Positions 1 to 64,000 of a stretch of DNA of 64,000 bases are shown here, piece after piece. How positions within the stretch are numbered: the stretch's first letter is position 1; each line of letters opens with the position of its first letter. Source of the stretch: Fragilaria crotonensis (taxonomy: Eukaryota; Bacillariophyta; Fragilariophyceae; Fragilariales; Fragilariaceae); contig JAKSYS010000118.1 in the NCBI GenBank assembly GCA_022925895.1, forward strand, positions 50,257 to 114,256, written 5' to 3'. Made by a program: the position numbers and the translations under genes. Under the pieces are notes generated by a model. That model ran no database searches. It was not told the origin of the DNA and worked only from the letters and a program-made list of their open reading frames with translations.

Positions 1-1
1 A

Positions 2-2722
2 CTTGTCAGCGGCGAGACGGCCGACATTTCTCCGTTCGCAGCCTTTAAATGGTATGAATGGGTCCTTTTTCGGGATACGTCCGTGACGTACCCCGACGAC
101 ACGATGGTCCTTGGCCGTGACCTCGGACCAGCAATAGACATTGGACCTGCCATGACCCGAAAGATCCTGAAGGCGAATGGCAAGGTTGTCTATCGTTCTA
201 CTGCTCGGTCATTGACAGCTGATGAGATGGCCGATGAAACGATGAGTAGAGAAAGAAAGAAATTCGACGAATCGATTACAAAACTTTTTGGTGATTCTTT
301 CAAGTATGAGGATTTCACCAACGACCCGGAACTGGAGGACCTTGGCACCCCATCGTACGAGCCATATGAGGACGATGACGAAGGGGGCTCCCCAGCACCA
401 CCCGACGACGATGATGCTGACCCCGATACGTACGACCAATACATGGGGGCAGAAGTCGTATTGCCAATAGGGGACACCATGATGAGCGCGAAGGTCCGTG
501 GACGTAAGCGCCAACATGATGGGACCCTCGTCGGTAAGGCCAATCCAAACCCAATCCTCGATACACGCACATATGAGGTTGAATTTATGGACGGACAGAA
601 GGCCGAACTTACCGCAAACGTAATCGCACAAAACATGTACGCACAGTGCGACAGTGAGGGGAATCAATATTTACTCCTAGCTGGAATCGTCGGCCACAGA
701 AAAGACAACTCTGCGGTTGAAAAGAAGGATATGTACATCCGCCACGGATCGAATCTGCAACTACGCAAGACCACAAAGGGGTGGAGCCTATGCGTCGAAT
801 GGAAAGATGGGAGTACCTCCTGGGAACGGCTCGCAAGCCTTAAGGAGTCGAACCCTGTGGAAGTTGCAGACTACGCCACCGCACACGGTATTGAGACTGA
901 GCCCGCATTTGCATGGTGGGTACCGTTTACCCTCCGACGAAGGGACAGAATCATTGCCGCTGTTAATAAACGTTACCACAAGCGAACGCACAAGTTTGGG
1001 ATCGAAATACCCAAGTCATATGATGACTGCGTACGTATTGACAAGGAAAATGGTAATACACTCGTCTGGCAAGATGCCATTCGGAAAGAGATGGCGAAGG
1101 TACTAGTCGCGTTCAAGATACTGGGCGACGATGAACCCATCCCACCAACCTTTCAAGAAATGCGATGCCACATGGTTTATGACGTTAAGATGGAGAACTT
1201 TCAGCGGAAAGCACGACTTGTCGCTGGGGGACACATGACCGAGGTATCATCAGCGACAACAACTTATGCTAGCGTCGTCTCGAGGGAATCGGTCAGGATT
1301 GCCCTGACTCTGGCAGCGCTCAACGATTTGGAAGTTAAGACAGCTGACATCGAAAATGCGTACTTGACAGCTCCAATCGGAGAGAAAATCTGGTGCACGT
1401 TAGGACCAGAATTCGGCGGCGATGCTGGCAAGCGTGCCATCATCGTTCGCGCATTATACGGCTTAAAATCAGCCGGTGCTTCCTTCCGGAATCACCTCGC
1501 TGATTGTATGCGTCACCTTGGATGGGAATCATGCAAAGCAGACCAAGACGTTTGGTTGAAACCCGAAGTACGAAAAGATGACGGGTACCAATATTACGCC
1601 TATTGTCTTCTTTACGTTGATGACATATTAATGATTCACCACGCAGGTGAAAAGGCGCTACGAGAAATCGACCATTTCTTCAAAACGAAACCCAACTCAA
1701 TAGGGGACCCTGAGTTTTATCTCGGGTCCAAGCTTCGCCCAATGAGATTACCGAACGGTGTGAAAGCATGGGGGATGAGCTCCAGTAAATACATTCAAGC
1801 GTCAGTCGCAATTGTGAAAGCGTACCATTCGCGAGTGTACCCGTCGCGGAAATGGGCAAAGCGAACAGCAGGTCCTTTCCCTTGCGACTATTCCCCTGAA
1901 CTCGACACGACAGATCTACTGGATCACGAGAAGTCTACATTCTATCAGTCACAAATTGGAGTGCTACGATGGATAGTAGAACTCGGCCGAATTGACATTA
2001 TTACGGAGGTGTCAGAACTATCATCAATGCTCGCGATGCCACGCGAAGGACATCTTGATGCCGTCTTCCATATATTCAATTATTTGGAAAAGCGACATAA
2101 CGCGCGGATCGTTTTCGATCCCAGCTACCCGTCTATCGACATGACGACATTCAAGACAGAATGTGACTGGAAAGCCTTTTATGGCGAGGCGCGAGAAGCC
2201 TTACCACCGAACGCACCGACACCACGTGGTAAGGATGTCGACCTACGAATGTTTGTCGACTCCGACCATGCCGGTGACAAACGAACACGACGGTCACGAA
2301 CAGGTTTTATTATTTTCCTGAACATGGCACCGATTGTTTGGTTCTCGAAGAAACAAGCAACGATCGAGACCAGCGTCTTCGGCGCTGAGTTTGTCGCAAT
2401 GAAACAAGGCATGGAATGCCTACGTGGATTACGATATAAGTTACGGATGATGGGAGTGGCAATTTCAGGCCCTTCGTTTATTTATGGCGATAACATGTCT
2501 GTTATCCACAACACACAACGACCCGAGTCCGTACTGAAGAAGAAATCCAATTCGATCTGCTATCATGCAATTCGGGAAGCGGTAGCTATGGGCGAATGCC
2601 TTACTGGCCACGTTTCCACCCACGATAATCCAGCAGATATTTGCACGAAGATTATACCGGGAGGGCGGAAGCGAGACCATTTGATTGGACTCCTCCTCCA
2701 CGACATCGCCGATTACACTTGA
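2..2722 (+). CDS. Copia-type (CoDi-like) retrotransposon polyprotein, 3' part: integrase C-terminus, reverse transcriptase, RNase H
   Basis: One open frame runs from the window edge to a TGA at 2720-2722, so the gag, protease and integrase core lie outside. The reading starts in the integrase tail (SGETADISPF, then a W..W.RD region), as in diatom Copia elements. The reverse transcriptase follows, with its catalytic motif LYVDDILMIHH near base 1615. RNase H follows, with FVDSDHAGDKRTRRSRTG near 2250, an ETSVFGAEF motif and a terminal NPADICTK motif. The first ATG is not the real start because the frame is open upstream. No stop or frameshift interrupts about 900 codons, so this copy is recent or still constrained. 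It is a different family from the minus-strand element at 52-64 kb. Identification as a Ty1/Copia element is secure; assignment to a CoDi subgroup is from motif style only. Confidence 0.93.
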   Translation, partial: LVSGETADISPFAAFKWYEWVLFRDTSVTYPDDTMVLGRDLGPAIDIGPAMTRKILKANGKVVYRSTARSLTADEMADETMSRERKKFDESITKLFGDSFKYEDFTNDPELEDLGTPSYEPYEDDDEGGSPAPPDDDDADPDTYDQYMGAEVVLPIGDTMMSAKVRGRKRQHDGTLVGKANPNPILDTRTYEVEFMDGQKAELTANVIAQNMYAQCDSEGNQYLLLAGIVGHRKDNSAVEKKDMYIRHGSNLQLRKTTKGWSLCVEWKDGSTSWERLASLKESNPVEVADYATAHGIETEPAFAWWVPFTLRRRDRIIAAVNKRYHKRTHKFGIEIPKSYDDCVRIDKENGNTLVWQDAIRKEMAKVLVAFKILGDDEPIPPTFQEMRCHMVYDVKMENFQRKARLVAGGHMTEVSSATTTYASVVSRESVRIALTLAALNDLEVKTADIENAYLTAPIGEKIWCTLGPEFGGDAGKRAIIVRALYGLKSAGASFRNHLADCMRHLGWESCKADQDVWLKPEVRKDDGYQYYAYCLLYVDDILMIHHAGEKALREIDHFFKTKPNSIGDPEFYLGSKLRPMRLPNGVKAWGMSSSKYIQASVAIVKAYHSRVYPSRKWAKRTAGPFPCDYSPELDTTDLLDHEKSTFYQSQIGVLRWIVELGRIDIITEVSELSSMLAMPREGHLDAVFHIFNYLEKRHNARIVFDPSYPSIDMTTFKTECDWKAFYGEAREALPPNAPTPRGKDVDLRMFVDSDHAGDKRTRRSRTGFIIFLNMAPIVWFSKKQATIETSVFGAEFVAMKQGMECLRGLRYKLRMMGVAISGPSFIYGDNMSVIHNTQRPESVLKKKSNSICYHAIREAVAMGECLTGHVSTHDNPADICTKIIPGGRKRDHLIGLLLHDIADYT

Positions 2723-3150
2723 CTTCCCCCTCACTGAGGTCCGCGGGTTTACATGGGTTCCCCTGGTGTTGTTCATCATGACGCACCTAAATGTCAGTGT
2801 ATCAATGCTCCTCGACGACGACTTAATGCACCACATTAGCTACATTAACTCGAGGGGACTGATTCGATTCGTACGTATATAACTACACGAGTAGTATACC
2901 AGTAACCGACCGTACCGTACGCATACGGTATACGACACGACAACGATAACTTATAATTTCTAATTATCGACTCGATTACGTTCGTTCCTCTTTTCACGCC
3001 GTATTTCGCTCAAGAAGGAACCGTGTTGCCACGAAAGAGGCATAGCAACAGGCTTTCTACTTTCTACACACAAGGTTCCCATTTATATGAATCAAGTGCA
3101 AGTACCCAAGTCCCAAGTGCGTTGCCGAGGCCAACACAACATTTTCGACA
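2723..3150. other. 3' flank of the Copia element, possibly holding its LTR
   Basis: No gene is seen. A purine-rich tract GAGGGGACTG at about 2850-2860, followed by TGATTCG, could be the polypurine tract and the start of a short 3' LTR. The matching 5' LTR lies outside the window, so the LTR ends cannot be set. The last part must also hold the promoter of the gene starting at 3151. Confidence 0.3.
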
Positions 3151-4113
3151 ATGAGAGCTTTGTCCCGTGGTCAGATAAGCCTTGCCTTCCTAGCAACAGT
3201 ATTGTCTGCGTTCATACCGATAATGATATCGATGGGTTTTTTTTACGCTTTGGTCGATTTTAGTTTCGACGAGTATGCAAAGGGCACTGCTCCGAACATG
3301 CAAGAATGCCCTCCAATCACTGAGTTGAAACCTGCGGCAAGTGAGGGTAAAAACCTTGTTGCCTTTGTTGCACTTGGAGCAAAGTCATCTGTTGCAACAG
3401 TACACCACAATGTCCATGCACATTTTCTGGGATGGGATTGCATTGTCTTCGTTCACACAGATGAGTCTGAAATTTCTCCCAACAATCCTTTGGTGAAGGA
3501 GATTGGAAGCAAGTGCTCCATTGTCCGTCTGCCGGGGTTATATTGGATTCACTTCCTTATGACTTTAACACCTGAACTGGCGCAACATTACGAATACATT
3601 GCGATTGTGCTTGATGACCTTTTTGCTCCCGTACATGGTGACACTGCAGTAAGCATGCCCAAACTGCTCCAACAAATGCAACAATTTAATCTGTCATCCA
3701 TCTCGCCATCGATCAAGGGTGCCGCGTGGCCGTCTACTAAACCTCAAGAACCTTGTCTTTGGCTTGTTCACCACCTTGAAACTTTTTTTCAAATCTTCAC
3801 TCGAGACTTGTTCATCTGCTGGCATTCATTCATGCACTTTTCGAATCATCAAGGCTGGTGTTTGGATGTTTGTCTTGAGCAACGGCTCTGCCCATTCATC
3901 AGTAGGCTTGCCGTGGATGGTACGATGGTAGCCTATCATTTGGGACAACAGGAACGGGTGCGTGATTTTGTGCCCGAGTCCGCGTTGGTCGGGGTCAATC
4001 TGACAGACGTTGCATATCGCACGAGAGTAAGGGGCGACATTAAATTTTGCAGAAAAATGAATTGTTCGCGATTTTGGATTTCAGACCCAGAACAGTTACA
4101 ATGTAATGGTTAG
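3151..4113 (+). CDS. DUF707-like type II membrane protein, putative glycosyltransferase
   Basis: 320 residues, single exon, ATG start. A hydrophobic segment at about residues 9-36 next to a short basic N-terminus suggests a signal anchor, placing the rest in the ER or Golgi lumen. The body follows the order of the DUF707 family known from plants: a VAFVALGAK strand, a W/F..F.HTDES region, YEYIAIVLDDLFAP (acidic pair at residues 155-156, a possible metal-binding site), SISPSIKG, an FFQIFTRDLFICW segment and GWCLDVCLEQ with a later YHLGQQ. These match the family's EYDYIFLWDEDL, PVFSR..W and GWGMD landmarks in position, not closely in sequence. DUF707 proteins are thought to be glycosyltransferase-like but their reaction is not established. 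Substrate unknown. Confidence 0.7.
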   Translation: MRALSRGQISLAFLATVLSAFIPIMISMGFFYALVDFSFDEYAKGTAPNMQECPPITELKPAASEGKNLVAFVALGAKSSVATVHHNVHAHFLGWDCIVFVHTDESEISPNNPLVKEIGSKCSIVRLPGLYWIHFLMTLTPELAQHYEYIAIVLDDLFAPVHGDTAVSMPKLLQQMQQFNLSSISPSIKGAAWPSTKPQEPCLWLVHHLETFFQIFTRDLFICWHSFMHFSNHQGWCLDVCLEQRLCPFISRLAVDGTMVAYHLGQQERVRDFVPESALVGVNLTDVAYRTRVRGDIKFCRKMNCSRFWISDPEQLQCNG

Positions 4114-4900
4114 TATGCACTCATACATTTGAATGCCTTGTGCACAGGTACAATCCTGCATCCCATTTAGATTTGCCAGACAAAGGCTTATCTTGTTAGA
4201 GGAACGCGACCTAGTGGCACCAAAGGTACGGTATGAGGGAACAAGTACGGGAATGGAGTCGATAAAGATAGGAGTGAGAAGAACTATGGGAGCATATCTA
4301 GAGAGAATTAGGTATCATGGGACAACGAGAAGGAGTCGCCACCATTTCAGAGTGAGGACTACCGATATGCTCATGTATATGCTCACACAATCCAGAACCG
4401 CACAATCGTTAGAGTCTCCAAACGCACTTCCAAGAACGAGTATTACGGTAGATATTTCCAGGTTGTCAAACAAGACAACGCAAAGATATCGAAAGCGCTG
4501 TTGAAGCGCTTGGCGCATCGGTATAGTGAACGTTTTGTCGTATATCGCTGAAAGAAGGGAGACCGGACACGGCGCAGTAGCACTGTCGCATCGAAACCAT
4601 GGTGAGCGATTCGGCAAGTGAGGCAAATAGGTGTGAAACGGCCCACCTTTATAGGCGATGGGAAGAAATTCCAGCCGTGGTGAACGCGTTTCTGTGCCTA
4701 CGCCTCGGTGTACAAGTTCAGACAGACATTTCAAGAGGTAGGTGATGAAGAGTTACCCGAGAGCCAAGCAGTTTGGATGTGACATCCACTGGCGGCGATG
4801 TGGCGGCTGCGGTGAAGCGAAACGAGGGTGCGATGGTGAGCTTCACGATAGCGTTCAGATGAAAAAGAGTCATGGGACTAGTATACAATCTAGAAGGCGT
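4114..4900. other. Gene-free stretch, probably decayed transposon DNA
   Basis: No convincing gene. Short open frames on both strands show no family motif. It lies directly upstream of a recognisable Copia gag relict and may be more decayed sequence of the same element. Confidence 0.3.
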
Positions 4901-5690
4901 CAACCGCAGCGTGGCCTAGTGGACTAGGTTCGGTAGTCGTGAAGGGGATCGCCCTCTCGATGTCGTGTACTTGGTCGATGTTTGCAAGAGACTCAACAAC
5001 GTATCAATGACGCGGGTAGCTGACCCGCCGACGCTGTTTGAACAGTTGGGCGCGACATTTCCAACCAATTCACGGTGACAGGTAAGCCCCTGGATGAGTC
5101 GTATCTCATTGCGGTCATCCTGGACGCAGCAAAAGATGAGTATCAGGCCGTCTACTGGTTAGGACCATAGCATACCATTACGGAGTTCGAAGTGGCGATG
5201 AGCGAACACTATCGCCCGCTATCCAAAGCGTCCGGCAGCAGCAAGGGATCCAATTCAGGCGACACCGAGCATGGAGTCGTGTTGTCGGGCTTTGGCGGCG
5301 TCAGTTGCAACTGCAAAAAGTCCCGGCACAAGGCGAACAAACGCCCCGCCATCGCGAAAGGAGACCAGGGAACTGGAGGGAGGTTTCAGGGAAAGTACAA
5401 CAACTGCGGCAACGTTGACCATCGCAAGGCTGATTGTTGGGAGAAAGAAGTATGGATAAACGGCCAACTGGGTACAAGACTGCGATAGAGTGCGGAACCG
5501 GGGGAGGGAATGCTGCTTCGGCTCTTCGTTGCTGCGCCAGTGCTGCAAGGGTTGAATTTTGATACATAAGCGGCGTTATTCGACGATCCAAACGTATGGA
5601 TCGCCGTCAATGTCGCGACTGTTCGGTCAAGGCTACAGCGGCTGGCAATTTCGGTCTCCACGTGTTGTGGGGCAACGTTTGTTGAAATGA
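4900..5690 (+). pseudogene. Decayed Copia gag-protease relict
   Basis: Gag fragments are visible but split by stops and frame changes. Near 4970-5090 one frame reads KRLNNVSMTRVADPPTLF, a typical diatom Copia gag block. Near 5170-5220 comes ITEFEVAMSEHYR, the usual end of the gag helical domain. Near 5385-5440 is a zinc-knuckle remnant NNCGNVDHRKADCWEK whose first Cys has become Tyr. Near 5575-5620 is FDDPNVWIAVNVATV, where the protease active site DSGAT would be; it is mutated. No intact product can be made. The order gag, knuckle, protease on the plus strand fits a Copia element lost to mutation. Confidence 0.7.
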
Positions 5691-6575
5691 GCCAACAGCG
5701 CAGCGGCAAAGCCCTGATCGTGATGGTTCCTTCCTCCTCGGGTCGAACGAACCAGCACCATATCACGGCCAGTATTGCTGACGATTAATTCCAAGCGCGC
5801 AGCTTCTTCGAGCCGTTCTTGCTCGTGACGAACCATTGACCATTGACAAGGAGCGATTTTCGTCTTTGAAGTTTGTGCGGTCCAGCATAGACACGCCTTC
5901 GAGCACAACATCATTTTGGTTGGCGGTTGTGAGTGCACCGCGTTTGGTGGGTTCTCCTTATGGATCGGTAAAAATCGAACAGACGCCTTCCATGATACGA
6001 TTTAAGTAGGACCTTTCGGATCAGTTATTTGTTTCTTGTCGTTCTTTTGTCTGTGTTGCGCGAAAAGCCCATTGCCTCGAGTTTCAAGACGATGGAATAG
6101 GAAGCTCCAGGGGTCGAGTGGACACACTTCCACTATGCTTGTTGAGCTGATGGTCTCTCGCGCATGCTCAATCATCATGCAATTCCCAAATTCAGCATCG
6201 ACCGCCGCTCGAGGCATGAAGGTCATGTCCAAAACGCGTAGATGGCAGCCACATGCTGATCCATCAGTCGTCAAGGGAGCCCCGCGTTGTTTGACGCTAC
6301 GAGAGGAGTGCATGGGGTACTACTACCGGTAGTTAACCTGCATAATGAACTTGTGGCAACGTTTTTCTCCACATAGGGCTATGATTCTGCTGGCTGAATC
6401 ATAATTGGGCATAGTAGTTTGGCGAACAGCTCCCCGAATCCGTTAATCATGCAGTGCAGCAAACAGACAAATGCCTGATCTTCGGTCAAGCGAAGTGAGA
6501 AGAATTGCCTGCTTCTAGGGATTGACATCTCCTGCTAGTTGCATCGGCCCCAAATGACTCGACGACCCTAGGTCA
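5690..6575. other. Gene-free stretch 3' of the gag relict
   Basis: No recognisable gene. Short open frames on both strands lack motifs. It may be the remaining decayed part of the same retroelement plus the 3' flank of the sulfotransferase gene. Confidence 0.3.
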
Positions 6576-7745
6576 TCAGACGAGTTGTGAGCATATCCCA
6601 CTGCCACGAAAATCAAACAAGGGATTCCGCAGATCATTGGGGTACAGAGCTTCCACCAAAGCCACCGACTCCTTGCTGCAGAAGACATTCATCTGATCCT
6701 GCGGATTCGTGTTGTGGACAACGGTGGCCTTGGATCCAAAAATCGTCTCATTTCCATTCGCGCCCCATCCTGTGGCCCCATAATCCACCCACGCACCCAC
6801 TCGTTCCAGCAACGCCTTGGTATCTGCTTGTGCCGTTTCCAAATGTCCAACAAAGTTGATGTAGCGCCAGTACTTTCGTTGCATCCGCTGCGACTGGCTG
6901 TTCCAGTGCGGATTGGGACAAGCACGTGCAACGTGCACAAAATCTTGAAAAGATCGTTCCGCAATCGGACCGCACGCGTTGCGGAGCGGGCAGCACCGTT
7001 TTGCGACAAAAGATAAGTTACCATTGTACGCATGGTCATGTACAGCCTTATCGAGATAGGCCGAGATGATGCGATCCATGGGATGTCGCACAAACACCGC
7101 ACGCGTCCATTCACGACTCGTCATCATATGAAGCTGGTCGTCATCGCCATAGTGTGAAAGATATGTTAAATTGTTGTGAAGCGGATTGTGTGGCAAACCG
7201 TTTGAATGTGCTCGCCAATCGGGACATTTTGCTATTCGTCGAAAGAGTTGTTTGAAGACAGTACATCCGACCTTCGGGATTGCGAAGAATAGTAGCTTGT
7301 ATTCGGGGATGACAATCGGAGAATCGGGAATGCGAATAGGAGCCAGAGCCCTCCGGAGTTCAAAGTACGTATCCGTGTAGTTAGATGTCACGTTCAGTTT
7401 CAATCGACTTCCTACTTCGTGTTTTTGGGGTTTCTTTTCTCCGGGTTGTTGCTGGCGATCGACCGTCATACTTGTAGTGAAAGGTTCGACACCCAACGCT
7501 CGGGGGGGCTTCCATCGAACGATGAGAGACGGAGATGTTTCGTTCTGGCCAATGTCGCCTCTGTCGCGTACCGCCGTTTCAATTCCAGTCACATCGGATG
7601 AGTTGTGGATGTTCGCGTCGACATGAATTTGAACGTCGATAAACCGCATCTGCGAGATGCGGAACGAATCCTGAGTCAAGTGAAGAAAACTACATACTAC
7701 AACTACGACCACAATGAAGGTGATTCGACGTCCTTTCGATGACAT
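6576..7745 (-). CDS. Golgi carbohydrate sulfotransferase (Sulfotransfer_2 family)
   Basis: 389 residues, single exon, ATG at 7745. Residues 8-24 are a Val-rich hydrophobic anchor after a basic start, giving a type II Golgi protein. The two PAPS-binding signatures of the family are present: the 5'-phosphosulfate loop FFAIPKVGCTVFKQLFRR (PKVGCT at 157-162) and the 3'-phosphate site VFVRHPMDRIISAYLDK (RHPMDR at 220-225). A Cys-rich segment (RCCPLRNACG) and an LDR-like ending follow, as in chondroitin and HNK-1 type sulfotransferases. It would move sulfate from PAPS to a sugar hydroxyl on a glycan. The acceptor sugar cannot be told from sequence. Diatom cell-wall glycans are often sulfated, which would fit. 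Confidence 0.88.
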   Translation of the reverse strand: MSSKGRRITFIVVVVVVCSFLHLTQDSFRISQMRFIDVQIHVDANIHNSSDVTGIETAVRDRGDIGQNETSPSLIVRWKPPRALGVEPFTTSMTVDRQQQPGEKKPQKHEVGSRLKLNVTSNYTDTYFELRRALAPIRIPDSPIVIPEYKLLFFAIPKVGCTVFKQLFRRIAKCPDWRAHSNGLPHNPLHNNLTYLSHYGDDDQLHMMTSREWTRAVFVRHPMDRIISAYLDKAVHDHAYNGNLSFVAKRCCPLRNACGPIAERSFQDFVHVARACPNPHWNSQSQRMQRKYWRYINFVGHLETAQADTKALLERVGAWVDYGATGWGANGNETIFGSKATVVHNTNPQDQMNVFCSKESVALVEALYPNDLRNPLFDFRGSGICSQLV

Positions 7746-8069
7746 GACTCTTATATATGCTGTCAGAATGTTATGATTAATCTGCGACTCCAGTAATCGG
7801 AGTACGAGATAACGAATACCGGTTCCTGGTTCTGCTTCTCATTTCGCTGCAGGAAGATTGGGTTCACATGGTACTTCAGACTTCATACCGTTCGGGGTTC
7901 TGAGACTGAACCAATCACTGATGGCCATGATTTCACATTTGTAAACTAATGTAACCGTCTTTCACTGCCATTTTTTTAATTTACTTAGGGTATACAGGTT
8001 TTGGATACGACGTCAGCACTTCTTAAACCCTTTTTTGTTAGGAGCGCTGCGGTCAGACAATAAGGCCGA

Positions 8070-8546
8070 TCCTAACGGTGTTGCAAAAGCAAAAGCAAAA
8101 CCATGTTTTCATTCTACTTTTTCGTGTATTTGTAAAACACCGTCCCTAACCGTGTTGCGAAACCGAAACCTCGGAGCGAGTAAAGAGATATATGTCCTTG
8201 GAAAAGTTGTAAACTCTTTTTCAAAACTTTATACATGTAGAAAATTGTGTACCCTTCAGTACAATTTGAAAATCTTAAAAAGACAACGGTCACATTCGTT
8301 GAAACTTGTAGACTCCAGTATGTCAGTTTCTCCTAAACATTTATTTATTTAAACTGACGTAAACATGCGTTGGTGCCAGTATCTATCGAGGTCGAGCTCT
8401 ATTTAAATTCGGTTTTGCAAGCTTGCAGAACGGTACTTCAGTTTTTCAAGATGCAAAACTGACGTTTTGCAAAGTATGTGTTTCGCAACGGTTAGGGACG
8501 GTGTTTTTCAAAAGCAAAAGCAAAACTGCTTGCAACACCATTAGGA
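8070..8546. mobile_element. Fold-back / MITE-like element, 477 bases
   Basis: The ends are inverted copies: TCCTAACGGTGTTGCAA at 8070-8086 against TTGCAACACCATTAGGA at 8530-8546 (one mismatch in 17). A second inverted pair sits inside: AAAACACCGTCCCTAACCG with a GCGAAAC continuation at 8134-8163, and its reverse complement at 8480-8508. The stretch GCAAAAGCAAAAGCAAAA occurs near both ends but in direct orientation (8083-8100 and 8507-8524). The interior is A/T-rich with no coding potential. No target-site duplication is evident. A non-autonomous DNA transposon is the likely nature. Confidence 0.65.
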
Positions 8547-8808
8547 ACAACATGAATTCAACTCGAGTTCCTGTAAAATAGAAACAACGAAAAAAGCGTT
8601 CAGTGCACACCAAACTACAAGTAGGCGTATGTCATACGTCATACTACACACATTACTCATATTCACGCCGACTAGCGTGCGCAACAACTGATCGTACTCC
8701 GAGCATGACAATCAATGCATTTGCAAACACATATGTCACATAAAACCATAAAACATGTTGTATGTTGTTCTGCTACTCGGTTATTGATAATACTGTTGGC
8801 TACTGTAG

Positions 8809-9774
8809 CTAGAGCAAGAACAAAATGTTGATTAACAATACAATATCATATGCTCCGAGTATGCAATAACAGTAATAACAATAACCATTGTATCGGTCAT
8901 CTAAACACCTTTCCAATGCTTTGTTGTGGATGATATCCGCATCTGAGCCAAGGTAGGCATCTGGGTAGGCGTCAATGATGGATCGGAACAAGACGTCGGA
9001 TTCTTTCATTGACATGATGTCCATCCGCTGTAGTGCAATCGTAACTGATTTAATATCAGCTAATGCTTGCTTTTGCTCTCGGATATTCCTCTTTTGGTCA
9101 GCATTTGGAATGAGGTCCAAAACTTCATCATCCTGGTTGGCGGAATTCAGTTTGGGCAACAGTCTTTCAAATCGTTGAAACATATCTGGAACACCAGTCC
9201 AGTGGGCGGTTTCATTGCGCTTGACTGGGCGCAGATGAGTTATCAAACGTAGTCAACCAGACTTTTTGAGTGTTGACAACTTTGACATGAGTTTACCAAC
9301 CAATTCCGATTCTCTTGCAAGGAATGTTCTCAAGTATTGCTCAACAGACTGGTTGAAACGATGACTGCGGCATCCGAGAAGAGGCACGCCAAGACGGTTT
9401 GCTGTTGCCTTGTTGGTCGAACAGTTGTCTCCAATAAGGCAGAAAAGCCTCGTAAGAGGTATCGAGAACCATTCCAGTGTTGCCTTGATGAACTTCATGT
9501 GATTGTCAGCGGTAAAGTTTGTCTCGTCAACAAGGGGAGCAAAGGACAATAAATGCATTTCTGGATCAGCCGGAGCACCACCATTATGACGACCCTGCTT
9601 GCCTGGGTACACAATAAACAAGCCGATAAAATGCCTCGAGGCCTCAGACCAACCATCAAACACATGAGCATAAGACACAGCAGCACTAGCCCTGACAGTT
9701 ACCTTTTTCTCAACCGCTTCAACTACCTTGAAAAGGTACTTCTTCAGCGTTTTCACAGAGGCAGATCGACTCAA
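8809..9774 (-). pseudogene. Broken hAT-like transposase (RNase H fold core)
   Basis: Two parts lie in the same minus-strand frame, parted by one TGA at 9250-9252. The upstream part has AHVFDGWSEASRHFIGLF, then SFAPLVDE, FCLIGDNCSTNKATANRLGVPLLGCRSHRFN, the typical core of hAT-like transposases seen in stramenopiles (catalytic Asp in GDN, then GC.SHR). The downstream part continues with LRPVKRNETAHWTGVPDMF, again a hAT landmark. The frame is closed by a stop just upstream (9778-9780), so the N-terminal part and BED finger are missing. The C-terminal dimerisation region is not seen either. Dead copy. Confidence 0.75.
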
Positions 9775-11092
9775 GTCTCATGTTGCATTGCGTGAGAATC
9801 TTTTCACAAAAAATCAGTTCATGTTCGTCCATTACTATCCACTCCAGCCAATGTGCAGAACTATGGAATGCGCGGCAGATTTACTACTACCCTGTGATCG
9901 ACACCATGTGGGTGCAGAACAATGGAATGAGCGTCAAGAACAACGTTCTCGCATTCATGGTCATCAACATAGAATTCTCTAATTTCTATTGTCATCCTGA
10001 ACAAATCCTGCACTCCCTTGTTGCTATGCAGAAAAAATGATTTTCAGAGGGTAGAAGAGAGAAACCTGACATTTCACCACAATGTCATGACTTTAATTGA
10101 AATTTTTAATTATCAAGATAAAACATTTACAACACAATAATCGGACAAAGGAATTTGAATGATCATTTCACGATCAGTTTTTGGTACTGAGAGTTAGTGT
10201 TGCTAGGTACTTGTTGAAATCAAAGGAACCAATCTGGTCCATGACGTTGGGAAAAGAGAGCAACTTCAAGAAAAGGTGAAAGAGGACTTGTTGTGGGTTT
10301 GGAAATGGTTGAGTACCCTAGTATTTGTGTTAAACCTGAACAGCACATTATTGATCAAGGAAACTCAGCTTTCAGGAGGGTTGGCTTGACAAGACGGATC
10401 GCAACCATTGTGTTGAATGTTGATTGCTGGCGTGCAGTCTCATTGTCTCATCACGGAACCTTTTTTGCGTTCAACACTGGTGGCAGATATTTCAGAAGGC
10501 GACGTCATACCAATTTCTATTGGCTTTCCAACTAAAAGTCCGGCTTGCGTCTCGCGGTTCTCTGAGCCGAACCGTCCTGCTGTTGTAAGGTTTGATATAG
10601 CACAACTATACTATAGGCAATGAACCGAGTACTTGTTTTGTTGTGTATAGAAGAACCGAATTGATAGCGTCGCGGTCAATCAAACTTTGACTTTACTAAC
10701 GGGATTGTTTCAAGATAATGATCCCAAAACAATCTTATTAAACTGGACTCTAGAAACCTTTTTCTGCGTCGACGTCGTGGACTCTGGTACACGGCGCACA
10801 ACGTCGGCCCATTTGGTATTCTGCGTTTCTTGACGTTCTAACTTCTGTGGCTCTGCTCGCACCATGGTCTTGGTGCCCGTCTCTTGACTCTTCAGTGAAC
10901 CAGTGCCAGTGTTTATGACGCCCGTAGCCGCGCCGTTAAGCGGGCCCATTCGTATCTCTCCAACACCTGCAACGACGCGACGACCCACGATCGCGTTGTA
11001 TTGATACCGGTACTGTACCAGCTCCATCAACCGACATCCGTATGATAAGCACATATGCTCATAATAATGGATCACACACTCGGAAATAATCC
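9775..11092. other. Intergenic DNA with one weak minus-strand open frame
   Basis: About 1.3 kb without a convincing gene. A minus-strand frame at 10710-11054 (ATG at 11054, 114 residues, Gly/Thr- and Lys-rich, no known domain) ends 39 bases before the start of the plus-strand gene at 11093. It could be a small divergent gene or chance. The rest contains A/T-rich sequence and perhaps more of the dead hAT element. Confidence 0.3.
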
Positions 11093-12439
11093 ATGATGAT
11101 GAAGCCCCTGTCGTTCTATCTGTTTTCTCTCTTCCTTTCTATTCCACTACTACATGCATTTCCTGACAATTTGTATGGTCCAGTTGGATGTGCCACCGAA
11201 TTAGCGACGGACGAAGTCATTATGAACTCGCTCATTACGTCCTACGCGGATTCTCGAGATTCGGCGGTCACCGTCGTCGTCCTGGCACCGGACGGAACGA
11301 CCGAATTGGAATCTCCCATTATTGTATCGAAAGTTCCCATGACAGTCACAATGGTGGTTCGGAATCCGAATAGACTGGGAGGCATGCAGTATGTGATGGA
11401 TGTGAGTCATGCTGCTGCTCCAACAACCACGAATGAAAATGGTGAAGCTGATGCTACAAATGTTGGAGCCCATTTTGAATTGGGACAATGTGATGGAAAG
11501 AAACGCGTCACGGGAAGACCAGGCGATCGTCATACTTTGATCATTGACAAGATTCCAGAGACTCCCATTCAAGTCTGGGCGGGATGGGCCTGCAGTCATG
11601 AGACTGTGACGTTGACCAATTATTTCATTTTTTCAAAACAACCAACGGATCGCGATGATGGAGGCGCCGCGAAAGCCATTGAGGAAGTGGTCGAACAAGT
11701 CTTGGACTTGGAACAAGCCGATCAGAAGGAACGAGAGGATGTTCAGGCTGAATTGGGAGATGACGAGGCTGCAAATGTAGGAGATTTGGAAGAACAATTG
11801 GATCAAATGCATGCCAACAAGGACGTGCGCGAGGATCTAGAACAAACGTTCAAAAATAGAGCTAATTGGAAAGAGAAGGACCCAAACAATCGATTGCCAC
11901 ACCAAAATGTGGAAAAATATAAAGATCTGATTGAGGAGAAGAAACTCAACTATCTTGATGGCGTGAAAGGCGTAGTAGACTGGGATCAAGTCAAAAAACG
12001 AATGGCATTGGAAGGACGTCTAGATGGTTTGAAAGAAACAAAAATGACAGAACACCAACGATTGATGCTAGAACGACGGGAACGAATGATGAATGATAAG
12101 CTTACTGGCCCCAATGATCCCAAGGTCTTCGACCGGAAAATCAAAGACCAGGCTCGTCGTAATGGAATGTTCAAGGAGCGATTCGAAGAACGAAAGGCTA
12201 TGATGGCACAAAAGCTAAAAGCACCGTTGCCGATTGATGTTGAGAAGGGGGAGCAGGTGGATGAAAACAATTCGAATCCTGTACCACGGCGAGGACGAGA
12301 GGCGTACGAAGAGCAGGATTCTGATATTGTTGTGAAGGAAATCTTGATTGGCTTGCTGGGAATACTTCTTGCCAACTGGCTCATTGTACAGCTATGCCTC
12401 TGGAACGACAAGAGGAATAAAGGAAGGCGTGATCTTTAA
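11093..12439 (+). CDS. Secreted-domain protein with C-terminal membrane anchor, long member of a paralogous pair
   Basis: 448 residues, single exon. A signal peptide (FYLFSLFLSIPLLHA) is followed by a domain with CATELATDEVIMNS, ESPIIVSKVPMTV, MQYVMD, a second Cys near GQCDGKKR, GRPGDRHTLIIDKIPETPI and VWAGWACSHETVTLTNYF (about residues 23-180). This block is shared with the neighbour at 12645-13181. The middle (about 190-400) is highly charged, Glu/Lys-rich and predicted helical or coiled coil. Near the C-terminus is one membrane span (IVVKEILIGLLGILLANWLIVQLCLW), then a basic tail NDKRNKGRRDL. The topology is thus lumenal or extracellular N-terminus with a short cytosolic tail. No family name recognised; function unknown. 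Confidence 0.85.
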   Translation: MMMKPLSFYLFSLFLSIPLLHAFPDNLYGPVGCATELATDEVIMNSLITSYADSRDSAVTVVVLAPDGTTELESPIIVSKVPMTVTMVVRNPNRLGGMQYVMDVSHAAAPTTTNENGEADATNVGAHFELGQCDGKKRVTGRPGDRHTLIIDKIPETPIQVWAGWACSHETVTLTNYFIFSKQPTDRDDGGAAKAIEEVVEQVLDLEQADQKEREDVQAELGDDEAANVGDLEEQLDQMHANKDVREDLEQTFKNRANWKEKDPNNRLPHQNVEKYKDLIEEKKLNYLDGVKGVVDWDQVKKRMALEGRLDGLKETKMTEHQRLMLERRERMMNDKLTGPNDPKVFDRKIKDQARRNGMFKERFEERKAMMAQKLKAPLPIDVEKGEQVDENNSNPVPRRGREAYEEQDSDIVVKEILIGLLGILLANWLIVQLCLWNDKRNKGRRDL

Positions 12440-12644
12440 ATAGTCTACTGGAGTATGACTTAGGTTTTACTGATGTATTGCTGCATACATCATGTGCGTA
12501 GATCTATATGACCTATTCTGAAACCAGATACGATTGTTTGAAGGCGTCACTACTAGTCAGAGAAAAGACATCCATTTGGCTCTACTAGTAGCCGCCCCAA
12601 GTCGAAGAGGAGCCAATGCTCCATAATTGTCCCGCAATGCACGA

Positions 12645-13181
12645 CTACAGTTCATCCTCCACCGCATCGGACTTCTGCGATGTCTCACCGATTGACGAAG
12701 AAGGTGATGATGTAAATAAAAAGTAATTGGTCAGTGTGACCGCTTGACGGCCGGCCGCCCACCCGGCCCAGACTTGAATGGGAGTCTCTGGAATCTTATC
12801 AATGGTCAAGGTGTGACGATCGCCAGGTCGTCCTGGGACACGCTTCTGATCGTCACACCAACCTCCTTCGAATGTTGCGCCTGGAGTGGTGTCCATGACG
12901 TATTGGACGGCACCGACGTCATTCGGATTCAATACAACCATATCAAATGTCACTGGTACGCTCGTCACGACAATGGGCGATTCGAGGAACGCACCATCTT
13001 CTGTTTGAACGGCAACTTGAATGTCGGGATCTCTCGAATCTTCGTAAGCAATGATCCAAGCATTCATGATGACTTCATCGGTTGCAAGCTCCGTTAAGCA
13101 ACCCCCGCGACCCTGCAAATGATCAGGGAAAGCAAGGCCGAGGAGAGGAACTAGAAGGAGAACAAGGATACGGCTCGTCAT
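12645..13181 (-). CDS. Small secreted or ER-lumen protein, short paralogue of the 11093-12439 product
   Basis: 178 residues, single exon, ATG at 13181. A signal peptide (ILVLLLVPLLGLA) leads into the same domain as the convergent neighbour: CLTELATDEVIMNA, ESPIVVTSVPVTF, VQYVMD, a Cys near GGWCDD, GRPGDRHTLTIDKIPETPI, VWAGWAAGRQAVTLTNYF. It lacks the charged middle and the membrane span. It ends in ...DAVEDEL; the last four residues EDEL resemble ER-retrieval tails of the KDEL/DDEL type, which is suggestive only. The two genes face each other with 205 bases between them and are probably an inverted duplication. Function unknown. Confidence 0.85.
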   Translation of the reverse strand: MTSRILVLLLVPLLGLAFPDHLQGRGGCLTELATDEVIMNAWIIAYEDSRDPDIQVAVQTEDGAFLESPIVVTSVPVTFDMVVLNPNDVGAVQYVMDTTPGATFEGGWCDDQKRVPGRPGDRHTLTIDKIPETPIQVWAGWAAGRQAVTLTNYFLFTSSPSSSIGETSQKSDAVEDEL

Positions 13182-13757
13182 GATATTGGTAGCTGTGCTG
13201 ATGGGTTGGATGACTCTTGGCCAAAATGCTTACTATGGTCGATAGTTTAATGCCGATAAAACTGCCGATGAGGATAGACAAACGTAGTCCTTGATTGTGG
13301 CTTTGCTGTGTATGATAGAGGATGTTCTGATGTTGAGATGTGACATTCGTGTGATCGGAACATTGTCGATAGCATAACGGTTTTAGACCGGGTACGGTAG
13401 TACCGGTACATAGTTCTTGTACTCTGTTGTTTGTAAGCGCCGATACTGTATGCATACTGGAGTACTATACAATGGTACTGCAAAGCTGCAGACTGCAGAG
13501 TTGGCAGAGCCTTTGCTGAACTATCCGTACTCCACTTCTTCAGAGTGCAGTACTTCAGTACAGTACGTCGTACTGGAGTACCGCATACAGTACAGTGGGC
13601 ACTGTCTTATGGATACTGTACTACAGTAGAAATAGCGTGTAGAGCGTTGGAACGATTCACTTCATCCGTTGGAAAGCACAAATTGAATTTCTCGCCTCAT
13701 CTTTCTTCGCGTATTGGAATGTGATGAATGATCCCGTGATATCGTCACTGCACAATC
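13182..13757. other. Intergenic region rich in GTAC-type short palindromes
   Basis: No gene. From about 13390 to 13630 the sequence is dense in GTAC, AGTACT and GGAGTAC motifs, the same style of sequence seen in many gene-free parts of this window. It lies between two divergently transcribed genes (12645 minus, 13758 plus) and must contain both promoters. Confidence 0.4.
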
Positions 13758-14756
13758 ATGTCAGAATTACCAAATGAACCGCACCTCCCACACTTGCTGA
13801 TTGGACTCGCAATCGCCCCATTCCTCGACCGACTCACGCTGAACAGTCTTGCACTGGCAAGTAAGGAGACTGCAAACGTTCTTCAAACCATCCCTCGGCC
13901 CTGGCCACAAGTTAATCTTCGCCTTGACACGGCGGCTCAGTGCTTGACATTTTCACCCGACGGAGGTATCCTTGTATGTCGCGACAGAGGCGGGAGGATC
14001 CGATTGTGGAAAAGACACAACGGGGAGATGATTTCGTTTGATGGGCTCAAATGTTCTGTTCTCAGCAACATTGCATATTCCCCGAATGGGGAAATGCTCG
14101 CATTTGGAGTCGAAGGAGGAGACATTCGATTGCTTGCTATTACAGATCCCACATTCCCAGAGACTTTGGTGCGAAATAGTGGTGCCATTCATTCTGTTTC
14201 CTTCTCCCCCGATGGACAGACACTTGCCTCTGGAGGTACGGACGGAACAGTACAGATGTGGAACCTTTCCAGTCAGCTCTGCGTGCAAGTACTGCATGGA
14301 CATCGAGGATACGTTTACTCAGTGTGCTTTTCCCCCGATGGAACAACGTTGGTATCATCCGGAACAGACAAGATCGTCAGAGTTTGGACTCCTTCGACGA
14401 ACGAATGCGCGCTGCTAGAAGGCCATTCATCGGTCGTGGTATCTGTCGCCTTCGCTTCCAATGGAATCTTCATAGCCTCGGCATCGCTCGATGCTACAGT
14501 AAGATTGTGGCAAGTTTCAGATCGCAGTTGTATCAGAGTGTTTACTGCTGTTGGGGAAGTGCTGAGCACATCGTTTTCGCCCGACTCGAAACTACTAGCC
14601 ACTGGATTAGCGAATGACACAGTAGTACTGTGGGATGTGGATTCAGATGACAATGTCCTGAGAGTGCTCCCAGGCAGAACGGCAGCATTCGCGCCTGAAG
14701 GACGCACGCTTGCTGTTGGCGGAAGCGGCGACGCGATCACCTTGATTTCGTTGTAG
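13758..14756 (+). CDS. WD40-repeat protein with possible N-terminal F-box-like helix
   Basis: 332 residues, single exon, ATG start. At least five WD40 blades are visible, each with FSPDG and a closing W residue: LTFSPDGGILVCRDRGGRIRLW, AYSPNGEMLAFGVE, VSFSPDGQTLASGGTDGTVQMW, VCFSPDGTTLVSSGTDKIVRVW, VAFASNGIFIASASLDATVRLW, TSFSPDSKLLATGLANDTVVLW, and a last partial one. Residues 10-40 (LLIGLAIAPFLDRLTLNSLALASKETANVL) look like an F-box-type helix pair, which would make it a substrate adaptor for ubiquitin ligation, but this is weak. The propeller acts as a protein interaction platform; the partner is unknown. Confidence 0.85.
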   Translation: MSELPNEPHLPHLLIGLAIAPFLDRLTLNSLALASKETANVLQTIPRPWPQVNLRLDTAAQCLTFSPDGGILVCRDRGGRIRLWKRHNGEMISFDGLKCSVLSNIAYSPNGEMLAFGVEGGDIRLLAITDPTFPETLVRNSGAIHSVSFSPDGQTLASGGTDGTVQMWNLSSQLCVQVLHGHRGYVYSVCFSPDGTTLVSSGTDKIVRVWTPSTNECALLEGHSSVVVSVAFASNGIFIASASLDATVRLWQVSDRSCIRVFTAVGEVLSTSFSPDSKLLATGLANDTVVLWDVDSDDNVLRVLPGRTAAFAPEGRTLAVGGSGDAITLISL

Positions 14757-15026
14757 GCTGCACCATTCGTCTGCTCAGTTGAATTGCTTCCTCATCTGTC
14801 AGAGAGGAAAATTATGAGCCACAAGGAAAGCTGTGATATAAAGAACGCAACGAATTCGAGAAGAGTCAATCGCAATTAAAGTGTATCATCAATCAATTGA
14901 TGACCTATCATTGTGTGTATTCCATTTTGGAAGGGTAGCTCATCACTCTCTTCGTCGAATAGCATTCGAATCAAACATCAATATAAAACGTACCATTCGC
15001 CCTCGCCCCTCTCACGTCTTCGTTGC

Positions 15027-17060
15027 TCACGCATCATGATTATCCTGCAATTCGTGGAATCGAAAATGGATGAGATCGTAGTTTAGACCCATGCCGTCAT
15101 CTCTCAGATGCTTCTGGAAGAGTTCATGCATTCGCCCGTTTGTCACAAAGTTGCAAAGTTTGTGTTCAGTAATATGTTCAGCCGGGTGTACACCAAAGGC
15201 GGTGAAAAACTTCGAGAGAGGTCTCGCTTGGCCAAGCCCGAAAAGTTCATTCGCATCCCTGACATTTTTCTCCGCTTCCATTCTGAGGAGATTATCCAGG
15301 CGTCGCAGCGAAACCTTCTCCACTCCATTGTAGATACTTTTATTTTCTTCAAATGATGTCAAATCATCCTTGCGGGCGCTGTCAAAACAAACGTTCGAGA
15401 CAGGAGTGTAGAAATCGTATCCGTGTGTAAACGCTCGAAACGCCATGCTGATTTCTTCATCGCTCTTGCTGACCATGGGCAAGTATGGATCATAAGGAAC
15501 AGTCAAAATGAAGTGACCTCTTGAGAACGAGAAAGACGAAGACCAGAACGGCTGTAATTGTGGCACTCTCTCTATCGCAGGAAGCAAATCAGGCTGATCG
15601 CCATACGCATGTCTCAGTCGTCGGTCGTGACCAGTCCCTTCGAAGGTTGCACTGCAAAGGACCATCCGTGACTTTTTCAAAGCAACACCGGTCCTATCAT
15701 CAATGCTTCCAGACGCATCCCCAAGGTAGGTCGTTATAACCCCCATTTCATTCCCCGTCTCTTCCCATTGATCAATTAGATCTGCGTCCCAATTTTTAGT
15801 GAAGGTTGTGTGCGACGAGATTTGCAACGCATAGTATTCCCCTCGATACAAACGATTGACAATGTGTCTGGCAAAGGTCGGCCCCACGGCAAGCTTGTGG
15901 TCCATCTCGTATACATCAATTTGATCTCGGTATTGACAGAGTGCTTGAAAGGGTTTTTCAGAGCACGGCTCGATTGGTAAATCGCAAGACTGATCTGGAC
16001 CTTCCAATTGGTCTACCACACCCACACGAATTCGTTCTGGATATTTGGCTCTACCAAATATGCTTTCGACTGTGTATCGGCAATGCCAATCGCGATAGGA
16101 CGGAATGCCGACAAAAATGGTTCGTACGGAAAAGTCCCGAGAGCCCTCCACAGTCGTACGTCCCACTAAATTGGCAACGGCCCTTTGATGCGTGAGCGGT
16201 CGTACGCGTCCCAACGTTTCGAGTGTGACACCGGCACCACCAGGATTGGTATCATCATTGTCTCCTCCTCGTCCAGCTCGTGTCAAAAAAAAACGCGGGA
16301 GGGACAACATGACCTTGTCGTGCTGTTGTGGCGTTGGATGGGGTAAAAATTCGAAATCTGGCTGTTCGTCTCTGACGCTGAGAGGCCATTGGCGTCCAGC
16401 ATAGATTGTGGCAGATCGGGAGAGAGCGCGACGCGCCGAGCGGTCGGCTCCAAATTTGTTTGTTATGGATGTAATGGAATTCGCAGAATATCGTAGTGCC
16501 GAGATATGCTTGTTGTTGGAGTTTAGATTGTCACCAAAGTAATCAATGGATATTATGGCCATGACGATCAAGACACCGATGATGACCAATCGTTTGAGAT
16601 CGTGAAGCATCCGCCGTCGTTGTTTCCGTTGGTGATGTACCATTGCTATGTGAGGTCTAGACTGTGATGGTTGAGGCGGTGTTTTGGATCGATTTCCAAC
16701 CGATGCTGAGCTACGACAACCATGAGGACTGGATTTGGACGCTGATGTTGATTGAGCGTGGCCAGAGAATCTTGACGATGAAACGAAACCCACGCCATTT
16801 TCGAGGTCGTCCATCTGGCTGAGTGTCAAGGTCGACTGCGCTAATTGTTGATTTGCATTTATGCTGGTGTTCGTGCGTCGCCGCGTTCTTTTGCGATGAC
16901 TACTGGAGGCAGAGGAAGCGACGCTTAGGCTTTCTTCAGCGATCGAATCGATCTCATCCCAATCAATGCCAAAGTTGCCAGGGAAACTCTTGCACGACGA
17001 ACTTCGGCTTACTGATCCGCTTCGATACGACAAATCGTCGTCATCTATGCCTCTCATCAT
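15027..17060 (-). CDS. GT60-type N-acetylglucosaminyltransferase-like protein, type II membrane
   Basis: 677 residues, single exon, ATG at 17060 (a second ATG follows at once). The first 157 residues are a long Ser/Arg-rich, probably disordered cytosolic tail. Residues 158-174 (RLVIIGVLIVMAIISID) form the membrane anchor. After a stem, IFVGIPSYRDWHC at 316-328, TVESIF, RIRVGVVDQ and QSCDLP match the start of the GlcNAc-transferase domain (PF11397, Skp1 Gnt1-like). Later blocks LAVGPTFARHIVNRLYRGEYYALQISSHTTF and FWSSSFSFSRGHFI also fit. Family members add GlcNAc from UDP-GlcNAc, for example to hydroxyproline. The usual Asp of the QIDSH-type motif appears as Ser here (QISSH, 414-418), so activity is uncertain. 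The anchor points to the Golgi, unlike cytosolic Gnt1. Confidence 0.82.
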   Translation of the reverse strand: MMRGIDDDDLSYRSGSVSRSSSCKSFPGNFGIDWDEIDSIAEESLSVASSASSSHRKRTRRRTNTSINANQQLAQSTLTLSQMDDLENGVGFVSSSRFSGHAQSTSASKSSPHGCRSSASVGNRSKTPPQPSQSRPHIAMVHHQRKQRRRMLHDLKRLVIIGVLIVMAIISIDYFGDNLNSNNKHISALRYSANSITSITNKFGADRSARRALSRSATIYAGRQWPLSVRDEQPDFEFLPHPTPQQHDKVMLSLPRFFLTRAGRGGDNDDTNPGGAGVTLETLGRVRPLTHQRAVANLVGRTTVEGSRDFSVRTIFVGIPSYRDWHCRYTVESIFGRAKYPERIRVGVVDQLEGPDQSCDLPIEPCSEKPFQALCQYRDQIDVYEMDHKLAVGPTFARHIVNRLYRGEYYALQISSHTTFTKNWDADLIDQWEETGNEMGVITTYLGDASGSIDDRTGVALKKSRMVLCSATFEGTGHDRRLRHAYGDQPDLLPAIERVPQLQPFWSSSFSFSRGHFILTVPYDPYLPMVSKSDEEISMAFRAFTHGYDFYTPVSNVCFDSARKDDLTSFEENKSIYNGVEKVSLRRLDNLLRMEAEKNVRDANELFGLGQARPLSKFFTAFGVHPAEHITEHKLCNFVTNGRMHELFQKHLRDDGMGLNYDLIHFRFHELQDNHDA

Positions 17061-18091
17061 CTATCGTGACCGGCACAGAAAAGGGGCTCCTTGATTGTAA
17101 CTGCTTGCCGGTAACTGGAGTACCGCTGAAAGTATCTCGTTTTCGCTTGTGATTCACTCGAGAAGTCCTCCTGTACCTAGTCTTCAAACTTCAAACACTG
17201 TCAACTGTCACCAAGGCACCACGAGGAGGATGAATCTGCATGAAAACCACTCCCTGTAAAGAGAAAAGTATAACAAATTAAAGCGCGTCGCCGTGTCGGC
17301 TGCCTTCGATGTCTCTATTACTACTACTACGAGTATCAATAGTCGTCGATGAAGTTCGATATGATACACAAGATACAACGCGTGCAAGTAGCTTCTGGTT
17401 CGCCTCTGAAAAAAGCACATGTCTTACTGGAACCAGTACGACTACATAGCTTAGGTCCTACTACCAGTACTATTAGTCGTATATATGCAAATGCATTCCA
17501 GTGACTCCCACCAGATCATGGAGTCACTATCATACGGAGTACAAGAAGTAATAGGTGCAAGTACTGTAGTGACATCTCATAATTTGCTACAGTGATGTGG
17601 TATACTCCAGTAATTCCACTATCATCGGCATTATTTGAATGACCACGTGTGCGCCCGTATCGAATGCACTACTAGTACCACGTCCTCCAAGCTCCAAGGC
17701 TCCAAGTACTGGTACTGTGGTAATCGAGTCCATCGACGTCATGTGTCTCAACTTCGGTATATCAAACTAAATTCAGGAAGTCATGAAATGGCTATACCGC
17801 TATACCTCATCAACCCGTATTTGTTGTGGCTTTCATCGCCTCGATTCTCCAGGCTGCTCACCAAACACGAAATCACAGATGGTCGTGAGATACGCCCACG
17901 TGGATTGCATTCTTTTAACAATGATGGTTTGGAGCGGTGAATTGCTGCAACACGTCTAGGCGTAAGATCGCGACAGCCGCGATTCCGAGTCTAGACGTCA
18001 GCTGATGCGACGAGTACACCATCATTGGAATCGACCACGTCTCTGCGACACAAAGACGCGACCGTGTTTCAACTCAACATTACGTGCCTCG
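17061..18091. other. Intergenic region, GTAC-rich, no gene seen
   Basis: About 1 kb between the GT60-type gene start and the 3' end of the next minus-strand gene. Dense GTAC, AGTACT and ACCAGTAC motifs occur from about 17440 to 17720. Short open frames here have no recognisable features. Confidence 0.35.
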
Positions 18092-19363
18092 TCAGTGGCC
18101 TCGTTCAATCTCTTCTTGCTCTTCCGAGTTGTAGTCCTCAATCGAAAACTTCCTTCTCAGTTCTGGATTGGTAAAATTTCTTGTACACCACAGAATACAG
18201 GCTGCTCTGTACGGCGAGTGGAGATCATAAATGCGAGCCTTTGAGGCATTCCCTAAGAATGAGGCCCACGCCACGAACGTGGATCGTGTACTGCCAATGA
18301 TTTCAGTTTGTCCTGACATGAGGAAACAAAAGCTTTGCTCGCCATTGGTGGTCTCCACCAATCGAGCATCCAGGCCCTTCGATAGCATTCGATCCACATA
18401 CAACTGCCCATACGATGGGAATCGACTAAGCACTGCAATTTTGTCGCCTCTTTGGTGATTCTGAAGGAGCTCAGTCACAGTCTTGTTGGGGCTAAGCTCT
18501 TCGAAACCTTTGGTTTTTGCTTGCTTTGGCATTTCATATGCAAATCCCCTTGCGTGGAATAAGCTTTCGTTTCGGAGTGCTTGACTCTCACCACAGCAGT
18601 CAGGATTAGTCAGGTCGAATTCAAACAAGTCCCTCAATCTATCAAAATATTTGTCAATCATACGTTGGCCCTGAAAATAATTTGCATAGATGAACGGAAT
18701 CGTGATGTTGGCATCAACTGGAAGAACCGGAGGTGGGGTGCTAGCATTGGCGAAGACCAGAACAATATCTTTCACGGTTTGCCTCAATGATTCTGCAGTT
18801 TTGATTTCAAATCCATCGCCACCAATCCACGCTTGCTGTTGCTTCCAACGATCTTCAAATTCTTGAGTATTACCTTGCGAATAATCCATATGTCGCAGCT
18901 TTGTAAAGCACATCATGCTTTTCCGTCCTCGTACCCACTTCTGGTTGTCCTGGTGCCTCAAAACAATTCTGGATGTTATGTTGAAGTCATCTTCAAGAAT
19001 CCATTTAACGACGTAGCCAGCAGCAAACTTGTAGAGGTGATTGGCCATCTCGCCACTAAGTTGAATGACAATGGTGAAATTGTTGCCGAAAACAGGCGGA
19101 CCACCGTCCTCGTCACCTGACAAAGGTTTGCCCTTAGCCGTACGAAGGTTACCAGCGACAGTTTTGTTGATCTTGCTATTAGAGTCGTTCCGCCAGTGTG
19201 GCAAGTCCGACGTGCCATTCTCGTGATTACGAACCGAGTTGTCCTGGCTGCTTGTCGTTGGCAATATCAGCCAAAAGAATCTTGATTCGGAAACTATATA
19301 CAAGCAAAACAAAAAAATGAGCTTTTGTGTCGTCACTCGAATCCATAATGATGAGGTCGGCAT
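18092..19363 (-). CDS. Type II membrane protein, putative fucosyltransferase-like glycosyltransferase
   Basis: The start is probably the ATG at 19363 (423 residues), because it puts a basic N-terminus right before a strong hydrophobic anchor (LIFLFCLYIVSESRFFWLIL). An upstream in-frame ATG at 19507 would add 48 residues ahead of the anchor. The lumenal part has several N-glycosylation sites and FTIVIQLSGEMANHLYKFAAGY, which recalls the G.LGN.LFQ..  nucleotide-binding loop of GT11/GT-B fucosyltransferases. Near the end are KIAVLSRFPSYGQLYVDRM and SFCFLMSGQTEIIGSTRSTFVAWASFLG, like the C-terminal sugar-nucleotide site (a Ser/Thr-rich loop) of such enzymes. The protein is a diatom-type version and was not matched to a named family with certainty. 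Likely Golgi; donor and acceptor unknown. Confidence 0.65.
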   Translation of the reverse strand: MPTSSLWIRVTTQKLIFLFCLYIVSESRFFWLILPTTSSQDNSVRNHENGTSDLPHWRNDSNSKINKTVAGNLRTAKGKPLSGDEDGGPPVFGNNFTIVIQLSGEMANHLYKFAAGYVVKWILEDDFNITSRIVLRHQDNQKWVRGRKSMMCFTKLRHMDYSQGNTQEFEDRWKQQQAWIGGDGFEIKTAESLRQTVKDIVLVFANASTPPPVLPVDANITIPFIYANYFQGQRMIDKYFDRLRDLFEFDLTNPDCCGESQALRNESLFHARGFAYEMPKQAKTKGFEELSPNKTVTELLQNHQRGDKIAVLSRFPSYGQLYVDRMLSKGLDARLVETTNGEQSFCFLMSGQTEIIGSTRSTFVAWASFLGNASKARIYDLHSPYRAACILWCTRNFTNPELRRKFSIEDYNSEEQEEIERGH

Positions 19364-19963
19364 TCTAATACTGCACTCTTCATTGGATGCTGCCAAGCGT
19401 AGGTGTGCAACAGTGCGTGTTTCGATGCTCGGAAACAGAAAATGATCTGCGATAGTCGCGGCTCGCGGCTCGCGGCTCGCGTCGAGAACGTTAGGTCGCG
19501 CTCGCATCGAAGAAACGCCATGGAAAGTTTCGCCAAGCTGCTAATATATATTGTATACAGTCTTGATAATGAAAAAAAAAACCCTCAAAATCTAAATTTA
19601 CGTGCTGCCGCGATATTCGGCGGTACAAATACTGGACTCGCATTATCAAGAAGGTAAGTGACATTTTATCGAGAATTGTTTTGCTATGATACTGGGTATG
19701 CCGAGCTACTATGACATAGTATGAGTACTCGAGTCCTTGTACCGGTACTGTTGCAATGTGCGATAAACAACAAGCATCTACATACACCGGTACCAGGTAC
19801 CTGGTACCTGGTATCATAGCATCCCGAATCCCAACAGCAAGCCACCCGCCCTCGTGTCGAATGATGGAATGATATCGACACCCCAGGAGAACATCAGCAC
19901 ACTTACCTCATAGTTGCCTTCAATGCCCTTGCATTAATCTAGACCTTTTAAATCTCTCAGAAG
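19364..19963. other. Divergent promoter region with perfect short palindromes
   Basis: Lies between two divergent genes. At 19458-19485 a GCGGCTC unit is repeated about three times. At about 19790-19815 the sequence holds overlapping palindromes (TACCAGGTACCTGGTA), able to form a hairpin, within a GTAC-rich stretch from 19690. No gene seen. Confidence 0.4.
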
Positions 19964-20656
19964 ATGCGTCCTACTCCTGCCAGCTCATCACAAGCAGCAG
20001 CAGAATCCTCAGGCGCACAAAGAAGCGTGAAAACAAGGCTTGACAACGACGATGATGAGTTCGTATCATCATCACCTCGCGATGACAATAATAATAAAAA
20101 CAAAAAGGCAGCGGATTTCCTGCTCCAAGCTGCTCAATTGGGGCATGCCGAAGCGCAATGGAAGTTGGCTGCGGAGGCACTCGCACATGACGATCACCAA
20201 ACTGCTCTCCATTGGTGTCAACATGCTGCGAATCAATCACATCCATTAGCTTTGGCTCGCATGGGACGGTATCATCTCGAGGGAAGTCCTGGTACGATTA
20301 CCAACAATCAGCATCAGGCCGTGGGAGTTGTCACGCGAGATCTCAATCTGGCATTCAAGTACTATCAACGGGCGGCAGAACTCAAACATCGAGGCGCACT
20401 TACTCAACTCGCGCAAATGTACGAACGAGGGTTAGGTTGCAAGGTGAATTTTCGGGAGGCTGCTCGATGCTACATTATTTTGGCCAGAGAGTTCTCCTGT
20501 CCAGAATCCATGTTTTGCTTAGGAAACCTCTACATGATGGGAGATGGTGTTACTATGGATGCGGACAAGGCATTCCAACTCTGGGAAAGAGCTGCCAAAT
20601 TAGGTCACGAGGGTGCTCTGAGCTTCCTAACCTTGCGAGATTTGGCGTCCGGCTGA
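19964..20656 (+). CDS. Sel1-like repeat protein
   Basis: 230 residues, single exon, ATG start. After a 40-residue low-complexity Ser/Asp/Asn tail come four Sel1-like repeats of about 36 residues: AADFLLQAAQLGHAEAQWKLA, TALHWCQHAANQSHPLALARMGRYHLEG, AFKYYQRAAELKHRGALTQLAQMYERGLG and AARCYIILAREFSCPESMFCLGNLYMMGDG, closing with AFQLWERAAKLGHEGAL. These helical hairpins form a solenoid that binds partner proteins, often in ER-associated degradation or signalling. There is no signal peptide or membrane span, so it is probably cytosolic. Partner unknown. Confidence 0.85.
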   Translation: MRPTPASSSQAAAESSGAQRSVKTRLDNDDDEFVSSSPRDDNNNKNKKAADFLLQAAQLGHAEAQWKLAAEALAHDDHQTALHWCQHAANQSHPLALARMGRYHLEGSPGTITNNQHQAVGVVTRDLNLAFKYYQRAAELKHRGALTQLAQMYERGLGCKVNFREAARCYIILAREFSCPESMFCLGNLYMMGDGVTMDADKAFQLWERAAKLGHEGALSFLTLRDLASG

Positions 20657-20906
20657 GGTATCGTCTGTGATGTGGTGCGAAACGGCAGAGTGGTTTACAA
20701 GGCGTTTGTTTGCGAGTACTTTTGATCCCCCCTCTCACGCACATACGTTCCACTGCCAGCCCGCCCGCAAATTCACGAAAAACTGTTTATTACTTCCATA
20801 CGTTACGCTGTTGTACATTTCATTCTTGTTTTATCGCTCCAAGAGAGCCTTTCTTCCACTGTAATACAAAAATATAAGAGCTTGTTAAGCGTGCAGGAGT
20901 ACTTCA

Positions 20907-21404
20907 TCAGCGTCCGAAGTCGTCACATTCCACGCAGGTAGGGCTGACGGTTGGGGCCGGTGATGTTGTTTCCTCTGCAGCCACACCAGGAGCCGAAGTA
21001 GGCGCCGACGACTCCTCCTTGGTAAGCTTATCAGTTTCCTTAATCGCTTCCTTAGCAGTCACATCCTTTTCCGTCGGCTTCTCCTTCTTGGCACGTTTGT
21101 CATCACCCTTGTCGACCTCTTCGATCAGAGACTCCTTTTCACCTTTTTCTTTTCCTTTGATTACCAACTCCTCTTTATCCTTCTCGTCTTCATCGCTCAC
21201 CGCCTCCTTTTCACCCTTGATTCGTCGCTCCCTCGCCTGGGAATTGATCCCGTTGTCGAAGTCGGCCACAATGGTTCCACTGCTGCCCCCTCGAACGCGA
21301 TACTCAACTGGGCCACGTGGAGACACATTCTGTGAATCAACTAGCGCCACAGAAATGGCGACGATCAGAAACAGACAGACAACGGAGTTGCTTGCATATT
21401 TCAT
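20907..21404 (-). CDS. Lys/Glu-rich secreted protein, paralogue 1
   Basis: 165 residues, single exon, ATG at 21404. A signal peptide (NSVVCLFLIVAISVALVDS) is followed by QNVSPRG and a short conserved block with RERRIKGEKE. The middle is a repeat-poor, strongly charged Lys/Glu/Asp-rich tract (about residues 65-135). The C-terminus AAEETTSPAPTVSPTC, then VECDDFGR, is nearly identical to that of the gene at 22489. It is a secreted, probably disordered polycation/polyanion with a single conserved C-terminal CxxC-like motif (CVEC). Such composition recalls diatom silica-associated proteins, but no silaffin or cingulin signature was seen. Function unknown. Confidence 0.82.
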   Translation of the reverse strand: MKYASNSVVCLFLIVAISVALVDSQNVSPRGPVEYRVRGGSSGTIVADFDNGINSQARERRIKGEKEAVSDEDEKDKEELVIKGKEKGEKESLIEEVDKGDDKRAKKEKPTEKDVTAKEAIKETDKLTKEESSAPTSAPGVAAEETTSPAPTVSPTCVECDDFGR

Positions 21405-21467
21405 TGTCGTTCTTGGTTTTTATGTATTGCTGGCATCATAATGAACAATTCGAGAGCAATTTGGGTT

Positions 21468-21490
21468 CGTGGGAAAATGTGAGTCTTGAA
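21468..21490 (-). promoter_or_regulatory. Conserved upstream block, copy 1
   Basis: A 23-base block (plus strand CGTGGGAAAATGTGAG then TCTTGAA) lies 64 bases upstream of the ATG at 21404. It is identical to the block at 23191-23213, which lies 73 bases upstream of the paralogous gene's ATG. Flanks on both sides differ, so it stands out as a kept regulatory or transcript-start element, or as a leftover of the duplication. Confidence 0.55.
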
Positions 21491-22488
21491 ATTGGCGAAA
21501 TAAAGTCATATGAACGTGCTGCTGTTGTTTAAGTCTGCATGCTTTCTGCAGTAAAATCTAATGATTCGATATCATGTTAGTACGATCCAAATAACTCTAT
21601 TTAACGTCAATGTCGATTATATTTATACGAATTCACGTTTGAATAGCTGACAGCTTATGTATAAGTATTTAGGTGCATTTTTCGTTTTAATGGCAACTCC
21701 ACCCAAAAATCCGTCCGTCACATGCGTGATTACAATTCAGGTCCCATAAAATATATTTCACCTTTTTTATAGGTACATAGGGGAGTAATTCCCGATAATC
21801 TTGTATTCTGAGACATACTGCTGGTAGTAGTCGGACAATTAAAAGATGCGTATCGAGCATCGAGCATGTGTAGACACCGATCTCTTTGGCTGGAACGAAA
21901 CGCCTTCCCAATAACATAGAATGAAACGCTTGGATATCACGACGTTCGATGCACTTGTGCGTTTCATGCGCATCCCATAATAGGAATTTTGTTATAGTGA
22001 GGGCATAATTAATTGAACTCGTACCCTCTTATTCATTCGCAATTCCCATCTTTTGGAGTGGCTTCTGCGAGGTATCCCAAAATGGTGCGGTTCATCCAGA
22101 TTGCATAACTTAAAGGATGTAACATAGTAGCTGAAACTTTAATAGAGAATCCGAACGGTGAGACTCTGCCTTCGTTGGTGGTAATCTTCGCAGTCTATTT
22201 AGATGCCCACCTTTCCAGTATTGCATTTGCTGTTCTGCATCCCGTTTCCATTGCTGAGATGAGATGCGAGTGCCGAACTACATCGCTCCCCTTCTGCTGA
22301 AGTAGGCAGGAACATTCGCTTGAACCCTTGTCGAAGCATCCATTGAATGCATGGAAACTGCAAGTCCGCCACACATCGTAATTCCAAAGCTACAGTTTGA
22401 CGCGACTGTCAGCATGTCCTGGCTTGGTCTATCGTCTTCCACAAAAACCGATCGTTAAGTACGTTACATTGTCGCAGAAAATACTGAA
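21491..22488. other. Intergenic DNA between the two Lys/Glu-rich genes
   Basis: About 1 kb, A/T-rich in its first half. No gene or named repeat recognised. Confidence 0.35.
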
Positions 22489-23118
22489 TCAGCGTCCAAG
22501 GTCGTCACACTCCACGCACGTTGGGCTGATTGTCGGTGCTGGGGACGTCGTTTCTTCGGCTGCGGTGCTCGGCTTCGAAGTGATAGTATTGGACGGCGAG
22601 GACGCTGGAGCCACCGAATCTTCGGTCAACGGAGGAATAGTCGAGGCACCCTTTACAATTTTATCACTTTCCTTCATTTCTTCCTTCTTCTCCTTAGCCT
22701 TCTCTTTCTTGGCTCCTTTAGTACCTTCCTTCTCTTTCTTGGCTCCTTTAGTACCTTCCTTCTCTTCTTTCGCCTGCCCCTTACCGCCTTTTGGCAACTT
22801 CAGATCTTTCTCTTCGTCGTCGTCGTCGTCGTCTCCTTCGATCACGTCCTTTGGAGGCACCTCCTCATCGTCCGGTTTACCTTTCCCCTTTTTCTTAGCA
22901 CCTTCGTCTTCATTCTTTTCTTCCTTTTCGCCCTTGATTCGTCGTTGTCTCTGATGAGAATTCATCTTCTGATTGATGTCCGTCACCATTGGTTCACGAC
23001 GACTACCCTCCCGCAGGCGGATTACCCGGCCTCGTGGCGACAAATTCTGCGAATGGACTACTTGCACAGCATCACTGACAAGGATCAACAGACCGAAAAG
23101 ACCGCTGACGAATCTCAT
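22489..23118 (-). CDS. Lys/Glu-rich secreted protein, paralogue 2
   Basis: 209 residues from the ATG at 23118; that start is chosen because it gives a clean signal peptide (FVSGLFGLLILVSDAVQVVHS) and the same QNLSPRG start of the mature part as the paralogue at 20907. RQRRIKGEKE is kept. The middle is richer in Lys and Asp, with a six-Asp run (DDDDDD) and two perfect tandem copies of EGTKGAKKEK. The C-terminus STAAEETTSPAPTISPTC, then VECDDLGR, matches the paralogue. The two genes lie head to tail on the same strand, as expected from tandem duplication, and share a 23-base block upstream. Likely a secreted matrix or wall protein; function unknown. Confidence 0.82.
   Translation of the reverse strand: MRFVSGLFGLLILVSDAVQVVHSQNLSPRGRVIRLREGSRREPMVTDINQKMNSHQRQRRIKGEKEEKNEDEGAKKKGKGKPDDEEVPPKDVIEGDDDDDDEEKDLKLPKGGKGQAKEEKEGTKGAKKEKEGTKGAKKEKAKEKKEEMKESDKIVKGASTIPPLTEDSVAPASSPSNTITSKPSTAAEETTSPAPTISPTCVECDDLGR
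22701..22760 (-). repeat. 30-base tandem duplication inside the Lys/Glu-rich gene
   Basis: Two back-to-back identical 30-base units (22701-22730 and 22731-22760) encode EGTKGAKKEK twice. The paralogue at 20907 lacks them, so this is a recent in-frame expansion. Confidence 0.85.
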
Positions 23119-23190
23119 GATCGACCTTCGTTTAGTTTTGGGGCTCAAACAAACGTTGTAGCCAACAACAAATAGAGACACGCAAGGGCT

Positions 23191-23213
23191 CGTGGGAAAA
23201 TGTGAGTCTTGAA
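23191..23213 (-). promoter_or_regulatory. Conserved upstream block, copy 2
   Basis: Identical over 23 bases to 21468-21490 and placed 73 bases upstream of the ATG at 23118. See copy 1 for the comparison. Confidence 0.55.
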
Positions 23214-23817
23214 GCACACGAAACGTCAATTGGGTCTTGTTTTTGGCATCTATTTGGCCCTCATCCGCTTATTTAATACAGTGGCGTACCCTTTTAACGC
23301 AAGAATAGTATGGATATTTATTCGAATTCTTGTTTACATAGGTGTGTCGATAAACTCGAGTCCACTTCGTCAAGTTATAGTTGTCGTTGTATCGTGTGTG
23401 ACGCGTCACCCCAAATTCCTTGTCACATGCAGAGATTTATTTTGCAGTATTGTACAGCCGAGTTTTATTGGAGCACATGCTCCTACGTGCACTGGAGTAC
23501 TCAATACAATCGTACCTATGACGTAGAGTGGCGTACTCCGTGCGTATGGAAGGATAGAAACGAGGTCACGGAAGACAGGCGATGACCGTTATCAAGTTCT
23601 TTCCGTTGGTTCTCTGACGGTAGTTGGACTTCTACCGGTACATGTACAGTACAGTACAACTAGTCCGAGGATCGGATATCAGACCTGATACCTGGTACTC
23701 CAGTACTAGCTAGTACCTTGAACACGGTAGGAGTGCTCCAGTAGTACTGTAGGGGTGAGGGGCTACTACTACAGCACTTTTATCTCCATTGGGCACGTCG
23801 TACCCATGTCGCCATTC
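23214..23817. other. Intergenic region, GTAC-rich in its second half
   Basis: No gene seen. From about 23630 to 23760 the sequence is packed with GTAC, CCAGTACT and ACCTGGTAC motifs, next to the 3' end of the ASNSD1-like gene. Confidence 0.35.
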
Positions 23818-25398
23818 CTAGTCCACTCGCGGTTGTTGCTTCCCTCCAAAATGAGATGTTCCCTTCGCTTGTCGGCGACTACCAAAGCGCTGCTTGTCAC
23901 TTACATGCGCGATGCGACTGCCGAACTGAATGGCCCTCTTGACCAAACCGCTTGCTGTAGTTAGTTGCATTCGTTGGGCCACTAATCGCAGTATCCGTTT
24001 GTCTCCTTGCCCAGGTTCTCCCGAGAAATCACAGATATCGTCAACGGGTACCTGGGCCAGAAACTGCATGACATTTGGATCCAAATATGGGAAGCGCGCT
24101 TCCTTGCCATGGTCAGACAACAGCCTATCATCCCTTCCCATGTTGCGTTCCCAAATACGATTTATATCTAAATCCAGTTCCTCTCGCAAAGTTCCATGGC
24201 GATGTGCTTTCCGGTGTCGTCCATAGCCGCCCAACTGCTCATCGGCGCCCATGCCCAGTATCAAAATCTTGGCAGTCGCGTGGAATGGAGCGCCATCCAA
24301 GAGTCCAATGCCACGACTGGCAAACCAAAGGGCTGTTCCGATATTAAGGTCCATGACACTGGTTTTGGGGGCTATCAGCTGCTGGACGCGTTTTTCCTCA
24401 TTCACAACCGATTCCCACTCATCGATATCGACAAGTATTAGTTTCATATCTGCATCCGGATACAGCTCTTGCAGCTCTTGGTAGCACACAAGGCCCGCTT
24501 GTCGATCGGCCGCCAGTCCGCTTCCAAACCCTACATTGTACAGTTCCAGCGTTTGGCCTTGTTGCAAAAGTGATGCGGCCATGGCTGCCAGAACCGCAGA
24601 ATCCAAGCCTCCCGAAAACATGACTCCGATCGGATCCTTGCAATGACACGACGCGAGTCGGCGATGAACAGCTTGACGAAGAATGAGTTCCAATTGTATG
24701 GATGCCTTCCACATTGTGTCTGATACATCACAAGGCTTTGGAACATTGTATGCAGACACGTAGTTTTCTGACATAGTAGGTGGAAGAGTTCGAGTTGGCA
24801 TTGGCAAGGATTGGATTGAATGATTCGTAAGGTTGTACTCATAGACGCGTCCCGGTGGAAGCTCGATCCATGCTTCATTCAGAGAGGTTGCAACAGAGGA
24901 CAGCTTCCATACCCCATCATCGCCTTGTGAAGTCAACAACGATCGTCGTCCGAGGCGATCTCTCCCGTAATACAGTGCATCTTCCATTAGAAAGCAGAAG
25001 GCGAATTCGCCATTCCATATCCGGCTGATGGCGGCAGCAACGGATTCCATCGTTGATAATGATTTAGAGTCGTTGCTCTGAATTGCATCTGAAAGGAGTT
25101 GTGCGACAATCTCTGTGTCGGATTGATCGGGAGGGATTTCCAACAACGACAAATCCTCACTGACGCTTGACATGTACTGGTAAATCTCTCCATTCCAACA
25201 TAATTTTCCACAATCAAGTTCCTTCGGTTGCCTCTCAATCTCCTTACCCCTCATGTGCAAAACAGTCGCTATTAGAGTTACATTTTGGGATGCTACACAG
25301 TAATGCTGCCGTGATTTATGATCCGGTCCTCGTCTCTGAAGCACATCTGGGATTTCCTGCATGGAGCAATCACCGATCACGACACCGATGCCGCACAT
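23818..25398 (-). CDS. ASNSD1: Asparagine synthetase domain-containing protein 1 (ASNSD1-like)
   Basis: 526 residues from the ATG at 25398. This start is chosen because it gives MCGIG, placing the catalytic Cys of the Ntn-type glutaminase at position 2; the frame is open further upstream. The glutaminase half has RRGPDH, WNGEIYQ and a DQSDTEI block. The synthetase half has the PP-loop ATP site MFSGGLDSAVLA (SGGLDS at 262-267), then LILGMGADEQLGGYGRHR, EARFPYLD and KRAIQFGSRIA. The GADEQL.GY.RHR and RAIQFGSRIA signatures distinguish ASNSD1 from classical asparagine synthetase. The cellular role of ASNSD1 is not established. GTAC-type motifs crowd the region upstream (25500-25620). Confidence 0.9.
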   Translation of the reverse strand: MCGIGVVIGDCSMQEIPDVLQRRGPDHKSRQHYCVASQNVTLIATVLHMRGKEIERQPKELDCGKLCWNGEIYQYMSSVSEDLSLLEIPPDQSDTEIVAQLLSDAIQSNDSKSLSTMESVAAAISRIWNGEFAFCFLMEDALYYGRDRLGRRSLLTSQGDDGVWKLSSVATSLNEAWIELPPGRVYEYNLTNHSIQSLPMPTRTLPPTMSENYVSAYNVPKPCDVSDTMWKASIQLELILRQAVHRRLASCHCKDPIGVMFSGGLDSAVLAAMAASLLQQGQTLELYNVGFGSGLAADRQAGLVCYQELQELYPDADMKLILVDIDEWESVVNEEKRVQQLIAPKTSVMDLNIGTALWFASRGIGLLDGAPFHATAKILILGMGADEQLGGYGRHRKAHRHGTLREELDLDINRIWERNMGRDDRLLSDHGKEARFPYLDPNVMQFLAQVPVDDICDFSGEPGQGDKRILRLVAQRMQLTTASGLVKRAIQFGSRIAHVSDKQRFGSRRQAKGTSHFGGKQQPRVD

Positions 25399-25952
25399 GT
25401 TGTTAAGTTGAGGGCGCCTTTTCTGTGACTGTGAGTGTTGAGTGACAAACGCGATGGAAACATTGTGGCGAGTATGGGAGGGTCTATGCAAAGAGAGGAA
25501 ACCGGGTACCAGGTACTAGTACCTGGTATCTCTGGGACGATATACTATACAATCGTACAGTGCTCCAGTACTACCCTACATGTACTGGTACATACCATTT
25601 TAGTGCACCGGTCGAAGCGGAGTATTTGTATGTATGAAATGGGATCCGATTAGGTTTCACCAATTTGACGTCAGCGCCCACGTCATAGTAATAATCTACA
25701 GTGAGACCTCCTGTAGAAGAATTTTGAAGACATCGGAAATTTGAATGGCTGACAAAACACGGAATCTTTGTTGTTGACTTCTATCGGTGCTTTTCCTAAT
25801 GCGCATGCCAAGCCTTTGTCATGTCAGATAGATAACTGCTACTCTTCTCCTTCTATCAGTGATTCATGTGTTTCCCTTTTGAATCTTCATGTGTTTCCCT
25901 TTTGAATCACTCGAGTACTACACTGTACTGCAACAGTACTACCGTACTCAAG

Positions 25953-27348
25953 GACTATTTGCCATTGTACAGTACTGCTGTTACTGGTACTGTGACGACT
26001 ATTTGAAGATCAATTTCGATCACCAAATAGTCGCCATTGTACTGTACTGCTGTTACTGGTACTGTGACGACTATTTGAAGATCGAATTTCGATCACAAAT
26101 AGTCGCCATTATACTGTACTGCTGTTACTGGTACTGTGACGACTATTTGAAGATCAATTTCAATCACCAAATAGTCGCCATTGTACTGTACTGCTGTTAC
26201 TGGTACTGTGACGACTATTTGAAGATCAATTTCGATCACCAAATAGTCGCCATTGTACTGTACTGCTGTTACTGGTACTGTGACAACTATTTGAAGATCG
26301 AATTTCAATCACCAAATAGTCGCCATTGTACTGTACTGGTGATACTCGTACTGTGACGACTATTTGAAGATCGAATTTCGATCACCAAATAGTCGCCATT
26401 GTACTGTACTGGTGATACTCGTACTGTGACGACTATTTGAAGATCGAATTTCGATCACCAAATAGTCGCCATTGTACTGTACTGGTGTTACTCGTACTGT
26501 GACGACTATTTGAAGATCAAATTTTGATCACCAAATAGTCGCCATTATACTGTACTGGTGTTACTTGTACTGTGACGACTATTTGAAGATCAATTTGATC
26601 ACCAAATAGTCACCATTGTACTGTACTGCTGTTACTCATACTGTGACGACTATTTGAAGATCGAATTTCGATCACCAAATAGTTGCCATTGTACTGTACT
26701 GGTGATACTCGTACTGTGACGACTATTTGAAGATCGAATTTCGATCACCAAATAGTCGCCATTGTACTGTACTGGTGTTACTTGTACTGTGACGACTATT
26801 TGAAGATCGAATTTCGATCACCAAATAGTCGCCATTGTACTGTACTGGTGTTACTTGTACTGTGACGACTATTTGAAGATCAATTTCGATCACCAAATAG
26901 TTGCCATTGTACTGTACTGGTGATACTCGTACTGTGACGACTATTTGAAGATCGAATTTCGATCACCAAATAGTCGCCATTGTACTGTACTGGTGTTACT
27001 CATACTGTGATGACTATGTGAAGATCGAATTTTGATCACCAAATAGTCGCCATTGTACTGTACTGGTGTTACTCGTACTGTGACGACTATTTGAAGATCG
27101 AATTTCGATCACCAAATAGTCGCCATTGTACTGTACTGGTGATACTCGTACTGTGACGACTATTTGAAGATCGAATTTCGATCACCAAATAGTCGCCATT
27201 GTACTGTACTGGTGTTACTCATACTGTGATGACTATTTGAAGATCGAATTTCAATCACCAAATAGTCGCCATTGTACTGTACTCTGTACTGGTGATACTC
27301 GTACTGTGACGACTATTTGAAGATCAAATTTCGATCACCAAATAGTCC
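25953..27348. repeat. Palindromic minisatellite, 19 units of about 73 bases
   Basis: A partial first unit is followed by 19 units of about 71-73 bases (one is about 86 through an extra CTGTACT insertion near 27283). Each unit has a near-perfect palindrome: GACTATTTG ... CAAATAGTC as outer arms and GATCGAA ... TTCGATC as inner arms, around a single T. A spacer of about 35 bases (CCATTGTACTGTACTGGTG, TTACTCGTACTGTGAC) separates the palindromes. Units differ at a few sites. Long open frames crossing the array on both strands reflect the repeat, not a gene. The array lies inside the TIR element at 25642-28555. Confidence 0.95.
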
Positions 27349-27412
27349 CCATCCTACTCATGATGTCGAACAAGAACGAAAGTTGTTATTAATTCTACTA
27401 AATGTACTACTT

Positions 27413-28295
27413 TTAAAAACTCCATGATGAGACATATGTTTTGCACACCTTGCCAACAGGACACCCCAAAACTAGGGACCCTTTGGGTGGTGGTTTCTCA
27501 GAAGCCATGTTGGCTTTCTCGATGAAGATAATCTTGTCGAGTGCCTCCTCAACAAGAAGACCTCTCTCTTGTGGGCTTTTTGAGGCATCAACAAGACTAA
27601 CTACTTCCTTTGCTCTTGGCATAATGCTGTCATACGCATTGTAACGTTCCAATTCGGGTATGTCTTCATGGTGAAGAGCACGCGATCCAAAATCAATGCA
27701 GTCAGTTTCTAAACTTGTAGATTCCATGAGGATGTTGTCATTGTCGTCAAGATGAGTATTCGTGTGCTGTACATCAACAAAATTATCAGAAACATCAGTT
27801 TCATGTCCAGAACAGAGGTCGTTGAGTGGTGCCTCAGGCAAGTGGATCTCTTGCGACATTGATTAGCTAGGACCGAATAATGTGCTTGGAACCTTTGTAC
27901 ATAGAAGTAGTGTACTGAAAGAGGTCATACTTGGTTTCCAATGATACATTGAAATCGGTTGCATGACAAAAATGACCTTTGAAAGGCAAAGAAGCAGTCC
28001 ATGACATAGCCTTGAGAGCAGATAGAGTCTGATCCACTGGATGTGGATCCTGCATCAATGGTCCTTCTTGCTTGTTGTGGATGATCCTAAAGAGAACAAA
28101 ACAGGGGTTGGTTACAGAATAATCGGTAGGTGGGTGCTGTAGTAACGCAAAATGGCAACAGACAGAGAGCAAACAAGAGCAAAAACAGAACAACAGCAAC
28201 AAGAGAAACAAAAGCAGCAAGGAGAGCAAGAACAACAAGAGAAACAAGAATGACAGGGAGACAAAGTGCGTACCATCGTGGTTGTGAAATATCAA
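27413..28295 (-). pseudogene. Coding remnant inside the TIR element, possibly a transposase C-terminus
   Basis: A 148-residue frame (27413-27859) contains an acidic stretch, then LERYNAYDSIMPRAKEVVSL, a helical segment ERGLLVEEALDKIIFIE and a KPPPKGSLVLGCPVGK tail. This layout weakly resembles the segment after the SWIM finger of FAR1/MULE transposases. Just upstream on the same strand (27867-28080) is another piece with HNKQEGPLMQDPHPVDQTLSAL; a splice may join them. The still further upstream Leu/Phe-rich run (28130-28260) is a CAA/AGA-rich simple sequence read on the other strand. No complete domain is present. Confidence 0.35.
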
Positions 28296-28555
28296 AATTA
28301 TGAGTTTTGTGTGAGTAAACTTGAATCCACTACTGGTACCCTGTTATATACACATCTAGACACGATCATTTTTATTTCTATTCAAACAAATGTGGCGCTG
28401 ATTTATGTTCATTATCTAGAACGTAGTTTTGCACAAGAGGTGGTTTGAAAAGTGGGCGCTGAGAAAATCAAAGATAAAGATTCCGTACAAGTTAAATTCC
28501 GCAACAAAAGTGCTGAAAAGTGCTGACGTCAAATTGGTGAAACCTAATCGGACCC

Positions 28556-29143
28556 TTGTTTACTCAAATACCGGTACATGTGTGTACTGTAATCAGAGGA
28601 CAGTATACTGTACAGTAGGACCTTAGACAAGTACTACAGGCGCTGCACCGTGCTAGTACCAGGTAGCACGTACTACTACGACTACTTGTAGACTTGTATG
28701 ATAGTACGAATACGGCATTCACTGTACACTTCAAGAACACGCTGCACAGTACTGTACGTATGGTACTGTAGTCCTCTAAGAAATCGGCCAGCTGCTTGGG
28801 ATACCTGTCTTCGTCATCATGTTCTCGTTTATCATGCCATCAGTTGAAAGCTGTTGATTGCCAACTGTTTGTGCTTTCCATCAGTCGTATGAATATGAAT
28901 ACTATGCGACCAGGTGCTTCGGAATACATATAATAAATGACATTGCTACATTCTGGATTCTGCTTGGCACTCGCGACGCTATTCGTTATTGCTGTAGCTT
29001 GTGAGAACTGAGAACAACTCAGCGCTCGATCTCAGATACGCAGAGTATTCCAGAACCGATTTGCTGGGATTGAATAGGTTTACTCGGAGAAGTCCACTCA
29101 CAACACTTCGCAACTAAAGAACTCCTCTCAAACGAGCTTCATT
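28556..29143. other. Intergenic region, GTAC-rich
   Basis: No gene seen. GTAC and AGTACT motifs crowd 28560-28770. The last 200 bases must hold the promoter and leader of the gene at 29144. Confidence 0.35.
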
Positions 29144-29767
29144 GTGATGTTTCGATTTATCCTGCCGTCCTGTCTTGCCTTGGTGGTCAAGGGTTGGACC
29201 ACACATGCTCCTCCCAGGTCGTTTCCATTTATGCAATCGACAGCCATAAAGTCAAAAGTCTTTGACGATGAAGAATGTTTTGATCTTTGCCCATCCGAAA
29301 ACGAACAGAGCGTTGCGCCACAACTGCAGCCACCCGTGTCCGAGGCAGCAGCATCTACCTTTGATGATGACCAGTGTCTGGATCTCTGCCCGCTGGAAGA
29401 ACAAGAGCTTGTTGCACCCGTGAAAGAGCAGCAGCCAAAAGTCCTCACGGCGCAAGAGGTTGAATTGAAAGTCGAACGCGATCGCATTCGACTCGAAATG
29501 GCGTACGAGCTTTTCGAATCCAAGGATGATTGCGACTTGGATGACATTTCCACATGCGCGTCGCAATGTGATGATTGCCGAGGTGCCGGTTCCAAGCCAT
29601 GTCGATTTTGTTCCGGAACTAAATCGATTTCACTCAGTGGTGCCACACACGCCATGCCATGTCCCGTTTGCAATGAAAAGGGTGTAGAAGTTTGTTCCAA
29701 ATGTCGGGGCAGTGGCCAAGTGGCAGCTTGGACGGATCTCGACAAGTTTAATCCTGGAAAGGTGTGA
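29144..29767 (+). CDS. Secretory-pathway protein with DnaJ-type Cys-rich zinc finger
   Basis: 207 residues, single exon. A hydrophobic signal-like start (FRFILPSCLALVVKGWTT) suggests entry into the ER or, via it, the plastid. Two imperfect copies of an acidic motif follow: FDDEECFDLCPSENE near residue 40 and FDDDQCLDLCPLEEQE near residue 73. After a helical linker comes a DnaJ-type zinc-binding domain with four CxxC units: CDDCRGAG, CRFCSGT, CPVCNEKG, CSKCRGSG (residues 142-197). No J domain is present, as in BSD2 and related plastid chaperone proteins that act on Rubisco or photosystem assembly. The role here is inferred only from the domain; the DLCP repeats were not recognised. Confidence 0.8.
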   Translation: MMFRFILPSCLALVVKGWTTHAPPRSFPFMQSTAIKSKVFDDEECFDLCPSENEQSVAPQLQPPVSEAAASTFDDDQCLDLCPLEEQELVAPVKEQQPKVLTAQEVELKVERDRIRLEMAYELFESKDDCDLDDISTCASQCDDCRGAGSKPCRFCSGTKSISLSGATHAMPCPVCNEKGVEVCSKCRGSGQVAAWTDLDKFNPGKV

Positions 29768-30641
29768 TGCGAAGCAGTGACTACACTTGCTGCTATCCCG
29801 GCTTCTCATTCATGACTCCGTCCTGGTAGAACTGATTGCCATCCTTTGGTAGGTCAGACCCATTGGTGAAGGGTAGAAAATAAGAGAAATATTAATACGT
29901 CTGATGATCATCTACTCTAGACTCAAGACTATGGCCATTAATCATTTGTAAGTCGACCACAAGGTACAAGTACATTACATTAGCACCTGGTACCAGGTAT
30001 GCATACCAGGTACGAACCCAGCGGAAACGGGAGTGCTATCTCGGTGTGGTACAGGGTGTAGTCGTACATGGTACAGTACACCGTACTCCAGTACAAGTAC
30101 CTGTGAGATAGGGTACCAGTACAGTACACTTCGAACTCGTGGAGACAATAATGGCTAGTACTGCAGTACCAGAAGTACAGTACAAGTACTCCGGTAAAAC
30201 CTGTTGTCGCGCTCGTAATCTCTGATGTCAGCGACTTGGTTGACTCGCAGGCTTTGACAGACGACGTACAGTTCCCATGTGTTGAAAACGGTGTTTGGGA
30301 CTTGGGACAACAACTTCAACTTTGCATTGACAAGAAAATCATTCGTATGACAGTACAGTGGAAATAACGTAAGAGAAGACACTGTACGACAGTAGTGAAC
30401 CTCATGCGTTTCATTGTTTGCCTCCACGTTCCCATCATACATCATACATCATACATCATACATCACAACATCACTCAACACGGTCACTCAAACCACCGTC
30501 TACTGCTATGCGCCGAATCTTAGTTGGTGTAGTATTGAAAGCATCATCGAATAAAAAATCGAATTGAAACGTTAGACATCGCATCCTCAAACTCCGCAGC
30601 AAGTGTCACAACTGCAGCTTTTGCTTGTGATTCCCTTCGCC
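29768..30641. other. Intergenic region with extreme GTAC density and simple repeats
   Basis: Nineteen GTAC tetramers occur between about 29963 and 30190, where about one would be expected by chance. Overlapping palindromes ACCTGGTACCAGGT and GGTATGCATACC lie at 29986-30012. At 30433-30465 the unit CATCATA is repeated four to five times. No gene seen; the last part is the promoter of the gene at 30642. Confidence 0.5.
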
Positions 30642-32955
30642 ATGAGATTGTCACTTGCCGTAACGCTCCTGGTTGTTTCCCTGTCCTCTTGCAGTACGTC
30701 GGCATTCGGCACTCCCGCCCATTCTCTCACTTCTGTCAGACCTTTTGGTACAAGCAAGTCATCGGCTACAGCAACTACTGCTGCTGCTGCTGCTGCTGCG
30801 TTCTGCCGTGGTAGTATTACCAGAGGTGGTTGTTCACGATCGGCGTTGCAAGCGTCTTCTCTCTTGTCGGAAGAAGTTGTCCTTTCCGCTAATTTGGACT
30901 TGTTGTCGGAACGAGGACGAGCGGCATTGACAACGTTGATCGAAAACGACGATGGGGCTCAAAAGCACGTCTACTCGGGTTGGCCAGAACCTGGGACGGA
31001 TGACGATGGAAAGCGACGATTGGCGGAACAGGTACGTATAACATGCTGGTAATGATTTCATTCCTTGGGACAATATTGCCGTTGTTTCTCTCACGCTCTC
31101 TCGTTTGGCGTTGTTGAACCTTACCCACACTTGGATCTCACTAAATCATTTCTTCGTACCTTTATCAAAACAGCTGGCTGATCTAGACGCGTCTTATCCA
31201 GGCGGAATCGCTGCATACCTTAAGAAAGCCAAGGTCTTGTTGAAGGAAAGTGCTGACGGTGTGAATCCATTTTCAGAGTTTGAAGCGTCCGTCCCAGAAG
31301 GCGAATCGCTGTCGTTTGATGGCAACGGCACTATGGACTTCTCGGAAGCGGAAATGCTTGGAAAGTCGGTCATGGCGGATGCTGTTTTTGTTCTGGTCGC
31401 TGGAGGGCTAGGAGAGCGATTGGGGTATTCAGGAATCAAGTTGAGTCTGGAGGCTAACCTTTGTACGAATGTTTCGTACTTGGAGCTGTATGTCAAGTAC
31501 ATTCAAGCAATGCAAGCCATGGCAAGGAAAGAAACTGGAAAGGCCGATTTGATCATTCCTCTCGTCATCATGACCAGTGGAGATACGGATCCGCTGACTC
31601 GTAAGTTGATCCAGGACAGAGACAACTTTGGATTGCCAGACGGGCAGATCAAAATTGTCATGCAAGACAAAGTGGCTGCCTTAAAGGACGGAAATGCGGG
31701 ATTGGCGCTAGAGGATGATGACCGATGGACGATTCAAACGAAACCTCACGGACATGGTGATGTTCACCACCTGCTCTTCCGTGAAGGACTGGTGGACCAG
31801 TGGCAGAAGGAAGGCAAAAAGTATGTTGTCTTCTTGCAAGACACGAATGCCCTTGTCATCAATAGTGTCATTCCCACTTTAGGTGTCAGTGTTCGCAAAG
31901 GATTTCATATGAACAGCATCTGTATTCCACGTTTGGCGGGGGAAGCTGCTGGTGCCATTACGCGATTGGAGTAAGTCCTGCGCGTGCTTTCTTGACTAGC
32001 ACATTGCCCATTCTAACGAAACGCTCAACCAAGACACAAGACTGATCCCAGCAAATCCCTCACCATCAATGTTGAGTACAATCAGTTGGATCCTCTTCTG
32101 AGCACTCAGGGTGACTGCAAGGGAGATGTTGCCGACGAAACTGGCTACTCTCCTTTCCCCGGGAACGCCAATAACTTGGTGATTGAGATTGATGCCTACG
32201 CCAAAACTTTGCGCGGAGAAGATCAAGGTGTCGTTCTGGAATTTGTCAACCCAAAGTATAAGGACGACACGCGCACCGAATTCAAAAAGCCGACGAGACT
32301 GGAATGTATGATGCAAGATATTCCAAAGCTCTTTCAGAAGGAAATGGGCAATGAAGCCAACGTTGGTTTCACCACCTTTGACAGATGGTTCACTTTCTCC
32401 CCTGCCAAGAATTCCTTGGAGGCTGGTGTCGACGCTGTTAAAAATGGATCAAATGCTCCCGGAACCATGTCATCGGCAGAGTCCGATAAATACGTTCAAA
32501 ACCAACGTAAACTCAAGTATGCAGGCATGGACATTCCAGTAACAGAAGCGGAGGATTTAGTGACTGTGGGTGGAATTCCGGTGACGCCAGGGCCACGGAT
32601 TATTTTGAGCTCTAATTTCGCCATTACGCAAAAGGAGATTGTCGACAAGGTAAGTGGTGGCAAAATATCTAAACGATCCTCACTCGTAGTGGACGGCAAC
32701 GGAATTTACATCAAGGATATCGACCTCGATGGTGCTCTGATCATCAAAGTCTGCGATGGTGCCGAGGTTACAATCGACGGGTTGGTGGTCAAGAACGAGG
32801 GTTGGGAGTTGGTGGAGGTCCCTGAGGGCGCCGTGGTACCAGAGACGGTTAGCATCCGAGGATACACCATGGCAAAGCACGAGACAGCAGTATACAATAT
32901 CACTGAGCCTGGCAAGTATTTGCTCGGCTCGGATGGCGAATGCAGAAAGGTTTAA
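30642..32955 (+). CDS. USP: UDP-sugar pyrophosphorylase, probably plastid-targeted, three exons
   Basis: Exons 30642-31031, 31174-31970 and 32034-32955 join in frame across introns with GTACGT...CAG (142 bases) and GTAAGT...AAG (63 bases), giving 702 residues. The nucleotide-binding loop VLVAGGLGERLGYSGIKLSL, LIIPLVIMTSGDTD, GLPDGQIKIVMQDKVAAL, KPHGHGDVHHLLF and VVFLQDTNALV follow the order of plant USP enzymes, which turn UTP plus various sugar-1-phosphates (Glc, Gal, GlcA, Xyl, Ara) into UDP-sugars. The N-terminus has a signal peptide (RLSLAVTLLVVSLSSC) and then STSAF|GTPA, a diatom-type plastid cleavage motif with Phe at +1, followed by a Ser/Thr/Ala-rich, basic transit stretch. The ATG at 30642 is chosen because it starts the signal peptide. 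Confidence 0.88.
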
Positions 32956-33223
32956 GCCGCTGCTTCTTGGTGTAACATTAACTATATTTAACTATCGCAT
33001 GGAGACGATGATACCACCACAATAGAACTTGCCTACTAGCGAAGATATGACTGCACTAGGCGCCTCGTTCACAGCTCCTGTACATTCTGCTTTGTTGATA
33101 CACATATCCTATGATGATGTATGATTTCTGCATTCATTCTGTGAAACCCCACAATAAGATTTCCTTTCGCACAGGAGTCTATGAAAGAAAAGCAATCAAG
33201 TCACGAGCGATTTTATTAGGTTG

Positions 33224-34729
33224 CTAGTCTTCCATTTTTGTCAGTCGTTCATCAATTTCCTTGAGTCGATCTTCCATCAGCCTCCGATATGCCTGAAGAG
33301 TTTGCAATGATTCTTCCTTGTCAAGAACCTTTGATTTTTCTTCTGCTGCTTTCACTTCTGTTGCTGAAGCCAGGGCATCACTGGCTGGAAATTCCGTCGT
33401 CCACGTCCCATACAGGCCATCATCACGAATGAACCCCACGGGTCGCTTCAACGGTTCAAGTCCATTGTCACGCCCTGCTTTCTCAATGGCATAGATGCAG
33501 TCACCTAGATCACCGCCTCGCTCAAGCGCGTCCACAAGGGCCTCGTAGGATTCCTTGTACTCTCGCAACAATAAGATTGCTTGCAAGGCACCCCACCGGG
33601 CTTGATTGCGAATCATATCATTATTCCAGACTGGCTGGACTCCCTGTCGGGGTCTTCCATTTAATTGGGACAAAAAGGCAACCAGAGCCATTTCATCTCC
33701 TGCTCCTCCATCGGCACGACCAAAGTGAATCGCTTCCGCCGCAATTCCCGCCATGACAACGATCGAATATCGATCAATGCTGGAGCGAGTCACTACTGAA
33801 GAATTAATTTGCTGCGATAGCTCTGGATCAAAGAAGGATGTCCCCGCACTGACTTGTCTCTTATCGAAGCGCGCGTCCTGGAGGGCAGCCCAGGCGGACA
33901 GGACACACCCTTCAACGGGCAAGCCGAGAAGGTAGGCTGCTAAGAAGTGACCAGCTTCGTGACGAACAATCTTCTGTTGAACGCCGGGGTTAAATAACTT
34001 GACAAACGATTCTGCTACAGCACCATTGGTGGCAATTCGATCGAGAGCAGCGAGGGCGAGCGTCACAAAGACGATGAAATTCAAGTCCCATCCCAATGTA
34101 AGTGAGGCAAATCCTTCTGTGAGGGCAAGAGCTACGCCTGCCAAGAGAAGCGAATTGGTGGGTTTTGGAGTGAGCGCCAACATGTTCAGGCCTGTAATTT
34201 GTTCCAACAAGACTGGCGTGACGCTGTGGCTACCGGATGCGGGTGGAAATTCCTTGGAGGCGCCAAAGAGACGCAAATGTTGAAGTTTTGCGAGGAGGTC
34301 GTAAAATTTGGTCATTTCATTCCGGGCAGGAGACTGCACTGGATAGTGACTACTGCTTTCCAGCAATCTCTTGTTTTCAGCATTTTCTTCTGCTTCTGTT
34401 GTTCGTCGCTCAATGGCAGTGAAGACATTAGACCATCGCTCTCTAGTGAGCGTCACATCCGGATGTTCTTCCAACAGATTGATAGCTCTAGACAGAGATG
34501 ATTCTTGGAGATAGGCGTCAAACTTTTCTTCTATCGCCGTGCTCGCATGTTCCTCTTGCTCGTTCCCGTCAAAATTGGTGTTGCGTAGAGCAAATCTGAA
34601 TTGAGGCTGTTGCCTGATTGTCCTGAATGACGTTCTTTTTCTGGAACATGAACCAATCGGACTAAATGATGACGCTTCTTTCGTCTGCGCTGAAAATGCA
34701 AGGACGAAGGCCACTGTTGGGAGTTTCAT
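33224..34729 (-). CDS. Plastid M41/FtsH-like membrane metalloprotease lacking the ATPase domain
   Basis: 501 residues from the ATG at 34729, chosen because it opens with a signal peptide (LPTVAFVLAFSAQTKEA) and then SSF, a likely plastid-targeting motif. A helical region follows (about 60-165). Two hydrophobic segments (about 193-230) precede the zinc site HEAGHFLAAYLLGLPVEG (HEAGH at 257-261), then SIVVMAGIAAEAIHFG with the downstream acidic residues of the M41 fold. No Walker A or B motif is present. This layout matches plant FtsH-like proteins of the VIR3 type, needed for chloroplast thylakoid or PSII homeostasis. It may be an active protease or a regulatory partner of FtsH. A coiled coil (KEESLQTLQAYRRLMEDRL) ends the protein. 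Confidence 0.85.
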   Translation of the reverse strand: MKLPTVAFVLAFSAQTKEASSFSPIGSCSRKRTSFRTIRQQPQFRFALRNTNFDGNEQEEHASTAIEEKFDAYLQESSLSRAINLLEEHPDVTLTRERWSNVFTAIERRTTEAEENAENKRLLESSSHYPVQSPARNEMTKFYDLLAKLQHLRLFGASKEFPPASGSHSVTPVLLEQITGLNMLALTPKPTNSLLLAGVALALTEGFASLTLGWDLNFIVFVTLALAALDRIATNGAVAESFVKLFNPGVQQKIVRHEAGHFLAAYLLGLPVEGCVLSAWAALQDARFDKRQVSAGTSFFDPELSQQINSSVVTRSSIDRYSIVVMAGIAAEAIHFGRADGGAGDEMALVAFLSQLNGRPRQGVQPVWNNDMIRNQARWGALQAILLLREYKESYEALVDALERGGDLGDCIYAIEKAGRDNGLEPLKRPVGFIRDDGLYGTWTTEFPASDALASATEVKAAEEKSKVLDKEESLQTLQAYRRLMEDRLKEIDERLTKMED

Positions 34730-35427
34730 TGAGACGGATCGGGATCGTTTCCCTATTTTTCTTTCTTTTCGGGGCGATGGATAGGAAGTATTCCAGTTCC
34801 ACAGATGAATGTAAAATGTTCCAAGTGAATAAAAACACGAAATGCTCACTACCTGGTACTACGTCGTTGAGGGTATACTCTGTAGTCTAGCAGAGACAGA
34901 TTCTATAAGACGACAACAAAACAAACGATGAAGGATTTTTGTGAGAGTGGGAATGCGCCACTTCAATGCACGTGTTTCACCCGTTGACGTCACTTCTCTG
35001 GATGCTTCTCAGATCATCGCTTTGATAGATGAGAGTTGAGAGATCCAATCAGCAACCAACGCCAGAGATGTACTCTCCAGTACTTTACACTTTACACTGT
35101 AGTAGTACACTGTACTATTATGCAGTCGCTATGAGTCGAAAGTCGCTATTTGAGCTAAGCATCTATACTATAGACTATAGAGTATGATCATACCACTACC
35201 AGGTAGCAGTACGGTAGTGAATGTACTCGAGTATGCTGGTACGGTAGGTCTAGTATCTTCTGGTGGTTGGTGGTTGACAATTGACAACAGACAGACCCAA
35301 CCTGCTGAGTATTTCACGAAACGAAAACAAAAGCGCCTTAATTCTAAGCGCATTAGGCACTCTCTATTCAGACTTCAGCCACCGGAAAATTGCATCATCG
35401 TCACCACCAGTGCTGACTGATTCGTCA
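34730..35427. other. Intergenic region between divergent genes, GTAC-rich
   Basis: Must contain the promoters of the protease gene (minus) and the next plus-strand gene. AGTACT and GTAC motifs cluster at 35070-35260. No gene seen. Confidence 0.35.
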
Positions 35428-36834
35428 ATGGCACGACGCTTCTCCGCGCATTCATATCGCTCTGATGTATTTGTGGCAGTATTCACTGCCGTCTTCATTT
35501 TAAGTCTGCAAAACTTGAAAGATGTATCGATTGTGTCATCAGTAAACGACACCACGTCAAGTTCCGCTTTGGTCCTTCCCGTCACGGGTGGACCAACAAA
35601 CCAACATGCTCTCACTCCCATCGATCAGGGTACTCCAGCAAGCAGAATATCAAAACGAATCGATCTTTCCTCATGTCCAGACCATCGATTGGTTGTTGCC
35701 GCCAGAACCCCGACGAATGGAATGGGCCATCGATTCATGCAAAACTTTTTCGTGTTTTGGTATGCCATGGTGAAAGGATATTGCTATTGTTTCGATACGG
35801 AACATTTTGGATACGGCTTGGAGGCATATCATCTCCTTCTCGAACCTGTTTTTCCATCCTGCAAAACTGCATTTCCCAATCGCACCTTGCACAAAACCAG
35901 ATTCGTCTATCTTAGAAGAGAAAAAGATGTTTCCGAATTGGCCAAAGACAAAACAGTCATTCGATGGGTCGAAACCAGCAATGGGGTCGTTTGGCCCACC
36001 GAAGAACAGAAAAATCGACCCCCTGGATTTGGCGATCTGCTTTCGTTTATCGATGGCTTTCTACGAGACAATCATCTCGTGGAACAAATCATCATTCCTT
36101 GGTATGAGCAACACACCAGCATCGGCACTGCATTTCGGAACATGACAAAGGCGGAACATGTGAAAGCAACAAAAGTCGATCAGGATTCGCGTGAAAATAA
36201 TAATTTTGAAGGAGCGAGCAATGTTTTGAACGCTGCATTTCATTTGAGAGTTGGGGATGTTGTTCTCGAGGCATCTGAATCGTACTGGCGCAATGTGTTG
36301 ACGACGTTAATGGCGATTGTGGACCTCGAACGAGGTCCTGGCCGAATAGTTCATGTCTACTGGACGTACTTTCAGGCTGATCACCGCGGCAACAAAGGTG
36401 GTGATGCGATACGACATCGTTTAGACCAGAATGTGGTTGGGGAGTGGCCGTCGGAACCAGATACGCTTCCTAGCTCGCATCTGTTCCTTGCCAAACTTTG
36501 CGAGGATTTTGAGAGGATCGAATGCTCATGGAAGTGGAGCACAAATTTTTTGGAATCAATCGACCTGTTTGTAAAGTCGGACATTGTCTACGTATCTGGG
36601 AGCTCGTTTTCGCAGGTGCTCTCACTCTTCAACCGGGGCATACGGTTGGTGGCCATTACCAAGGAGCTCCACATTGAAGGTACGGCTACCAAAGGCCAAA
36701 TACCGTTTCTGTCAACGGGTACAAATGTATTTAGCAGTTTGCGATACTACTATATTGACGGAACTGGTGGACTATTCGACGAACACTATGTTCACCTACG
36801 ATTGACTCCGCCGAAGCATACAGTGACATCGTAA
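35428..36834 (+). CDS. Type II membrane protein, putative fucosyltransferase-like enzyme
   Basis: 468 residues from the ATG at 35428, picked because a basic start (MARRFSAHSYRSD) then leads straight into an anchor (VFVAVFTAVFILSL); the frame is open upstream to 35281. The lumenal part begins with RLVVAARTPTNGMGHRFMQNFF, which resembles the GxGxR-type sugar-nucleotide loop of GT-B fucosyltransferases (G.GHR). AAFHLRVGDVV is like the H..R.GD motif of O- and alpha-fucosyltransferases. SIDLFVKSDIVYVSGSSFSQVLSLF is the C-terminal nucleotide-sugar loop. The family fit is by motif, not by a named match. It is expected to act in the Golgi on a glycoprotein or wall glycan. Confidence 0.7.
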   Translation: MARRFSAHSYRSDVFVAVFTAVFILSLQNLKDVSIVSSVNDTTSSSALVLPVTGGPTNQHALTPIDQGTPASRISKRIDLSSCPDHRLVVAARTPTNGMGHRFMQNFFVFWYAMVKGYCYCFDTEHFGYGLEAYHLLLEPVFPSCKTAFPNRTLHKTRFVYLRREKDVSELAKDKTVIRWVETSNGVVWPTEEQKNRPPGFGDLLSFIDGFLRDNHLVEQIIIPWYEQHTSIGTAFRNMTKAEHVKATKVDQDSRENNNFEGASNVLNAAFHLRVGDVVLEASESYWRNVLTTLMAIVDLERGPGRIVHVYWTYFQADHRGNKGGDAIRHRLDQNVVGEWPSEPDTLPSSHLFLAKLCEDFERIECSWKWSTNFLESIDLFVKSDIVYVSGSSFSQVLSLFNRGIRLVAITKELHIEGTATKGQIPFLSTGTNVFSSLRYYYIDGTGGLFDEHYVHLRLTPPKHTVTS

Positions 36835-37346
36835 GGCAAATTCACGTCATTGCCAGCCACATTGTCAATTTGTTGGCACAGAATGTGATCTTGAGTGTTC
36901 CCCTCGAAGGCCTTGACCTGTGGTGCAGGAGATATGATGTTGGGAGCGTATGGAATAACGATGAAACATGCGATTGAAAATGTTGTGCATACAAGCATTG
37001 TCCGAGCTCCTTCTGGTGCAGCCAATCAACCGTTGCCTCTTAACGATTCCTAACTTACGGTACGGTCATTTTATATGATCGATATGATAAAGTTATATTC
37101 AATCACCAGCGTACTAATTGATGTGGTCAACGTCAAGAGTAGCGGGACACATCAAGCGCAGCACCTATGTTTTGGAAGGCATCCTTACGTTCTCCGGAAT
37201 AGTAGAGTGCCTGGTGACGTATTCTAGAAATAATGATTTCTAGTTATGCCACCATTGTATGCAGGTATACTTGGTGGATGCGACACATGCAGTCGGCAGA
37301 ACTAGGGATGCATGATTGGCAGCAATTCACACTCTCTATCTACGAT
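36835..37346. other. Convergent intergenic region
   Basis: Between two converging genes. The minus-strand open frame at 36792-37025 lacks an ATG and overlaps the upstream gene's end, so it is not called. Nothing else seen. Confidence 0.4.
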
Positions 37347-38976
37347 TTACATGCTGACCTTCGACTTGAGCTTGCGCGCCTTGGAGACTTTGGCGTGCAC
37401 CTCGCTCAAGATACCCGCACACGCAATTGTCACTCCGGTCCACCCCTGTGCCGACATGGCGTGGCCCTTGAGAAGGATGCTCAACAAGACGGAAAAGATC
37501 TTGCGAGTCGTCGTAACTGTCGAACACACAAGCGGATCAAAGTGCGCAACGGTATAAAAGATGAAGGACTGCCCAACAGCACTGCATATACTGAAGTGCA
37601 CTACGAGTGTCAACACAGCTGGGTTTTCGGCACAAAACTGGTATCCGGTCCACAATTCTCCAAGGATTACTGAGAGAACGAAGGCAACAACGCACATGGA
37701 AATGTTCGTAAAGAGCATAAAGTCATAGGGTTTTGGTGTGAGGCCGACGCGATTCGTGTCCGCCTTCAAGCGTTTCTGTACACCACCTGTCACGCCGTCC
37801 ATGATAAGGGACAAGACAATGAACAGCAACCCAAGGGGAGAGGATGGCGCGCCACCAGCCTTCTGATTGAAATGTACAATCAAATGCAAGGGCGGGAGTG
37901 AGATAGCCATCAATTTATGAGGGATTCCTGCGACCGAGACGAGCATTCAAACATGACAGTATGGCTCTTACCTTCTTCCCTAAACTCAGAATGGCAGTCC
38001 CACCAATAATGGCCGCCACTTGTAAATACTCCCGAATAGTGTACGATGCCCCGCCAAGCAATAATTGGCCCGCCATGACGGGCGCCATTTTTCCTGATTT
38101 GGCCAATGTTGCGACTGGAAAACTCAATCCCTTGGCCAAGGCCAGCGACGTGAATGCCTTGGAGCAAACCTGAGTGGCGCCAGAAACGTAGAATTGTCGG
38201 AGCGGCAGGCCATCTGTGCCGCCGACGATCCTGCGGCCGGCGTATCCCACGAAAATGTTGGCCAAGGCTTCGATGAATTGCAAGAACCAGGCGAATTGGA
38301 ACGTATTCCCATCGGGAGCTTTGAAATTGAACACATCTTCTTGGAGTGATCCGTAGTAGATGAAAGCAACGTAAATGCCACCTGCTCCAAAAATCAACTT
38401 ATAAAGATCTCGAATGCTGCCAGCAGGTGTCTCTGCTGCCTTGGAAGGAGTTTCTGTTCATGATGGATGGTGATGTCATCAGCATTGTTGGAGAAAAAGT
38501 GAGTCCCGGTGTGCTGAAAGCTCACAAATGAGACGAACGAGGTTGGCAGATTGCCCATACACTCATATAAAGCTGTTCATAGGCATATGCAACTGCGTAC
38601 GTAACAATCACCATCAGGCTCGTTTCCGGAACCTCAACTACCATACCGAAACATTTGGTGTTCCATGGCACTCTGTGTTAAGAGCATTCCATTCTCCATT
38701 ACGCCATGATTCTTCAATAAAAGCATGATTGTTCTACCCGAAAGCATTGTGATACACGCAGGAGAGTGCGCATTCGACATTCGGCATTCAGCATTGGAGC
38801 ACTTTTTTCCATTGGAACATCAGCATTGGCGTCAACATGCGCGCGCACAGACAAAAATGCAGGCTTTGCTTACCAAGATCCTGTTCCATCTCAGGTGGAC
38901 GAACCATACTTATTGCGACAGCGCCATCTACCTCACTTGGATTCAAAGGAGCTCTCTCTCCGTCGGTGGTTGCCAT
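37347..38976 (-). CDS. SLC35B1-type nucleotide-sugar transporter, three exons
   Basis: Minus-strand exons 38976-38874, 38453-37972 and 37862-37347 join in frame (366 residues). The introns are about 420 bases (GTAAGC...CAG) and 109 bases (GTAAGA...CAG). Exon 1 gives a hydrophilic N-terminus starting MATTDGERAPLNP. Exons 2 and 3 give about ten membrane spans with the UAA/SLC35B landmarks FGAGGIYVAFIYYGSLQEDVF, AKSGKMAPVMAGQLLLGG, LSLIMDGVTGGVQKRL and STVTTTRKIFSVLLSILL. The C-terminus ...KARKLKSKVSM is Lys-rich, possibly for ER retrieval. SLC35B1-type carriers sit in the ER and exchange UDP-sugars or ATP/ADP. The substrate cannot be set from sequence; the neighbouring UDP-sugar pyrophosphorylase and glycosyltransferases make UDP-sugar transport plausible. 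Confidence 0.85.
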
Positions 38977-39547
38977 TGCCGCTGTAATGTCGTTTTGTAG
39001 GCGACAACGCGTTGAGGGGAAATTTCAATGACCAACGCCACTGGTTTTTACATGGAATGCAGTACCCGACGTTTACTGTACTACTACTAGTAGTAGGCCC
39101 CAGTAGGTCATGACGAGTGACAAATAAATGTATTTAGTATTTATGGCAATCCATATTAATATACATGGATATGAGAATGTGCACTCTAAGTAGAGATTTC
39201 TCTTTTTTGCATTTTGTACTCGTACTTGTAACTTGTATGCATACCGGTAGTTGCACCTGGTACAAGTAACACATTGTGTACTGTAGGTAGGCACGTTCAG
39301 GTGTATGTCATATGATATATAGAGCTTTGCGATCACCAACTGACGCATGCTATAATATGCTATGGAACTCCAGTTGTAGGGATCGTAACATGGGGACACT
39401 TCAATGTCGACAGGGATTCGATGAGTTATTGTGAGAAAAGGTTGCTTATATCATTCTTAATTGGAATGTTAGGATCACGATCGCAGAGCTACCTTATAAC
39501 CCTCTAAACACGGATTCTCGCAAGCGAATGTATAAATTTAACTAAAC
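38977..39547. other. Intergenic region
   Basis: Upstream of the transporter gene and downstream of the next minus-strand gene. Contains a few GTAC and ACTAGTAGTAG motifs around 39060-39110 and 39215-39290. No gene seen. Confidence 0.35.
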
Positions 39548-41074
39548 TTAACAATTAGGGCAGAAGTGCAATTCCACAACCGCTCCCGAATAGGGGACAA
39601 ACACATCCACCTTGCGGACATTCCTCTTGTTCGCAATGACACGCTGCACTGCGTTGTCTCCAAGTCCCTTGTAGGTGAAGGTTTCCACCCTTCCGTCAAA
39701 GTAGGTGAAGTTAAGCCTATGCAAATTAGTGTCGGGAATGTCCATCAATCCAATGTCAGAAAACAAAACTGGTTTGGCAAATGTGAACGACAAAGTGCCA
39801 CCAAGAGCATTGTCGTCTGGCATCGTTTTGTTACTCTCTTGAACAATCAAGACATCTGCAAAAAAGTTACACGCATGGTGAGATACAGCATTGCCATAGC
39901 GAGAACAACACACTCAATCGATAGTTTGTGATCTTACTTCCGAGGGGTACACAGTTCTCCCCAAGTTGGCCTGGAACTCCGTTATTGCCAATTCCTGGTC
40001 CACCGCCAGGACATTTTGCGTTGGGACTGCCCAGATCGGGGTCTCCGTTTGTAGTGGTACCAGGGTTTGCAGTGTCGAAGATGCGAGCCATGCCGTTGGG
40101 GGTGAAACCTCCAGCAGAGCACTTGCGGTGACAGTAAGACCATACTTGTTGAACCACTCATTTTTAACGTACGCACCCCGAGGAAGGGTTGTCCCGTCAC
40201 CTCTCGTCTGGAAGTCGATTGTCACACAGGTTGGACACTTCGACTGACTGAGACTCACAAACAATTGACCAAGGTTCGTTGATGACAAGAACCCGAGAGC
40301 GCCGCTTACGGGACATTGAAGAGTCGAGATTTGCGACAGCGATGATCCAGTGAGAGTGACATCAATGATTGGATTGGTTCCCAGGCACCCTCTGTGCAAG
40401 GGTACAAGTTCGGTTGCAAAGGCCGCCTCCAATGTTGCTTCCATCTGTGGTTTGAAGGTATTTGTAAACCAACTACTCACGAGACCCCTGTGACCGCCGT
40501 TGGCTTCACCTCCTCCATTACTGGTAGTGAGCATTCTCTTATCCCCATTATCTGGCGAGCACATACCTGGAGCGCATCCGCCGACGCCTTTCCAGATAAA
40601 TCCAATCGCGCCCAAGCGGCGTCTGGCCGAGGATGTAGGAGCGGGGCAAACACCAGCGATGTAAGCCGCATTGTCGTAAGCGCCTGCATCACCGACACCG
40701 TAGTTCAACAAGATGGAATTGATGTCGTTCCCGAGTAAGAGTTGGTCAGCAAGCAAGCACGTTTGGGTTTGCGAATTCTGAGGAGTGATCGAAACGGTGA
40801 TGTCAAAAAAATCTACCACTCCCGGATCAAGGGCACAAACCACAGCCGCGGTTCGACGTCGAGATGATTCCATCAACTGATCCGCAAAGCTTTGCTTATT
40901 AAGATGTTTGACCTGTTCACCGCCGATAAGAAGTCGCTGTTGGAGCAACTGGGCACGGCATTCCACATCTGCAATAGCCGGTTCCTTATTATTGATTTCC
41001 ATGGTGGTGGAACCAGCAACAAGTACGATGATGGACACAGTTGCGAACCACTTCATCATGCTAGACATGATCAT
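39548..41074 (-). CDS. Cys-containing secreted protein, two exons, with an apparent one-base frameshift
   Basis: Exon 1 (41074-39938) starts at an ATG followed by a signal peptide (MMKWFATVSIIVLVAGS); exon 2 is 39855-39548, after an 82-base GTAAGA...CAG intron. The N-terminal half has scattered Cys pairs and two basic spots (ARRRLG, DKRML). The C-terminal half reads GGFTPNGMARIFDTANPG, a Gly/Asn/Pro linker, then across the splice LGNVLIVQE and MPDDNALGGTLSFTF, DIGLMDIPD, FTYFDG, PYSGAVVELHFC. This C-terminal module looks like a beta-sandwich domain found in extracellular proteins. Exon 1 changes frame at about 40115-40121: before it KYGLTVTASA reads in one frame, after it SAGGFTPNG in another, as if one base were missing. 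Sequence error or recent mutation; function unknown. Confidence 0.65.
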
Positions 41075-42990
41075 GCTTTGTTGAGCAAAGTTGCTAACAA
41101 AAAAGTATAAGGAGAGTTCTTGTCGCGGTTCGGTAAAGGACACGTAGTGGAGGTCGATCAGTTGTAGTAGATTCTGTATGACCTTCTACGCGCACCAAAA
41201 TGATTTAACCGTGACAAGGTCATAGAGTCATAGTCGTCGAAAGTGCCCTAATTTACCCGAGTACCGGAGTAGTAGGTATAATATGGCATTCTATGATACT
41301 TTCATCAATGTCCTTCGTGATTGGAAAACGCGTCCGCTTTCAGCTTGGTCACAGTCTTTGAAAATGCCCCGAATCCCGAATAAATAAGCCAGTGACCGAA
41401 AATGCCAATATGTGTCAGGTTCAATGATTCATTTACGTCGTATTTCAGTTTTCAGTACTCGAGTACTTTACAAATGAATTGGGACGAGTTCGTCACAAGG
41501 GATCCGGGAACGGCTGGAATCTGTCCTGAATCTTTGTGTATCTGAAGTCGGATGAATACGTAATTATTAATTATGGACCCTGTCGTTGTGCCCTGCGCGA
41601 CTCCCGCTGCTGTACAACTCCGGCGAACTGCTGTACAATGTATTCCTATCACGACACGTGCCTGTCGGTTCGTAGGCTGAGGTGTTTAAGCTCGTATCGA
41701 ACAAAACCTTCGCGTGGACACAAGGTCGAAACGCTTGAGTGTTTCTCCGAAAAATCTACTCTAGAAAACCTTTTTCGTCCTTCGTTTGCGGGTATTGAAC
41801 CAATGTTGGAAACACATGAACACGCGACACGCGACAAGCGACACGCAACGCGACAAGCGACCGAGGATACCCAAGATTTCGAGTCCCTCAGCGCCTCAGC
41901 AGATTAAAAATCGCCAGTTTCGGCCGAACTTTAACACCGATATGAGTACAAGAACTTGGAGAACAACTCTGCGTTTCACTATCGAATGTACTGTACTCTG
42001 AGTACTAGAAGCCAAGGTTTTTGTTCTTGTTTCGTTCATTTCAGCATCGACGCCAATTTAAAATGGTTAACAATGCAACTATCTCCTTACCCACAAGCAC
42101 CAACTGGATGGGGAGCCGGTGCATATAGTTGACTCATTTCTTTCTTGCCAAATGACAAAGGCATCAGCTGATGCTACAGATTCTTGAAGCAGTATTCTAC
42201 CCTGGCATTTATGAAACCATTTTCTGGCACTTGCGTGCTGTGAGGAGACAAGTTAATGATGACCAGCCACCACAGAAGCTTGTTGCATTAGAGTCATGTA
42301 CTTTCTCTACAACCTAAAGATGGGCAACCTGTCATTTTACCCAGAATGAATTTCTGGAGAGTTAATGTTTGCAAGGCACAACAAGCATGGTTTGTCAAGT
42401 ACTCGAGCCATTAGTAGTACAAGGCAAGCTGATTTAGGTAGCTAGCACTTGTTCCGCCTACTGTATGGAATGATGCAATTCAGATTAAATGCTTTCATTG
42501 TGTTCATGATGTTGAGTGTTGGGTCCGTTGCATTTAAGGCAAGGAGAAACACACATTATCTCTGCAACCTTTGAATCTGGGTATGGAAAGTGCAATGTCA
42601 TCATAGATTGGTGGATATTGGATACTCCTCTAGCAAGTACCTGCTCCCTTCAATGAACCTGTGATGTCTTTCTCATCCTTTGTGGTCACTTCACATCCTC
42701 CATGTGCAAACAGCACCATAGCCCATCATGATCCTTCTATAAGCTATAAGTCATCCACACTAGCTGGCTGGTACATCATGCTGCAATATCAAATGGAAGG
42801 TCTTGAAAGTTCATCATTGCAGATATCATACCTTTCCCAGGAAACATTGTGTGCCCCTTCACTCCTTCAGCCTGCAATAAAAAACACTTGGATTCAAAAG
42901 TTGTACTCCAAGTATTTCACAACAAATTCCTGACCAAATTCCACTGATCCCCCGCCCTTGTGTACTAGTACTGCGAGGATTGTACAGTAC
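41075..42990. other. Gene-free stretch of 1.9 kb
   Basis: No convincing gene on either strand. At 41820-41862 CGACA(C/A)GCGACA-type short repeats occur. From 42040 to 42950 the sequence is less G/C-rich and might be an old mobile element, but no motif was recognised. A 90-residue plus-strand frame at 42661-42933 has no features that support it. Confidence 0.35.
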
Positions 42991-43163
42991 GGGATCCGAT
43001 TAGAATGCAAGGAAATGACGTCAAGCCGTACAAGTACCAATCAGCATGCTCTGCCTATGCTACTGTCTTACTGGAGTACTGTATCACCGTAGGTTGTACG
43101 TGCAGGGCTCGGTACTGATTGGTACGGCTTGACGTCACTTCCTTGCATTCTAATCGAAACCGG
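42991..43163. mobile_element. Small MITE, about 170 bases
   Basis: Arms 42991-43032 and about 43119-43163 are inverted copies: GGGATCCGATTAGAATGCAA, then GGAAATGACGTCAAGCCGTAC, against a reverse complement with a few changes at the tip. Inside, GTACCAATCAG and CTGATTGGTAC form a further inverted pair, so the element can fold over most of its length. It shares GGATCCGATTAG and GACGTCA with the ends of the 25642-28555 element and is probably a non-autonomous relative. It directly abuts the pogo-like element that starts at 43166. Confidence 0.7.
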
Positions 43164-43165
43164 TA

Positions 43166-46100
43166 CAGGTTTAAACCATATAGATGGACGCAATTGTTGT
43201 CAGGTAGTAGCTAGACACTATTATAATGATCCATTATTGAGGTATTCGTCAACTAAGATGAATCATTTGCACCCCTTGAGATCTTTTCAATGCTCTATTT
43301 CCGTAGGGGGTACTGTAGGTTCTTTTTGAAATGCTGGCGCAGCTCAAGAGTCACATTGAACAGCAGATGTCATAAAAATCTGTCAACGCACGTCAGAAAA
43401 CCTGACAACAATTGCTCATTCTATTAGTATGCCAACGAAAAGGAAGGCATGCCCGAATCTTGTTGACACGGGGAAACAAAAGAAAGCAGGGAGGCCTTCA
43501 ACAGAGTACACCACTCATGATGCTGTCAAACTGGTACGTCCTTATTGAGAAAAGGGTCTTCGAAGTTCACCATTTTGATTGCAAAATCGATCTGAGTTTG
43601 ACACGAGATTTGCGATTTGTAAAATCTTTCTGTACTCACATTTTGTACTGCTAAATTTTTCGCAGGTACTCGATAATGGATTGAAATACCATTTGGCAAT
43701 CAATGCTCTTTGTTTGCAAGGGTCTCTGACCAAGCAACGCCTTCAGTACTTCGTTTCGCTTGAAAGAGAAAGGAGGAAGAGTAGAGGAGGCATGGTTGTT
43801 CCAAGCGCCATCAGTACAAACAGAGAAGGTCGTAACGAGGAAGATTCCACGTTACTCACGGAGACATCACCGCTCACAATGGCAACCAATGAATCAAGAG
43901 CACAAGCACTACCAACAGTTCTGAGTGCTGGAAGAGATCCACCAGAAGATCTCCGCGTCAGGCAAGCATAGCACGCCTACATGCCAAAACAAAACAAGAT
44001 GCAGAGAGGAACGATACTCAACGGCTTTCAAGGAGGCAACGACAATACTTGGTTGATCCCATCAGCAGAGGTGAGACAGCCAACGAAACAATTGTTCGAC
44101 TGAATAACAAGCATGGTTTCACCAATGAAACAAAGAAGCTTGTGAAGAGTACAGTGTACAGTGCTATTGCATCTGGAAATGCAGGTAAGAGCCCAAAAAA
44201 GAAAGGACCGAATGCAAGAATTCCAAAAGAATTAGTGGAGGTTTGTGGTGTGCATGCCGAAGTTTGTCAGGTGAGTGCTTCCGGTGAACTCAGAGGTCGT
44301 GATATTAAAAGGCTGATTGGTGCTGCCACCATCGGTACCGAATTCGAAGGTCAGTTCACTGTGGAATCTGTGTGGAGGAGGGTACGACGTGAATTCCCTG
44401 ATAAGCTTCAGGCTGCTAACAAATTGAGTGTTGACGACGCTCGGGCGCAATGGACTACTCACCAGAACCTTCAGCAATGGTTTGACGATGCAAAGCTTGA
44501 TCTGATTGCAACTGGCCTTTGTATTGACCAAGAGGTAAGAGGTGCCGATGGAACTCTTGTTTCCGAATTGGACTTTCGCTCCGACGAAGTGAAGCGTCGA
44601 ATCCTCAATATGGACGAGACGCATCATGACCTTTCGGTGACAGGAGATCGCGGAGGGCCACGTTCGGTTATGTATCACAATCCCCGATTCCAGCGTGGAT
44701 GTAAGAGAGGTGTGAAATCATCTCGTCATGTGACTGGAGTGTATGCAACGAGTGCAGCAGGCGAAAGTATTCCGCCGATGTATATCTTTGACTCTGGGGC
44801 AAAGATTGAGGACAATTTTCGCGTGAAGATGCAATGGCTTGATGGTCTGCCAACTGTCACTGGAAGATTTGGCTGCCCATCGATTGTCGAATCATCTAGC
44901 TTCTATGCAGTGAGAACGAAAGGATCAATGGACGATTCCCTTTTTAATAGTTACATTGACGATGTTATATTGCCGCTCTTTCCTAATATTTCGAAGCATG
45001 CATCTTTTGATGCAGCAACTGGTACGTTTGTTGCTATCGAGTGATTGAACAGCCGTCAATTTTGAAACTCACACGTTCTCTCATCCCATCAGGAAAGCTT
45101 CTCTCTGGTCCTGTTGTGCTCAAGGTGGATTCTGGTCCAGGTCGTATAGTCGGCTCGCTTCATAGCATATCGAAGCGAGCTGAGTACTTTGAGATGGGAC
45201 TCATCATCCTGTCGGGCCTGCCTAATTCAACAAGTGTCCACCAAGAAATGGATGCCCTTTATGGGCCCTTCAAGTCCGCGACATATGCTCGCGGCGAATC
45301 CATTCTGATCGAGAAGATCAAGGATCGAGGAATGCGGCGAGCAACGGGCGCAGCTCAAGGAGCATCGTCTATCCTGTCACTCGGATTCGACGACCTAGCC
45401 ACCATTGTCAATGGAAACGAGAATGATGAGCTCTCCATGAAACCTTTCGATAAGAGCTTCACCAAAGAGAAGATTTTGAAGGCATGGACCAAGATTGGAT
45501 TTGTACCATTTACTCGGAACTGTGCATCTGATAAGAAGGTTCGCCACGAGCTTGGGCAAGCAAATGTTAACGAAGACTTGGAGAATCTGCAAGTGTCCTA
45601 TTCTGAGGTTGTGGCACAGGCGGAGAAAGTGGGCATCAATCCGGGCATCTTCGACTCTGAGATTCCGGTTGCCCAGCGCTTGAACAGGGCTGTCGATGAA
45701 GACGAACAAGTTCGCAGACTGGTTGCTGAGAGGGGGGGCTTAACTGCAGGCTCGTTGTGGAAGCATTGTGGAACGAGGGTCGGCAACTCTCGTGTAGCAC
45801 TTCGAGCACAGCGTGAACTGATTGCAATTGATGAGGCGAAGAATTCGTTGGTAACTCAGAATAGATTGGGTCGACAGGCAAAGTTGTTGGAGAATGCGCA
45901 GCTTGCGCTTGCTAAGTATAGAACACAGGGTAGCAGCACATTGACCAATAAAGATTGGGGCGACATTGTGAGGTGGGTCCTACCAGAGGCGAAGGTGCCA
46001 GGACTCATGCGCGACTTAAAGACCAGAGATGTCATCATTGCGAAACTTGCAACACTGGAGAGAGACTGGACAACATACATTCCATCTACACCTCCCATTT

Positions 46101-46455
46101 GAATGTCGACAATTCTCAATACCATAGATCTAGTGGTGTTGCAAGTGTTTGGACTAAAATACTCCATCTTGTTGTACAATTAAGTCACTTTCTTTACTGT
46201 TTGCATTGTTGTCAGGATTAGTTTCGCTCGTGTATCGTGTTACATGCACGGTCGTCCATTTATATGGTTTAGAACCTCCGGGTACCCAAAACAGTCGAAT
46301 GGACAGAACTTCCTCAATATCACACCTTTTTCAGATATTCTTGATTCAGACTGTGTCTGGGAACGTTCTGCATGCTTTGGTAAAGTTTGAAGGAAAACAG
46401 AAGATTTTTTAGCATTACTCGAATTTCGGTCGTCCATCTATATGGTTTAAACTCG
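43166..46455 (+). mobile_element. Pogo/Tigger-like DNA transposon, 3.3 kb, with TIRs and TA target duplication
   Basis: Inverted ends at 43166-43190 and 46431-46455: 22 bases are identical (GTTTAAACCATATAGATGG then ACG); the outer three are CAG on the left and CGA on the right. Both ends are flanked by TA (43164-43165, 46456-46457), the hallmark of Tc1/mariner-pogo insertions, and pogo TIRs commonly start with CAG. A further TIR-like copy lies inside at 46249-46273. The element encodes the DDE transposase at 43429-46102. Confidence 0.85.
43429..46102 (+). CDS. DDE_1 (pogo-like) transposase, multi-exon, one frame change
   Basis: Exon 1 (43429-43533) ends at GTACGT; exon 2 starts at 43666 after a 132-base intron. 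Together they give a basic start and THDAVKL / VLDNGLKYHLAINALC, like a psq-type helix-turn-helix. The frame then shifts between about 43890 and 43971 (no good splice sites seen), before an open frame through LVDPISRGETANETI. A 71-base intron (45022-45092, GTACGT...CAG) joins the two large parts in frame. The DDE core follows: RRILNMDETHHDLS (first Asp), GPVVLKVDSGPGR (second Asp) and LPNSTSVHQEMDALYGPF (third acidic position), with conserved YHNPRF and PMYIFDSG between. If the early frame change is real, this copy is inactive; if it is a sequence error, it could be intact. Confidence 0.8.
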
Positions 46456-46929
46456 TACTTGTACGCCATCGTGTGCTGTTATTATGCAACATCAGTCGTG
46501 TTGTCGAGGTAGGTACAAGAGTGGTACAAGGGCGTACTACGTTCTACGAGTAGCACTGTACAGTGATACTGTGGTACGCGAGTACTACAACCAAATCCTA
46601 CCACTACTGCTGCACAACGCCGAGCGCCGAGCTCCGAGCTCCGAGAAGTACGCTGTAGAGGACTCAAAGAAGCACACCGAACAACCTCGAAAATTCACTG
46701 CGACAGTGCGACAGTAGGAGTTGAGATTATCTTTCGAGCATGGGATGTGGGATGTGGGATGTGCTGCATCGCGAAATCCGTGGTGAGTACTGGTATAAAA
46801 ACTTCCGCCGTACTCGACCCGATCAGTTTCATTGTTCATTTGTATCTCGTTGTGTGAAGCAACGCTGATCACTGTTCACTAACAACACACGAACGCAAGA
46901 ACACAACGAGTGTTTGACGTAACAATACC
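46456..46929. promoter_or_regulatory. Proteasome gene upstream region with repeat and TATA-like box
   Basis: A GGGATGT unit is repeated three times at 46742-46762. A TATA-like TATAAAA at 46794-46800 lies 130 bases upstream of the ATG at 46930. Both are positioned as promoter parts, but no binding factor can be named. GTAC motifs occur at 46510-46590. Confidence 0.4.
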
Positions 46930-47824
46930 ATGGACCGATACCAATCACTAATGCCACATGCTCCTGCGGTTCGTCAGCCTCCGTTGATTAGTTCAACAGA
47001 AGGCCCAATCTTCTACAAGAATCACTCGAATAACAACAACGCGGACAATTCCATTGATCATGGAGTTACTGAAGCTCCGTACGAGCATCGTTTCTCTCCG
47101 TACGAATTCAATGGAGGGACGACAATTGCCATTGCCGGTGCCGATTATGCCATTGTGGCCGCAGATACACGTCTGAGCAGCGGATATGAGATCCTAAGTC
47201 GTAATGTTTCCAAGCTTCATGCCTTGACACCAAAGTGCGTTTTGGGAAGTGCTGGTTGTAAGACGGACGTTGATCAATTGCGCAGTGTGTTGGATATTAC
47301 AATGAAGGTATGCTAGAGTGTGCGACAACGTTCTGGGGGATAAGCCGTTTAGTATTCTTTCGGCTTCAGCACTCGTCTCATTCAAACTTTCTCTTGTCTT
47401 TCAGGTGTACCAGCACAATCATCAGAAGAGCATGGCTACACCATCCGTCGCACAAATGTTGGGCAACACCCTGTACTACAGACGCATGTTTCCCTATTAT
47501 GCCTTCAACGTCCTTGGAGGAATTGACGCCGACGGAAAGGGCGCTGTCTATTCGTACGATGCCAGTGGCTCCTTCGAGCGAACTGGCTATTCCGCCACTG
47601 GATCCGGACAGGCGTACATGATCCCCCTGTTGGACAATGTCATTGGCCATAAGAATCGATTGGATGAGAAGCGAGAGATGCCAGCGGAGGAAGTGGTGGA
47701 GATAGTCAAGGATGCCTTTGTAACGGCAGGGGAGCGAGATATTTATACCGGTGATTCGGTGGAAATTATGCTTATTACCAAAGATGGGATCCAAACCATC
47801 AAGTATAATTTGAAGGCAGACTAA
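46930..47824 (+). CDS. PSMB1: 20S proteasome subunit beta type-1 (beta-6), two exons
   Basis: Exons 46930-47307 and 47405-47824 are joined in frame across a 97-base intron (GTATGC...CAG), giving 265 residues. [37 protein letters not shown] and [15 protein letters not shown] are hallmark blocks of the beta-6 (C5, PSMB1/Pre7) subunit. [31 protein letters not shown] and [15 protein letters not shown] also match. Beta-6 is a structural, non-proteolytic subunit: the Thr in GGTT is not a processed catalytic nucleophile. The N-terminal 50 residues are an Asn-rich extension that varies between species. Part of the nuclear and cytosolic 20S core. Confidence 0.93.
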
Positions 47825-48907
47825 GACCTTAAGACTAATCCTTATATCATGAGAAGAAAGGACGAAACGAAAGGATACATTGCAAGATCTCACTTTCGTT
47901 GTTCGTCCGCACCGCTACTACCATTGCAGTTCCTATTTAGTTTTTAGTACTCGAAGTATGGTCGATGTTACACGCTATAACTCCGACATGATGGGTTGCC
48001 TGTATGGCCAGTCTCAATTTTGAAGCTATGGTCCAATTCGCACACCGCTCCGTATGCATCATGAGGAGATCATCAACAACTATTGCGGTGCAGCTATGAT
48101 ACTTGAACCTTGGCAAGCACATTGTCCATCCCAAATGTCTCCTACATTTGACCAAGTGATTGCATTATGATACCCCGCATGATTTCGAAACCACGTAAAG
48201 GAGGAGCCATGTTGCTGTGGCCTTCCTGTCGGATACCTTCCAAACTCAGAAGGACCTTAGCGCAGTCCAGATCTTCTCAGTCGCGAATACAGTAAGTCTG
48301 TGGATCTCAACTATTTCCTCCTAAGATTAATTTCCATTTGTCTTTCGGAGGAAGGTAGCTTTGACTTCAAATGCTATTGATTCATTACTTCGATTAGTTT
48401 CGAAAACGGCTTAGAACTCACTCTTGCCCCCATCTGCGAGTTCATCAAAGACTGCTCTACTAGGATATTAAAGTCGCTTGTAGAATTCTACTTGCTAAAG
48501 GGTATGATAGAGCTAGATGGAGGGCCAACATTGCCATATCATTATTACGACAGTTTAGAGTTTTGGCAGGTCGCACAGGGTTTACAATTTATGATATGTA
48601 CTCTAAAAGTAGAGTAACAGCAACCTTAACGTTTACAACGGAACATAGACGTAGACCCTGTCGTTTCATCCAATACCTACCGTCGATCGTCGTGATGGTA
48701 GCCAGTACTACGTGCTACGTGCTACGTGCTACGTGCTACCCGCTACCCAACCCCAGAGGTACTGTGCACTGTACACCGTATTCCGTATTCGTTATCGCCC
48801 GATGAAACTACGAAATCCAACACGGACTGTTCTGTGAATGCAGAGAATGCAAATCCTGAGCACCGTGATGAGAACACGTATGCAGGGTTCAGTGTGCGCA
48901 GACGACA
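47825..48907. other. Intergenic region with a CTACGTG tandem repeat
   Basis: No gene seen in about 1.1 kb. At 48708-48735 CTACGTG is repeated four times, ending 172 bases upstream of the next gene's ATG; its core ACGTG is a common bZIP-type target, which is suggestive only. Confidence 0.4.
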
Positions 48908-49902
48908 ATGAACATCATTCAATTTTGTGTTCAATTGTGGCTCATGCCTTCCTGCGTCGCCGCTCTCTTTCTGACAACCAACCGATCGTGGGCACCCGTT
49001 GCATCTCGACCTTTCTTACTTTCCCGAACGTTGATTCCTGTAAGGGCGTGTGCAAGCAGTCCTTCAAGTCCTCGAATTCGAACAAGTTTCAGTTCCCTTG
49101 CCATGACAGAGGCCACCACGGTAGACGTTGCCTTGAATCTGCAAGATGTTCGTAACCGCATCCACATCGCGACAGACAAAGCCACGGCTGCTGCATCTTT
49201 GACTACACCACCGGCTCAAGAAGTTCAACTCGTTGCAGTATCGAAAACGAAACCACTAGAACTTTTAATGGCCGCCTACGATCAAGGAAATCAACGTCTA
49301 TTTGGTGAAAATTATGTGCAGGAATTGATTGACAAGGCACAGTTAATGCCGTCGGATGTACAGTGGCATTTCATCGGGACTCTGCAATCCAACAAAGTCA
49401 ATGGATTGATCAAGGCCGTTGTCCCCAAGGCTGCATCCCTCACCGTGGAAACCGTATCGACCTTGAAACTGGCCAAGAAACTTGACACGGCTATGCAAAC
49501 CTTGAAGACCGATGCCTCTTCAACTGCTGCTGTTGCTGATCCTAATATTCCGCAGTTGTTGCCAATTTTCGTACAAGTGAATACATCCGGAGAAGACACC
49601 AAGGGTGGGGTGGAGCCAGATCAAGTGGTGGCCCTGTGTCAGGAGACATTACCACATCTTGTGAACATCTCCAGTTGAAGGGACTCATGACCATTGGTGC
49701 AGAAGGTGATCTATCGTGCTTCGAGTCCCTGTGCTCATGTCGAGAACGAGTGGCCGCAGCTTTGAACGTGCCAGTCACAGATTTGGCACTTTCCATGGGC
49801 ATGTCGGGAGATTTTGAAGAGGCCATTCTCCTGGGGGCGACGCATGTGCGAATCGGAAGTACCATCTTCGGTGCTCGAGATTATAGCGCTTCCAAACCTT
49901 AG
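48908..49902 (+). CDS. PLPBP: PLP homeostasis protein (YggS/PLPBP family), with an apparent one-base frameshift
   Basis: The first frame starts at the ATG at 48908. Its first 65 residues look like an organelle-targeting leader (or the start is the internal ATG at 49103). Then VQLVAVSKTKP (PLP-binding Lys), FGENYVQEL, VQWHFIGTLQSNK, VETVSTLKLAKKL and PIFVQVNTSGEDTKGG follow the YggS order. At about 49674-49678 the frame ends in TGA, but the family sequence continues in another frame: LKGLMTIGAEGD, LSMGMSGDFEEAILLGATHVRIGSTIFGARDYS to 49902. One missing base would explain it; no splice sites fit without removing conserved residues. The protein binds pyridoxal phosphate and buffers B6 vitamers. 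Either a sequence error or a newly broken gene. Confidence 0.85.
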
Positions 49903-50252
49903 TACAAATGGAAGTTATGAGCAGGGTTTGTGTTTCGTCGTTGGTATCGGATCTGAAACATGTGACATGTGAAGCTATCGGATGAATTGTCGACAGTACA
50001 CTTCATCGTAAAACTCAGGAGAAGGTACATCGTAGAAAGCTAGATTGGCGAATAGTATACAGCGTTATTTGAATGAACGACCAAGTAGAGCATCGGGGCA
50101 TGTGGTGTAACGTGTAGCCAGTTTGACACGAGCAAAAAAACCGCTCAACAAATCGTCTACATGCTTTCGGGTTGCGATACTTGGTTATTGTGTTTTGTGG
50201 TCCCATTTCATCAATACTGGATGCTTATGGGATCATAGCCGCCCATCATATG
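49903..50252. other. Convergent intergenic region
   Basis: Between the ends of two converging genes. Nothing recognised. Confidence 0.4.
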
Positions 50253-51330
50253 TCATGTTGCACGTTCGCCCTTGATATCTTCGTCGTTGGTGTCGGCATT
50301 AAAATCTCGGAAGATGGCCTCGACACCACTGCAGGTAAGCCCCTCTATGTGCCAATCGAGCTCACCACCACAATTCGTGGAATCTTCGGTTACGGCTCTT
50401 GCTTCCAGTTCATCATCACAGGTATGGTGAGAATTCTTTAATGTCCACGTGCTTCCCATGGCATGCTCAAATGCAAGGGATTCACATGGTTCCATTTGCA
50501 TTGAAAGCGGAACGGCTTCCGATGTATTGTCTACAACATGAGTTGGACACAATCTTTCGTTCTCAGGACTGATGTTGGCATGTCTTTCGTGAAGTCGGGC
50601 GTCGCTGCCCTTCGAGGCGCCTCTGCGAATCGCAAGGGATTCGATTTGAGAATGCACAAAGGTGCCAACTTGATCAATAGCATTGTGAAGTGCAACAGAA
50701 CTCGGTTTAGGTCCAGCTACAACTGTGATGTCTGATGTAAATTGTTCAGATACAACTTGCCATGAATTAGAATCATTCCCAGTTTTCTGAGTTTCCCGTT
50801 TTGATTGAACCATCGTAGACCACTGGATGTCGTCAAGGATTCTATCAAGGTCAGTGTCGCTGAAGCCTCAGCAAACTTTGCAGTGGCATTTGGTGCTGAG
50901 CTGGTCTTTGGCACATTCTTAGTTAAAGTTTTGACTGGCATCCCCTTCGAGAATTTTCTTGAGTCTCTCAGCGCGTGACCAATCTATGAACGTCAAGATA
51001 CAATAAGATTTGATTAATCTTGGTTACCAAATGCGAATGTTAACCTACCTTGTGCTTCAAAACATCGTCATCAACCTCTTCATAGTGTCCGTTATCGTAT
51101 TTCTTGAAGATCCGAACACTACTTTCCTTCATTTGTTGCAAAAGATAAGCAAGCATAATACTCTTCTTTGCTCGATCCGCAGACGCGTATTCGTCAGAGA
51201 ATTGACGAATGAATCGTCTGAATGCCACGTTTCCTGGATGTCTTTCCAGTTCCCGCCCCCGACCACAGACGACGTCCTTGGACGTGAAAAGCGAGCGGTG
51301 GGTGTCGGCGCTTCTCTGATGGCGTTTCAT
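50253..51330 (-). CDS. DUF6824-domain protein (diatom type), two exons, internal frame problem
   Basis: Exon 1 starts at the ATG at 51330 and carries DVVCGRGRELERHPGNVAFR, then FRRFIRQF and RIFKKYDNGHYEEVDDD, the DUF6824 domain common in diatom genomes. A 65-base intron (50984-51048, GTAGGT...TAG) leads in frame to IGHALRDSRK, which completes the domain. Downstream the frame changes at about 50860-50870, from AKFAEAS to SDTDLDRILDDIQW, and then runs open to a stop at 50253 through an acidic, Ser/Thr-rich region with scattered Cys. The change may be another one-base indel or a very short intron. These proteins may be regulatory; their function is not established. Confidence 0.68.
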
Positions 51331-52020
51331 CTCGCCCTGTTCAATCTGTGAAGTGTAGTTAAGAGTTAAGGTGCTTCACTCAAAGCAGTCACTTGTCACT
51401 TTCGTGAATCACTTATGTCCTGAAAGGAGTAATAGATTTGCGAATCTTTGTTGTTAAAATTGGAGCACGGTATGCACTATGTTCTTCATTTGTACCGGTA
51501 CTCGAGATAGCGTTGGACCAGGCATTCTTCGACATTTACAGTCCTTCCATATAATAAGTAGTGCAACGACGACACCAAACCACTCGTGCGAACCCTTCCT
51601 GAGCTGTTTCCTGCACATCAATGTTGACATTCTTGACTGTTCTTTTGTGATCGTTGAGTGCCCAACGTAACCAGAAACCTTTTCGCATTATACTCCACCA
51701 TGAACCGATGACATTTCAGTCACCGTTCATTTCGATCCCGGAACCCCCTTCGACTGCCAAGGGTTAGTCTTGTTGACATTTCAGGTAAGCGATAAATATA
51801 AGGGGTTTATATGAGCTTAATGCGGCGTAATCTAAATCTATATGGGAGGAGTACGGGCAAACTCAAACTGAACGTAACACTACACGGGACATCCTAAAAA
51901 TCTTGGTTTCTGTTTGTATTACCCCTGGCTATTTAGAGTCCTCGTGCCGTATTTCTCGGTTTCCTTTGTCCTGTCTACACCAATGTACCGATAAAAAATG
52001 TCCGACTCTCGGCAGGAATC
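51331..52020. other. Intergenic region up to the LTR element
   Basis: No gene recognised. It ends at GAATC (52016-52020), the putative 5-base target site of the retrotransposon. Confidence 0.4.
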
Positions 52021-52921
52021 TGATATGGTTCGGGTTAACGGAACCTGTCGACGCGCAGGTCGGCGTAAGGTTCGGGTTAAGAACCAGGACGTAACCGTTA
52101 CGGGGTACGCCCCCAGTAGGTAAGTGTCTAGTACGACACTGACTACTGCTCAGTTCATCTATAAACGGTACAGCTACGCAGTGCTGTCTACCGCTACAGA
52201 TAACGATACATGTACTATCTGTCGTTCTATCGCTACACGTATGTGCGAGAGACTGACTAGTATAAATATCGCGTGTCGTATAGTGGGCACTGTCTATTAG
52301 TTTATCGTTATGTACAGTAACGGTAAACTCAGACGTGCGCGTACTATCGACGGGCAGAGGAAGTTGTGTGCGAAAGGTACTGTTGTACCGGTCGCCGTGT
52401 TGTGTTGTGTTGTCGTTATTGTTGTAGTGAGTACCGTCGTACTCACTACGTATATTTGTACAGCACGGTATATATGATGTCATGACGACGGCGGGTAAAA
52501 ACGCGTCATGGTCGATCATCATCATCGTGCGAAAAAATATGTGCAGTAAGTAAAAGGTGAGTGACACTAAATATGAAAAATTGACAATTGTGGGAAAAAG
52601 GAGAGGGCGACCGAAATGAGAGGTCTGATGAAAGGGGAGTGTTCCTTGGAACAATCAGGAACACTCCTCATATCAATCACGGTCAGCAGCGTACGGCTGC
52701 GTTGTTTTTCGTAAACGAGGCGTTGAGCGTCGTTTGAAAATCAATGTACAAACTCGAGGAACGAGATGAACATGATTTGAATCGACGTGAGTTTTGATTC
52801 CAGTCGTGCAGTGTCGCACTGGTTACTGGAGCACGGATGTAATGTTTTACTGTGCATGCGAGCGTCAGTTTAGGGATAGGGATAATAGAAAAATATGTAG
52901 GGCGATACGGAATGTTTAACA
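52021..52921 (-). repeat. 3' LTR of the Copia element
   Basis: 901 bases, starting TGATATGG and ending GTTTAACA on the plus strand. It differs from the other LTR by a handful of substitutions and small indels (for example around 52600-52650). TATA-like stretches occur, but the promoter was not fixed. Confidence 0.93.
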
Positions 52922-52931
52922 CCCCTCTTGA
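52922..52931 (-). other. Polypurine tract of the Copia element
   Basis: The minus strand reads CAAGAGGGG immediately before TGTTAAAC, the start of the 3' LTR, one base after the RNase H stop region. This is the classical position and sequence type of the plus-strand primer. Confidence 0.75.
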
Positions 52932-52932
52932 A

Positions 52933-54519
52933 TCAAATCTCTGTAGATTCACTTGTAGATTGTAGCATGTGATCAGGAAGTGTACAGAAGACTTTGTCAA
53001 TGTGTTGATCAATTTTGGAAGAGACTTGTGTTTTTGTGAGGATGTCGGCAAGTTGAGAATCGCAAGGTATCCAATGTAGTTGATGTATACCGTCTTGTTG
53101 GCCTTGACGGACATAGTGGAAACGTCGTTCGATGTGACGAGTCTTGCGGGTTAATTTGCCGTTCTTGGCGATCTGCACAGTGGCTTCGTTGTCGATCATG
53201 AGAATCGATGGAATGGTTGGAAGACGCTGCATAGATTCGCGCCAATGTTTGGTTCCGAGATATGTCATGTCGTAGAGTAGCATCCGAATGTGAGCTGTGG
53301 CCATGGATGCAGAGCATGCGGCCATGTATTCGGCCTCGGACGTTGACATAGCAATTGGTGTTGGCATCGTAGAGTTGGCTTCGATGAGAGCACCGTTGTG
53401 AAAGATCATATAACCGACAGTAGAGCGGCCAGTGTCAGGGCAATCTTGCCAGCTGGCGTCGGAAAATACGGTTAAGTCGGAATGGGGAATGCGGTGTTGA
53501 CGACATATGTCGTAAACAGGGTTGGTCGTGGCATCCGGGTAGAACTTGATGGCATAATATGGGCGACGGCGTAGGTAGCCAATCAGCCAGATAAGAGCAC
53601 GGAAGTCGAGTTCGCCAGGGCAGACGCAGGCTTTTGCAAGTTTGCAGACTGCAAAGAGGATATCAGCACGGGTGTTGTAGGCAAGATAGAGTAGCGTACA
53701 TACAGCGGAGCGGAATGGGAGGCGTTTCTCGTGTTGTTCGACAACTTGTTTGTCATGATCGGTGACAGGTCGATTGTCTTTACTGAAGGTGTAATCCGGT
53801 GGGAATGGTGTTTCACGTTCAGGGAACTCGGAGTTGGGATCGTAACGTTGCAAAGTGTTGAGAACGTAGCGATGTTGGTCGAGTGTAGGTTTTGTCTTTG
53901 TGTTGATGGATACGCATTTGCAAGAACCATTGAGCAGGTCCAAGGAACTTGACGTCAAAGCGATTGCGGACAGATTCTTCGAATTCTTTTTCGATGGCGT
54001 CATTGCTGCCAGCGTAGAGCATGTCGTCGACAAAGAAGAGAAGGCGTAACCATTGGTTGTGTTTGTTGTAAAAGACAAAATAGGAGGGTTCAGACTGGGA
54101 TTGGATGAATCCTTTGGAGTAAAGCCATTCAGAGAATTCAATGTTCCAATATTTTCCAGAGTAAACAAGTCCATAGATTCCCTTGTTCAAAAGGGCTGGA
54201 GTTCCAAAGTATTTAGCATATTCAGGAAGTAATATGCATACTCAAGTGGAAGTCTGACAAAGTGGCGACCGATGACTTTGGCTTGTAGATATGCGCCAAT
54301 GAAGTCGGCACTTTTGAGAGTGCGGTGGGATGCACAGATTGTTGAGAGAAGTAACTTGACCCCTCTTGAAGATGCACAGGGTGACCATGTGTCCTCAAAA
54401 GGTTGAGGTACCTCAATTGGGATGGTGTTAGTTGTCTTGCTGGATTCAGGATTGTTTTCAGCATTGTCTTGTTTTTGTTGTTGGAGAAATTGCTGGTAAG
54501 CAGCTTTAGTTTTCTTCAA
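52933..54519 (-). pseudogene. Copia reverse transcriptase and RNase H, frame-broken
   Basis: Frame 54519-54187 holds the front of the reverse transcriptase (LKSADFIGAYLQAKVIGRHF). The next frame, from about 54190, has NKGIYGLVYSGKYWNIEF and the catalytic LLFFVDDMLYAGS (FVDD in place of YVDD). From 53930 on the main frame runs through RADILFAVCKLAKA, VFSDASWQDCPDTGRSTVGY, MSTSEAEYMAAC and SQLADILTKTQ to a stop at 52933, all RNase H landmarks. Two frame changes break the reverse transcriptase; RNase H is intact. Confidence 0.88.
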
Positions 54520-54672
54520 TCGTCGTTTTCCAAGTCGCCACGGGCGACAAGGCGAGCTTTAAGTTTTTCAAGTTTACCAGTTGCAGTTTGTTTTGCTTTC
54601 AAGACAAGTTTGACAGGGATGATGAGTTCATCTTTCCGGGTTGTTCACCCAGAATGAAGGTATCGTGGTCGA

Positions 54673-56406
54673 TTAAGTTCTTGATTTCCATGCGAATAGC
54701 ATGTAGCCAGGCATTGCGGACGTCATCGTCAAGTTTGAGAACGGCTTTGAAGGATTGCGGTTCAGGAGATACTTGTCCACTGGATCGTCGGTGGGCGAAG
54801 TTGTGGATGCGTCAACGGCAAGCATGGCAGTGTGGATGGGATCAACTGATGGCAGAGATTCAGCACACTCTTGGAAGTATAAAGTCATTTCCTTGTGAAG
54901 TGGGGTGTGTCTCAGTTGGTGAAAGGTCCAGTTGATCAGCTGAGGAGTTGGTGGTGTTGGTCCAGGAGAGATGTCAGATTCTGTGATGGGATCAGTGTCA
55001 TCAATATCATCTTCTGGATGGGCAGGGCTTGAAGGGCCATTGTCTTGTGCTTGTAAAAGTTGTTCAGAGTCATGGAGTTCTTCAAGATAGGTGGATGGTG
55101 TGATGCCTAGATTGGCAGCAGATCCGGTTTGGTGGACAATTGATGGTTCAGAGTTGTCCAAAGATTGGAGTCCATTGGGATCCAAGTGAGATCGGATGGG
55201 AATGGCTCCGGCAAAGGGCTTTGAATCGAAGGCAAGGGCAGAGCTGAAGTCTTCATCAAAGTAGGCGTCGCGAGTGATTACGATGCGCTGCGGATGATCA
55301 GGAGAGTAAACTAGCCATCCGGCTGAGTTCTCTGGAAATCCGATGAAGATACCACGGGAAGCACGTTGGAGTTGTTGCTTATAGGTAATCAGCTTGTTGC
55401 GGAAGGTCGGTTCGTAGCGCTTGAAGTAGACAGGGCATCCAAATACGCGGAAGTTGGCAAGGCTTGGTTTTCTGCCATAGCTGTATTGGAAGGGTGTGGT
55501 TGGGTTGCCATGTTGATCAGTCACATTCTTGGCTGGACAAGCATTAATAATGCTAACAGCATAGGCATGTGCATGATGGAAGAAGGCACCGCCAAGTCGG
55601 GCAGTGTTGAGAAGTACATTTGCAGTGTTGTGACTTCTCTCCATTTGGCTTCACAGATGCCATTCATTTCTTGGTGTTCTGGAGCAGCAGCTTCAAGTTT
55701 GATTCAAGGTTGTTGCATTCTGTGATGAATTTTGCAGATGTAAAGGCAGATCCGGCATCAGTACGGATGAAGCGGACGGACTTTGTGCGGCCAAGTAGTT
55801 CTGTCTGAGTAAGCCAGGACTTAAGGGCTGTGATGATGGATGTGGTGCTTTCAGTTGGAAGTCCTATCCAGCCAGTTAGCTTGCCAGGTGTTGTGACAAT
55901 AAAGAGGTAGGCTGAATAGTTTGTTGCAGTGGTGAGTCCAAACCGAAGGGGTTTCTCATGAGATCAAGGTGAAGTTGGTGAAACGGTTCTGAGCCTTGTC
56001 TGAGAGGATTTTGCTGCGAGCGTGTTTTGGCTAATCGAGATACGAATTGGCCAAGTGTTTTTGTCAATCGCAGGCGAGTGTATGATCATTCCAAGCGTGA
56101 TGCAGGGATCCGGTCATGAGATTGCGGAAATTTCTGCGCAAGGCGACGGGATATGGTCTCAAGAGGCAAAGAAGTTGTTGGTCTTGAGGTGTCAGCTTGT
56201 GTAGGATCAACATGTTGGTCAAATGCAGGGGAGAAGGAAGTTTCATCAGGTGTGGTGTCCACAGGTTGTGCCATGGTAGAAAAGGCATTCTGTGTTGGGA
56301 GTTCATGCAGGAGCAGGGGCCATGTGTATTTTGAATTGTTTGGGAACTGGATTGTAGTGGCTCTGTTCTGGATGATGACTGTGAAATTCTGGGTTGCAGA
56401 GATGGT
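54673..56406 (-). pseudogene. Copia integrase region, frame-broken
   Basis: Integrase pieces appear in different frames: SRRLAQKFPQSHDR (zinc-binding region), HQLHLDLMRNPFG with the first Asp, FIRTDAGSAFTS with the second Asp, NGICEAKW in place of the Glu block, then a long open frame from 55644 to 54673 with PTTPFQYSYGRKPSLANFRVFGCPVYF and GIFIGFPENSAGWLVYSP, the usual integrase tail. Several frame changes and an in-frame stop near 55645-55760 break the reading. Confidence 0.82.
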
Positions 56407-56408
56407 TG

Positions 56409-58606
56409 TCAGGAAAGAAGGCGGTGGCTGAGACCTTCAATATAATAAACATCAGTTAGGCCAAGGATAGACTTTTGTCCTTCATCAGAGGTGAAGTAGC
56501 AGTCAGTGGTTCCTTTGAATGTTGAGATCTTGGTGGTTCCGTCAGCAAGAGAGACAGGGATGTGGCAGGCTTCAACATCACGAAGGTCGCTGAAAACGGG
56601 TGTATAATGACATGTGGCACCACTGTCAGGTAGCCAGTTGTCAAGACTTGGTGGTCCAAATCTTTGATGTGTTGATAAGGGGTCTTCAGGGAAGAGTTCT
56701 GTTGAGCCTGTGTTGGGTGGAGAGTTTGGTGCTGATGGTAAGAAATCATTGTTGAGCAATGCTCTGTTGATTTCCATCTGAGGAGCATTGACATCAGGCC
56801 ATGAGGTAACTGCAGATGGGCCATTGAAGGTGCCCTGGAGGTCACAGGTGGCCATGTATGCTTGATGGTGAAAAGCATGGGAGTTAGAAGCAGTTGAGTC
56901 AGTAATGAAGTAAGCACGCTGGTTGCGGGGTGCTGCATTTTCATTGTTTGGATTTCTGGGCGGCGGTCCTCCACGGTTGTTCTGGTTAGTTGATGAGCGA
57001 TTGGCGGTTATGCATCGATTAGCATAGTGGCCAAGTCTACCACAGTTATTGCATACAATATTTGCAGCATTGGATGTGTTAGGGTTTCGTCTCACAGCTG
57101 GTGTGTTGTTTGGAGGGCGCCGTTGATTTCCATTGTTTGAAGATATCGGTCTGAGAGGAGGGCGTGAGCCGCGATTCTGTTGTTGAAAAGGGCGAGATTG
57201 TTGTGGTGTGCTTCTGCGATCATTGTTGTTATGTTGTCTTGGTGGTGCAGGAGCTTGATTCGGTCCTCGATTGTTTGGTCGATGCGGTGGTCTGTTGTTT
57301 GAAGCAGTGTACGGTCGCATCATAGAACTGAAGGCATGTTGTTGGCGTGGTGTGAAAACGCGCGTTGTGCCTTGGCGAGGGCGAGAGGATTGGTTTGAAA
57401 ACGGTTGACGTGCAGAATTTGCATGCTGGTTGTAATTGCGTTGATTTTGGGAAGGGAGAGTGAGTCCACGCGAGTCGTCGATGTTCAGCAAATGGCTCTC
57501 AAGTTCCGCAAAAGTGGGTAGTTCTTCGTCATTCAACTCAGCTCGACGGATGTCGGCGTCAAAACGTTGGTAGGAAGCAGCATAAAAGTGGTGATTGCTG
57601 CCGCCACGGATGGTTCGCTTGATAATGTCGGCATCGGTGTTAGGGATACCGGCATGATAGCAGTCGCGCGTTAGAGTCCGAATGCGATTCAAGTATGATG
57701 TCGCAACTTCTTGGTGACCTTGTTTGATCGAGTAGAAGGATTCGCGCGTGCGTTCAATGTGATCTTGGGTGAGTGGAGCACAATGACGTCTTAGAGTCAG
57801 AATGGCAGTTCTGGCATCAGGTGGACAGTCAATGATGTGCTTCTGGCAAGGATCACTGATGTTGGTGAAGATCAGGTTGTAGAGTGCTGTGCCAATGCAT
57901 GGATGGGAGTAGCTGATTTGCTTTGGCCAGAGGTCAAAGACATTGCGTGTCCATGGAGATATGTTGCAAACAATTCGAAGGTTGTCCATAAAGGCATTGA
58001 ACTGACGTCGTCGTTGGAGAAGATCACTTGGATAGTTCAGCTTTCGAAGGTTTGCAGTCTTGGCGTATTTCAGGAGCGTTCTTGTCAGATCTTCAATCGG
58101 AGGATATGTGAAGTCGGTTCTTGTTGATGAAGTCAGGGCATCAGGAGAACCTAAGGGAATCTGAGGCGGTCCGTTGTCGTCTTCTTGTTCGTCGTCTTGG
58201 TCGTCGTCGTCGAAGAATGTCTCTTGTCTTGGCGGGTAAGCGAACGTTGGGTGAGTTTCTGAGCGTTTTGTCGGTAACGGAGCGTTTGGTCTTGACGTTG
58301 GTGTTTTGGGAACAATTTCAGCGGGTGGAGGCTGGGTTTGGTCTGCTGTGTCGGACAAGGGGGTTTTTGGTGTTAGAATTTGTCCGACTGCACGTGACAG
58401 ACGCTGCAAGGGATTCGACGGATTTTCTGTCGGATTTTGTTGCGAAGTGTCAATAAAAGGAGCAGGAGTGTCAGAAATGGGTGAGTTTTCAGGAATTGCT
58501 GACGTTTCATGTTCTGTTTCGTCAATTTCGGTAGAACTGTCTGAGTTTTCAGGATTGGGGTTGCAGGTTCGATTCCCGGTTGTTTTCCGGTAGAAGCGAT
58601 GATCTG
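56409..58606 (-). CDS. Copia gag-protease region
   Basis: Open from 58606 to a stop at 56409. The first ATG-like start is not evident; the frame may continue from the upstream region. A Pro/Asp-rich head is followed by the helical gag domain (YPSDLLQRRRQFNAFMDNL ... YNLIFTNI ... RESFYSIKQG ... SYLNRIRTLTRDC). A Gln/Arg/Asn-rich basic stretch comes next. The zinc knuckle CNNCGRLGHYANRC is intact (CX2CX4HX4C). The protease active site WLPDSGATCHYTP is intact. The frame stops just after GLSHRLLS, where integrase should go on. Confidence 0.9.
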
Positions 58607-61600
58607 CGTGTTAGAACAACTAATGCATTGTGTTCAAGAGGACATTGTTGTTTTTCCAAATCATATCTAATTACATTGCAATTATCCTCTGTTGCTACAT
58701 TCACATCATTGTGTCTGTGGCCAGGAGGGATAAGTGAGTTGCAAGTAATAGATTTGGCTGTGCTTTCATTGTCAGAACACAAGGAACTGGACTCACCAGG
58801 AATGACATTAAGGAGTAATTCTGGGGTCTTGTTTGTGTATGGGTATTCTGGGTGATTGTGCTGTTGCCAGAAAAATGAAAAGCGATTGTGTTTGATCTGA
58901 TCAGTCGGCTTTTGGAGGGCGTCTTGAAGATGTGGCAAGGCCCAAGCGCGGTAGACATTGTCGGATCCACGTTTCGTGGTGATAACTTGGATAAGTCTGA
59001 TAGCAAGATCAAGGGGAACAGTGTGAGGATCATCAACAACATGGTGGACAGGGTTTGACTGGCGCCAAAGTTGACTGGGATTGTTAGGACATGCCCATTG
59101 ATTTGCTTCATAGTTTGCAGTCATAGGAATGCAAGCTTGAGTCTGAAAAAGGGCTTGAACTGTGGTTGAAGTGTAGGGTTCAACATTGCCATTTCTGTGA
59201 TCAAAATGATGGGCAGATTGCCAGAATCATAGATGATAGGGAAGGTGTGTGCTCCTTCCTTTGGAATAGGCAGTTCAACTTGAGATCCAGAGGTGTAGGA
59301 TGGGTTCTCTGAGTGTGTACCTTGGAAGATGAGAACATTGGATGGTTCTGGGGTCTGCGGTAGCACACGTTGGGGATCGATAACATCAAGAGTCTTGACA
59401 ACACGGAAGAGTAGATACTCATGATCTGGTAGAAAGTCGATCGAGTAGTTGTAGGTGTTGGTAGAAATTGGGATGAAGTGGGACTTGTCCGAGGAATATT
59501 GATGGTTTCCAGCGGGGATGTCGATCTCTTGGAGGTAATTTGGAGATATATCTCGACAAATCACAAAGTTCACTGCTAGGGTGGTAGCAGGGTTCATTGC
59601 ATAGGTAGTGTTGCCATGGAGCTGCTCAGTTGTAGGTAGAGTAGCCATTGGGAAGGCAGAGCAATGGTAGTTGAAGATCATGTCAGCTGGGGGTAGGGCT
59701 CCAAGAATGATGTTGGTAGGTTGCAAATCTGGGTCATCACCATTGGTGACCTTGGTAGAGAGAGATGCATGGTGTTGGAGGGCAGCTGAGATGAGGGACC
59801 TTGCAGCTGAGAGCTTCTAGGTGGGATTTCGGGAGATGGGTCACCAAAGCCGTTCACAAGCGGAGAATAAGTGAAGGCAAATAGTGAGGTTGAGCCAAAG
59901 TTGGTAGGATGCTCATTGTAGGATGAGCGTTGGCTGTCTTGTCGCTTGTCGAAGGGGTTGGAAGCAACTTGCTGGTCTTGGAAGAAAGTGTGAATGAATG
60001 CAGGGACGTCTCTGAAATTACTTCGGTTGGGAAATAAACGCAGTGCTGTCGCAAAGGATGGCACATTCGGATGATATCAGAGAGGTCATGTGGCATGAAC
60101 TTGAAAGTGGAATCTTGACTTGAAGGGTAGGTCAGAAAGTGAACAAGATGCAGTGTCTTGAAGGCATAGAGAATGGCAAGGGCACATTCATGGCCTGGGG
60201 TGTCTGGCTCATGATCAGTCAGGAGACTCAGATAAGAGGCAGGGGTGCCATCTGGGAAGTTAGTTTGGAGCAATTCAGCAGGTAAATTGTCCATGACTAA
60301 GTTGGTTGTCCTGTTCAAAGTGTGTTGCATACATTGGATGTACTCAATGCTGTCATCATTGTCAGCAATAGTTGTATGATCCACAGTTAGGACGGGGTGA
60401 AGTTCGCGGAAGAAATGACGTAGGTGGTCCGTAGTGAGGTCACGGATACATTTCTTGGTCGCGGCGTCCGATTGGATGTATCGGAGGCAGAAGGATGCAG
60501 CGGTGATGCTAACGTCAACGCATGCAGGTAGATTGCGCATGGTGACTGGCCCATTAACATTATCCTGCAAAGTTGCATCAGGGTAATATAGAAGGGCGGC
60601 ATGAGGGTTAGTCCTTGAGTCAAGCTCAGAGGAGTGCTGCAGGAAGGGCACATGGTGGATTGGGTCCAATGTGCTGTCTGTCGGTAGGGGACAAACGGGG
60701 TGTCAAGTCGGTAGGGATCCGTAGGGTGATCACTTGACATGGCTTCGACGAAGTTGGTGATGCCTGTAGTCGTAGAAAGGCAGTCGTAGGCGCCGTCGGT
60801 GGCGGTGAAGTGGGAGAATAAAGGCGAAAAAGTTTCGGATGCAAACGTGAAGGGAGATGGATGTCTGTCGAAGCTGAAGGGCGTTGGAATCCTAAAAGCT
60901 TCAGGGTCTTGAATGAGACGTGAGGCGTTGCACGCGGTAGATGATGTCTCGTAGTCGTCGCTGTCGACGATGGGATGAAAAATATGAGGGTCTTCAGAGA
61001 TGGGTTGAAAATAAAAGGGGTTGCAGTTTGTAGGGGCTGCAGTTTTCTTGGATGAAAAATTGTGATATGTGACTGACGAAAAGCGGGTAGTTTTCTTGTT
61101 CGTCTTGTCTGTCTCACCGTAGATCTTGGTGTCCGGGCGATGGAAGGCGGACATTGCGTGTGGCTGTGCTGGAAACGTAGACGTCAGCATGTCCACAGAC
61201 GCGTGGGTGGTGTCCGTGGGAGGGCAATTCGACGTAGGGAATTTCGATTTCGTCCTGGGGAGGAGTCTTGATGAATATTTCGTCCATTGGTTTTGTTCGG
61301 ATTCCGTCTGTAAGGCAGTGTGAGGAGTACATGACGTACGTGTGAGTTCAGGCATGTACAAATGCACGCTACGTCTACTACTCAGCGCAGGCGGCGAGTA
61401 GATAGAGGTATTGGCTGACATGTTAACTACAGCAAGGACATTTTCGCAAATGTCGTCGTTGAAGTTGGGGTTAACGGCATTTTCGATTCCGGGATCGCGC
61501 TCGGACATCGGACCAATGCCGTCGTTGTGACCGGGGCCATTGATGGCGTCACCGTGGACGGGGGTGTTCTCGTCGGGGAGACTGGTGACTGAAATGCCGC

Positions 61601-62758
61601 GAGTGCGGCCGGAGGTTGTGCTGGGCGGAGTCCCAGGGAAGAACACTCTGCCGCGGTGTATGACCGCATTGATGCGGTGTGGGTAGAAACGGGTAGCGTG
61701 CCCAGGCGTAGAAGGGCAGTACTCGCGGAAGAACTGTTCGTCTGTCGTAGAGACCGCCGTAAAAACAGTACCAGGAGGAAAAACCACATGTTCTGGCGTC
61801 GCGGGTGTATACTCGTTGTCGGCGCCATACATGAATTTGCGTTTTTTGGAATGGTTGTCATCCATTTCTGCCGTCACTGTTTCGTCTCGTTCTCCGCCAA
61901 TTTCTGGCGGATTAAGGTCAGTGAGGTCTTGTTCGAAAGCTCTTTCGTCGCCGGAGAGGATGGCGTCGTCAGAATTCTCGGGAGAGCGTCTTCGGGGAGC
62001 ACGGTAGTGAAACGTGCGTTTTCTTGAAATAACTTGATGGGCTTCGCGGTTTCGACGATTTCTCTACGAGTAATCGTCGGATTGCGGATTGGAGAAGTGC
62101 ATTGGAAAGCACTTTCGGAGACGGTTCGAATGGTACCCTCTTGTCGTTGGAGAGGTCTTCGGCGTTGAACGCCGGGATCTTGAAAGAGTCGCATTTCGCG
62201 ACTTCATTGTCCTTGTTCTTGATGATTGTGATGGTATTATCAGATCTAACACGTTGTTTCTTGATAGGCCTTTCGTAGGAGGCGAGTGGGGAGTCTTCTT
62301 GGCGCGGGAGGAGGTGGGAGGAGTGTTATTGCGCGCGTCGTCGTCATTGTCGTTTTGGGTTCGGCGGCTTCGATGTCGTTGGTGGCGCCGTTTGCGTTGG
62401 AAATAGAATGGGAGCGACCCATTTCGGTAGATCCTGCTTCGTTGGAGGGTTTGCAGGCGTAGGTAACCCTGGTCTTGGTGTCTTGGGCGCGTTCTTGCTC
62501 GACGATTGCAAGGAAACGCGAGATCTCGGCGGACTCTTGCTCAGGAGTCAGGGCCGTGCGAGCGCGCTGAAAATCGCCTGGAGCCTTGTTGGTGCTCTTC
62601 TTGGGCGTGAAGGTGTTAGTTCCAGCTGTAGGATAAGTGTTAGTGAAGTGGTTAGAAGTTGCAGCATAGATGTTTGAAGTGTTGCAAGGTAGAACAGCAT
62701 TTTTGAGTGCATCAAAAGGAGCTGCAAAATCGCCGTCGGCGGCGACGTAGTTCGCCAT
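58549..62758 (-). pseudogene. Extra long coding region upstream of gag, unknown protein
   Basis: From an ATG at 62758 (start MANYVAADGDF) protein-like sequence continues for about 4.2 kb to 58549, some 1,400 codons, but the open frame changes at least six times (for example near 62250, 62080, 61980, 60670, 60060, 59700 and 59120). The parts are rich in Thr, Pro, Asn and His, with a Lys/Arg patch (HSKKRKFMYG, start near 61861) and a helical-looking stretch around 60420-60100 (HFFRELHPVLTVDHTTIAD, FKTLHLVHFL). Reading across the shifts gives no stop other than those made by the frame changes, suggesting one former open reading frame. No known domain recognised. It ends where the gag frame begins and may once have been continuous with it. 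Confidence 0.65.
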
Positions 62759-63091
62759 GTGCTTCGTAGGTTTCACACAATGGGGGAGGAGGGTTGGCCT
62801 TGGTTGGAGGCGAACGGGTGGGCGCTGGGTTGGCCATGGTGAGTGTTGCAAAGTTGAGGATGAAGTGTTAGTTGGGTGAGAACAGTTTTGCAAAAAAAAG
62901 TGAGCGCAAGGAATGAGAATTTCTTTCTCCCAGCAGTAGGGACATGTACTGCTGGTATTGGGTGAGGGCTGGAATGAAAAGAACAAGGGTTAGAGCAATT
63001 TAAATCGGTGCTAGGCACCAGATTTAAATTGAGACAGGTCGGAGTTTCCGGGGAGGGAACCCGGCGACCGGTCAGGATATGGGCCAGGACG

Positions 63092-63110
63092 GGGGTCTGG
63101 CGAGCAACCA
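63092..63110 (-). other. Primer binding site of the Copia element
   Basis: Directly after the 5' LTR, the minus strand reads TGGTTGCTCGCCAGACCCC. It begins with TGG, the complement of a tRNA CCA end, as expected for a retrotransposon primer site. The matching tRNA was not identified. Confidence 0.6.
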
Positions 63111-63999
63111 TGATATGGTTCGGGTTAACGGAACCTAGCGACGCGCAGGTCGGCATAGGGTTCGGGTTAAGAACCAGGACGTAACCGTTACGGGGTACGC
63201 CCCCAGTAGGTAAGTGTCTAGTACGACACTGACTACTGCTCAGTTCATCTATAAACGGTACAGCTACGCAGTGCTGTCTACCGCTACAGATAACGATACA
63301 TGTACTATCTGTCGTTCTATCGCTACACGTATGTGCGAGAGACTGACTAGTATAAATATCGCGTGTCGTATAGTGGGCACTGTCTATTAGTTTATCGTTA
63401 TGTACAGTAACGGTAAACTCAGACGTGCGCGTACTATCGACGGGCAGAGAAGTTGTGTGCGAAAGGTACTGTTGTACCGGTCGCCGTGTTGTGTTGTGTT
63501 GTCGTTATTGTTGTAGTGAGTACCGTCGTACTCACTACGTATATTGTACAGCACGGTATATATGATGTCATGACGGCGGGTAAAAACGCGTCATGGTCGA
63601 TCATCATCATCGTGCGAAAAATATGTGCAGTAAGTAAAAGGTGAGTGACACTAAATATGAAAAATTGACAATTGTGGGAAAAAGGAAGGGCGACCGAAAT
63701 GAGGTCTGATGAAAGTGTTCCTTGGAACAATGAGGAACACTCCTCATATCAATCACGGTCAGCAGCGTACGGCTGCGTTGTTTTTCGTAAACGAGGCGTT
63801 GAGCGTCGTTTGAAAATCAATGTTCAAACTCGAGGAACAAGATGAACATGATTTGAATCGACGTGAGTTTTGATTCCAGTCGTGCAGTGTCGCACTGGTT
63901 ACTGGAGCACGGATGTAATGTTTTACTGTGCATGCGAGCGACAGTAATTAGGGATAGGGATAATAGAAAAATATGTAGGGCGATACGGAATGTTTAACA
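63111..63999 (-). repeat. 5' LTR of the Copia element
   Basis: 889 bases with the same ends as the LTR at 52021-52921. The last base of the window (64000) is the first flanking base. This LTR would start transcription of the element on the minus strand. Confidence 0.93.
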
Positions 64000-64000
64000 G

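What the first reader, a model, noticed from the sequence alone, without database searches (positions are those of the whole stretch)
58549..62758. Copia element with a 4.2-kb extra coding region between primer site and gag
Seen: after the 5' LTR and primer site, protein-like sequence runs about 1,400 codons before a clear gag-protease (zinc knuckle, DSGAT). Known: Copia elements normally begin with gag almost at once; Ogre (Ty3) elements of plants carry an extra ORF upstream of gag. Inference: this is an Ogre-like layout on a Copia backbone in a diatom, with an undescribed protein. The Lys/Arg patch and helical part leave open a nucleic-acid or capsid-related role.
Basis: partly seen in the sequence, partly recalled or inferred. 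Interest (0 to 1): 0.8.

Follow-up and report, generated by a model that had tools for sequence, protein, structure and literature searches.

The report
Jumping gene with giant Gag extension
A family of diatom jumping genes (Copia retrotransposons) appears to make its capsid protein with a roughly 1,400-residue extra front part, half of which is a conserved domain without a recognised relative in the libraries searched, so the domain probably helps the element in a way not yet described.

Summary
On the minus strand lies a ~12-kb Ty1/Copia element (LTRs 52021-52921 and 63111-64000, the latter cut by the contig end) with ~4.2 kb of coding sequence between primer site and Gag capsid. It is not a nested insertion: 12 of 20 fetched sister copies align unbroken from LTR through the region into gag, and diverged families carry it too. 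This copy is frame-broken, but a relative (L032) has one open frame of 2,498 codons (about 200 of them in the LTR) through the extra region, Gag and protease: an N-terminal extension of Gag, not a separate ORF. It has two unlike halves. E1 (w62837 to ~60850) evolves fast and shows no similarity between families B and N. E2 (60845-58594) is 60% identical between families A and B, 35% between B and C, shows the codon bias of purifying selection, and has the same capsid downstream at 97 of 109 loci found. E2 has no significant match in Pfam, PHROGs or PDB. A 5.9-kb nonautonomous class lacks most of E2 and pol, but keeps E1 and Gag. The Ogre resemblance is positional only. Function is inferred: most likely an outer (matrix-like or accessory) Gag domain.

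The parts
63111..64000 (-). 5' LTR, cut by the contig end; ends ...TATCA
63097..63110 (-). primer-binding-site-like TGGTTGCTCGCCAG directly after the LTR; shared with the nonautonomous class; primer tRNA not identified
62835..62837 (-). likely start codon of the polyprotein, CTCACC-ATG-GCC context, matched by CTCACC-ATG-GTC in L029
   Evidence: inference
60850..62837 (-). E1: fast-evolving N-terminal part of the Gag extension; holds basic patch KKRKF at 61833-61847; frame-broken in this copy
58594..60845 (-). E2: conserved domain of unknown fold, from FASETFSPL (60845) to LTRRSSL (58594); frame-broken in this copy; 60734-58861 is missing in the nonautonomous class
58128..58593 (-). acidic linker with short blocks NPLQRLSRA (58389-58415) and HPTFAYPP (58230-58253), resembling those of family B by eye
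57411..58172 (-). Gag capsid region (STRTDFTYPPIEDL...), 89% identical to family B
57012..57062 (-). zinc knuckle CNNCGRLGHYANRC
56409..56627 (-). protease motif DSGAT (56613-56627) and Pol_BBD domain
54673..55650 (-). integrase C-terminal part with SH3_retrovirus domain
52933..54186 (-). reverse transcriptase / RNase H part; named by position and DNA similarity to L033, Pfam gave no hit on this piece
52922..52931 (-). polypurine tract TCAAGAGGGG next to the 3' LTR
52021..52921 (-). 3' LTR (TGTTAA...TATCA)

Best explanation
The region is the N-terminal extension of the Gag(-Pol) polyprotein of a divergent diatom Copia lineage. Shown: it belongs to the element, is open in one frame with Gag in intact relatives, and its second half (E2) is conserved under purifying selection between diverged families. 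Inferred: ribosomes start near the ACCATGG after the primer site, so Gag is made as E1-E2-CA-NC. E1 is a variable leader, and E2 a folded domain on the N-terminal (outer) side of the capsid lattice, acting as a matrix-like or accessory domain (host-factor docking or particle targeting), either kept on Gag or cut off by the element's protease. Most of E2 is missing from elements that make only E1-Gag and must borrow pol, so E2 is not needed in cis on every Gag.
For: Single stop-to-stop frame of 2,498 codons in L032 (199 of them in the LTR) through E1, E2, Gag and protease; 1,496 and 1,492-codon frames, LTR part included, through E1 and Gag in L029/L030. Same-family copies: 12 of 20 align in one piece from LTR into gag. 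97 of 136 CA loci examined have an E2 match upstream, and 97 of 109 E2 loci have CA downstream, 94 of them at 0.5-1.8 kb. A v B codon-position differences in E2 of the window copy: 0.31/0.17/0.57 (254 codons) and 0.32/0.19/0.59 (367), like the NC part (0.37/0.25/0.63), weaker than CA (0.14/0.04/0.52); synonymous sites are saturated, so no A v B ratio is given for most copies. Within B (L031 v L032) dN/dS is 0.06 over 370 codons of E2b and 0.26 over 289 of E2a. E2 composition predicts a folded domain, E1 of B a marginally disordered one; no segment reaches a membrane-helix score. That the N terminus of Gag faces outward is recalled.
Against: No fold: single-sequence models of two E2 pieces are unusable (pLDDT 38 and 29). 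No protein, transcript or particle evidence. E1 is weakly supported as protein by substitutions: A v N dN/dS 0.64-0.91 in six A copies, codon positions nearly flat, no lower than the LTR (0.56-0.84 in five A copies with over 150 codons; 1.75 in L027 with 48). The same composition rule calls E1 of class N folded, against a simple disordered leader. None of 21 A copies (window and L009-L028) shows an unbroken frame from E1 through Gag. The E2 border in class N lies one base from a GT...AG pair, so an optional, spliced E2 is not excluded.
Confidence: 0.5

Rival explanations
1. E2 is a free accessory protein: it is released from the polyprotein by the protease and acts in trans, for example in nuclear entry of the cDNA complex or against host silencing, not as part of the particle.
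For: Class N lost most of E2 but keeps E1 and Gag, and L029 has moved (target-site duplication TAACG), as expected if E2 can be supplied in trans. E1 carries basic patches (by eye).
Against: No cleavage site or localisation was tested. The same loss also fits a dispensable structural domain.
Confidence: 0.22
2. E2 is an optional cassette: its core can be removed by splicing, giving Gag with and without E2, and class N arose by reverse transcription of such an RNA.
For: In L038 the junction reads ATGTCA|CACAATCACCC. The stretch missing against A starts A-GT and ends CAACAG after a T-rich run, and its removal keeps E1 in frame with Gag in L029 and L030.
Against: The left border is one base before GT, not at it. 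The AG is CAA in family B (L031, L032) and in L028. The second, pol deletion of class N shows no such borders by eye. The sequence ATCACCC, shared 4 nt downstream on both sides, also fits template switching or deletion.
Confidence: 0.1
3. The extra region was captured from a host gene or another virus and is a passenger, kept only by recent amplification.
For: No family match and no relation to the Gag capsid itself, so an outside source is possible.
Against: E2 is conserved to 35% identity between families, with codon-level constraint between A and B. 97 of 109 E2 loci have CA downstream; of the other 12, only C175 was read, and it continues into gag (L023). Weaker matches lay beyond the scored candidates, so a host copy is not excluded.
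Confidence: 0.08
4. Nested insertion or chimeric assembly placed foreign sequence between LTR and gag.
For: Copia elements usually start with gag (recalled). The first searches gave mosaic-looking hits.
Against: 26 near-identical places including the window; 24 of 25 contigs with gag at 90% or more are in that list, and the exception C7 is cut inside gag. The mosaic comes from family B aligning over E2-gag and class N lacking the E2 core.
Confidence: 0.02
5. An envelope-like protein placed upstream of gag.
For: Some LTR elements carry env-like extra ORFs (PMC7264820, parts 1 and 2 of 3 read).
Against: No hydrophobic segment passes a membrane-helix score (max KD19 1.42 in E2 of B, 1.05 in E1 of N), and the region is fused to the N terminus of Gag.
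Confidence: 0.03

Closest known systems
CoDi elements (Ty1/Copia of diatoms; PMC2806351, passages and section 18 seen)
   Same: Copia domain order, diatom host; TG..CA LTR ends in 23 of 26 CoDi families
   Different: Published full-length elements of two diatoms measure 5,182-8,062 bp; this one is ~12 kb. In the passages seen, an ORF1 upstream of polyprotein ORF2 is looked for, but no conserved N-terminal extension is described. The supplementary table was not open to me, and no CoDi sequence was compared.
Ogre / Tat elements of plants (Ty3/gypsy; PMC6317226, passages seen)
   Same: Extra coding sequence between 5' LTR and gag (the Ogre position is recalled)
   Different: Ty3/gypsy, not Copia; separate ORF rather than in-frame Gag extension (recalled); 57% of Ogre elements carry a plant mobile domain, not found here by Pfam
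Plant Ty1/Copia elements with extra ORFs (SIRE and others; PMC6317226, passages seen)
   Same: Copia elements with additional coding capacity: 582 of 5,410 plant Copia elements had an extra ORF of 250 codons or more
   Different: SIRE's lies 3' of pol and its proteins fall into 19 groups with little similarity; E2 is 5', fused to Gag and conserved
TR-GAG-type nonautonomous elements (search listing only; definition recalled)
   Same: Gag kept, pol lost, as in the 5.9-kb class (L029, L030, L035-L038)
   Different: Here Gag also carries the E1 extension; the E2-core and pol losses are shared by all six copies read

Membership tests
Ty1/Copia (Pseudoviridae) | pol order PR-IN-RT-RH | tested here: met
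   L033: rve 100-136 (E 0.025, below its cut-off), SH3_retrovirus 204-280, RVT_2 562-750; PR motif upstream in L032; window ORFs in the same order; RNase H not matched by Pfam
Ty1/Copia (Pseudoviridae) | LTR pair, PBS, PPT and 5-bp target-site duplication | tested here: met
   LTRs, PBS and PPT in the window; TSD AGAGT at C658 (family B) and TAACG at L029; the window copy's own TSD cannot be read because the contig ends
Ogre-type element | Ty3/gypsy pol (RT-RH before IN) | tested here: not met
   integrase domains precede RVT_2
Ogre-type element | separate ORF upstream of gag | tested here: not met
   single frame with Gag in L032, L029, L030
Ogre-type element | known eORF domain such as plant mobile domain | tested here: not met
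   no Pfam match at E up to 5 for E1 (L032, L029) and E2 (L032, L025)
CoDi groups (diatom Copia) | RT clusters with CoDi1-7 | not tested
   no CoDi sequences held; RVT_2 of family B scores 76 bits, while the 150 scored of 1,089 candidate RVT_2 loci score 116-165
env-bearing LTR element | membrane-spanning extra protein | tested here: not met
   hydropathy scan only

The most novel reading that the evidence does not exclude
E2 founds a new structural-protein domain: this diatom Copia lineage builds particles whose capsid carries a 650-750-residue outer domain unlike any known Gag part, with dedicated E2-less, pol-less parasites assembling mixed particles.
Probability: 0.2. Interest if true: 0.8.

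Novelty: new variant of a known kind. Interest (0 to 1): 0.55.

Why it matters
Copia Gag normally starts close to the primer site. A lineage that has kept a large, conserved and unrecognised domain at the front of Gag, through divergence down to 35% identity, shows that Copia polyproteins can gain long-lived structural or accessory modules. The natural gag-only derivatives without most of E2 give a built-in comparison for asking what the domain does. Annotation by capsid and pol domains alone misses about two fifths of the coding capacity of these elements (codon counts of L032 and L033).

Tried and rejected
Nested insertion: rejected. Mosaic of two families, suspected: explained by family-specific loss and divergence. 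T-arm-like stretch near 58567 (by eye): no tRNA in the window, and other copies read as ordinary protein there. Coding start inside the LTR: the frame is open through the LTR in L029, L030 and L032 (0 stops against 8.6 and 6.8 expected in L029 and L032), and a DHD motif lies in that frame in 11 of 26 loci listed, but codon positions are flat, so not adopted. Structure prediction: two single-sequence jobs, both unusable; no fold search was run. Weak hits treated as chance: PDB E 0.17 and 0.057, PHROGs E 0.11. IMG/VR with E2 (A1, L039) and with the CA region, and the prokaryote collection with A1, gave no relative; the CA search found nothing either, so these scans had no positive control. No collection of other eukaryote genomes was open, so presence in other diatoms is untested. 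Primer tRNA not found by an 11-base pattern.

One search showed the junction at ATGTCA|CACAATC, one base from GT, with AG on the right in A. I therefore list splicing as a rival at 0.1 and lowered the best explanation from 0.55 to 0.5, the trans-acting rival from 0.25 to 0.22 and the passenger rival from 0.1 to 0.08.

Literature: seven answered searches; in the titles and abstract beginnings listed I saw no conserved Gag N-terminal extension in a diatom Copia. I saw passages of PMC2806351 (plus its section 18) and PMC6317226, and parts 1-2 of 3 of PMC7264820.

Count caveats: one search used 136 CA loci typed from the listed rows (154 matches, not all listed; second pieces of a locus dropped), E2 rows with a few second pieces dropped, ten rows, and 20 class-N rows. 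Each search scores only its best candidates, so these are lower bounds. Of the 20 CA loci with neither label, four (C592, C133, C612, C470) were read and are class N; 16 were not read. dN/dS uses aligned pieces of at least 45% identity and 20 aa, which lowers dN somewhat.

Full report
What is there. The window is the right end of contig C25 of a 62.1-Mb, 881-contig genome. Silicon-transporter matches (18 of 19 over the family cut-off) support a diatom. On the minus strand, from 52021 to the contig end, lies one LTR retrotransposon: LTR copies about 11.09 kb apart, a PBS-like TGGTTGCTCGCCAG at the LTR edge, a polypurine tract TCAAGAGGGG, a Gag-protease ORF 56409-58610, and integrase and RT/RH parts downstream. 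Pol of the relative L033 runs rve (weak), SH3, RVT_2, so the backbone is Ty1/Copia.

The extra region belongs to the element. A probe inside it finds 26 near-identical places, window included, and 14 at 68-69%. Of 20 fetched copies, 12 align in one piece from the LTR through the region into gag; the other 8 align colinearly over part of it (contig ends, insertions or truncation, only partly examined). That set was chosen with a probe inside the region. The independent gag probe finds 25 contigs at 90% identity or more, of which 24 are in the first list; the exception, C7, ends inside gag at w57697.

Three further groups. Family B (C658, C752 and others): 11.9 kb at C658, LTRs 98% alike, TSD AGAGT; one stop-to-stop frame of 2,498 codons in L032, 199 of them in the LTR, through E1, E2, Gag and protease; E2 60% identical to the window family A. 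Family C (C254 and others): E2 35% identical to B, in an open frame of at least 996 codons that ends before the capsid in this copy. Class N: 5.9-kb elements (L029, L030, L035-L038) without pol and without the E2 core (w60734-58861); two of six copies keep a frame of 1,496 or 1,492 codons, LTR part included, and L029 has TSD TAACG. The junction reads ATGTCA|CACAATCACCC in L038; ATCACCC is shared 4 nt downstream on both sides in A, and the missing stretch begins A-GT and ends in AG. Deletion or template switching and splicing both remain possible; the AG is CAA in family B.

Two unlike halves. E2 (w60845-58594): between A and B, differences by codon position are 0.31/0.17/0.57 (E2a) and 0.32/0.19/0.59 (E2b) in the window copy; within B, E2b dN/dS is 0.06 over 370 codons. 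This is a protein under purifying selection. E1 (w62837 to ~60850): between A and N, dN/dS is 0.64-0.91 in six A copies, with nearly flat codon positions, not lower than the LTR; between B and N no similarity. Within B it is 0.44 (743 codons), within N 0.46 (L029 v L030, 604 codons). Openness still argues that E1 is translated: 0 stops against 24.8, 24.4 and 30.9 expected in L029, L030 and L032, and 0 of 3 gaps in E1, 0 of 8 from E1 to the end of the frame, break it, against 12 of 14 outside. E1 is best read as a fast-evolving leader. By composition it is marginally disordered in B but not in N.

Coupling to Gag. Of 136 CA loci typed, 97 have an E2 match upstream on the same strand, 19 an E1 match of class N, and 20 neither (four of these read and of class N, 16 not read). 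Of 109 merged E2 loci, 97 have CA downstream, 94 of them at 0.5-1.8 kb. These are lower bounds, because each search scores only its best candidates. The RVT_2 search had 1,089 candidates and scored 150, at 116-165 bits; family B scores 76, so this lineage is divergent and other Copia elements are plentiful. Whether those lack E2 was not tested.

What E2 is. No Pfam match, only chance-level PHROGs (E 0.11) and PDB hits (E 0.17 and 0.057), no similarity to CA, no membrane segment, composition of a folded protein with net negative charge. Structure prediction from window pieces alone failed.

Mechanism. Shown: in-frame fusion to Gag in intact copies, conservation of E2, and loss of its core in gag-only derivatives. 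Inferred: translation from ACCATGG at w62837, E1-E2 on the N-terminal side of the capsid lattice, a matrix-like or accessory role. I give this 0.5, a released trans-acting E2 0.22, a spliced cassette 0.1.

Novelty. Extra ORFs in LTR elements are known, also upstream of gag and in plant Copia (PMC6317226, PMC7264820), and gag-only elements are known. A conserved, unrecognised domain of 650-750 residues fused to the front of Copia Gag in a diatom was not seen in the listings of seven searches. Hence a new variant of a known kind.

Noticed in passing
L029, L030, L035-L038 (C354, C555, C470, C612, C592, C133): A 5.9-kb nonautonomous class with E1 and Gag but no pol and no E2 core; two of the six copies keep an open frame of about 1,490 codons (LTR part included), and L029 has a target-site duplication.
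   Followed up: partly
window 60735 and 58860 (-), borders of the stretch missing in class N; L038: The missing stretch starts A-GT and ends CAACAG after a T-rich run in 18 of the 20 A copies that show both or the right border unmutated; one base off a GT...AG intron. AG is CAA in L028, L031 and L032.
   Followed up: partly
window 63111-63600 (-); L029 1347-1884; L032 475-1072: The polyprotein frame stays open back through the PBS into the LTR in L029, L030 and L032, with a DHDxxLPxVV motif near an ATG; codon positions are flat, so coding is not shown.
   Followed up: partly
L032:1072-1260 (E1 of family B): E1 of family B contains QLKITEFF, which looks like a PCNA-interaction (PIP) motif; the motif is recalled, not tested, and I did not notice it in A or N.
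   Followed up: no
window 56000-64000 against L010, L012, L016, L017, L020, L014, L027: In five of seven comparisons gap events number 0.7-1.3 per substitution, over half of the 1-nt gaps in homopolymers: possible base-calling or assembly error in this genome.
   Followed up: partly
window 58560-58590: A stretch resembling a tRNA T-arm (GGTTCGATTCCCGG) on the plus strand; no tRNA is predicted and other copies read as protein there.
   Followed up: yes
   Followed up: no
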